Part shown: piece by piece, positions 1-32,669 of the stretch | How positions within the stretch are numbered: the stretch's first letter is position 1 | Layout of the letters: each line of letters opens with the position of its first letter | From: Gemmatimonadales bacterium | Lineage (GTDB): Bacteria; Gemmatimonadota; Gemmatimonadetes; Gemmatimonadales; GWC2-71-9 | DNA length: 32,669 bases | NCBI GenBank assembly: GCA_030699545.1 | Contig: JAUYMC010000272.1 | Coordinates: 1-32,669, forward strand | Direction of reading: 5' to 3' | The notes under the pieces: model-generated | Databases searched by the model: none | What the model saw: the letters and a program-made list of their open reading frames with translations, nothing else | Told to the model about the DNA's origin: nothing | Position numbers and translations under genes: made by a program

Positions 1-840
1 CCGCCGCGACGGCGGTGGTGGCGGCGGCGCGGCCCGCGGTGGACTGGGGACGATCGGCCGCGCGGGCGCCGGCTCATCGTCGGCGCTCGTGCGAATCAGG
101 GGCAGATCATCGATCGGCGACGGCCGCGAGGGGCGCTTCGCGGCGGGAGGTGGAGCCGGCGGCTCGGGCTCCGGCTCCGGTGCGGGCGGCGGCGCTCGCT
201 TCGTGACCGGGGGATGAAATGCCTTGTAGTTCCGCCACATGATGAACGAACGCTTCTTGCCGTCCTCCTTGATCGACTCCGGCGGGAGCAGCTCGTAGAA
301 CGGCAGGGGGGTCTTGTGCCAGTCGGGGTTCTGCGACGAACGGAAGAATCGGCCGGTGACGCCCCCCGCTTCCGCCGCCACCAGGATCGCGACCTGCCAG
401 GGGTCGGTGAAAAACTTCTCGTGCGTGGTGACGTCGTGCGCGGTGAGGAAGCCGCCCTGACCGGGATGGGAGTGATACCAGCCGAGCAGCAGCCCGGCGG
501 CGCGCTCGAGCTGTTGCTGCATGCGGGCCCACAACCGCTCGACCACGACTTCGGTCTTGTCCCCGTAGATCGCCTGATTCAGCCGCAGCGTCTTGTCGAT
601 GATCGGAAAGAGCACGCCGCTTTCCGGATCGCGGAACAGATTGCCGATCAGGAACCCGAAGATCGCCTGCTGCGGGGAGCCTTTGAGATGCTCGTGGAGC
701 GCGACGACGGCTTCCTGCTGAAAGAAGATCGGGTAGGGCGCGCGGGATTTCTGCGATTCGCGCGACTTGTCGGAGGCCGCGCTCCAGAGAATGGAGCGTT
801 CCACCGGCATCGGCTGCGGGGTCGCCTCTTTCGCGCTCAT
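1..840 (-). CDS. JAMM/MPN+ (Mov34/PAD-1) domain protein, partial, with proline-rich tail
   Basis: 280 codons are visible and the frame stays open to the left edge, so the C-terminus is missing. Residues 36-170 look like a JAB1/MPN/Mov34 metalloprotease domain: GFLIG at 62-66 matches the usual strand, and WYHSHPG at 121-127 followed by FLTAHD at 131-136 gives the HxH-x7-(S/T)-xx-D zinc signature with H123, H125, T133 and D136. Two departures stand out: the usual Ser is Thr133, and the usual catalytic Glu three residues before GFLIG is Ala59. Residues 215-280 are a low-complexity Pro/Ala/Glu tail. JAMM enzymes cleave isopeptide or peptide bonds next to ubiquitin-like proteins or sulfur-carrier proteins; no such partner is visible here. 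The ATG overlaps the stop of the threonine aldolase gene (ATGA), so the two are probably co-translated. Family call is solid, activity uncertain. Confidence 0.82.
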   Translation of the reverse strand, partial: MSAKEATPQPMPVERSILWSAASDKSRESQKSRAPYPIFFQQEAVVALHEHLKGSPQQAIFGFLIGNLFRDPESGVLFPIIDKTLRLNQAIYGDKTEVVVERLWARMQQQLERAAGLLLGWYHSHPGQGGFLTAHDVTTHEKFFTDPWQVAILVAAEAGGVTGRFFRSSQNPDWHKTPLPFYELLPPESIKEDGKKRSFIMWRNYKAFHPPVTKRAPPPAPEPEPEPPAPPPAAKRPSRPSPIDDLPLIRTSADDEPAPARPIVPSPPRAAPPPPPPSRR

Positions 841-1856
841 CCCAGCGTCTTCCGGATGATCGCGGCCGCACGCTCGACGTCGGCGCGCGTCACGTCGAGA
901 TGCGTCACCGCGCGCAGCCGCTTCGCGCCGAACGGCACGACGCGCACCCCCTCGGCCGCCAGCGCCGGAATCACGCGCTCCGCGGTGTCCCGCTCACGCG
1001 TGAGATCGAGCATGACGATGTTCGTTTCGGGGGTGGACGGGCGGATCGCCGGATGGTCGGACACCAGCTCGGCGAGCCGTGTTGCATTGGCGTGATCGTC
1101 ACCGATCCGCGTGAGGTTGTGGTCGAGCGCGTACAGCGCTGCCGCGGCCAGAATGCCCGATTGCCGCATGCCGCCACCCAGGCGTTTGCGAATCTCCCAC
1201 GCCCGCTCGCGCGCGTCGCGACGCACCCCGAGGCACGACCCCACGGGGCAGCCGAGGCCCTTCGACAAACTGACCATGACGGTCTCGGCGCCGCGGCACA
1301 GGCGGGCCGGAGGGACATGGACGGCCGCCGCCGCATTCCAGAGCCGGGCGCCATCGACGTGCACCGGCAATCCCGCCGCGCGCGCCGCGGCCATCACCGC
1401 GTCCACCGCGGCCGCGTCCAGCACCCGGCCTCCCGCGGCGTTGTGCGTGTTCTCGATCGCCAGCGCCGACGGTTTCGGGACGTGGGGCGACGGCGGGCGC
1501 AATACGCCGGTGACGAGCTCGGGGGTGAGCAGGCCCGCGGGGGTGGGGATGGGCCGGATCTGCACGCCCGACAACGCCGCGACGCCCGCCATCTCGTAGT
1601 GCACGAGATGCGCATTCGCCTCGACCAGCAGCTCGGTGCCGGGCCGAGTGACGAGCGCGATGCCCGTTTGATTCGCCTGGGTCCCCGACGGAAAGAAGAG
1701 CGCGTCCTCGGTGCCGAGCAGCTCGGCGATGCGCGTCTCGAGCCGGCGCGTCGTGGGGTCGCCGTCGAGGACGTCGTCCCCGACCTCCGCCTCCGCCATG
1801 GCGCGCCGCATCGCGGCCGACGGCCGCGTCACGGTATCGGAGCGGAGGTCGATCAT
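837..1856 (-). CDS. ltaE: Low-specificity L-threonine aldolase
   Basis: A 339-residue fold-type I PLP enzyme, the normal family length. It should cleave L-threonine or L-allo-threonine to glycine and acetaldehyde in the cytoplasm. The N-terminus IDLRSDTVTRPS is diagnostic, DDVLDGDPTT (28-37) is the usual cofactor/substrate region, HVDGARLWNA (166-175) carries the PLP-binding Asp, and SLSKGLGCPVGS (196-207) carries the Schiff-base lysine K199. I chose the ATG at 1856 because it sits directly before the conserved IDLRSDT; upstream in-frame sequence has no family character. The ATG overlaps the YihY gene's stop, and its own stop overlaps the next start, so it is an internal operon gene. Confidence 0.95.
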   Translation of the reverse strand: MIDLRSDTVTRPSAAMRRAMAEAEVGDDVLDGDPTTRRLETRIAELLGTEDALFFPSGTQANQTGIALVTRPGTELLVEANAHLVHYEMAGVAALSGVQIRPIPTPAGLLTPELVTGVLRPPSPHVPKPSALAIENTHNAAGGRVLDAAAVDAVMAAARAAGLPVHVDGARLWNAAAAVHVPPARLCRGAETVMVSLSKGLGCPVGSCLGVRRDARERAWEIRKRLGGGMRQSGILAAAALYALDHNLTRIGDDHANATRLAELVSDHPAIRPSTPETNIVMLDLTRERDTAERVIPALAAEGVRVVPFGAKRLRAVTHLDVTRADVERAAAIIRKTLG

Positions 1857-2689
1857 CCGAGGCGGACGCGCTGCTTGCGGCGCATCCGCATCAGGTCGTA
1901 GGTCTCGGCGACTTCCCCGCCCAGGAGAAACACGTAGGCCGTGTAGTAGATCCAGAGGATGAAGAGCAGGAAGCCGATCAGGTTGGCGTCCGACGCGAGG
2001 CGGTCGAAGGTCACGAACCGCGCCACGTATAGCGAGTAGAGCCGCTTGGCCAGCTCGAAGGCGATGGCGCAGAACAGCGACGCCACCAGCCCGGTGCGCC
2101 AGTGAATCCGCCGGCTGGGGAGAAACTTGAAGATCACGAAGAACAGCAGGGTGCTGAGGATGAGCGCGCCGATCTCCGCCGCGGCGTGCGGGCCGGTCGA
2201 GACGAAGGCGTTCGCGAGAAACAGCGATCCGACCACGAACACCATGATGAGATCGGTGAGTTTGGCGATCGGCCAAGGACGGTTCTCCTCGGTATCGAAC
2301 ACTTCGTTCAGGGCGGCCCGCAACCCGCCGAACATTCGCGTGGAGAACCAGAGAAACAAGGGAGCGGCGAGCAGCGTGAGGCGCCCGCGCGCCGCCACGA
2401 GGTCCCCCAACGCCTGTTCGATGAAGCCGAACGTGCCGCTCGCGCCGCCGCTCGAGACGGGCAGGAAGCGCTGCAGCAGCTCGTGGACCTCGAGCTGCTG
2501 GACCGTCAGCTGATGTTGGACGAGATAGCCGACGACGGCGAGCACGAGCCCGACGAAGGGGATGGCGGTCAGCAGGATATCGAACGACAGCGCGCCGGCG
2601 AGAAACGGGATGTTATCCTCGTACGCCGCCTCGACGGTGCGGCGGATGACGCCGGTGACGGTGCGGTGCCAGCCGCCCTCGCCGTTCAC
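1853..2689 (-). CDS. YihY/BrkB (UPF0761) family inner-membrane protein
   Basis: 278 residues with about six hydrophobic segments. The N-terminal pattern DNIPFLAGALSFDILLTAIP (26-45) is typical of the YihY/virulence factor BrkB family, as is the C-terminal run ending in GFLLFILWIYYTAYVFLLGGE before a short basic tail. The function of the family is not firmly established; despite old annotation it is not an RNase. The start is a GTG that overlaps the TGA of the YtxH gene (GTGA), and the stop overlaps the threonine aldolase ATG. Its membrane location next to the small membrane-anchored YtxH protein is the only contextual clue. Confidence 0.9.
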   Translation of the reverse strand: MNGEGGWHRTVTGVIRRTVEAAYEDNIPFLAGALSFDILLTAIPFVGLVLAVVGYLVQHQLTVQQLEVHELLQRFLPVSSGGASGTFGFIEQALGDLVAARGRLTLLAAPLFLWFSTRMFGGLRAALNEVFDTEENRPWPIAKLTDLIMVFVVGSLFLANAFVSTGPHAAAEIGALILSTLLFFVIFKFLPSRRIHWRTGLVASLFCAIAFELAKRLYSLYVARFVTFDRLASDANLIGFLLFILWIYYTAYVFLLGGEVAETYDLMRMRRKQRVRLG

Positions 2690-3027
2690 GCGAGGGGAGG
2701 TGCCTCGTCTTCCTCGTCGCGGGCGGGAGTCCGGCCGCGGCGGCGGCGCGCCGCCTGCAGGCGCTGCCGCAGCTGCTCGCGGGTCGACGGCTCCGGCTCC
2801 TCCTTTTCGTCGTCTTCCTCCTCCTCCGCCGCGGCTTCGCCTTCGGCCAGCAGGCCGCGGACCTCATCCACCTTCTCCTCGGCGAGATCCCGCAGGTTGC
2901 GCAGCTTGCTCGACAGTTTGCGGCGGCTGCCTTCGCCCGCTTCGGGCGCGAAAAAGAACCCGACCACCGCCCCGACCGCGATGCCGAACAGGAAGGACCC
3001 GAATCCGCCGCGGCCTTTGTCGCTCAT
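2686..3027 (-). CDS. YtxH-like small membrane protein with acidic tail
   Basis: 113 residues. Residues 9-27 form a glycine-rich membrane segment (FGSFLFGIAVGAVVGFFFAP), then a basic stretch GSRRKLSSKLRNLRD, then a helix likely to be coiled coil, a strongly acidic run around 64-80 and a final Arg/Lys-rich segment. The glycine-rich TM followed by AP and a helical region is the YtxH family pattern; the family is linked to envelope stress but has no known biochemical activity. Start ATG 3027 overlaps the aldolase stop, and its own TGA overlaps the GTG of the YihY gene. Confidence 0.75.
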   Translation of the reverse strand: MSDKGRGGFGSFLFGIAVGAVVGFFFAPEAGEGSRRKLSSKLRNLRDLAEEKVDEVRGLLAEGEAAAEEEEDDEKEEPEPSTREQLRQRLQAARRRRGRTPARDEEDEAPPLA

Positions 3028-4400
3028 TCGCCGGCCTCGGCGTCGTCCGGCGCGGCAACGAGCGCCTCGCGCGGCGCGGCGTGCGACTGCAGCGCCGGCT
3101 TCACGTGGCGATCGGTGACCGCGCGCGTCCCCTGCACGCGCAGCTGCGCGAACAGATACGCGAACGTCTTCTCGAGATCTGCGCCGATGGCGGCGCGCAC
3201 GTCGGCCGGCATCTCCCAGAACCGCTGCTTGAAGGGGCCGATCGCCTTCTTGCGGCTCTTGTAGATGAACTGCTCCTCCGTGTCGCCCTTCTTCCACTCC
3301 CCCTTGCACTCCGACTTGACCCAGGCGTTGACCTCACGCCGCAGGTCCGCGGGGACGCGGGGGTGGTCGAACACCATGCTCTGATAGTTGGTCGCCAGAT
3401 GGATCTCGATGGCCTCGCACGCCGGAAAGTGGTTGAAGGCGTCGGGCGGCAGCGTGGAGGCGCCGTGCTGGACCGCGCCGCCGAGGCCGTACTGCTCCCG
3501 CGCGTCGCGCGACAGCGCGCGCAGCGCGTCGAGATCGAGCTGCACCGTGGCGATGGAGCCATCGGGCAAGACCATCCCGCCGTGGCTGGTCCCCGTCTGC
3601 ACGGAGATCTTCGAAATCCCGACGTAGGAGCCGAGGCGCTTCAGGGTGCGGGTGAAGCCGTCCATGAACGCCTTCAGCTCGTGCACGTCCGAGTTCTTGC
3701 CGCCCACTTCCCCGATTTCCGCCCCTACCGAGACCGTGATCCCCGCGGGTTCGCGGTCGCGGATGTAGGCCGTGAGCTCGGCGGCGCGCTCGTAGTTCAC
3801 GCGCTGCTGCTCGTCGAGGGTGGGTTTGGAGAGGTCGACCAGCGTGGACGTGTCGACATCGATGTTGTAGAACCCGGCGTGCAGCTCCTCGTCGATCAGG
3901 GTGTGGATCGCGTCGAGCTCGCTCGTGGGATCGGCGGCGTACTTCTTGGCGTTGATCTGGACATGGTCGCCCTGGATGAACAGCGGGCCGGTGAACCCCT
4001 CGCGCAGCGCGGCGGCGGTCATCACGGCGACGAATTCCGCGGGCCGCTGGCCGGTGTACGCGATTTCGCTGCGCGCCAGCTCGCAGATCACCGCGCCCAC
4101 GTCGAGCCGCGCGGCCGCGCGAAAGATCGCGCGGGCCGTGTCGTAGCCGAGCATGCGGACGTTGATCGCGGGCGTCGTGAACGGCGGGATCTCGCCCCGC
4201 CCGCGCGCGACATACAGCTCGTGGATCGAGGCGGGCCGGACGCCCGCGCGCTGGCCGATCTCCCAGATGAGCCAGCGGGCGCGGCGTTGGGCCTCGGCGC
4301 TCCCGAACACCGCTTCGCGCACCAGCGCATCGAGCGCGTCGCTGCGGCGAACGGCCGGATCGTCGAACTGCTGCAGCGTGGCCTGGAGTCCGTCGGACAT
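3024..4400 (-). CDS. Class II fructose-bisphosphate aldolase family protein
   Basis: 458 residues, longer than classical class II FBP aldolases (about 300-360). Aldolase features are FIQGDHVQ (141-148) with the Asp-His pair, VGAEIGEVGG (225-234), QTGTSHGGMV (268-277) with H273, and GAVQHGAS (308-315) with H312, followed by EIHLATNYQ (332-340). H146, H273 and H312 are candidates for the three zinc ligands. The extra ~110 C-terminal residues (350-458) include a basic region and an Ala-rich tail. Expected reaction: reversible cleavage of fructose-1,6-bisphosphate or tagatose-bisphosphate. Sharing an operon with pyruvate kinase supports a glycolytic role, but substrate cannot be read from sequence. 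The ATG at 4400 begins a clean globular sequence; longer in-frame options lack family character. Confidence 0.8.
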   Translation of the reverse strand: MSDGLQATLQQFDDPAVRRSDALDALVREAVFGSAEAQRRARWLIWEIGQRAGVRPASIHELYVARGRGEIPPFTTPAINVRMLGYDTARAIFRAAARLDVGAVICELARSEIAYTGQRPAEFVAVMTAAALREGFTGPLFIQGDHVQINAKKYAADPTSELDAIHTLIDEELHAGFYNIDVDTSTLVDLSKPTLDEQQRVNYERAAELTAYIRDREPAGITVSVGAEIGEVGGKNSDVHELKAFMDGFTRTLKRLGSYVGISKISVQTGTSHGGMVLPDGSIATVQLDLDALRALSRDAREQYGLGGAVQHGASTLPPDAFNHFPACEAIEIHLATNYQSMVFDHPRVPADLRREVNAWVKSECKGEWKKGDTEEQFIYKSRKKAIGPFKQRFWEMPADVRAAIGADLEKTFAYLFAQLRVQGTRAVTDRHVKPALQSHAAPREALVAAPDDAEAGE

Positions 4401-4428
4401 GCGGCTTGCCCCCCTCACGTCGAGCAAT

Positions 4429-5211
4429 CTAGACCGCGTCCACGGTGATGACCAGCCCGTCGTACGCCGGCGCGATGGACGGGGGCAGGCGCGCCGCCAG
4501 CGCCTCGTGCGTCGCATCATGCGTCAAGTGCGTGAACCACGTGCGGCGCGCGCCGATCCGCTGCGCGGCCGCCACGGCCTCGGGAATGGAGAGATGCAGC
4601 GGATGCGGCCGCGACAACAGCGCGTTCAGCACGAGGACCTCGAGCTGCGCCAGCGCCGCCACGGTGGCGTCGGGAATCGCCTTCACGTCGGTCAGATACG
4701 CCACCGGCCCCACCCGGTACCCGAAGACCTCGTGGCTGCCGTGCGGCAGCGACAACGGCAGCACCGGTACGTCCGCGATCGTCACCGTCTCGCCCGGCAC
4801 GAGGGGATGGGCCGACAGCTCCGGCTTGCTCGTCCCCGGCTGCACGACGAAGGCCGGATCGAAGATGTAGGGGAACTTGGCCGTGAGCTCCGCGAGCGTT
4901 GCGGCGGGGCCATAGGCCGGGAGCACGGCCGCCTGGCGCAGCGACAGCGCCCGCAGATCGTCGATCCCGTGGACGTGGTCGGCGTGCGCGTGCGTGAACA
5001 GCACGGCGTCGATGCGATCGACGTCGGCCGCCACGAGCTGCAGGCGCAGCTCCGGCGGGGTGTCGATCAGCAGCCGCCGGCCGCGTGTTTCGATCACCAC
5101 CGCACAGCGCGTGCGCCGGTCTCGCGGATCTGACGACGTGCAGGTGGGACAACGACAACCGATCTGCGGAACACCGAAGGACGTGCCGGTGCCGAGAAAA
5201 ATCAGCCGCAC
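4429..5211 (-). CDS. MBL-fold metal-dependent hydrolase (PhnP-like)
   Basis: 260 residues, the size of PhnP-type cyclic phosphodiesterases. The start MRLIFLGTGTSFGVPQ is characteristic, followed by a structural zinc knuckle C19-x-C21-xx-C24, then the binuclear metal motif HAHADH (74-79). LPHGSH (155-160), LTDVKAIP (173-180) and LHLSIPEA (205-212) complete the active site, and FTHLTHD (226-232) the C-terminal metal region. Relatives act on phosphoribosyl cyclic phosphate or other cyclic phosphodiesters, and others are annotated only as MBL-fold hydrolases. No other phn gene is visible, so I do not assign phosphonate metabolism. It starts with GTG at 5211, one base downstream of the pyruvate kinase stop. 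Confidence 0.87.
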   Translation of the reverse strand: MRLIFLGTGTSFGVPQIGCRCPTCTSSDPRDRRTRCAVVIETRGRRLLIDTPPELRLQLVAADVDRIDAVLFTHAHADHVHGIDDLRALSLRQAAVLPAYGPAATLAELTAKFPYIFDPAFVVQPGTSKPELSAHPLVPGETVTIADVPVLPLSLPHGSHEVFGYRVGPVAYLTDVKAIPDATVAALAQLEVLVLNALLSRPHPLHLSIPEAVAAAQRIGARRTWFTHLTHDATHEALAARLPPSIAPAYDGLVITVDAV

Positions 5212-5212
5212 G

Positions 5213-6610
5213 TCACACTTCCTCCACCTTGATGAGGTTCGTCGATCCCGACACCTCCCACGGCACGCCCGCGGTCATCACGATGCGGTCGTGGGGCTTG
5301 GCAAACTGCCGCTTGAGAATCAGGTCGCGGACAACGGCGAGCATGGCGTCATACCCGGGAACCTGGTCCACGCGCACCGGCAACACGCCCCAGACGAGCG
5401 CGAGCTGGCGGTAGGTCGGCAGCTCGGTGGTGACCGCCAGGATCGGCACGGGAGGGCGCAGCGCGGCCACCTTGCGCGCCGTGAAGCCGCCCGTGGTCAG
5501 CGTCACGATGAGCGGCGTCTGGAGCATGCGCGCCACCGCGTAGGTGCCCCACGCGATCGCGTCCTCCACCGATACGTCGCCCGGCCCCGTGCGCCGCTCC
5601 TCCCGCACCCGCGGGGGATGGCGCTCCATTTCGCGGATGATGCGGTCCATGGCCCGCACCGCCTCGAGGGGAAATTGCCCCACCGCGGTTTCCGCCGAGA
5701 GCATGACCGCGTCCGTACCGTCCAGAATGGCGTTGGCGACGTCGGACGCTTCGGCCCGGGTGGGCCGCGGCGCGTGCACCATCGACTCGAGCATCTGCGT
5801 CGCCGTGATCACCGGCTTGCCCTGACGGTTGGCTTCGCGGATGAGCCGCTTCTGCACCAGGGGGACCTGCTCGAACGGCAGCTCGACCCCGAGATCGCCG
5901 CGCGCCACCATCACGGCGTCGGCGGCGGCCACGATCGCCTCGAGCGATTCGAGCGCGGTCGCCTTTTCGATTTTCGCCACCAGCTTCACCGTGGGTGGGA
6001 CGAGGGTACGCAGCTCCGCGAGGTCCTCGGGGCGGCGGACGAACGACAGCGCCAGGTAGTCGACCCCGCGGTCGGCGGCGTCGCGCGCATCCTCGCGGTC
6101 CTTGTCGGTGAGCGCCGGCGCGGAGACGTGTAGGCCGGGGAGGTTCATCCCCTTGTGGGCGGTGAGAATCCCGCCGTCCACCACCCGCCCGCGCACGCGC
6201 GGCGGCTCGACGCTCGTCACTTCGACCGACAGCAGGCCGTCATTCAGCAGAATGCGCGCGCCGACACGCGCGTCCGTGGCCAGGCCGTCGTAGGTCGTGG
6301 GCAATTCGTCGCCCCGGGCGATGTCCTCGGGGGCGAACACGACCGCCTGGCCGGGGGACAACTCCCGCGGCGCAGGCAGATCCCCGACCCGGATGCGCGG
6401 TCCCTGCAAGTCGAGCAGCACCGCCACGGGGAGCGCCTTCGCCTCGGCCACCCGCCGTACGGCCGCGATCCACTCCCCCCGCACGTCGGACGTGCCGTGG
6501 GACGCATTGATGCGGATGACGTTGGCGCCGGCATCGAGCAACCCCGCAATCTGGCTCTCGCTGCTCGTCGCGGGTCCCAGCGTCGCCACAATCTTCGTTC
6601 GACGGATCAC
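5213..6610 (-). CDS. pyk: Pyruvate kinase
   Basis: 465 residues from the GTG at 6610. It converts phosphoenolpyruvate and ADP to pyruvate and ATP. Hallmarks are RTKIVATLGPA (4-14), RINASHG (33-39), LDLQGPRIR (67-75), KIEKATALE (213-221) with catalytic K213, MVARGDLGVELP (234-245), TQMLESM (271-277) and DGTDAVMLSAETAVGQFP (297-314). The C-terminal allosteric-type domain is present (350-465). I chose GTG 6610 because it lies four codons before the conserved TKIVATLGP and has AGGGG a few bases upstream; an ATG at 6694 would add 28 atypical residues. The first Asn-Phe/Met-Ser of the usual RxNxSHG is Asn-Ala-Ser here. It is the first gene of the left operon. Confidence 0.96.
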   Translation of the reverse strand: MIRRTKIVATLGPATSSESQIAGLLDAGANVIRINASHGTSDVRGEWIAAVRRVAEAKALPVAVLLDLQGPRIRVGDLPAPRELSPGQAVVFAPEDIARGDELPTTYDGLATDARVGARILLNDGLLSVEVTSVEPPRVRGRVVDGGILTAHKGMNLPGLHVSAPALTDKDREDARDAADRGVDYLALSFVRRPEDLAELRTLVPPTVKLVAKIEKATALESLEAIVAAADAVMVARGDLGVELPFEQVPLVQKRLIREANRQGKPVITATQMLESMVHAPRPTRAEASDVANAILDGTDAVMLSAETAVGQFPLEAVRAMDRIIREMERHPPRVREERRTGPGDVSVEDAIAWGTYAVARMLQTPLIVTLTTGGFTARKVAALRPPVPILAVTTELPTYRQLALVWGVLPVRVDQVPGYDAMLAVVRDLILKRQFAKPHDRIVMTAGVPWEVSGSTNLIKVEEV

Positions 6611-6627
6611 GCGGCCCCTGTATCGAG

Positions 6628-6665
6628 TTTTCCACAAATCCGCCAGCCGACCGAGATGTGGAAAA
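6628..6665. repeat. 9-bp inverted repeat resembling two opposed DnaA boxes upstream of pyk
   Basis: TTTTCCACA at 6628-6636 and its exact complement TGTGGAAAA at 6657-6665 are separated by 20 bp, just upstream of the pyruvate kinase start. Each arm fits the relaxed DnaA box TTWTNCACA. This could be a regulator operator or a DnaA-binding pair. The 238-bp gap 6611-6848 holds nothing else I can support. Confidence 0.5.
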
Positions 6666-6848
6666 GTGGTCGATCTGGAACGATACTCGAGCATCCCACG
6701 GAGGAGGCATTCAAGGACTGGCCGAGGTCGAGTAACGCCTTAGAAGCCGGCTGGATACCGCGTGCACTTGAAGGGATGTGTGAGGCGTCCGGCGCGCGCC
6801 TCGGCCCAGCAGGCGCGTGCATAAAAATTCGCACACTCGTATATCGCC

Positions 6849-7310
6849 TCAGCGCACGACCTCGAGCGGCCGCTGCTCCAGCCGCTGGCGAAACTCGTGC
6901 AGCACTTGCACCGCGCGGGCGAGCGACGAGGCCGGCATGCCCTCGATCGCCCGGGCGGCGAGGCGCCGTTCGAGCTGCCCCGCCCGCAGCAGGACCTCGA
7001 GCCCGCGCCGCGTCAGCGTCACGCGCACGCTGCGATCGTCGTCGGGGTCGGTCGTGGTCTCCAGAAGCCCTTTGGGCTCCAGGCGCTGGATAAACGTCGT
7101 GGCGGCGGCGCGGGATACACCCAACTGCCGCGCGATGTCGCTGGGGCGGGCGCCATCGGGCCCCCCCTGATCCACCGCGGCGAGGGCCGCGTGGGCGCGC
7201 TGCGATAGCCCGAAGCTCTCGAAGGCGCGGTTGCCCGCCCGCTGCACCGCCTGGTGGGCGGCGGCGACGGCATCCGCCAGCTGCAGGGCCAGCTCGGAGC
7301 GGTCGCTCAT
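6849..7310 (-). CDS. MarR-family transcriptional regulator
   Basis: 153 residues, a normal MarR length. The winged helix-turn-helix is at about 52-110: PSDIARQLGVSRAAATTFIQ is the recognition helix region, followed by RLEPKGLLETTTDPDDDRSV and VTLTRRGLEVL, the classic wing and linker helix with the conserved DxRS. N- and C-terminal helices (1-45 and 115-150) would form the dimer interface. No cysteine-based redox sensor is obvious. The ligand is unknown. Upstream is a very AT-rich promoter with palindromic sequence, suggesting autoregulation. It is transcribed toward pyk, with a 238-bp gap between them. Confidence 0.92.
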   Translation of the reverse strand: MSDRSELALQLADAVAAAHQAVQRAGNRAFESFGLSQRAHAALAAVDQGGPDGARPSDIARQLGVSRAAATTFIQRLEPKGLLETTTDPDDDRSVRVTLTRRGLEVLLRAGQLERRLAARAIEGMPASSLARAVQVLHEFRQRLEQRPLEVVR

Positions 7311-7314
7311 AATG

Positions 7315-7359
7315 TTAACATGTTGATAGTTAATATACTAAATAAAACACCGCAGGCAA
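7315..7359 (-). promoter_or_regulatory. Promoter and candidate MarR operator
   Basis: Reading the minus strand: -35 TTGCCT (7359-7354), 16-bp spacer, -10 TATATT (7337-7332). Between the -10 and the start codon lie the 8-bp palindrome AACATGTT (7317-7324) and the wider pair TTAAC/GTTAA (7315-7319 and 7329-7333). This AT-rich island in GC-rich DNA fits autorepression by the MarR protein. Confidence 0.6.
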
Positions 7360-7362
7360 GTC

Positions 7363-7725
7363 CTAGCAAATCTCCGACCAGTCGACCGGGGATTCCTTGC
7401 CGCAGCGGGTGCAGCGGAGGGTCGCGGGACGGCCGGTGAAGTCCTGGCGCTCATGGCAATGCGGGCAGACGGCATACGTCGTGACGACGTCTCTCCCTCC
7501 CCCGAGGGTCGGGCGCAACACGCCGGTGCGCACCACGACGCTCCAGCGATCAGGGGCGAGCGCCCGGATTTTCACATCCACGCGACTCATGCGGATCGGT
7601 TTCTGCCGGCATTCGACGACGACCTGGCCGTCCGGGGTCTCCTCGAGGATGGGATACCACGCCCCGCGGCGCAGCACGTCGGCCACGTTATCCAAGCAGC
7701 GGGCCCACCCCAAGCGGCGCTCCAT
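7363..7725 (-). CDS. Conserved hypothetical zinc-ribbon protein A
   Basis: 120 residues from ATG 7725. I do not recognise a named family. An N-terminal half with LRRGAWYPIL (18-27) precedes a beta-rich middle, and the C-terminus carries a treble-clef or ribbon-like pattern CPHCHERQ...CTRCG, four cysteines as two CxxC pairs, ending in WSEIC. It is clearly paralogous to the protein at 8366-8749: both share GWAR, LRRGAWYP, YAVCPxCxxRQ and CxRC. Zinc binding is inferred from the CxxC pairs. A TTG 12 bases upstream is an alternative start, but a TACATT -10-like element covers it, which favours the ATG. Divergent from the MOSC gene with a 38-bp gap. Confidence 0.75.
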   Translation of the reverse strand: MERRLGWARCLDNVADVLRRGAWYPILEETPDGQVVVECRQKPIRMSRVDVKIRALAPDRWSVVVRTGVLRPTLGGGRDVVTTYAVCPHCHERQDFTGRPATLRCTRCGKESPVDWSEIC

Positions 7726-7763
7726 GAGGGGGGCCAATGTAGCACATCCCGTTAAATTGCGTT

Positions 7764-8357
7764 ATGCGCATCATCGGAACGATCACCCGGATGCAGATCC
7801 AACGCGCCTCGCTCAAGACCGGCGAGAAGCCGCTCCGGCGCTACGACCCTGCCCCGCTGCTCTCCGTCCCCACACTCGCCGTGACACCGGACGGCGTCTT
7901 CGGCGCCGGCGCGGACGGGACGTGGATCGTGGACATCCACCACCGCGCCCATCCCGAAACCAAGAACGACGACGGACTGCACGGCGTCTCGGTGGGCTTC
8001 ACGACGCACTATGAGGCGATGCGGGAGCACTTCGGCGAGCGCATCGTGGAGGGGTGCGCCGGGGAGAACATCATCGTCGCCGCTGATCGGATGTTCACCT
8101 ACGACGACCTCGCCGGAGGGGTCGCCATCGTCTCCGGGGACGGCACCGAACGGGTCCGCCTCCGCGTCCTCCAGGTGGCGCACCCCTGCCGCCCGTTCAC
8201 CGGATGGGCACTCGGGAAGCAGGTCGAACCGGAGGAGCTGAAATCACACCTGCAGTTTCTGGATGGGGGAACGAGAGGGTTCTACTGCGGGGCGGAGGAG
8301 AGCGGGACGGTGAACGTCGGCGATCAGGTGGCACTGCTGCACGACCCGCGCGCCTAG
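7764..8357 (+). CDS. MOSC-domain protein
   Basis: 197 residues. A MOSC (molybdenum cofactor sulfurase C-terminal) fold is indicated by GENI (100-103), the single conserved cysteine in HPCRPF (C142), and LDGGTRGFYCG...GTVNVGDQV at 167-189, which matches the family's closing strands. MOSC domains bind the molybdenum cofactor or carry persulfide sulfur on the conserved Cys. The stand-alone length resembles YiiM-type proteins. Flanked on both sides by genes for paralogous zinc-ribbon proteins. The start ATG 7764 follows an A/T-rich TTAAAT, with no clear ribosome binding site. The substrate cannot be deduced. Confidence 0.82.
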   Translation: MRIIGTITRMQIQRASLKTGEKPLRRYDPAPLLSVPTLAVTPDGVFGAGADGTWIVDIHHRAHPETKNDDGLHGVSVGFTTHYEAMREHFGERIVEGCAGENIIVAADRMFTYDDLAGGVAIVSGDGTERVRLRVLQVAHPCRPFTGWALGKQVEPEELKSHLQFLDGGTRGFYCGAEESGTVNVGDQVALLHDPRA

Positions 8358-8370
8358 CGCCTCTCCTAGG
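8353..8370. repeat. CTAG-containing inverted repeat spanning two convergent stop codons
   Basis: CCTAG (8353-8357) and CTAGG (8366-8370) are inverted around 8 bp. Each arm contains the TAG stop of one convergent gene. It could be a weak bidirectional hairpin, but with 5-bp arms it may also simply reflect the two TAG stops. Confidence 0.3.
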
Positions 8371-8749
8371 ACAGCTCGTCCCATCCCATCACCGCCTTCG
8401 TATGGCAGCGGTCGCACGTCATCTCCAGCGCGCGCGCTTCGATGCCCTGGCGGTGCCGGCAGCTGGGGCACACGGCGTACGTGAGCGGGAAGGTACGGCC
8501 GAGCTTTTCGACGACCCGCGGCTCGCAGCGGACGATGGTCCAACGCTCCGGAGGGTGGTAGCGAATCTCCAGAAAGCGGCGATCGACCGGGACGTTGTGC
8601 CGGTTGACGTCGAGGACGACGATGTTGCTCGAGGAGATGCGCACCACGGGGTACCAGGCGCCGCGGCGCAGCGTGTGCGCGCCCGCGGGACCCACCCGGG
8701 CCCAGCCCTTCACCTGCAACCGCGTCGGCGTGATGGGACGAAGTTCCAT
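8366..8749 (-). CDS. Conserved hypothetical zinc-ribbon protein B
   Basis: 127 residues, paralogous to the protein encoded at 7363-7725. Shared blocks are KGWARV (14-19), TLRRGAWYPVV (26-36), a central strand region with WTIVR, and the cysteine knuckles YAVCPSCRHRQ and CDRCHTKAVMGWDEL. Four cysteines in two CxxC pairs suggest one zinc ion. No named family is recognised; the fold could be a nucleic-acid or protein-binding ribbon. It lies downstream of the ribonucleotide reductase gene on the same strand, but a strong hairpin separates them, so it is probably independently transcribed. Convergent with the MOSC gene. Confidence 0.75.
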   Translation of the reverse strand: MELRPITPTRLQVKGWARVGPAGAHTLRRGAWYPVVRISSSNIVVLDVNRHNVPVDRRFLEIRYHPPERWTIVRCEPRVVEKLGRTFPLTYAVCPSCRHRQGIEARALEMTCDRCHTKAVMGWDELS

Positions 8750-8778
8750 AGCCCTTAGACTACGCTCGCCGGGGAGTC

Positions 8779-8804
8779 GCCGTCGTGACAGGTGTCACAA
8801 CGGC
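8779..8804 (-). terminator. 26-bp near-perfect palindrome downstream of nrdJ
   Basis: Arms 8779-8790 and 8793-8804 are complementary at 11 of 12 positions around a 2-bp centre; the odd pair is a G-U wobble in minus-strand RNA. Outer CCGGG/CCCGG can extend the stem. It begins 17 bp after the nrdJ stop, which suits a terminator, although no T-run follows. The inner core GTGACA-GG-TGTCAC could instead be an operator for the zinc-ribbon gene. Confidence 0.55.
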
Positions 8805-8820
8805 CCCGGTCGGTCGTGGC

Positions 8821-11286
8821 TCACCCACACTCCGAGAAGCCGCACACATGACATTTGGCGCAGCCCTCGATGAACGCGAGCTGTGAGCCGCAATCGGGGC
8901 AGGCGCCGATGAAATCCAACTCCGACCCCCGGACGGCCCGCAGCGCGGCGTCACCGGTCGTTCCGCCAGTCACGTCGGTGCTTACGGGCGCGGGCATCCC
9001 GCTGCTATCGAACACCTCCTGCTGAATGCCCTGCTGATCGTGCATCCATTTCTCGATCGCGATGCCGATCGCGTCGGGAACGGAGAGCACCTTGCTGGGT
9101 CCGAGGCCCACGGCACGATCGGAGGAGATTCCGCGGAGCTGGCGGTAGATCTGCTGCAAAGGAATTCCTGAGCGGAGTGCCAGGGACATGAGTCGCCCAA
9201 TGGCCTCGACGTCAGCCATCAGCGCCCCGCCCGCCTTTCCCAGAGACATCAGAATCTCGAAGGGCTGTCCCTTCTCATCCTCGGAGATGGTGACGTAGAG
9301 CGATCCGAGCGGCGACTCGACCCGTCTCGTGGAGCTCTTGAGCACATCGGGACGGGAGCGCTTAGCGCGGCGCTGTAGATTCTCTGCTTCGGACGCATGC
9401 AGCCTTTCTTTGGTCAAATGCAGCTCCGTCTCCAGCTCGGCGATGCGGCTCAACGCCTCGGCGAGCGCGTCCTTCCCCGCCGGCGTCGCCTGGCCCTGCC
9501 CCTTCTTGGCGGTCGAGCCGGTGGACAGCACCTGGTTCTCGCGCGCCCCGTCGCGGTACACCGTGACGCCCTTGCAGCCGAGCGTGTAGGCGTAGCGGTA
9601 GATCTGCTCGACGTTCGCCTCGGTGGCGTCGTTCGCGAAATTGCACGTCTTGGAGATGGCGGAGTCGGTGAAGTCCTGGAACGCCGCCTGCATCTGAATG
9701 TGCCATTCCGGCGTCACGTCGTGCGCGGTGACGAACACCCGCTGCCACTGCTCCGGCACGGCGTCGAAGTGGATGTGTCCCGCCTCGGCGATCTGCTGCA
9801 TCAGCGCCTCGGAGTACCACCCTTCGCGCCGCGCGATCGTGAGGAAGTCTTCGTTGACGTCCGGCATCAGCGCGCCGGCCTGATTGCGCATGAAGGCGAC
9901 GGCGAACAACGGCTCGATCCCCGACGAGCAGCCCGCGATGATGGAGATGGTGCCCGTGGGCGCCACCGTCGTGAGGTTGCAGTTGCGCAGGCGCCGCAGC
10001 GGGCGGATCCGCTCGCCCGTGGCGTCGCGCGCGCAGGTCGCGTCGGGACCCCAGATCGAGCGCTCCCATTCGGCAAACACGCCGCGCCGCTCCGCCAGCT
10101 TCTCGGAGGCCACCTTCGACTCCTCATCGATGAACGCCATCAATTCGCGGCCCAGCGCGACGCCCTCGTCGGAGTTGTAGGGCACGCCCAGACGCACAAG
10201 GAGATCGGCCCACCCCATGACGCCCAGGCCGATCCGGCGGATCCGCTTGGCAAGATCGTCGATCTCGGCGAGGGGGTACTTGTTCGCGTCGATGACGTTG
10301 TCGAGGAAATGCGTACAGAGATGCACCGCCGTGCGCAGGCGGTCCCAGTCCACCGCACCGTCCTTGACGAACAGTCCGACGTTGATCGACCCGAGATTAC
10401 AGACGTCGTAGGGCAGCAGCGGCTGCTCGCCGCAGGGATTGGTCGCTTCGTAGCTGCCGAGGTGCGGCACCGGATTGTAGTGGTTGGCCTGGTCGATGAA
10501 GAACACGCCCGGCTCCCCCGTCTTCCAGGCGCCGTGCACGATCTGCCGGAACACCTCGCCGGCGTCGAGCTGCCCGACCACCTTGCCGGTCCGGGGGTGG
10601 ATCAGGTCGTACGCCGTGCCGGCCTCGAGCGCCCCCATGAAGGCGTCGGTCACCGCGACGGAGATGTTGAAATTCGTCACCTGGGTCAGATCATCCTTGC
10701 AGTGGATGAAGTGCAGGATGTCGGGGTGATCGACGCGGAGAATACCCATGTTCGCGCCGCGCCGGGTGCCCCCCTGCTTCACGACGTCGGTGGAGGCGTC
10801 GTACAGCTTCATGAACGACACCGGCCCGGAGGCGACCCCCATGGTGGAGCGCACGACGTCGTTCTTGGGGCGCAACCGGGAAAACGAAAACCCGGTGCCG
10901 CCGCCCGACTGATGCACCAGCGCCATGGCCCGCAGCGTGTCGTAGATGCCCGAGCGGCCGTTCGAGAGGGCGTCCTCGACGGGGAGGACGAAGCAGGCCG
11001 ACAGCTGCCCCAGGGGGCGGCCGGCATTCATCAGCGTGGGCGAATTCGGCATCCACACGCGGGTCGCCATGAGGTCGAAAAACGTCTCCGCCAGGCTCTC
11101 CACCGCGCGATCCGAGGCGCCATAGGTCCGGTCGGGGGCCGCGATGGTGCGCGCCACCCGCCACAGGAGGTCCGGGGGGGTCTCCACGGGCTTCCCCTGG
11201 TCGTCCTTGACCAGGTACCGGCGCTCGAGCACGGTGAGCGCATTGGCGTTCAGATCGAGTTGACGGCGCGGTGCGGATGCGGTCAT
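8821..11286 (-). CDS. nrdJ: Adenosylcobalamin-dependent (class II) ribonucleoside-diphosphate reductase
   Basis: 821 residues. It reduces ribonucleotides to deoxyribonucleotides using an adenosylcobalamin-derived thiyl radical, without oxygen or an NrdB partner. Features: MPNSPTLMNAG (79-89), QLSACFVLP (94-102) with the first redox Cys98, NPCGEQPL (283-290) with N283, C285 and E287, DVCNLGSIN (294-302), APTGTISIIAG (442-452), and CKGVTVYRDG (571-580). Residues 605-640 are a charged, coiled-coil-like segment followed by a TSCPD-type domain (about 650-755). The tail has a Cys-rich cluster CPDCG...CAKCHVCGFSEC (796-820) likely to hold zinc and supply the reducing thiols. No cobalamin riboswitch fits the short leader. 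It has its own promoter and hairpin and appears monocistronic. Confidence 0.96.
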   Translation of the reverse strand: MTASAPRRQLDLNANALTVLERRYLVKDDQGKPVETPPDLLWRVARTIAAPDRTYGASDRAVESLAETFFDLMATRVWMPNSPTLMNAGRPLGQLSACFVLPVEDALSNGRSGIYDTLRAMALVHQSGGGTGFSFSRLRPKNDVVRSTMGVASGPVSFMKLYDASTDVVKQGGTRRGANMGILRVDHPDILHFIHCKDDLTQVTNFNISVAVTDAFMGALEAGTAYDLIHPRTGKVVGQLDAGEVFRQIVHGAWKTGEPGVFFIDQANHYNPVPHLGSYEATNPCGEQPLLPYDVCNLGSINVGLFVKDGAVDWDRLRTAVHLCTHFLDNVIDANKYPLAEIDDLAKRIRRIGLGVMGWADLLVRLGVPYNSDEGVALGRELMAFIDEESKVASEKLAERRGVFAEWERSIWGPDATCARDATGERIRPLRRLRNCNLTTVAPTGTISIIAGCSSGIEPLFAVAFMRNQAGALMPDVNEDFLTIARREGWYSEALMQQIAEAGHIHFDAVPEQWQRVFVTAHDVTPEWHIQMQAAFQDFTDSAISKTCNFANDATEANVEQIYRYAYTLGCKGVTVYRDGARENQVLSTGSTAKKGQGQATPAGKDALAEALSRIAELETELHLTKERLHASEAENLQRRAKRSRPDVLKSSTRRVESPLGSLYVTISEDEKGQPFEILMSLGKAGGALMADVEAIGRLMSLALRSGIPLQQIYRQLRGISSDRAVGLGPSKVLSVPDAIGIAIEKWMHDQQGIQQEVFDSSGMPAPVSTDVTGGTTGDAALRAVRGSELDFIGACPDCGSQLAFIEGCAKCHVCGFSECG

Positions 11287-11342
11287 GCGAGTCTCACGGC
11301 GAATCGAGTTGAAGTATGGAAGTTAACGGAACGTGGAGGCCC

Positions 11343-11371
11343 AAGGTAGGCGCGCCGGGAGGGCCGGGCAA
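11343..11371 (-). promoter_or_regulatory. Candidate nrdJ promoter
   Basis: On the minus strand: -35 TTGCCC (11371-11366), 17-bp spacer, -10 TACCTT (11348-11343), about 57 bp before the ATG. I found no NrdR-box pair by eye, and the short leader leaves no room for a B12 riboswitch. Confidence 0.5.
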
Positions 11372-11417
11372 GACTGAGAGCTAATGTCGGTCGCGTCTCG
11401 CACTCCCGGTATTCACA

Positions 11418-11954
11418 TCACAAACTTGGTCGCTCCAGCGGAAACGTCCCGCGGCGATGCCGCGCCGCCTGCTCGACATAATGCTCCCAGGTTCCCCGAA
11501 TGCGCGCGCGCAGACCCTCATCGACGTGACGCACGACACGCGCCGGCACGCCCATCACCAGCGAGCCCGGCGGGATCTGCATGCCCTCGGGCACCACGGC
11601 CCCCGCGGCGATCACGCTCCCCGTCCCGACGCGGACGTCGTTGAGCAGGACGCTGCCCATGCCAATCAGGCATTCGTCCTCCACCGTGCAGGCGTGCAGA
11701 ATCACGCGATGCCCGACGCCGACGCGCGCGCCGATGCGGGCCGGTTTCCCTTCGTCCACATGGACGATCGTGGCGTCCTGCAGGTTGGTGTCCTCGCCCA
11801 CGACGATCGGGGCCATGTCGCCGCGCAGCACGGCCTGGTACCACACGCTCGCGCGGGCGCCGAGCGTCACGTCGCCCAGCACGACGGCGCCGGGCGCGAT
11901 GAAGGCGGTGGGGTGAACTACTGGCGAACGGGCTGGAACGGCCACTGCACCCAC
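11418..11954 (-). CDS. Gamma-class carbonic anhydrase family protein
   Basis: 178 residues, a left-handed beta-helix of hexapeptide repeats, normally a trimer. The conserved block VWYQAVLRGDMAPIVVGEDT (37-56) gives R44 and D46; Q59 follows. H65, H82 (GH) and H87 (LH) are placed like the three zinc ligands of the archaeal enzyme Cam, with the same five-residue spacing between the last two. Reaction: hydration of CO2 to bicarbonate, although many relatives have no shown activity. The GTG start at 11954 lies inside the 3' end of the kinase gene, giving a 37-base overlap; a second in-frame GTG at 11945 has GGAAG upstream and is an alternative. Expression is likely coupled to the kinase. Confidence 0.88.
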   Translation of the reverse strand: MGAVAVPARSPVVHPTAFIAPGAVVLGDVTLGARASVWYQAVLRGDMAPIVVGEDTNLQDATIVHVDEGKPARIGARVGVGHRVILHACTVEDECLIGMGSVLLNDVRVGTGSVIAAGAVVPEGMQIPPGSLVMGVPARVVRHVDEGLRARIRGTWEHYVEQAARHRRGTFPLERPSL

Positions 11955-13795
11955 GCTTCCACGGGATCCCCATTCTTCTGCGCGGGATTCCAGCGGAGGG
12001 ATCGCGCCATGTCGAGCGCTGCATTGTTGAAGGTGTCGACGTTCGACGGCGCATAGACGCGGGCCTCGAGCGTGGTGCCGTTACGCGAGACCTTGATCAG
12101 CAGGATCGCCTGCCGCGGGAAGACGGGCGCGTCGGTCGGAACCGGGATCAGCGTCGGCGAGAGCGGCACCGGGCGCGTATCGAAGCAGAGGTTGTCCTGA
12201 TTGTACGCCGGACCGAACTGCTCGCACGGGCCGACGCTCGGCCCGTCCGCCTGGCGCGACGGGATGAGCTCGATGGCGAGCGTCAGCGTGTCGCCGGGGA
12301 TGATCGGGACCTGCCGGTCGAACCTCTGGTAGCCCGCCGACCGCACCACGAGCCGGTGGAGACCGGGCGGCAGGTCCAGCTCGGTGCCGCGCACCGGTTG
12401 GCCGTCGATGCTCACGCGGGAGCCGCGGGGGACGTTGCGGAGCGCCAGGCGGCCCGGGGTGCCGGGAGGCGCGGGTGGCCGCCGCGGCGCCGCCGCGCGG
12501 GTGGAATCCAGGGCGGCCTGCGCCAGACTGTCGGCCCGCCGCACGGAATCGACGCGGGCGGTGCTGTCGGCCAGCCGAGTGCTGTCGGCCAGGGCCGTGG
12601 AATCGGCCGCGCCGTTCCGGCTGGAGGCGAAAATCAGTCCCTCCCGGTAGGCGAAGAATCCCCCGACGCCGAGGACCGAGCCGACGATCACGAGCCACAG
12701 CGCGAGCCCGGCCGCGACGGAGCGCCGCGCCGGCTCGGCGGCGGTCGGCCGTCCCCCCGTGGCGCGCGGCAGCGGCGTGGTCGGCGCCGTGGCGAGCCGC
12801 ACGCTCGACATCGACGGGATGGCCATGGTGGCGTCGGTGGTGAACGAGACCGACCGTCCGCCTTCGAGCACGGCCACCAGCTCCTCGGCGCTCTGAAACC
12901 GTTGATCGGGCAGCTTCGCCATCATCTTCTTGATGATCTCGAACAGCGTGCGCTTGTCGTGGCTGTCGATCGGCGGGGTCGGAATCTCCTCCATGATGTG
13001 CTTGTAGCCGATCGAAAACGAATCCTCGCCGTCGAACGGGACGCCACCCGTCAGACATTGGTACGCCACGACGCCGAGCGAGTAGATGTCGCTGCGGCCG
13101 TCGAGTTGCTGCGCCTTCGCCTGCTCGGGGCTCATGTAATGCGGCGTGCCGATCGACATGCCGGTGCCGGTGAGCTTGCCGCCGGAGGCGGCTTTCGCGA
13201 TGCCGAAGTCGGTGACCACCGCGTGCCCGTGCTCGTCGAACATGATGTTGTCGGGCTTGATGTCGCGGTGTACGATGCCGCCCTTGTGGGCGTACGCGAG
13301 CGCGCGGGAGACTTCGGCGAGAATGCGGCGGATGTCGAGCGGCGGCAGGCCCCCCCCTCCCCGGGCGGCGAGCACGCTCGACAGCGGCTTGCCGCGCAGG
13401 AACTTCATGACGAAGTAGATCACCCGCCCCTTTTTGCCGACGCGGTAGATCGGGATGATGTTGGGATGCTCGAGCCTGGCGGACGTGCGGGCTTCGCGCT
13501 GGAAGCGCTCCACGAACTCCTTGTCGAACGCGAGCGAGAACGGCAGGACCTTGATCGCGACTTCGCGGTCGAGCTGTTTTTCCTTCGCCTTGAAGACGAT
13601 GGCCATCCCGCCGCGGCCGAGCTCGTCGAGGATCTCGTACTCCTCGTCCAGCTCCTGGCGCACCATGTCGATTTCGGTGATTTCCCGCGGCTCAGTCGTC
13701 GCGCCGACGGGCGTGGTCGCCGTCAGATCGAGACCGCAGGAGTCACAGAACTTCGCGGTGTCCTTATTCTGGGTGCCGCAGCGCGAGCAATACAA
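11918..13795 (-). CDS. Zinc-ribbon/Ser-Thr kinase/TM/PEGA/TonB-C multidomain protein
   Basis: 625 residues. Order: zinc ribbon C3/C6/C17/C20; protein kinase about 54-315 with GRGGMAIV glycine loop, AIK (K82), HRDIKPDN (D178), DFG (D196) and MSPEQ; linker; one transmembrane helix about 360-383; an ADST-type repeat linker (397-433); a PEGA domain about 447-511; and a TonB-like C-terminal domain about 545-622 (RQAILLIKVSRNGTTLEARV). The kinase is cytoplasmic; PEGA and TonB-C would lie outside the membrane. It phosphorylates Ser/Thr; targets are unknown. The TTG start is chosen because GGAG lies 6 bases upstream and the first codons encode the CxxC. The two extracytoplasmic cysteines (C524, C537) might form a disulfide. 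Domain assignments are by pattern. Confidence 0.9.
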   Translation of the reverse strand: MYCSRCGTQNKDTAKFCDSCGLDLTATTPVGATTEPREITEIDMVRQELDEEYEILDELGRGGMAIVFKAKEKQLDREVAIKVLPFSLAFDKEFVERFQREARTSARLEHPNIIPIYRVGKKGRVIYFVMKFLRGKPLSSVLAARGGGGLPPLDIRRILAEVSRALAYAHKGGIVHRDIKPDNIMFDEHGHAVVTDFGIAKAASGGKLTGTGMSIGTPHYMSPEQAKAQQLDGRSDIYSLGVVAYQCLTGGVPFDGEDSFSIGYKHIMEEIPTPPIDSHDKRTLFEIIKKMMAKLPDQRFQSAEELVAVLEGGRSVSFTTDATMAIPSMSSVRLATAPTTPLPRATGGRPTAAEPARRSVAAGLALWLVIVGSVLGVGGFFAYREGLIFASSRNGAADSTALADSTRLADSTARVDSVRRADSLAQAALDSTRAAAPRRPPAPPGTPGRLALRNVPRGSRVSIDGQPVRGTELDLPPGLHRLVVRSAGYQRFDRQVPIIPGDTLTLAIELIPSRQADGPSVGPCEQFGPAYNQDNLCFDTRPVPLSPTLIPVPTDAPVFPRQAILLIKVSRNGTTLEARVYAPSNVDTFNNAALDMARSLRWNPAQKNGDPVEAWVQWPFQPVRQ

Positions 13796-13821
13796 TCCGG
13801 TCTCCGTGGGAGCCGGGGAAG

Positions 13822-13850
13822 AACTTAGGGTTCGTCCGGAGGCAGTGCAA
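13822..13850 (-). promoter_or_regulatory. Candidate promoter of the PEGA/TonB-C kinase gene
   Basis: On the minus strand: -35 TTGCAC (13850-13845), 17-bp spacer, -10 TAAGTT (13827-13822), 27 bp before the TTG start. It lies just after the stop of the GWxTD gene, so the kinase can be transcribed separately from the envelope block. Confidence 0.45.
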
Positions 13851-13855
13851 CCAGA

Positions 13856-16048
13856 CTAGCGTGAGACGACTTGAAAGCGCTGCGCGCGCGTCACGCTCGT
13901 GCCGCTGGCGGGATCGGAGATGACGACGGTGAGGCGGTAGTTGCCGGGGGACACGTCGCGCAGCGCGATGCCACGCCGCACTTGGGTGCGCGGGCCGTCC
14001 GCGGGCGCGTCGAACTCGAGCAGCACGGGCGCGCGACGCCCGCCGAACAATCCGCGCCGGCCTTCGCGCTCGAGCCGGACCACGGTGTGATACGTCGCGC
14101 CGGCCGCGAGCCCGTACACCTCGTAATACAGCTCCGCCGCCGAGCCCTCCGGGTAGCGTTGCAGGGGATTGAGCGGCACGGTGTTCCACACGAGCCCCGA
14201 GCCCTCGCGGCCCACCACCACGTCGCTCACCGCGAAGCGGCCGCCGTCGAGCGCGTCCACCGCGAGCGAGTCGCGGATCACGAGATCGCCGGTGGACTCG
14301 TCGGGACTCGTCACCAGGAAGCGATACCGATAGCGCCCGGCGGAGAGCGGGAGCGCCAGCCGGCCGGTGAGATAGGCGGGGGCGCGCAGCGGCTCGCGCG
14401 AGGCGAACACGCGCAGCGTGTCCAGCGTCGCGACCGGCCGGTCGGCGGCGTCCGATACCACCAGACGAAAGCGCAGCGGATAGCGCGTCCCCTCAGCGGT
14501 CCTGGCCGACGGCAGGCGGCCCGCGGGGATCGCGAACACCACGTGCAGCGTCTGCCCGCTGCCCCGCGCCACGCTATCGCCAGTCCCGCCAACGACGAAA
14601 TCGCTCACGACGGCCTCGAGCGGCTCCTCGAAACGCCGCGCGTAGCTGTCGCTCGTCGTGCCCGTCGTGATGCTGCGCTGCCCTCGCTCGCGGTCCTCGG
14701 CCAGCTCGCGTCCCGGCGCGCGCATGCTGCGCCCCACCCGGCCGTACAGCGCCCCGAACTCGATGCGCGACGTGTACAGCTCGGCGATGGACGGATCGAC
14801 CGTCGACCCGGCGCGCACGGCGCGGCTGAAGCCGAGCACGTCGGCCAGACTCTCGACGAGCTTGAAGTCGCTCGCGTCGTCGCGGGCCACGAAGTGAAAA
14901 ATCAGATCCGCGCCGTCGCCGGGACGATCGTACATCCAGCTCTCGTTCGGCTCGACGCCCACCTGCGCCAGCCGCGCCCGGCGGTCGGGCTCCCCGTGCC
15001 GCAGGTAGATGACGCCGCGATCGTCGAACTCGGCCTGCGCCGAGCGGTAGCGCTCGGTGATGTCGTAATGGCGATGGCGGCTCACCAGGCGGAAGCTCCG
15101 CCGCGCGTGGAACCAGCGGCGGTAATGCTCGGCCAGGCGCTCGCCCGGCTCCCGCGCCTCCCTGACGTCGCGCCGCGCCCAGAACGCCTCCAGCCAGGCG
15201 CCGCGGGCGGCGGGGTCCGGCAGCGCGTCGAAGGCCTTCAGGTCGGCGGAATCGGCGATCCACCCGAGGTCGCCGCGATACAGCGCGATCGCCTGCTCCG
15301 ACGTCGCCGCCCGGGCGCCCGCCAGATAGGCGACCCATCCCTGCCCCGGCTGCCGCGCGAGATATGCCGTGCGCCCCAGCTCCAGCAACCCGATGCCGGA
15401 ATCGCCGCCGGCGGTCAGGTACTCGCGGAACGCGGCGAGCGCGGAGTCCGACTCCCCCGCCTCGCGCTCCACCCGGCCGCGCACCAGCTGGACCTCGGCG
15501 TGCCGGCCGGCGGGAGAGCTCGCCGCCATACGCACCGCCGAGAGCGCGACCTCGAGGCGCGGCCGAATCCGCTGGGTGAGCGCCGTGTTCGCGAGATCGA
15601 CGACGGCCGATGCGAAGGACGGGTCGGCCTCGGCCGCGCGGGCGAACGCGTGCGCCGCCTTGGAGAGGAAATCCTTGCCGAGCATCTGGCGGATGTTTTC
15701 GATCGCCATGATGCCATGCTCGCCCAGGGCCAGCTCGGACAGCCCGAGGCCGTACCAGGCGTAGGGCCAGCCCGGTTGCAGCTCGCTCGCCCATTCGAAT
15801 TCGCCGGCCGCCGCGTCGTAATGCGGCTTCGCGTCCGTCAGCTCGCCCAGCCGGTAGGCGATGAAGCCGAGCCGCAGATGCAGCAGCGCGTCATCGCGCC
15901 GCTGTTTGGCGATTTCGATCGTCGCCGTCTCGAGCCGCGCCAGCGCGACGGTGTCGCGCACCGTGGTGAGCGAGTCGCGCAGACGCTCGATGTCCGCGCG
16001 TTCGGCGGGCGACTGGAGCACGAGCAGCGTGAAGAGCAGGACCGGCAT
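13856..16048 (-). CDS. GWxTD-domain-type secreted protein with TPR-like N-terminus
   Basis: 730 residues. A short hydrophobic start (MPVLLFTLLVLQ) suggests export. Residues 50-260 are helical, TPR-like repeats (for example AWYGLGLSELALGEHG, HAFARAAEADPSFASAVVDL). The 283-390 region matches the GWxTD family: WLEAFWARRD, then FDDRGVIYLRHGEPDRR (341-357) and NESWMYDRP (368-376). The motif that names the family is degenerate: the DRG is kept but the GW..T positions are not. The C-terminal half (480-730) is beta-rich, with two or more Ig-like or carboxypeptidase-regulatory-like modules. No enzymatic role is known for the family. The ATG at 16048 follows a TATAAT box by 9 bp. Confidence 0.78.
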   Translation of the reverse strand: MPVLLFTLLVLQSPAERADIERLRDSLTTVRDTVALARLETATIEIAKQRRDDALLHLRLGFIAYRLGELTDAKPHYDAAAGEFEWASELQPGWPYAWYGLGLSELALGEHGIMAIENIRQMLGKDFLSKAAHAFARAAEADPSFASAVVDLANTALTQRIRPRLEVALSAVRMAASSPAGRHAEVQLVRGRVEREAGESDSALAAFREYLTAGGDSGIGLLELGRTAYLARQPGQGWVAYLAGARAATSEQAIALYRGDLGWIADSADLKAFDALPDPAARGAWLEAFWARRDVREAREPGERLAEHYRRWFHARRSFRLVSRHRHYDITERYRSAQAEFDDRGVIYLRHGEPDRRARLAQVGVEPNESWMYDRPGDGADLIFHFVARDDASDFKLVESLADVLGFSRAVRAGSTVDPSIAELYTSRIEFGALYGRVGRSMRAPGRELAEDRERGQRSITTGTTSDSYARRFEEPLEAVVSDFVVGGTGDSVARGSGQTLHVVFAIPAGRLPSARTAEGTRYPLRFRLVVSDAADRPVATLDTLRVFASREPLRAPAYLTGRLALPLSAGRYRYRFLVTSPDESTGDLVIRDSLAVDALDGGRFAVSDVVVGREGSGLVWNTVPLNPLQRYPEGSAAELYYEVYGLAAGATYHTVVRLEREGRRGLFGGRRAPVLLEFDAPADGPRTQVRRGIALRDVSPGNYRLTVVISDPASGTSVTRAQRFQVVSR

Positions 16049-16057
16049 GATGGGTGG

Positions 16058-16087
16058 ATTATACGCCGTCCCGGCGGCGGTGGTTCA
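16058..16087 (-). promoter_or_regulatory. Candidate promoter of the GWxTD gene
   Basis: A perfect -10 TATAAT (16063-16058 on the minus strand) lies 9 bp before the ATG; a -35-like TGAACC (16087-16082) sits 18 bp further up. The predicted leader is only a few bases. It falls in the 62-bp gap after the Omp85-fusion gene. Confidence 0.45.
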
Positions 16088-16110
16088 GAGCCGGGAATGT
16101 CCGCGCGGCG

Positions 16111-18843
16111 TCAGAAGTCGGCCGCGAAGCCCCCATATAGCCGCGCCTGGCGGGGGCCCACCCCCGCGGGTTGCGCGACGCCGACCCGGACTCGCAGCGG
16201 CAGGTCGTAACTGACGGTCAGGTCGCCCACCAGCTCGACGCCGACCGCGCGGGCGCGGTGGAGTCGCGGGCGGTCGCCCGCATTCCACGCGTCTCCCGCA
16301 TCGGCAAAGACGGCCAGCGACAGCTTGTCGATCCCCAGCGGCAGATGCCCGATGGAGCGGCCGATCAGCGCGAGCGGCAGCCGATACTCGAGCGTCACGG
16401 TCGCGGCGCGGCGGCCGCGCAGCGCCCCGCCGTCGTAGCCGCGCACGGGAAACGCTCGCGTCCCTCCGCCGAGCGAGGTACCGAACGGGAGCGACAAGAC
16501 GCCAGAGGAAACTCCGCCCACCGACAGCGCGTCGCTGAGCGAGCCGTTTATCGCGCCTGCCGCGATCCTGGCGGTCAGCACCGGATACGCGAACCCGATG
16601 CGCGGCCCGAAGCGGGCGTACAGCGCCAGACGGCCGCGCGCCTCGTTGGACCAGCGGCGTGTGCCCTGCTCTTCTCTTCGCCGGTACAGCAGGGTGAGCC
16701 CCGCGCCATCCTGCGCTGAAATGGCGAGCGGCCCGGCGGTCACGTGACCGAGCGCGACGACGACCGAACCGCCAACGAGATCGCGCGGCACGCATCCGGC
16801 GCACACCGCCGGCGGTAGCGTGTCGGGGGACGTGGCGAAACGCTCGCCTTCGTACTCCGCGGCGATGCGCACGCTCGCGACACGCCGCCACCGCTGCGCG
16901 ACGAAGGTGGCACCCAGTGCAGCATCCACCTCGTTGATCAGCAGGTCACGACCCAGCGAGCTCCCGATGTGGGACCAATCGTTGGCGGCGGACACGTCGA
17001 GCGTCGGATTCCCCAGCCGGTGCGTCACGTACCCGAAACCTCCCTGCGCGCGCCGCGTGTCGGCGACGAGGCCCGCGATGAGGTAGGCATCGCGTCCCAC
17101 CGCATCCACGCCGGCGGTCAGCGCACCCCAGAATACGCCGGCTGCCTTGCTGTCCACGGCAAGCGGAATCCAGAAGTGCGGGCGGAGCGATCCGAATTCC
17201 GCGTAGCCGGACTCGCGGAGTTGAATCGCAGGCGCGGAATCGAACGCGGCGGGCGCTGCAGCGGCGGCCGCCGCCGCAACCGTGCGTGTCGGCGTCACGA
17301 CGCGCAGCTCCCATCCGCCACGCCCGATCGTCGTGAAGAGCAGGCGGCCGTCGGGCAATGGCGCCGGCGCGCGGGCGCCCAGCGGCTCGACGGTCAGCGG
17401 CACGCCGCAGGACGTCGCGGACCAGGCATGCACCTGCGGGAAACCGCCCACATCGGCGACGTAGAGAAGCGTGTCGCCCATCCAGGCGGGGTCTGACACG
17501 CCGCCGGCCGGTTGCGCCAGCACCGCCATCGATTCCGGCGCGGCCACCGGCCAGCGCACCAGCGCCCAGTGGCCGTCGTGATGCCGCGTCGCGGCGATCC
17601 ACCGGCCGTCGGGCGACGGCACGGCGGCGCCCCACGTCACCCCGGCGGAGTCGCGCGGCCCGGCGGCTCCCCCAATGGCGAGGTGATTATCGCCGGACGT
17701 CACCACGACGGTGGCCGTGCCGCGCGGCTCCAGCACGCGCGCGCCGCGCGTGGCGCGCCGCCAGCGGCCGTCCGGTAGCCAGTGCCAGAGATCGCTGCGC
17801 ACGTGCCACCGGTCGGTGAACTCCAGCTGTGCGACGCGCAGCGTGTCGCCGAGCCAGTCGTAGCTCACCTGGCCGTTCACGCGGTGCGAGCGCAGCGTGC
17901 GCCAGCCGTCCCGCCAGTCGGCGATGCGCAGCCGCGGCGCGCCGCGGCCATCGGCGTGGAGATACGCGACTCGCCGTCCGTCGGGGGAGACGCGCGGCAC
18001 GGGGGGCGCGCGCAAACGCCCCACGACGAGCGCGCTGGGCGCCGCGGTGTCGGGGGGCGCGGCCGCCGCGACGGTTTCCGGCCATGCGGCGGCCAGCGCG
18101 CTCGGCGCACCGGCATGACGCAGCGGCCGTCCCACCCGAAACGGGATCAGCTGACCCGCGGAATGCTCCACGAACCGGGGAACGATGGAATCGGCCAGCG
18201 GCGCCCAGAACCGGCCGCCGTACGCATACGGCGCCAACCCACCGGGCCACCGCGTGAACAGCAGGGCGTCCCAGGGGGAGCGAGCGGCGGCGTGCGCCGC
18301 GTCGGCCGCGACGATTTGGCGATGAAAGCTGCCGGCGGCGCGGCCGCCGCCGGTGAATCGCGACTCATAGTACGTCGCGATGCCTTCCACCACCCAGCTC
18401 GGCTGAAACTGATTGGGAAACAGGCCGGGCGCGCGGCCGAACAGCGACTGGAGGAATCCCCACAGCCGCTTCGAGCGATCGAGGTGAAACAGATGGGCGA
18501 GCTCGTGCACGATGACGAGCCGTCGCCAGCTGTCGTGGGCGCGCAATCCCGGGTCCATCACCGGCGGCACGAGGTACACCGTGAATCGATTGGACGGATA
18601 GGTGGTGGCGAATCCGTTCGGGGCGTCGACATCGTCCGCCAGCGTCAGATCGATCGTGCCGCGCGGCGGCCGCAGCTCCGTGGCGAGCAGCGCGTAGGCG
18701 CGCTCCGCCTCCGCCGCGGCATCGAGCGCCACCGCACGAAACGCAGGCCGGAAGTGGACGCGAAAGTGCGCCGTGTGGAGGGTACGCCATTCGCCGGAGG
18801 GATTGACCTGCAGCAGCGCGATGAACATCGCCGCGATGGTCAT
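16111..18843 (-). CDS. Peptidase MA-like / beta-propeller / Omp85-type barrel fusion
   Basis: 910 residues. Residues 20-170 look like a gluzincin peptidase MA domain: HELAHLFH (113-120) gives the HExxH zinc motif (H113, E114, H117), and VVEGIATYYE (151-160) supplies E153 as third ligand. The middle (about 250-560) has PD40/TolB-like propeller blades (VSPDGRRVAYLHADG, PSPDGRWIAATRHHDG). After an alanine-rich linker, residues from about 590 to 910 are alternating amphipathic strands with VRGYDGG at 800-806, LEYRLPL and FADAGDAW, the Omp85/BamA-type barrel signature, and the chain ends in Phe as outer-membrane proteins do. The N-terminus (MTIAAMFIALLQ) is a weak signal peptide. The ATG at 18843 overlaps the amidase stop. 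Function is unknown; an outer-membrane protease is the simplest reading. Confidence 0.85.
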   Translation of the reverse strand: MTIAAMFIALLQVNPSGEWRTLHTAHFRVHFRPAFRAVALDAAAEAERAYALLATELRPPRGTIDLTLADDVDAPNGFATTYPSNRFTVYLVPPVMDPGLRAHDSWRRLVIVHELAHLFHLDRSKRLWGFLQSLFGRAPGLFPNQFQPSWVVEGIATYYESRFTGGGRAAGSFHRQIVAADAAHAAARSPWDALLFTRWPGGLAPYAYGGRFWAPLADSIVPRFVEHSAGQLIPFRVGRPLRHAGAPSALAAAWPETVAAAAPPDTAAPSALVVGRLRAPPVPRVSPDGRRVAYLHADGRGAPRLRIADWRDGWRTLRSHRVNGQVSYDWLGDTLRVAQLEFTDRWHVRSDLWHWLPDGRWRRATRGARVLEPRGTATVVVTSGDNHLAIGGAAGPRDSAGVTWGAAVPSPDGRWIAATRHHDGHWALVRWPVAAPESMAVLAQPAGGVSDPAWMGDTLLYVADVGGFPQVHAWSATSCGVPLTVEPLGARAPAPLPDGRLLFTTIGRGGWELRVVTPTRTVAAAAAAAAPAAFDSAPAIQLRESGYAEFGSLRPHFWIPLAVDSKAAGVFWGALTAGVDAVGRDAYLIAGLVADTRRAQGGFGYVTHRLGNPTLDVSAANDWSHIGSSLGRDLLINEVDAALGATFVAQRWRRVASVRIAAEYEGERFATSPDTLPPAVCAGCVPRDLVGGSVVVALGHVTAGPLAISAQDGAGLTLLYRRREEQGTRRWSNEARGRLALYARFGPRIGFAYPVLTARIAAGAINGSLSDALSVGGVSSGVLSLPFGTSLGGGTRAFPVRGYDGGALRGRRAATVTLEYRLPLALIGRSIGHLPLGIDKLSLAVFADAGDAWNAGDRPRLHRARAVGVELVGDLTVSYDLPLRVRVGVAQPAGVGPRQARLYGGFAADF

Positions 18844-20705
18844 CGACTCATGGCCCGCAGAAACTCCTCGATCCCGCGGGCGATGCCGCGGGCGTACCGC
18901 CACTGCCCGTCTTCGCTCGCCAGCATCGCCTCCTGTTCCGGAATCATCATGAACAGGCCCTCGGCGAGCGCCGAGGGCATCCATGGATTCCGGGCCAGGG
19001 CGTAATCGCCGCGGCCGATCCCGAGGTCGCGCACGCCCAGCTCGGCGACGAGGGCGCGGTCGAGCGCGCGCGCCAACGCCGCGCCGCGCGGATGAAAGTA
19101 GTACACGCTGGTGCCGTTATTAATGAAAGGATTGATCCCGTCGGGCAGCGCGTTGGCGTGAATGGAGACGAGGACGTCCGCATTGAGCAGCTCGGCGAAG
19201 CGCGTCCGCGGAAAGAGATCGAGGGGCGTGCTGTCGGTTCGCGTGAGCAGCACGCGCGCGCCGCCGCGCTCGAGCAGCGACTTGGCTTTCACCGCCACCG
19301 CGAGCGTCACCACCGCTTCGGGCAGCCCGGACGGACCCTTCGAGCCGGCGGGCGGATGCCCCGGATCGAGCACGATGGTCCGGCCGGCCAGCGGTCGCCG
19401 CCGCTCGATCGCGGGCGGCCGGCGGATCTCGAGGAGCAGATCGCGTCCGCTCCACCGCGTGCGGTAGCCCCAGACGCGTCCGGAGAGGCTCAGCGTGATC
19501 GTGGTCTCATCCGCCGCCGGTTGCGCGAAGCTCATGCGCGTCACGTAGAGATCGCTGCCACCATGCTGCATCCAGTTGATATCGGCCCCGACCCCGTACA
19601 CCCGAAGCGTGAGGCGACGCTCCCCTTCCTCTATTTGAAAGGGCAGCGGCGCGGGCAGCGGCACGCGCAATACGAGCGAGCCATTCGCGCCCGCCGAGAG
19701 CCGCACGGAGCCGACCGTTCCCCCGGGCGGAGGCGTGCCGGGCGGCAACGGCACGACGTCGGGGGCGTTCACCCACGCGACGGCCGATTGCGACAGCTGC
19801 AGGCGCACCTGATCGCGCCACCGGCCCGACATCGTCGCCATCGTGCCGAGGGGAAAGAACCAGTGATACGTGCCGTACGGCACGGCCTTCCCGACGGTCA
19901 GGCTGTCGGTCCTGCCGGTGCGCGCCGTGTCGTCGTCGAGCCGCACCACGAGAGGACGCGAGCGGTCGAGCGTATCCACGACGAGCGGCCACACCGACCG
20001 CACCGTATCCCCGTCGAGGACGACCTCGAGCACGGCGTCGCACAGCGGGCGCGCGGGGAGCCACGCCACGTAGCGGTCGATGGCGGGGGGAAGGCGGTAG
20101 GCCGCGCTGTCGGTCGCGAAAGCGCGCACGCCGGCCGAGGGTTCACCGGCGAGCGTGTTCGCCACGAACGGCACGACGTCTCCCTCGTCGGTCCGCAGCT
20201 GCACTTGCGACCCTGGTGCCGCGCGAACCGCCAATCGGATTCCTTCGCCCGACAGCGCGAGGATCGTGTCCGTCGGCGTGAAGCTGGTGGTGTCGATCCA
20301 GGGGACCGGCGCCCGCCCGTCCGCGGAGTCGGGAGGGGCGGGAGGGCGGAACCGCGGCGCGATGCGGGTGACGAACGTCGTCTCGCGGCTGAACGACCCG
20401 GCGCGCGCCACGAGCTGAAAGCGGGCGAGGGTGTCGTCGGGCAGCGGCAGCCAGGCAAGCCAGGTCCCGTTCGGGTGGACCGTGACCGGCCGCCCGTCGA
20501 TCGTGAGCGTGGCATCGCCCCGGCCGGCGCCGACAGTGCCGAAGAGAAAGGATGAGTCACGCGCCTGGATCGGTACGGCGGTGTCGGGATAGACGACCTG
20601 GATCGCGAGCGGCGCGCGACCGGGGGCGGCTCGATCGATCGGCTCGCGGCGGGCGGCCGCGCATCCCGTTACGGCGACGAGCAACGCCGCCCGGACGAGT
20701 CGCAT
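18840..20705 (-). CDS. Lipoprotein N-acetylmuramoyl-L-alanine amidase (Amidase_3)
   Basis: 621 residues. The start is a lipoprotein signal with lipobox VTGC (C15). Residues 30-430 are a long beta-rich region with no family I can name, containing several SH3- or Ig-like looking segments. The C-terminus (about 440-618) is Amidase_3: VLDPGHPP (445-452) with H450, E463, SIHAN (514-518) with H516, and ALAEGLF (580-586) with the catalytic E582. It cleaves the bond between N-acetylmuramic acid and L-alanine in peptidoglycan, probably from the periplasmic face of a membrane. It is followed with a 4-base overlap by the protease/Omp85 gene, so the two are likely made together. Predicted mRNA is leaderless. 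Confidence 0.92.
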   Translation of the reverse strand: MRLVRAALLVAVTGCAAARREPIDRAAPGRAPLAIQVVYPDTAVPIQARDSSFLFGTVGAGRGDATLTIDGRPVTVHPNGTWLAWLPLPDDTLARFQLVARAGSFSRETTFVTRIAPRFRPPAPPDSADGRAPVPWIDTTSFTPTDTILALSGEGIRLAVRAAPGSQVQLRTDEGDVVPFVANTLAGEPSAGVRAFATDSAAYRLPPAIDRYVAWLPARPLCDAVLEVVLDGDTVRSVWPLVVDTLDRSRPLVVRLDDDTARTGRTDSLTVGKAVPYGTYHWFFPLGTMATMSGRWRDQVRLQLSQSAVAWVNAPDVVPLPPGTPPPGGTVGSVRLSAGANGSLVLRVPLPAPLPFQIEEGERRLTLRVYGVGADINWMQHGGSDLYVTRMSFAQPAADETTITLSLSGRVWGYRTRWSGRDLLLEIRRPPAIERRRPLAGRTIVLDPGHPPAGSKGPSGLPEAVVTLAVAVKAKSLLERGGARVLLTRTDSTPLDLFPRTRFAELLNADVLVSIHANALPDGINPFINNGTSVYYFHPRGAALARALDRALVAELGVRDLGIGRGDYALARNPWMPSALAEGLFMMIPEQEAMLASEDGQWRYARGIARGIEEFLRAMSR

Positions 20706-20710
20706 GACGC

Positions 20711-20748
20711 AAGGTACTATTGCTCAATAGATTGGGCCACCGTACTTT
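20711..20748. promoter_or_regulatory. Interleaved divergent promoters with 14-bp palindrome
   Basis: Plus strand: -35 TTGCTC (20720-20725), 17 bp, -10 TACTTT (20743-20748) for the FHA/kinase operon. Minus strand: -35 TGGCCC (20739-20734), 17 bp, -10 TACCTT (20716-20711) for the amidase, only 5 bp before its ATG. The palindrome CTATTG-CT-CAATAG (20717-20730) overlaps the plus -35 and fills most of the minus spacer. One bound regulator could block both promoters. Confidence 0.55.
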
Positions 20749-20774
20749 ATGCGCCCGATGGAGCCCCCCCTCGC

Positions 20775-21701
20775 GTGAGTGCCTGCCCCTATTGCGGCCG
20801 CCAGAATGAGGCCGGCGCGCAGTTCTGCACCGACTGCGGGAAGCCGCTCACCAAGGCGGCGGCCGCGCGGGCCGCAGTGGCGGCTGGGGGACGAGGAAGT
20901 GGAGCAGGAGGGGAGGGGGGAGGCCTCATCTCCCGTACGAGCGGACCGCCCCTGCCCGGTGACCAGGCGGCAGACCCCACCCCCTGCCCCGTCTGTGGGT
21001 CGATCACGCCGCACACCGCAGAGCGCCGCCTCACCCCCGATCGTCGTTCCGATCATTCCCTGACTCTCGTCCTCATCTCCGAGATGGCCACGGAGGTGCA
21101 GCGGTTCGAGCGCAAGCACACCTCGACCACGGTCGGTCGGGTGGACGGGGACATCCGCTTCGCGGACGATCAGTACCTCTCGCCGCTGCACGCGAAGCTG
21201 TCGTGGGAAGACGGGCGGCTCGAGGTCCGGGATCTCGGCAGCCGGAACGGCACGTGGGTCTTCCTCGAGGAGCCCTACCGGCTCGCCGATGGCGACGTGT
21301 TCCTCATCGGCTCGCAGGTGATCCGATTCCGGCGCCTGGGCTATCCCGGTCCCCACGCGCCGGACGCCGACGCGACCAAGCGCATGGGCAGCATGGTCCC
21401 CAGCGCGGACATCGCGAGCCTGACGCAGCTGCGGGCCGACGGCAGCTCGCGGGACGTCATCCAGCTGTCGCCGGGACGGGACGTGCATATCGGCCGCGAG
21501 CGCGGCGACTGGATCTTTCCCTACGACCCCTCGATGAGCGCGCAGCACGCGACGGTCCGCTCGGAGGACGCCGACTTCGTCCTGATGGACGACCATAGTC
21601 GCAACGGCGTGGCGATCGCGGCGCGGGGAGCGATGGTGCTGCGGCACGGATCGCGCATCATGGTGGGCGACAAGTTGCTGCGCGTCGAGCTGCCGGCGTG
21701 A
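20775..21701 (+). CDS. Zinc-ribbon protein with two FHA domains
   Basis: 308 residues. The N-terminal ribbon has C4/C7/C18/C21 and a second CPVC pair lies at 71-74. FHA domain 1 is about 96-187 with GR (121-122), LSPLHA (135-140) and GSRNGTW (155-161). FHA domain 2 is about 215-305 with GR (240-241), SAQHA (255-259) and HSRNG (274-278). FHA domains bind phosphothreonine peptides, so this is a soluble cytoplasmic reader or scaffold for the kinase encoded next. GTG start with GGAG 12 bases upstream; a run of seven C lies between. Its stop overlaps the kinase GTG. No transmembrane segment is seen. Confidence 0.92.
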   Translation: MSACPYCGRQNEAGAQFCTDCGKPLTKAAAARAAVAAGGRGSGAGGEGGGLISRTSGPPLPGDQAADPTPCPVCGSITPHTAERRLTPDRRSDHSLTLVLISEMATEVQRFERKHTSTTVGRVDGDIRFADDQYLSPLHAKLSWEDGRLEVRDLGSRNGTWVFLEEPYRLADGDVFLIGSQVIRFRRLGYPGPHAPDADATKRMGSMVPSADIASLTQLRADGSSRDVIQLSPGRDVHIGRERGDWIFPYDPSMSAQHATVRSEDADFVLMDDHSRNGVAIAARGAMVLRHGSRIMVGDKLLRVELPA

Positions 21702-23278
21702 AGACCTGCCCCGTCTGTTCGACCTCCTACGCCGACGATGTGAAGTTCTGCCCGAACGACGGGCAGACGCTGCGCGCCGCCGCCCCCGCGGCGAATCTGG
21801 TCGGCCAGGTGGTGGCGGACCGCTATCACGTGATCAAGAAGCTGGGCGAGGGCGGGATGGGCCAGGTCTATCTCGCCGAGCACGTCAAAATGGGCCGCCG
21901 CAGCGCGATCAAGGTGATGAACCCCGCGATGGTGCACGACCCCGACGCCGTGGCGCGGTTCAACCGCGAGGCGTCGAATGCGAGCCGGATCACCCATCCC
22001 AACGTCTGCGCGATTTACGATTTCGGGGAGACCCCCGACGGACTCATCTATCTCGCGATGGAATTCATCGAGGGCGAGCCGCTCACCGATCTCCTCGAAC
22101 GCGGCGGCGCGCTCGCGCTGCCCCGGGCCGTCGACGTTTTCCTCCAGGCCGGCGACGCGCTGCAGGCGGCACACGATCTGGGGATCGTGCACCGCGATTT
22201 GAAGCCCGACAACATCATGTTGACCCGCCGTAAAGGCGGGGGCGATACGGTGAAAGTCGTGGATTTCGGGATCGCCAAGGCGGTCGGCGGGGACGAGTCG
22301 GGCCAGAAGGTCACCAAGACGGGGCTCGTCGTCGGGACGCCGGAGTTCATGAGCCCCGAGCAGCTGTCGGGGGACACGCTCGACGGTCGCAGCGATCTCT
22401 ACTCGCTGGCGCTCGTCTTCTACCGGATGCTCACCGGCAAGCTGCCGTTCGAGGCGACGACGGTGCAGGAGACGATGATCAAGCGCCTGACCGATGAACC
22501 GGCCACGCTCGCGGCGTCGCGTCCCGACCTCGCGTTCCCGCCCGGGCTGCAGCCGGTGCTGGACACGGCGCTGGCACGCACCCCGATGGAGCGCTATCAG
22601 AGCGTCGCGAAATTCGCCGCGGATGTCGCCGCGATCACCGGACGTCCCGGTCCCGCGGCCGTGCCGCAGACGCGCGCCCCCGCCGATACGGAAGGCAAGA
22701 CCCAGCTGCTCGACGCGACGCCCGGGGGAGCGACCCAGCGCATCTCTGTCCCGAAGGCGCCGGCAGCGCCGCCGCCGCCAACGCGCAAGCGGTCGTTCGT
22801 CCCTGCCGTCATCGCGGCCTTGGTGGTGCTCGCCGGCGGCGGCGCGTGGGTGGTGCTGAACGGCGGCAACCGGGGCACCGACGGCATGGCCGTCGATACG
22901 GCCGGGCAGCGGTCGAACGACACGGTGACGATGGGCGGCGCGCAGCTCGGGAACCGGACCACGCCGCCGGCGCCGCCGGCGCCGCCGCCACCGGCCCGCA
23001 CGAACGCGCTCACCAACGCGACGGCGACCGACTCGCTCGATGCGCTGTTCGACACGATCGACGACCTGAGCGGCGGCATGCTGCGGGACGCGGCGCTCGA
23101 CATCTATAATGCCGCCGGGATGTCCGATCAGAACCGCGCGATGGCCGCGTATCTGACGGCGAACGGATTCGCCAAGCTCGACGATCGGACGCGGACGTGC
23201 GACTGGGCGCAGCGGGCCGTCGCACTCGCCCCCCAGTCGCAGCCGTACCGGGCGCTCCGACAAGAAGCCTGCCGCTGA
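21698..23278 (+). CDS. Membrane Ser/Thr protein kinase with N-terminal zinc ribbon
   Basis: 526 residues. A short ribbon (C4, C7, C18, with Asp21 in the fourth place) precedes a Hanks-type kinase domain about 43-315: GEGGMGQV, AIK (K72), HRDLKPDN (D167), DFG (D189), GTPEFMSPEQ. A Pro-rich linker contains threonines such as EGKTQLLD (332-339), possible phospho-sites for FHA binding. One transmembrane helix (about 367-386) is followed by a Thr/Pro-rich segment and a small helical domain (445-526) with two cysteines, probably extracytoplasmic. GTG start overlaps the FHA gene's stop; the PP2C gene follows after 2 bp. Kinase and phosphatase likely act as a pair on shared targets. Confidence 0.94.
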   Translation: MKTCPVCSTSYADDVKFCPNDGQTLRAAAPAANLVGQVVADRYHVIKKLGEGGMGQVYLAEHVKMGRRSAIKVMNPAMVHDPDAVARFNREASNASRITHPNVCAIYDFGETPDGLIYLAMEFIEGEPLTDLLERGGALALPRAVDVFLQAGDALQAAHDLGIVHRDLKPDNIMLTRRKGGGDTVKVVDFGIAKAVGGDESGQKVTKTGLVVGTPEFMSPEQLSGDTLDGRSDLYSLALVFYRMLTGKLPFEATTVQETMIKRLTDEPATLAASRPDLAFPPGLQPVLDTALARTPMERYQSVAKFAADVAAITGRPGPAAVPQTRAPADTEGKTQLLDATPGGATQRISVPKAPAAPPPPTRKRSFVPAVIAALVVLAGGGAWVVLNGGNRGTDGMAVDTAGQRSNDTVTMGGAQLGNRTTPPAPPAPPPPARTNALTNATATDSLDALFDTIDDLSGGMLRDAALDIYNAAGMSDQNRAMAAYLTANGFAKLDDRTRTCDWAQRAVALAPQSQPYRALRQEACR

Positions 23279-23280
23279 CC

Positions 23281-24312
23281 ATGTTCGGACGCTCGTCGAA
23301 ACCGATCCGCGTCGAGGTCTTCGCCAAGACCGACCTCGGGCGCTCGCGTGAGCACAACGAGGACCGGTTCTTGGTCGCCGACCTCACGCGCAAGGCGGCA
23401 TCGCTGCAGCCCCAGGTGCGCCAGCACGACATCGGCGAGCGCGGCACGCTGTTCGTCGTGGCGGACGGGATGGGCGGCGCGGCCGCCGGCGAGGTGGCGA
23501 GCGAGATGGCGACCGACACGATCTACGCGCACCTCGTGAAGACGTGGCATGAAGAAGACGATCCCACGCCGCAGCGCTTCGCCTACCGGCTCAAGGAAGC
23601 CGTCGAAGCCGCGAATTCGAGCATTCACGCGCACGCCAAGGCGCATCCCGAAGTGCGCGGCATGGGCACGACCACGACGGCCGCCGGTGTGCTCGCCGAT
23701 CATCTCTACCTGACGCAGGTGGGCGACAGCCGTGCCTACCTGGTGCGCGCCGGCACGGCGTATCAGCTCACCAAGGATCAGTCGCTGACGCAGCGGCTCG
23801 TCGAGGCCGGCGAGCTGACCGAGGAAGAAGCGGCGCGCAGCGAGCGCAAGAACATCATTCTCCAGGCGCTCGGCCCCGATCCCAAAGTCAAAGTGGATCT
23901 GACGCACCAGGACGTCCGGCGCGGCGACGTTCTGGTGCTCTGCTCCGACGGCCTGTCGGGCCAGGTCCGCAAAGACGAGATCGCGCGCATCGTCACCGAG
24001 GCCCCCGACCTCAGCGCCGCGTGCGATCAACTGGTCGCGCTGGCGAACGAGCGCGGCGGCCCCGACAACATCACGGTAGTCATCGCGCGTTTCGATGGCG
24101 ACGGGTTACGCCCCTCCGGCCAGCACGAAGACGTCGGGCATCAGGTCTATCCGCTGATCGACACCGAGACGAGCACCGAGCCCGTCCCCGTCTACAAGGG
24201 CAGCCGCCCGCCGGTGCCGTCGCGCGACGCCCGCGTCCGCACCCGCACGATCGTGCTCGCCGCGCTCGCGGTGATCGCCGCCGTCGTCTGGTACTTCACC
24301 CGGAGCCCGTGA
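23281..24312 (+). CDS. PP2C-family Ser/Thr phosphatase, membrane-anchored
   Basis: 343 residues. The metal-dependent phosphatase domain spans about 11-272: HNEDRF (25-30), VADGMGG (60-66) with D62, GMGTTTTA (128-135), QVGDSRAYL (146-154), CSDGLSG (221-227) with D223, and GGPDNITVV (259-267) with D262. All expected manganese-binding acidic residues appear present. The C-terminus has a linker and a single transmembrane helix (about 322-339) with almost no residues beyond it, so the enzyme faces the cytoplasm as a tail-anchored protein. It should dephosphorylate the neighbouring kinase and its targets. ATG 23281 is chosen because it starts just after the kinase stop. Its TGA overlaps the next gene's GTG. 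Confidence 0.95.
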   Translation: MFGRSSKPIRVEVFAKTDLGRSREHNEDRFLVADLTRKAASLQPQVRQHDIGERGTLFVVADGMGGAAAGEVASEMATDTIYAHLVKTWHEEDDPTPQRFAYRLKEAVEAANSSIHAHAKAHPEVRGMGTTTTAAGVLADHLYLTQVGDSRAYLVRAGTAYQLTKDQSLTQRLVEAGELTEEEAARSERKNIILQALGPDPKVKVDLTHQDVRRGDVLVLCSDGLSGQVRKDEIARIVTEAPDLSAACDQLVALANERGGPDNITVVIARFDGDGLRPSGQHEDVGHQVYPLIDTETSTEPVPVYKGSRPPVPSRDARVRTRTIVLAALAVIAAVVWYFTRSP

Positions 24313-25691
24313 AAGCCCAGTTCACGTTTCTCTCGGGCGCCCGGGCCGGGCAGGTGGAGGCCTTCCGGAAGGGATACATCGGGCTGGGGCGCCACCCCCT
24401 GTCGGATGTGCGGTTCGATGCCGAGCGCGATCTCGACGTGTCGAGCCGCCATGCCTCCATCGTGCGCAGGCCCGAGGGATTTGTGCTCCAGGACCTCGGG
24501 AGCCGCAACGGCACCTTCGTCAACGGCGAGCGGATCAGCGGCGACGTCCCGCTCAAGGACGGCGACGTCATCGGGTTCGGCGCCAACGGCCCGGCGCTCG
24601 AGTTTCACGCGATCGCGTCCGACGAGCCGGTGATCGCCGAGCGGCACTCGACGCCGCCGGGCGTCTACCGCGCGACCCCGATGTCGTCTCCCGCGCCCCC
24701 CCCTCCGCCCTCGCGGCCGAGCACCGGGGTCCGGATCGCGGTCGAGGTCGCCCGCCAGACCGCGCAGCTGCGGCGCACGACCAAAGTGCTCATCGTGCTG
24801 TTGGTCGTCGCGGCGAGCGCGTTTGCCTGGCTCCAGTGGCAGAGTGGCCGGCGCGACGAGCTGCTGGCGCAGCAGCAGGTGCGTGCCGACAGCGCCTTGC
24901 AGGGCGTGCGGGCGGCCCTCGTCGAATCGCAGTCCGAGACCAGCCGCCTGCGCCGCGCGCTCGCGGAGGCCGGAACCAGCGGCGAGTCGGTCACCCGGCT
25001 GCGCGCCGCGCTCGCCGCCGCCGAGGAGCGCCAGCGGGCGATCGCCAGCGCGGCCGGCGGCGTCGATTACCGCGCGATCTCGCACAAGAACCAGGACGCC
25101 GTCGCGATCGTGCTGGTCGAGTTCTCGGATGCCGAGCGCTACAGCGGCACCGCGTTCGCGGTCGACTCGATCGGGACGCTCGTCACGAACAAGCACATCC
25201 TGGCGGGCGAAAGCGGCAAAGGGATTCCCCGCCGCATCGGCGTGGTTTTCTCCGGCAGCACACAGATGTGGCGCGGTGAGGTCGTCGGCGTAGCCCCGCA
25301 CGCCGATATCGGCGTCCTTCGGGTCTCCATTAAGGGAGGAACGCCGCGCGTCGCCGGCCTGGCGCGCAGCCGTCAGGGGATCGAGCGAGGCGACCCCGTG
25401 GCGATCATCGGCTATCCGATGGGGTTCGATTTACCGATGGAGGCGCAGGGCCAGCGCCCGATCGCCGAGCCGACGCTCACCGTCGGCACCGTCAGCAAGA
25501 CCCTGACCGCGGTGGTCCAGGTGGACGGTTACGGCGCGCCCGGCTCCTCAGGCAGTCCGATTTTCGATCGCGACGGCCGCGTGATTGCGGTGCTGTACGG
25601 CGGCGAGCGGGAATCGCAGGGGAAGATCATTTTCGCCGTCCCCGCGTACATCGTGGCCGATTATCTGAAGTCGCTCAACCTGCTGCGCTGA
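24309..25691 (+). CDS. FHA / transmembrane / coiled-coil / trypsin-like protease protein
   Basis: 460 residues from the GTG at 24309, which overlaps the PP2C stop. FHA domain about 3-100: GLGRHPLSDV (25-34), SSRHAS (45-50), GSRNGTFVNGERI (64-76). A Pro-rich linker precedes one transmembrane helix (about 158-176), then a helical, heptad-like region (180-248), then an S1-type protease domain (258-460) with TNKHIL (H296), PHADIGVL (D333) and GSSGSPIFD (S414 nucleophile), an intact triad. With the FHA inside, the coiled coil and protease lie outside the membrane. It is therefore a candidate effector that reads cytoplasmic phosphorylation and changes extracytoplasmic proteolysis. No PDZ domain is present, unlike DegP/DegS. 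The 3' end overlaps the convergent nagZ-like gene by 17 bases. Confidence 0.93.
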   Translation: MKAQFTFLSGARAGQVEAFRKGYIGLGRHPLSDVRFDAERDLDVSSRHASIVRRPEGFVLQDLGSRNGTFVNGERISGDVPLKDGDVIGFGANGPALEFHAIASDEPVIAERHSTPPGVYRATPMSSPAPPPPPSRPSTGVRIAVEVARQTAQLRRTTKVLIVLLVVAASAFAWLQWQSGRRDELLAQQQVRADSALQGVRAALVESQSETSRLRRALAEAGTSGESVTRLRAALAAAEERQRAIASAAGGVDYRAISHKNQDAVAIVLVEFSDAERYSGTAFAVDSIGTLVTNKHILAGESGKGIPRRIGVVFSGSTQMWRGEVVGVAPHADIGVLRVSIKGGTPRVAGLARSRQGIERGDPVAIIGYPMGFDLPMEAQGQRPIAEPTLTVGTVSKTLTAVVQVDGYGAPGSSGSPIFDRDGRVIAVLYGGERESQGKIIFAVPAYIVADYLKSLNLLR

Positions 25692-27114
25692 TCCCACCCA
25701 CCCGGCGCGCCGCCGCGCGCTGAAGCAACGCCTGGCCGTGCCACGCCCCCAGCACCGGCGCATTACCCGGGATCTGCGCCACGAGCCGCGGATGCGCAAA
25801 TAACACGACCAGTGCCGCCCCCCGCGCGACCCGCGCGAGTTGCGCCAGCGAGCGGGGACCGAGATCCGCGCGACCTTTCCACGAGCGGGGCTCGGCGTAG
25901 AGCAGGACCACCCGGCTCACCCCGGGGCGGCGCCCCGGGGTCAGCCGAATCCCACCCGCTCTGAGTGTTTCGTGAAACACATCGCGCGGCGGAATCGAGT
26001 ACGGGCCGCCGACGTCGTCGTCCACAATCCGGACATCGAGCGGCGGCGTGAGTGGCAGCGACGCCTCGCCGCGCAGCCAATGCACAGCGCGATCCCCGAG
26101 CCCATCGGCGAACCGCTCGTGCGCCGACAGCTCGGCGTCGTCCAGCACATCGGCCGCCTCGCCACCCCACTTGACCAGTGCGGCGTCGAACCGCCCCAGC
26201 GCGGCATCGGCCACTTCGGCGGAAAGCGCGTCGAGACTGCGCACCACGCCTGCCCAATCGTTCGGGTAGAGCAGCACGTCGCACCCCGCCTGCACCGCCG
26301 CGATGGCCGCTGGACCTTCGGCCTGCGCCGCGGTCGCGCCCGCCATAATGAACGCGTCGGTGACGATCAGCCCCTGAAACCCGAGGCCCTGTCGTAAGCG
26401 GTTCAGGATCGGCGGCGAGAACGTCGCGGCGGATCCCGTCGGGTCCAGGGCGGGATACGCGACATGCGCCGTCATGACGCTGCCGGCGCCGGCCGCGAGG
26501 GCCGCCGCAAAGGGCGCGAGATCGTCCCGCTCCAGCACCTCGGCGGCGGTCTCCACGACGGGGAGCGCTTCGTGCGAATCCACCGTTGCGCGGCCGTGGC
26601 CGGGGTAGTGCTTCACGCACGCCAGGACGCCGTGCTCCTGGCACCCACGCACCCACGCGGCGGCGTGCGCGCCGACGCGGGCGGGATCGGCGCCGAACGC
26701 GCGGGTCTGGACGATCGGATTGCGCGGCTCGTTGTCGAGATCGCAGACCGGCGCAAACGTCCAGTTGATCCTGGCCGCTCGGGCCTCCGCCCCGGTGATG
26801 GCGCCGGCGGTGTACGTCGCTTCGAGATCGTCGAGGAACCCGAGGGCGGCGGGGGGAGGCAGCTCGACGAGCCCGCGGACCTGTTGCCCCGGCCCGCGCT
26901 CCAGGTCGGCGCCGATCAGGAGCGGGCGGCCGGCGCGCGCGCGCAGATCCCGCGTCAGTGCGGTGACCGCCGCGCGGGTCCCACCAAAGAGAATGAACCC
27001 GCCGACGCCGGCCGCGAGGGCGGCGTCGATCTTCGCACGCTCGTGCGCAAACGATCCTCGCCGCCAGCGCAGCGCGGGGAAGACCAGCCGGGCGCGGGAA
27101 GGGAGCGGGTTCAC
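25675..27114 (-). CDS. nagZ: Glycoside hydrolase family 3 beta-N-acetylhexosaminidase, NagZ-like
   Basis: 479 residues, longer than E. coli NagZ (341) because of an extra C-terminal domain (about 355-479). Core motifs: GADLERG (68-74), KHYPGHGRATVDSHEALP (168-185) with the dyad D179/H181 typical of NagZ, and GLIVTDAF (248-255) with nucleophile D253. It removes N-acetylglucosamine from muropeptides in recycling. No signal peptide, consistent with the cytoplasm. The GTG start overlaps the anmK stop (GTGA), so murQ-anmK-nagZ form one unit in which the products share a pathway. The C-terminal domain resembles the second domain of GH3 enzymes and might close the active site. The 3' end overlaps the protease gene on the other strand. 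Confidence 0.9.
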   Translation of the reverse strand: MNPLPSRARLVFPALRWRRGSFAHERAKIDAALAAGVGGFILFGGTRAAVTALTRDLRARAGRPLLIGADLERGPGQQVRGLVELPPPAALGFLDDLEATYTAGAITGAEARAARINWTFAPVCDLDNEPRNPIVQTRAFGADPARVGAHAAAWVRGCQEHGVLACVKHYPGHGRATVDSHEALPVVETAAEVLERDDLAPFAAALAAGAGSVMTAHVAYPALDPTGSAATFSPPILNRLRQGLGFQGLIVTDAFIMAGATAAQAEGPAAIAAVQAGCDVLLYPNDWAGVVRSLDALSAEVADAALGRFDAALVKWGGEAADVLDDAELSAHERFADGLGDRAVHWLRGEASLPLTPPLDVRIVDDDVGGPYSIPPRDVFHETLRAGGIRLTPGRRPGVSRVVLLYAEPRSWKGRADLGPRSLAQLARVARGAALVVLFAHPRLVAQIPGNAPVLGAWHGQALLQRAAARRVGGISAAG

Positions 27115-28214
27115 GCGGGCGTGATGTGTCCGAGCACCCGCGGCCCGCGCGCGCCGGTGGCCCCCGGTAGATTGCCGGGCAAGCCGAGCATGGTGCGGTG
27201 GCCGAGGAAGGCGAAGGCGACGGCTTCCTTCGCTTCGCCGTCGAAGAACAGCTGCTCGAAGGGCACGACGGGTCGCGGCTGCACGCGTGCCGCCAGGCGC
27301 TCGACGAGCGCCGGGTTGCGCGCGCCGCCGCCCGAGATCACGAGCTCGGCGTCCCACGGCGCCACGGCCCGGCCGATCGTCTCGGCCGTGAGGGTGGTCG
27401 CCGTTGCCACGGCGTCGTTGTCCGACCCTCCGGCCTTCCGGACGCGCGCCAGCAGCCGGTCGGCGTACTCGATGCCGAACCGCTCGCGCCCGGTGCTCTT
27501 GGGCGGCGCTTGCGAGAAGTAGGGATCCGCCAGCAGCTCGTCGAGGACCTTCGCGAGCGGGCGGCCGCGCCGGGCCCGTTCCCCATCGCGATCGAAGGCG
27601 GCGTCGGGGTCCACTCGGCGGGTAATGGCGTCGATCACCGCGACGCCGGGGCCGGTGTCGAACGCCAGCGCTCCCTCGGTGACACCCAGCCGCGGGACCC
27701 AAGTGACGTTGGCCATGCCTCCGATATTGAGGAGCAGCCGGCCGCGCTCGGCGTGGCCGAACAACATCACGTCGGCGAGCGGCACCAGTGGCGCGCCCTG
27801 TCCGCCCGCCGCAACGTCGCGGCCGCGGAAGCCGCTGACCACGCGGACGCCGAGGCGCTCGGCGATCACCGCGGGATCGCCGATCTGGAGCGTTGCGCGG
27901 CCGGGCTCGTGCCAGATCGTCTGTCCGTGGGAGGCGATGAACGCGAGGTCGCGCGGCTTGGTCTTGGCAGCCGCGAGGAGGGCGAGGACGGCGCCGGCGA
28001 AGCGCTCGCCCAGGGCGACGTGCAGAAAGGCGAGGTCCTTCGGCGAGCCGCGCGCCATCGCGTCGATGATGGCGCCGCGCTCCGCCGCGCTGTAGGGCTC
28101 CTGGCGGAACGCGACCAGCGTCGCCGCCGGGGCGTCGCTCAATCGTACCAGCGCCGTCGACACGCCATCGAGCGATGTGCCCGACATCAACCCGACGGCG
28201 AGGACGTCGGTCAT
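27111..28214 (-). CDS. anmK: Anhydro-N-acetylmuramic acid kinase
   Basis: 367 residues, the family's usual length. ASKHA-fold motifs: GLMSGTSLDGV (8-18) binds ATP phosphate, ASHGQTIWH is the substrate strand, LLNIGGMANVTW and AFDTGPGVAVID are the central motifs, and ELVISGGGARNP is the adenosine region. It phosphorylates and hydrolyses 1,6-anhydro-MurNAc to MurNAc-6-phosphate, the substrate of MurQ encoded directly upstream. That the pathway uses anhydro sugars means lytic transglycosylases exist elsewhere in the genome. ATG 28214 overlaps the murQ stop; the anmK stop overlaps the nagZ-like GTG. Confidence 0.96.
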   Translation of the reverse strand: MTDVLAVGLMSGTSLDGVSTALVRLSDAPAATLVAFRQEPYSAAERGAIIDAMARGSPKDLAFLHVALGERFAGAVLALLAAAKTKPRDLAFIASHGQTIWHEPGRATLQIGDPAVIAERLGVRVVSGFRGRDVAAGGQGAPLVPLADVMLFGHAERGRLLLNIGGMANVTWVPRLGVTEGALAFDTGPGVAVIDAITRRVDPDAAFDRDGERARRGRPLAKVLDELLADPYFSQAPPKSTGRERFGIEYADRLLARVRKAGGSDNDAVATATTLTAETIGRAVAPWDAELVISGGGARNPALVERLAARVQPRPVVPFEQLFFDGEAKEAVAFAFLGHRTMLGLPGNLPGATGARGPRVLGHITPA

Positions 28215-29143
28215 GGTGGCGATTGGACCGCCGGCGGGTCTCCCACGACGGGACGCACGAACCCTCCCGCCTGGTCGAGCAGGCGCTGCGCCTCGCTTGG
28301 GTCCACACCCCGGCGCGCCATGACGATGGCGAGCTTGACGCTGCCCCCGGCGGCCTCGATGGCGCTCCGGGCGGCCTCGCGGCCGATGCCGCAGCATTCC
28401 ATGACGATGCGCTCGCCCCGATCCCGCAGCTTGGCGCTCCAGGCCATCAGGTCCACCATCAGATTGCCGTAGACCTTGCCGAGGCGGATCATCGCCCCCG
28501 TCGTCAGCGTGTTGAGGACGAGTTTGGTGGCCGTCCCGGCCTTGAGGCGCGTGGATCCCGTCAGTGCCTCCGGGCCCACGACCGCCGCAATCACGACGTC
28601 GCAGGTTTCGGCCAGCTGCCGCGGGGGCGGTGCGCACGTCACGAGCATCGTCGCGGCGCCGAGCGTCTGCGCCCGCGACAGCGCGGCCCGGACGTACGGT
28701 GTCGTTCCCGAGGCGGCGATGCCCACCACGATATCGCGCGCTGTCACGATCGCGTTGTTCATCGCCTCGGTACCGGCGTTGACGTCGTCTTCCGCGCCCT
28801 CGACGCTCTTCACCAGCGCCCCATATCCGCCGGCGATCGTGCCCACGACCATCGTCGGCGGCGTGCCGAACGTCGGCGGGCATTCCGCGGCGTCGAGGAC
28901 GCCGAGCCGTCCCGAGGTGCCGGCCCCGACATAGACGAGGCGGCCGCCGGCGCGAAAGGCCGACACGACCAGCTCGATGGCGCGCGCGATCACCTCGCGC
29001 TGCCCGTGCACCGCCGCCGCGACGGTGGCGTCCTCCGCGTTGAGGAGGTCGACGATGTCGAGACTCGAGGCGACGTCGATGCGCTCGGTGCGCGGATTTC
29101 GTTGTTCCGTGGTGCGCGGGTCGTGAAAGTCGGCGTTTGACAT
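28211..29143 (-). CDS. murQ: N-acetylmuramic acid 6-phosphate etherase
   Basis: 310 residues. A SIS-fold lyase that splits the D-lactyl ether from MurNAc-6-phosphate to give GlcNAc-6-phosphate. Motifs: TEQRNPRTERID near the start, YVGAGTSGRLGVLDAAECPPTF (71-92), with E87 corresponding to a catalytic Glu of the E. coli enzyme, VEGAEDD with E118 as the second, GIAASGTTPYV, and GSTRLKAGTATKLVLN. The order murQ > anmK > nagZ-like is a compact peptidoglycan-recycling operon. It has a promoter facing away from ggt. No separate MurNAc PTS or permease gene is visible here. Confidence 0.96.
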   Translation of the reverse strand: MSNADFHDPRTTEQRNPRTERIDVASSLDIVDLLNAEDATVAAAVHGQREVIARAIELVVSAFRAGGRLVYVGAGTSGRLGVLDAAECPPTFGTPPTMVVGTIAGGYGALVKSVEGAEDDVNAGTEAMNNAIVTARDIVVGIAASGTTPYVRAALSRAQTLGAATMLVTCAPPPRQLAETCDVVIAAVVGPEALTGSTRLKAGTATKLVLNTLTTGAMIRLGKVYGNLMVDLMAWSAKLRDRGERIVMECCGIGREAARSAIEAAGGSVKLAIVMARRGVDPSEAQRLLDQAGGFVRPVVGDPPAVQSPP

Positions 29144-29159
29144 GGCGGGAGTGGCGTCA

Positions 29160-29197
29160 AATTAGACGTTGACCGCGGGCCGGGTCAACTTCAAGAT
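29160..29197. promoter_or_regulatory. Divergent murQ/ggt promoters built on an inverted repeat
   Basis: GTTGACC (29168-29174) and GGTCAAC (29183-29189) form a 7-8-7 inverted repeat. Each arm supplies a TTGACC -35: plus strand 29169-29174 with -10 CAAGAT (29192-29197) for ggt; minus strand 29188-29183 with -10 CTAATT (29165-29160) for murQ. Both spacers are 17 bp. The ggt -10 ends 6 bp before its ATG, so that mRNA may be leaderless. Confidence 0.6.
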
Positions 29198-29203
29198 TCA
29201 GCG

Positions 29204-30976
29204 ATGCATCACCCTCTCTTGGCTGGCGCCGTACTCGCCTCCCTGATCGCGTGCGGCGGCCGCGCCGCAGCGCCTACCTCCGCGCCCACTGTTGAGTCCC
29301 GGTCCGCACGGCCGGCGGTCATCCGCGGGTCCCGGATGCCGCCTCCTGACTGGACGCTCCAGTCGGCCCCCGTCACCGCCCCGAACGCCATGGTGGTGAC
29401 CGCGCACCCCCTCGCGACGGCTGTGGGCCTGGACGTGCTGCGCCAGGGCGGGAACGCGATCGATGCGGCGGTCGCGGTCGGATTCGCGCTCGCCGTGGTG
29501 CTGCCCGACGCCGGCAACATCGGCGGCGGCGGATTCATCGTGCACCGGAGCGCCGTCGGCGACGTCCAGGCTCTCGACTATCGGGAGATGGCCCCGGCTG
29601 CCGCCTCGCGTGACATGTATCTCGACTCCGCGGGCAACGTCACCGATCGCAGCATACTCGGGCATCTCGCCGCCGGCGTGCCGGGCAGTGTGGCGGGGTT
29701 GCGCGAAGCCTGGATGCGTCACGGCTCGCTGCCGTGGGCCACGCTCCTCGCCGGCGCGATCCGCCTCGCCCGCGACGGCCACGTGATCGACTCCGCACGC
29801 AACGCCGACATCGGCTACGAAGTGGACGCGCTGTCGCGCTTCCCCGCGAGCCGCGCGAAGTTCCTGACGCCCGACGGGCTCCCCCTCCCGACGGGGAGCA
29901 CGTGGACGCAGCCGGATCTCGCCCGCACGCTACAGCTGATCAGCGACTCCGGGCCGTCGGTCTTCTATCGCGGCCAAATCGCCGACCTCATCGTGGCGGA
30001 GATGGAGCGCGGCGGTGGCCTGATCACCAAGGCCGACCTGAGCCGCTATCAGGCGAAATGGCGCGAGCCGATCACGCTCAGCTACCGCGGGCACACGATC
30101 TACTCGATGCCGCCGGCCAGCTCGGGCGGCGTCACGCTGGGGGAAATCCTCAACATCCTCGAAGGCTACGACACCCTGCCGGCGGCCGGCACGCCGGAGT
30201 ACGTCCATCTCGTCGCGGAAGCGATGCGCCGCGCGTTTCTCGACCGGAACCGCTGGCTCGGCGATCCCGATTTTGTCGAGATGCCGCTCGAGCGACTCCT
30301 GTCCAAATCGTACGCCGCGTCGCTGCGCGCCCGGATCGATCCCCGGCGGGCGACGCCTACGCCGGTCACCGCGGTCGGGGACGAGGGGGGGGGGAAGCAC
30401 ACGACGCACTATTCGATCGTGGACGCCCGGGGAAACGTCGCGTCTGTGACGACGACCCTGAACGGCGGGTTCGGGAGTGCCGTCACGGTCACGGGCGCCG
30501 GGTTCCTCCTCAATAATGAGATGGACGATTTCACCTCGGCGCCCGGCAAGCCCAACATGTACGGGCTCATTCAGGGCGAGGCGAACGCGATCGCGCCCGG
30601 CAAGCGCATGCTGTCGGCGATGACCCCATCGATCGTGCTCGATCCCCGTGGGGAGGTGCTCCTCGTCGTGGGAACGCCGGGCGGCCCGACGATCATCACG
30701 ACCGTCGCCCAGGTGATCCTGAACGTGCTGGATCAGCGCATGTCGTTGGGGGAGGCGGTGGCGGCGCCGCGCGTGCATCACCAGGCGCTGCCCGACACGC
30801 TGCGCTACGAGAGGGACGGCCTGGCGGAGGCGACGGTGGCCGCCCTCCAGCAGATGGGGCATGCGGTGAAGATGCGGGGGGGGCGAAGCGGCACCGTGGC
30901 CGCCATACAACGAACCGCCGGCGGGTGGGTCGGTGTGGCCGACCCACGCTACGCCGGCAGCGCGTCTGGCTACTAG
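29204..30976 (+). CDS. ggt: Gamma-glutamyltransferase, lipoprotein-type signal
   Basis: 590 residues. It hydrolyses or transfers the gamma-glutamyl group of glutathione and similar peptides outside the cytoplasm. The signal ends in lipobox LIAC (C17). GGT motifs: AHPLATAVGLDVLRQGGNAI (67-86), DAAVAVGFAL, NIGGGGF (105-111), YRGHTIYSMPPASSGGVTLG, and HTTHYSIVD (399-407), in which T400 is the N-terminal nucleophile of the small subunit after autocleavage. LNNEMDDF (436-443) and PGKRMLSAMTPS (465-476) are substrate-binding. The catalytic Thr is encoded directly after a run of ten G (30385-30394). Length is normal. It is divergent from murQ and convergent with a glycine-zipper lipoprotein. Confidence 0.95.
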   Translation: MHHPLLAGAVLASLIACGGRAAAPTSAPTVESRSARPAVIRGSRMPPPDWTLQSAPVTAPNAMVVTAHPLATAVGLDVLRQGGNAIDAAVAVGFALAVVLPDAGNIGGGGFIVHRSAVGDVQALDYREMAPAAASRDMYLDSAGNVTDRSILGHLAAGVPGSVAGLREAWMRHGSLPWATLLAGAIRLARDGHVIDSARNADIGYEVDALSRFPASRAKFLTPDGLPLPTGSTWTQPDLARTLQLISDSGPSVFYRGQIADLIVAEMERGGGLITKADLSRYQAKWREPITLSYRGHTIYSMPPASSGGVTLGEILNILEGYDTLPAAGTPEYVHLVAEAMRRAFLDRNRWLGDPDFVEMPLERLLSKSYAASLRARIDPRRATPTPVTAVGDEGGGKHTTHYSIVDARGNVASVTTTLNGGFGSAVTVTGAGFLLNNEMDDFTSAPGKPNMYGLIQGEANAIAPGKRMLSAMTPSIVLDPRGEVLLVVGTPGGPTIITTVAQVILNVLDQRMSLGEAVAAPRVHHQALPDTLRYERDGLAEATVAALQQMGHAVKMRGGRSGTVAAIQRTAGGWVGVADPRYAGSASGY

Positions 30977-30994
30977 TCCAGTCGCGAGACTAGT
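30972..30994. terminator. Inverted repeat between convergent genes
   Basis: ACTAGTC (30972-30978) and GACTAGT (30988-30994) are inverted around 9 bp. The TAG stops of ggt and of the convergent lipoprotein gene lie within or beside the arms. It may act as a bidirectional terminator hairpin; no T-run is present, so confidence is moderate. Confidence 0.4.
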
Positions 30995-31721
30995 TCCGGT
31001 ACTGCTCGTCGCTCCGAACGTCGTCGCGATTCACGGACACGCGCAGGGGCTCGCTGATCGTCGCGAGAATGTGCGCGCCGTCGGGCAGCACGATATCCAC
31101 ATCCTTGGTTTCTGCCGCAACACCCGCGCCCGCCAGGCCGCCGAACACGGCGCCGATGACGGTGCCCTTCGTGTTCTTCGACAGCACCTGACCGACCACC
31201 GCGCCGGCCGCGGCACCAGTCCCGACCTTCGCCGCGTCACTGCCGTCGATGGGCCGGTTCTGCCGCTCGCTCTGGACTTCCTCGATTTGTGCCACGAGCG
31301 GAAACGTCCGGCCGTTCTGTTCGAGCGTCGACAGCGCCAGCGTCAACGTGCCGGGCGTCCGCCGGTTCGGGGCGGGCTTGACGGCGACGACGAGGCCGTT
31401 GACCGTCGAACCGGACTCGATCACCACGCGCCCATTGGCGTCACGGATGTTCTGGCTGACCGTGGCCGTGAAGGTGTCCCCCGCCTTGTTCTTGCGGGAA
31501 CTGAGCTCGTCGTCGATCGTCAAATCCATCCGCGTACCCGCAGGTACGGTCAGCGTCAGCATATTGGCGGCCGCGGCGTCAGACCGGTCGTCCCGATCCG
31601 TGCCGATGGCGTCCCCAACGCGCGCGTCGGGTTGGCCAGCCTGCCCGCCCTGGGGCGAACACGCACCAGCAGCGGCAACGCTCGCCAACAGGGCGAGGGC
31701 GATCCAGTTGTTCCGGGTCAT
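30990..31721 (-). CDS. Glycine-zipper lipoprotein, paralog 1
   Basis: 243 residues from ATG 31721, with AGAGGA just upstream. A probable lipoprotein signal ends AGAC (C21). After an Asp-rich linker, residues 55-160 form a beta domain starting TVPAGTRMDL, with AGDTFTATV and IESGSTVNGLV. A glycine-rich hydrophobic stretch (about 175-205, GTGAAAGAVVGQVLSKN, GTVIGAVFGGLAGAGVAAE) is a glycine-zipper-like motif, followed by IVLPDGAHILATI. The same architecture appears in the next gene on the strand, a clear paralog. No biochemical function is known; envelope location is likely. Confidence 0.75.
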   Translation of the reverse strand: MTRNNWIALALLASVAAAGACSPQGGQAGQPDARVGDAIGTDRDDRSDAAAANMLTLTVPAGTRMDLTIDDELSSRKNKAGDTFTATVSQNIRDANGRVVIESGSTVNGLVVAVKPAPNRRTPGTLTLALSTLEQNGRTFPLVAQIEEVQSERQNRPIDGSDAAKVGTGAAAGAVVGQVLSKNTKGTVIGAVFGGLAGAGVAAETKDVDIVLPDGAHILATISEPLRVSVNRDDVRSDEQYRN

Positions 31722-31901
31722 GGCATTCCTCTCGGGTCTTGAGTGAGCTGCATGGCGCCAAAACAAACGGGTTCCCGAAAGGCGCGGTATTCCTCGCAAG
31801 ACTCCATTCCCCGGAGTGACGCACGCTCGTCCGTTGGATTGAGCGGGCGGCGGTTGGCGCGCACGCGGAGTGCGTGTGCTCTCGGGACCGTCGTGTCACC
31901 G

Positions 31902-32117
31902 CTATCGAGACGCTGCACGCGCCGCCGCGACGGCACGCTCGACTGGCGGCGATTCCTGTGGGTCGCCAGGGACGGCCATCGTCGTGTACGCCAGCGCGAC
32001 CTGCGACCCCGTGAACTGCAGCGTCTGCCCGAGATACGTCCCGAGCGTGACGAACCACGCCCCCCAGATGAAATACTGGAGGAACATCATCGCCGACAGT
32101 TTGACGCGCACCGTCAT
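31902..32117 (-). pseudogene. Truncated 5' remnant of an MFS nucleoside permease
   Basis: The frame encodes about 47 residues strongly like the start of nucleoside:H+ symporters ([19 protein letters not shown], then LGTYLGQTL and ALAYTTMA), including the first membrane helix. After that the sequence changes abruptly to PGDPQESPP and stops 22 residues later; the expected second helix is absent. The rest of the permease (about 350 residues) is not found in 31722-31901, which holds no recognisable coding sequence. It sits between two paralogous lipoprotein-type genes, so a deletion during duplication or rearrangement is likely. It may be translated as a short membrane peptide, but a pseudogene is the better reading. 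Confidence 0.65.
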
Positions 32118-32136
32118 GGTGGCGTCAAATGTGGCG

Positions 32137-32669
32137 TCAGCGCGCTGCGACCGTAAGCGATCCCGTCAGCGACACGATGATGTGCGCGCCCGCCGGCAGC
32201 ACGATATCGGAGTCCTTGGTTTGCACCGCGGCGCCCGCGCCGGCGATGCCGCCCACCACCCCGCCGATGATCGTGCCCTTGCGGTTGCCGCCGATCACGC
32301 GGCCCAGGACGGCGCCCGCGACGGCACCGGCACCCACTTTGGCCGCATCGCCCGTCGTCACGCCACGACCCTGCCGCGTCGTAGCGACGGAATCGATGGA
32401 AGCTGACAGCGGATAGTTGGTGCCGCGGACGGTGATGCTCGACACGGCGAGGGTCAGGGTGCCGGGTGTGCTCGGGTTCGGGGCCGGCTTCACGTCCGTG
32501 ATCGTCCCGGAGACCATGGAGCCCGCCGGAATCAGGACGACCCCCGCCGCGTTCCTGACATCCTCGACGACGCGGGCCGAGAAGGCGTCGCCTGTCTTGG
32601 CCGTCTGCGACGTGATCGTGTCCGTGGCGGCTATGTCGAACCGGGTGCCGGCCGGCAACGACATCGTCG
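32137..32669 (-). CDS. Glycine-zipper protein, paralog 2 (N-terminus beyond right edge)
   Basis: About 177 codons are visible. The frame is open to the right edge, and homology to paralog 1 shows the true start is upstream: [10 protein letters not shown] aligns with TVPAGTRMDL, which in paralog 1 follows a signal and linker of about 55 residues. Shared blocks are [37 protein letters not shown], the glycine-zipper run around [20 protein letters not shown], and [14 protein letters not shown]. It ends earlier than paralog 1, lacking the last ~15 residues. Function unknown; likely an envelope protein. Confidence 0.72.

What the first reader, a model, noticed from the sequence alone, without database searches (positions are those of the whole stretch)
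16111..18843. Zinc protease, beta-propeller and Omp85-type barrel in one polypeptide
A HExxH gluzincin head with a downstream VVEG glutamate, PD40-like blades and a C-terminal barrel with VRGY and terminal Phe form an unusual combination. The protease would be displayed in the periplasm or at the surface by its own barrel. Translation is coupled to a peptidoglycan amidase.
Basis: partly seen in the sequence, partly recalled or inferred. Interest (0 to 1): 0.65.

Follow-up and report, generated by a model that had tools for sequence, protein, structure and literature searches.

The report
Outer-membrane barrel carrying a zinc protease
A real and widely conserved bacterial protein joins a zinc protease, a TolB-like propeller and an outer-membrane barrel of the BamA type in one chain, so it most likely acts as a protease tethered to the inside of the outer membrane; the barrel-propeller pairing was already known, the active-looking protease head much less so.

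Summary
The 910-aa ORF at 16111-18843(-) holds three confidently predicted domains (AlphaFold2, pLDDT 90, pTM 0.91): an alpha/beta gluzincin (residues 18-262), a six-bladed TolB-like propeller (271-546) and a 16-stranded barrel (559-906). VRGY lies in the loop between strands 11 and 12, where Omp85 proteins carry it. Across 47 aligned relatives H113, E114, H117 and E153 are invariant; R801, G802 and the terminal Phe are nearly so. It is no frameshift fusion: the layout recurs through Gemmatimonadota, Myxococcota and part of Acidobacteriota, and this genome encodes two more divergent copies beside a canonical BamA. Amidase coupling is also real: the stop/start overlap recurs in 16 of 21 relatives examined, although the amidase is absent next to distant homologues. 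Most likely it is a periplasmic zinc protease anchored by its own Omp85-type barrel, in envelope maintenance or protein quality control. Surface display is not supported, because protease and propeller sit on the face opposite the VRGY loop. A 2014 survey already named a 'WD40-Omp85' subfamily with a TolB-like propeller, but the passages I read mention no protease head. New variant of a known kind. Activity, location and substrate are untested.

The parts
16111..18843 (-). Protease-propeller-barrel gene, 910 aa
   Evidence: ORF and translation; full-length homologues in several phyla; AF2 pLDDT 90, pTM 0.91
18808..18843 (-). Short N-terminal hydrophobic segment MTIAAMFIALLQ, a signal peptide that looks truncated (residues 1-12)
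   Evidence: Sequence; relatives have a fuller signal peptide at the same junction, e.g. L008 MRILLALLAFPSIASSQ; lowest-confidence part of the model
18058..18807 (-). Gluzincin-type peptidase domain (residues 13-262)
   Evidence: Model of residues 1-265, pLDDT 88.7; Foldseek to M1 aminopeptidases, LTA4 hydrolase and M30 lugdulysin; Peptidase_MA_2 and DUF1570 in some relatives
18493..18507 (-). HELAH zinc-binding motif (H113, E114, H117)
   Evidence: 47/47 invariant
18385..18387 (-). Third-ligand glutamate E153 in WVVEG
   Evidence: 47/47 invariant
17206..18033 (-). Six-bladed TolB/PD40-like beta-propeller (residues 271-546)
   Evidence: About 23 strands in the model; profile match to TolB 2.7e-27; TIGR02800 in 44/47 members
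16114..17169 (-). 16-stranded Omp85-type barrel (residues 559-910)
   Evidence: Model; Foldseek to D. radiodurans, F. nucleatum and E. coli BamA; NCBIfam BamA-type 2.8e-5
16435..16446 (-). VRGY motif in the strand 11-12 loop (residues 800-803)
   Evidence: R and G in 44/47; position from the model
18840..20705 (-). Upstream gene, N-acetylmuramoyl-L-alanine amidase (Amidase_3), whose stop overlaps the protease start (ATGA, 18840-18843)
   Evidence: Pfam 9.6e-30; adjacency and overlap in relatives

Best explanation
It is an outer-membrane protein whose BamA-type barrel anchors a TolB-like propeller and an active-looking zinc endopeptidase on the periplasmic face. The propeller probably holds a protein or peptidoglycan-linked partner, and the protease cuts envelope proteins there, for example misassembled outer-membrane or amidase-associated proteins. 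In Gemmatimonadota it is made together with a peptidoglycan amidase, which points to envelope maintenance or remodelling. Supported by computation: domains, conserved catalytic residues, barrel, distribution and gene coupling. Inferred: periplasmic orientation, enzymatic activity, partner and substrate.
For: Invariant gluzincin residues in 47/47. High-confidence three-domain model with pTM 0.91. Barrel closest to BamA and propeller to TolB. Peptidase closest to MA(E)-type zinc peptidases. The long loop carrying VRGY joins strands 11 and 12, so it lies on the face opposite the N-terminal domains, as in Omp85 (my reading). The genome has separate POTRA-bearing BamA and TamA-like proteins, so this protein need not be the assembly factor. 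The amidase lies directly upstream and co-oriented in most near relatives, with a stop/start overlap in 16 of 21.
Against: No biochemical data. Omp85 is below Pfam cut-off in the window protein. The window copy has a weak-looking signal peptide. The amidase is not linked in several relatives (L010, L011, L013, L021, L023, L049) or in any locus examined from Myxococcota or Acidobacteriota, so an amidase-specific role cannot be general.
Confidence: 0.6

Rival explanations
1. The barrel moves the protease and propeller to the cell surface, as proposed for patatin-like PlpD, so it is a surface-displayed or released protease.
For: PlpD is a precedent for an enzyme domain fused to an Omp85-type barrel (PMC4104836).
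Against: Ordinary Omp85 topology places the N-terminus in the periplasm, and the model puts the long L6 loop on the opposite face. No POTRA domain is present.
Confidence: 0.15
2. It is mainly an outer-membrane assembly or translocation factor, a BamA-BamB-like fusion, in which the protease head serves recognition more than catalysis.
For: Barrel closest to BamA; the 2014 survey reads WD40-Omp85 proteins as reminiscent of a BamA-BamB fusion (PMC4104836).
Against: All catalytic-type residues are invariant in 47/47; no POTRA domains; canonical BamA and TamA-like proteins are present.
Confidence: 0.2
3. The ORF joins separate genes by a frameshift or assembly error.
Against: Unbroken full-length homologues in most genomes sampled from two phyla and in others; single confident model.
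Confidence: 0.01

Closest known systems
WD40-Omp85 subfamily (Heinz and Lithgow 2014, PMC4104836)
   Same: TolB-like propeller N-terminal to an Omp85 barrel, non-POTRA N-terminal part
   Different: The passages I read describe no HExxH protease head; whether their sequences have one could not be checked, because supplements were not available
BamA / Omp85 barrels
   Same: 16 strands, RG motif in the strand 11-12 loop, C-terminal Phe, best Foldseek matches
   Different: No POTRA domains; extra protease and propeller
TolB
   Same: Six-bladed PD40 propeller, profile match 2.7e-27
   Different: TolB is a separate periplasmic protein with its own N-terminal domain and no barrel
Peptidase MA / M1 / M30 gluzincins
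   Same: HExxH plus downstream Glu, similar fold (Foldseek E 7.6e-5 and weaker)
   Different: Low identity (mostly 12-16%) in the structural alignments; no family model reaches its cut-off for the window protein
'Metallo' Omp85 subfamily (same paper)
   Same: Metal-enzyme domain plus Omp85 barrel
   Different: Defined by PF00149, which to my knowledge is the calcineurin-like metallophosphoesterase family and not an HExxH peptidase
BepA (from my own knowledge)
   Same: Periplasmic M48-type zinc protease acting at the outer-membrane assembly machinery
   Different: BepA carries TPRs and works with BAM instead of having its own barrel; not compared here

Membership tests
Omp85 superfamily | C-terminal 16-stranded barrel | tested here: met
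   AF2 model with 16 strands by my count; BamA barrels lead Foldseek
Omp85 superfamily | (V/I/L)RG(F/Y) motif in loop 6 | tested here: met
   VRGY at 800-803 between strands 11 and 12; R and G in 44/47
Omp85 superfamily | Pfam Omp85 above cut-off | tested here: inconclusive
   12.6 bits against 24 in the window protein; 18 of 47 relatives match at E 0.1 or better, best 4e-9
BamA / TamA | N-terminal POTRA domains | tested here: not met
   None by Pfam and none in the model; the N-terminal part is peptidase plus propeller
WD40-Omp85 subfamily | TolB-like propeller before an Omp85 barrel | tested here: met
WD40-Omp85 subfamily | Clustering with the published members | not testable with these tools
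   Member list is in supplements that could not be opened
Gluzincin zinc peptidases, clan MA(E) | HExxH with downstream Glu ligand | tested here: met
   H113, E114, H117, E153 invariant
Gluzincin zinc peptidases, clan MA(E) | Zincin fold | tested here: met
   Foldseek to M1, LTA4 hydrolase and M30, at modest TM-scores (query-normalised 0.43-0.57)
Gluzincin zinc peptidases, clan MA(E) | Zinc binding and proteolysis | not testable with these tools
   Needs biochemistry

The most novel reading that the evidence does not exclude
A self-contained outer-membrane machine in which the Omp85 barrel inserts or exports substrates and the attached zinc protease cuts them as they pass, so that translocation or assembly and processing are coupled in one chain.
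Probability: 0.1. Interest if true: 0.75.

Novelty: new variant of a known kind. Interest (0 to 1): 0.45.

Why it matters
If active, it shows that diderm bacteria of two or more phyla place a zinc protease permanently at the inner face of the outer membrane through its own BamA-type barrel, beside the canonical assembly machinery. It would give a genetic handle on outer-membrane protein quality control, and on how peptidoglycan cutting is tied to the outer membrane, in lineages where little of this has been studied.

Tried and rejected
Frameshift or chimeric ORF: rejected by full-length relatives. Sequence search of the PDB with the single protein found nothing, so the profile and the models were used. 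Reading the upstream ATG at 18984 as the true start was rejected because that stretch lies inside the amidase and is not hydrophobic. Literature searches for a peptidase MA, PD40 and Omp85 combination found no paper describing it; the Myxococcus porin paper gave no such protein in the passages shown. Metzincin reading rejected, since no third His/Asp stands at the metzincin position.

Full report
What is there. The ORF at 16111-18843 on the minus strand encodes 910 residues. Pfam on the protein itself gives PD40 above cut-off, with YgjP-like metallopeptidase and Omp85 below it. A 47-row alignment of the protein and relatives from Gemmatimonadota, Myxococcota, Acidobacteriota and other MAGs (A1) has H113, E114, H117 and E153 invariant; R801 and G802 of VRGY occur in 44 of 47, and the terminal Phe in 44 of 47. 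Phylum names here rest on the record titles of the relatives; the nearest ones are Gemmatimonadetes MAGs.

Structure. AlphaFold2 on A1 gives mean pLDDT 90 and pTM 0.91. Reading its DSSP string, residues 18-262 are an alpha/beta peptidase, 271-546 hold about 23 strands (six blades), and 559-906 hold 16 barrel strands; the 44-residue loop between strands 11 and 12 contains VRGY, the place of loop 6 in Omp85 proteins. Foldseek puts BamA barrels and TolB among the best solved matches. The peptidase domain modelled alone matches M1 aminopeptidases, LTA4 hydrolase and M30 lugdulysin at modest scores. The A1 profile matches TolB at 2.7e-27, and NCBIfam finds TolB in 44 members and a BamA model in 27. 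Coordinates of the model were not available, so the geometry of the zinc site was not measured.

Distribution. 257 of 298 genomes of the phylum have a match at E 0.001 or better, with many full-length unbroken frames among the listed ones; some of the weaker matches will be other propeller proteins. At E 1e-60, 74 of 96 genomes of the phylum of a Myxococcales MAG and 15 of 99 of the phylum of an Acidobacteria MAG match, mostly across the whole profile. The genome of the window has two more proteins of the same layout: L100:868-4128 (HELVH, PD40, Omp85 at 2.8e-11) and L106:635-3484 (HELVH, Peptidase_MA_2, PD40, LRGY; its barrel is weaker, 20.8 bits against a cut-off of 24), beside a canonical POTRA-bearing BamA and a TamA-like protein. 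So the combination is ordinary in these lineages although I found no paper that describes it.

Neighbourhood. The amidase lies directly upstream and co-oriented in most near relatives. In a set of 22 loci (the window and 21 relatives) a start codon overlaps the amidase stop by the same offset in 17, the window included, and the remaining five keep the same relative frame. An FHA protein and a kinase lie divergently, and a GWxTD/TPR protein and a second kinase downstream, in many of them. The amidase is missing next to the gene in some near relatives and next to nearly all distant ones examined, so it is a lineage partner and not part of the core function.

Location and function. Both the fold class and the loop pattern put the N-terminal domains on the periplasmic face; this is inference from Omp85 topology and the model, not a measurement. 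Conservation of every catalytic-type residue argues for an active enzyme. I therefore favour a periplasmic, barrel-anchored zinc protease in envelope maintenance or quality control, with about 0.6 confidence in that general reading and less in any particular substrate.

Known or new. Heinz and Lithgow (PMC4104836) defined a WD40-Omp85 subfamily with a TolB-like propeller and a separate 'Metallo' subfamily with PF00149. The window protein fits the first plus an HExxH head that the passages I read do not mention. I could not open the supplements to see whether their members carry it. Hence: new variant of a known kind, moderate interest.

Noticed in passing
window 18808-18843: The signal peptide of the window copy (MTIAAMFIALLQ) has no charged n-region and seems to lack the c-region that relatives show, so export efficiency of this copy is uncertain.
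   Followed up: partly
L003, L005, L009, L014, L015, L016, L032, L033, L037 at the amidase/protease junction: In several relatives a repeat-like stretch (CGGAATGCGGA / CGGATTGCGGA type, with a TTCCGCAT-like counterpart) sits at the junction and appears to be read as part of the signal peptide.
   Followed up: no
L100:868-4128 and L106:635-3484: Two further HExxH-propeller-barrel proteins in the same genome, from clearly different subfamilies.
   Followed up: partly
L072 and L074: Bacteroidota proteins with a related Omp85 end (LRGY/VRGY, terminal Phe) but no HExxH, so the barrel may occur with other heads.
   Followed up: no
window 11918-13795 and 20775-25691: Kinase with zinc ribbon, PEGA and TonB_C domains, an FHA protein, a second kinase, and an FHA plus trypsin-like protein cluster around the gene; much of this order is conserved in relatives.
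   Followed up: partly
PMC4104836: The paper calls PF00149 a metalloprotease domain; to my knowledge it is the calcineurin-like metallophosphoesterase family.
   Followed up: no
L040: A contig labelled Myxococcota carries the protease-barrel gene followed by a kinase1 homologue as in Gemmatimonadota; it may be misbinned or transferred.
   Followed up: no
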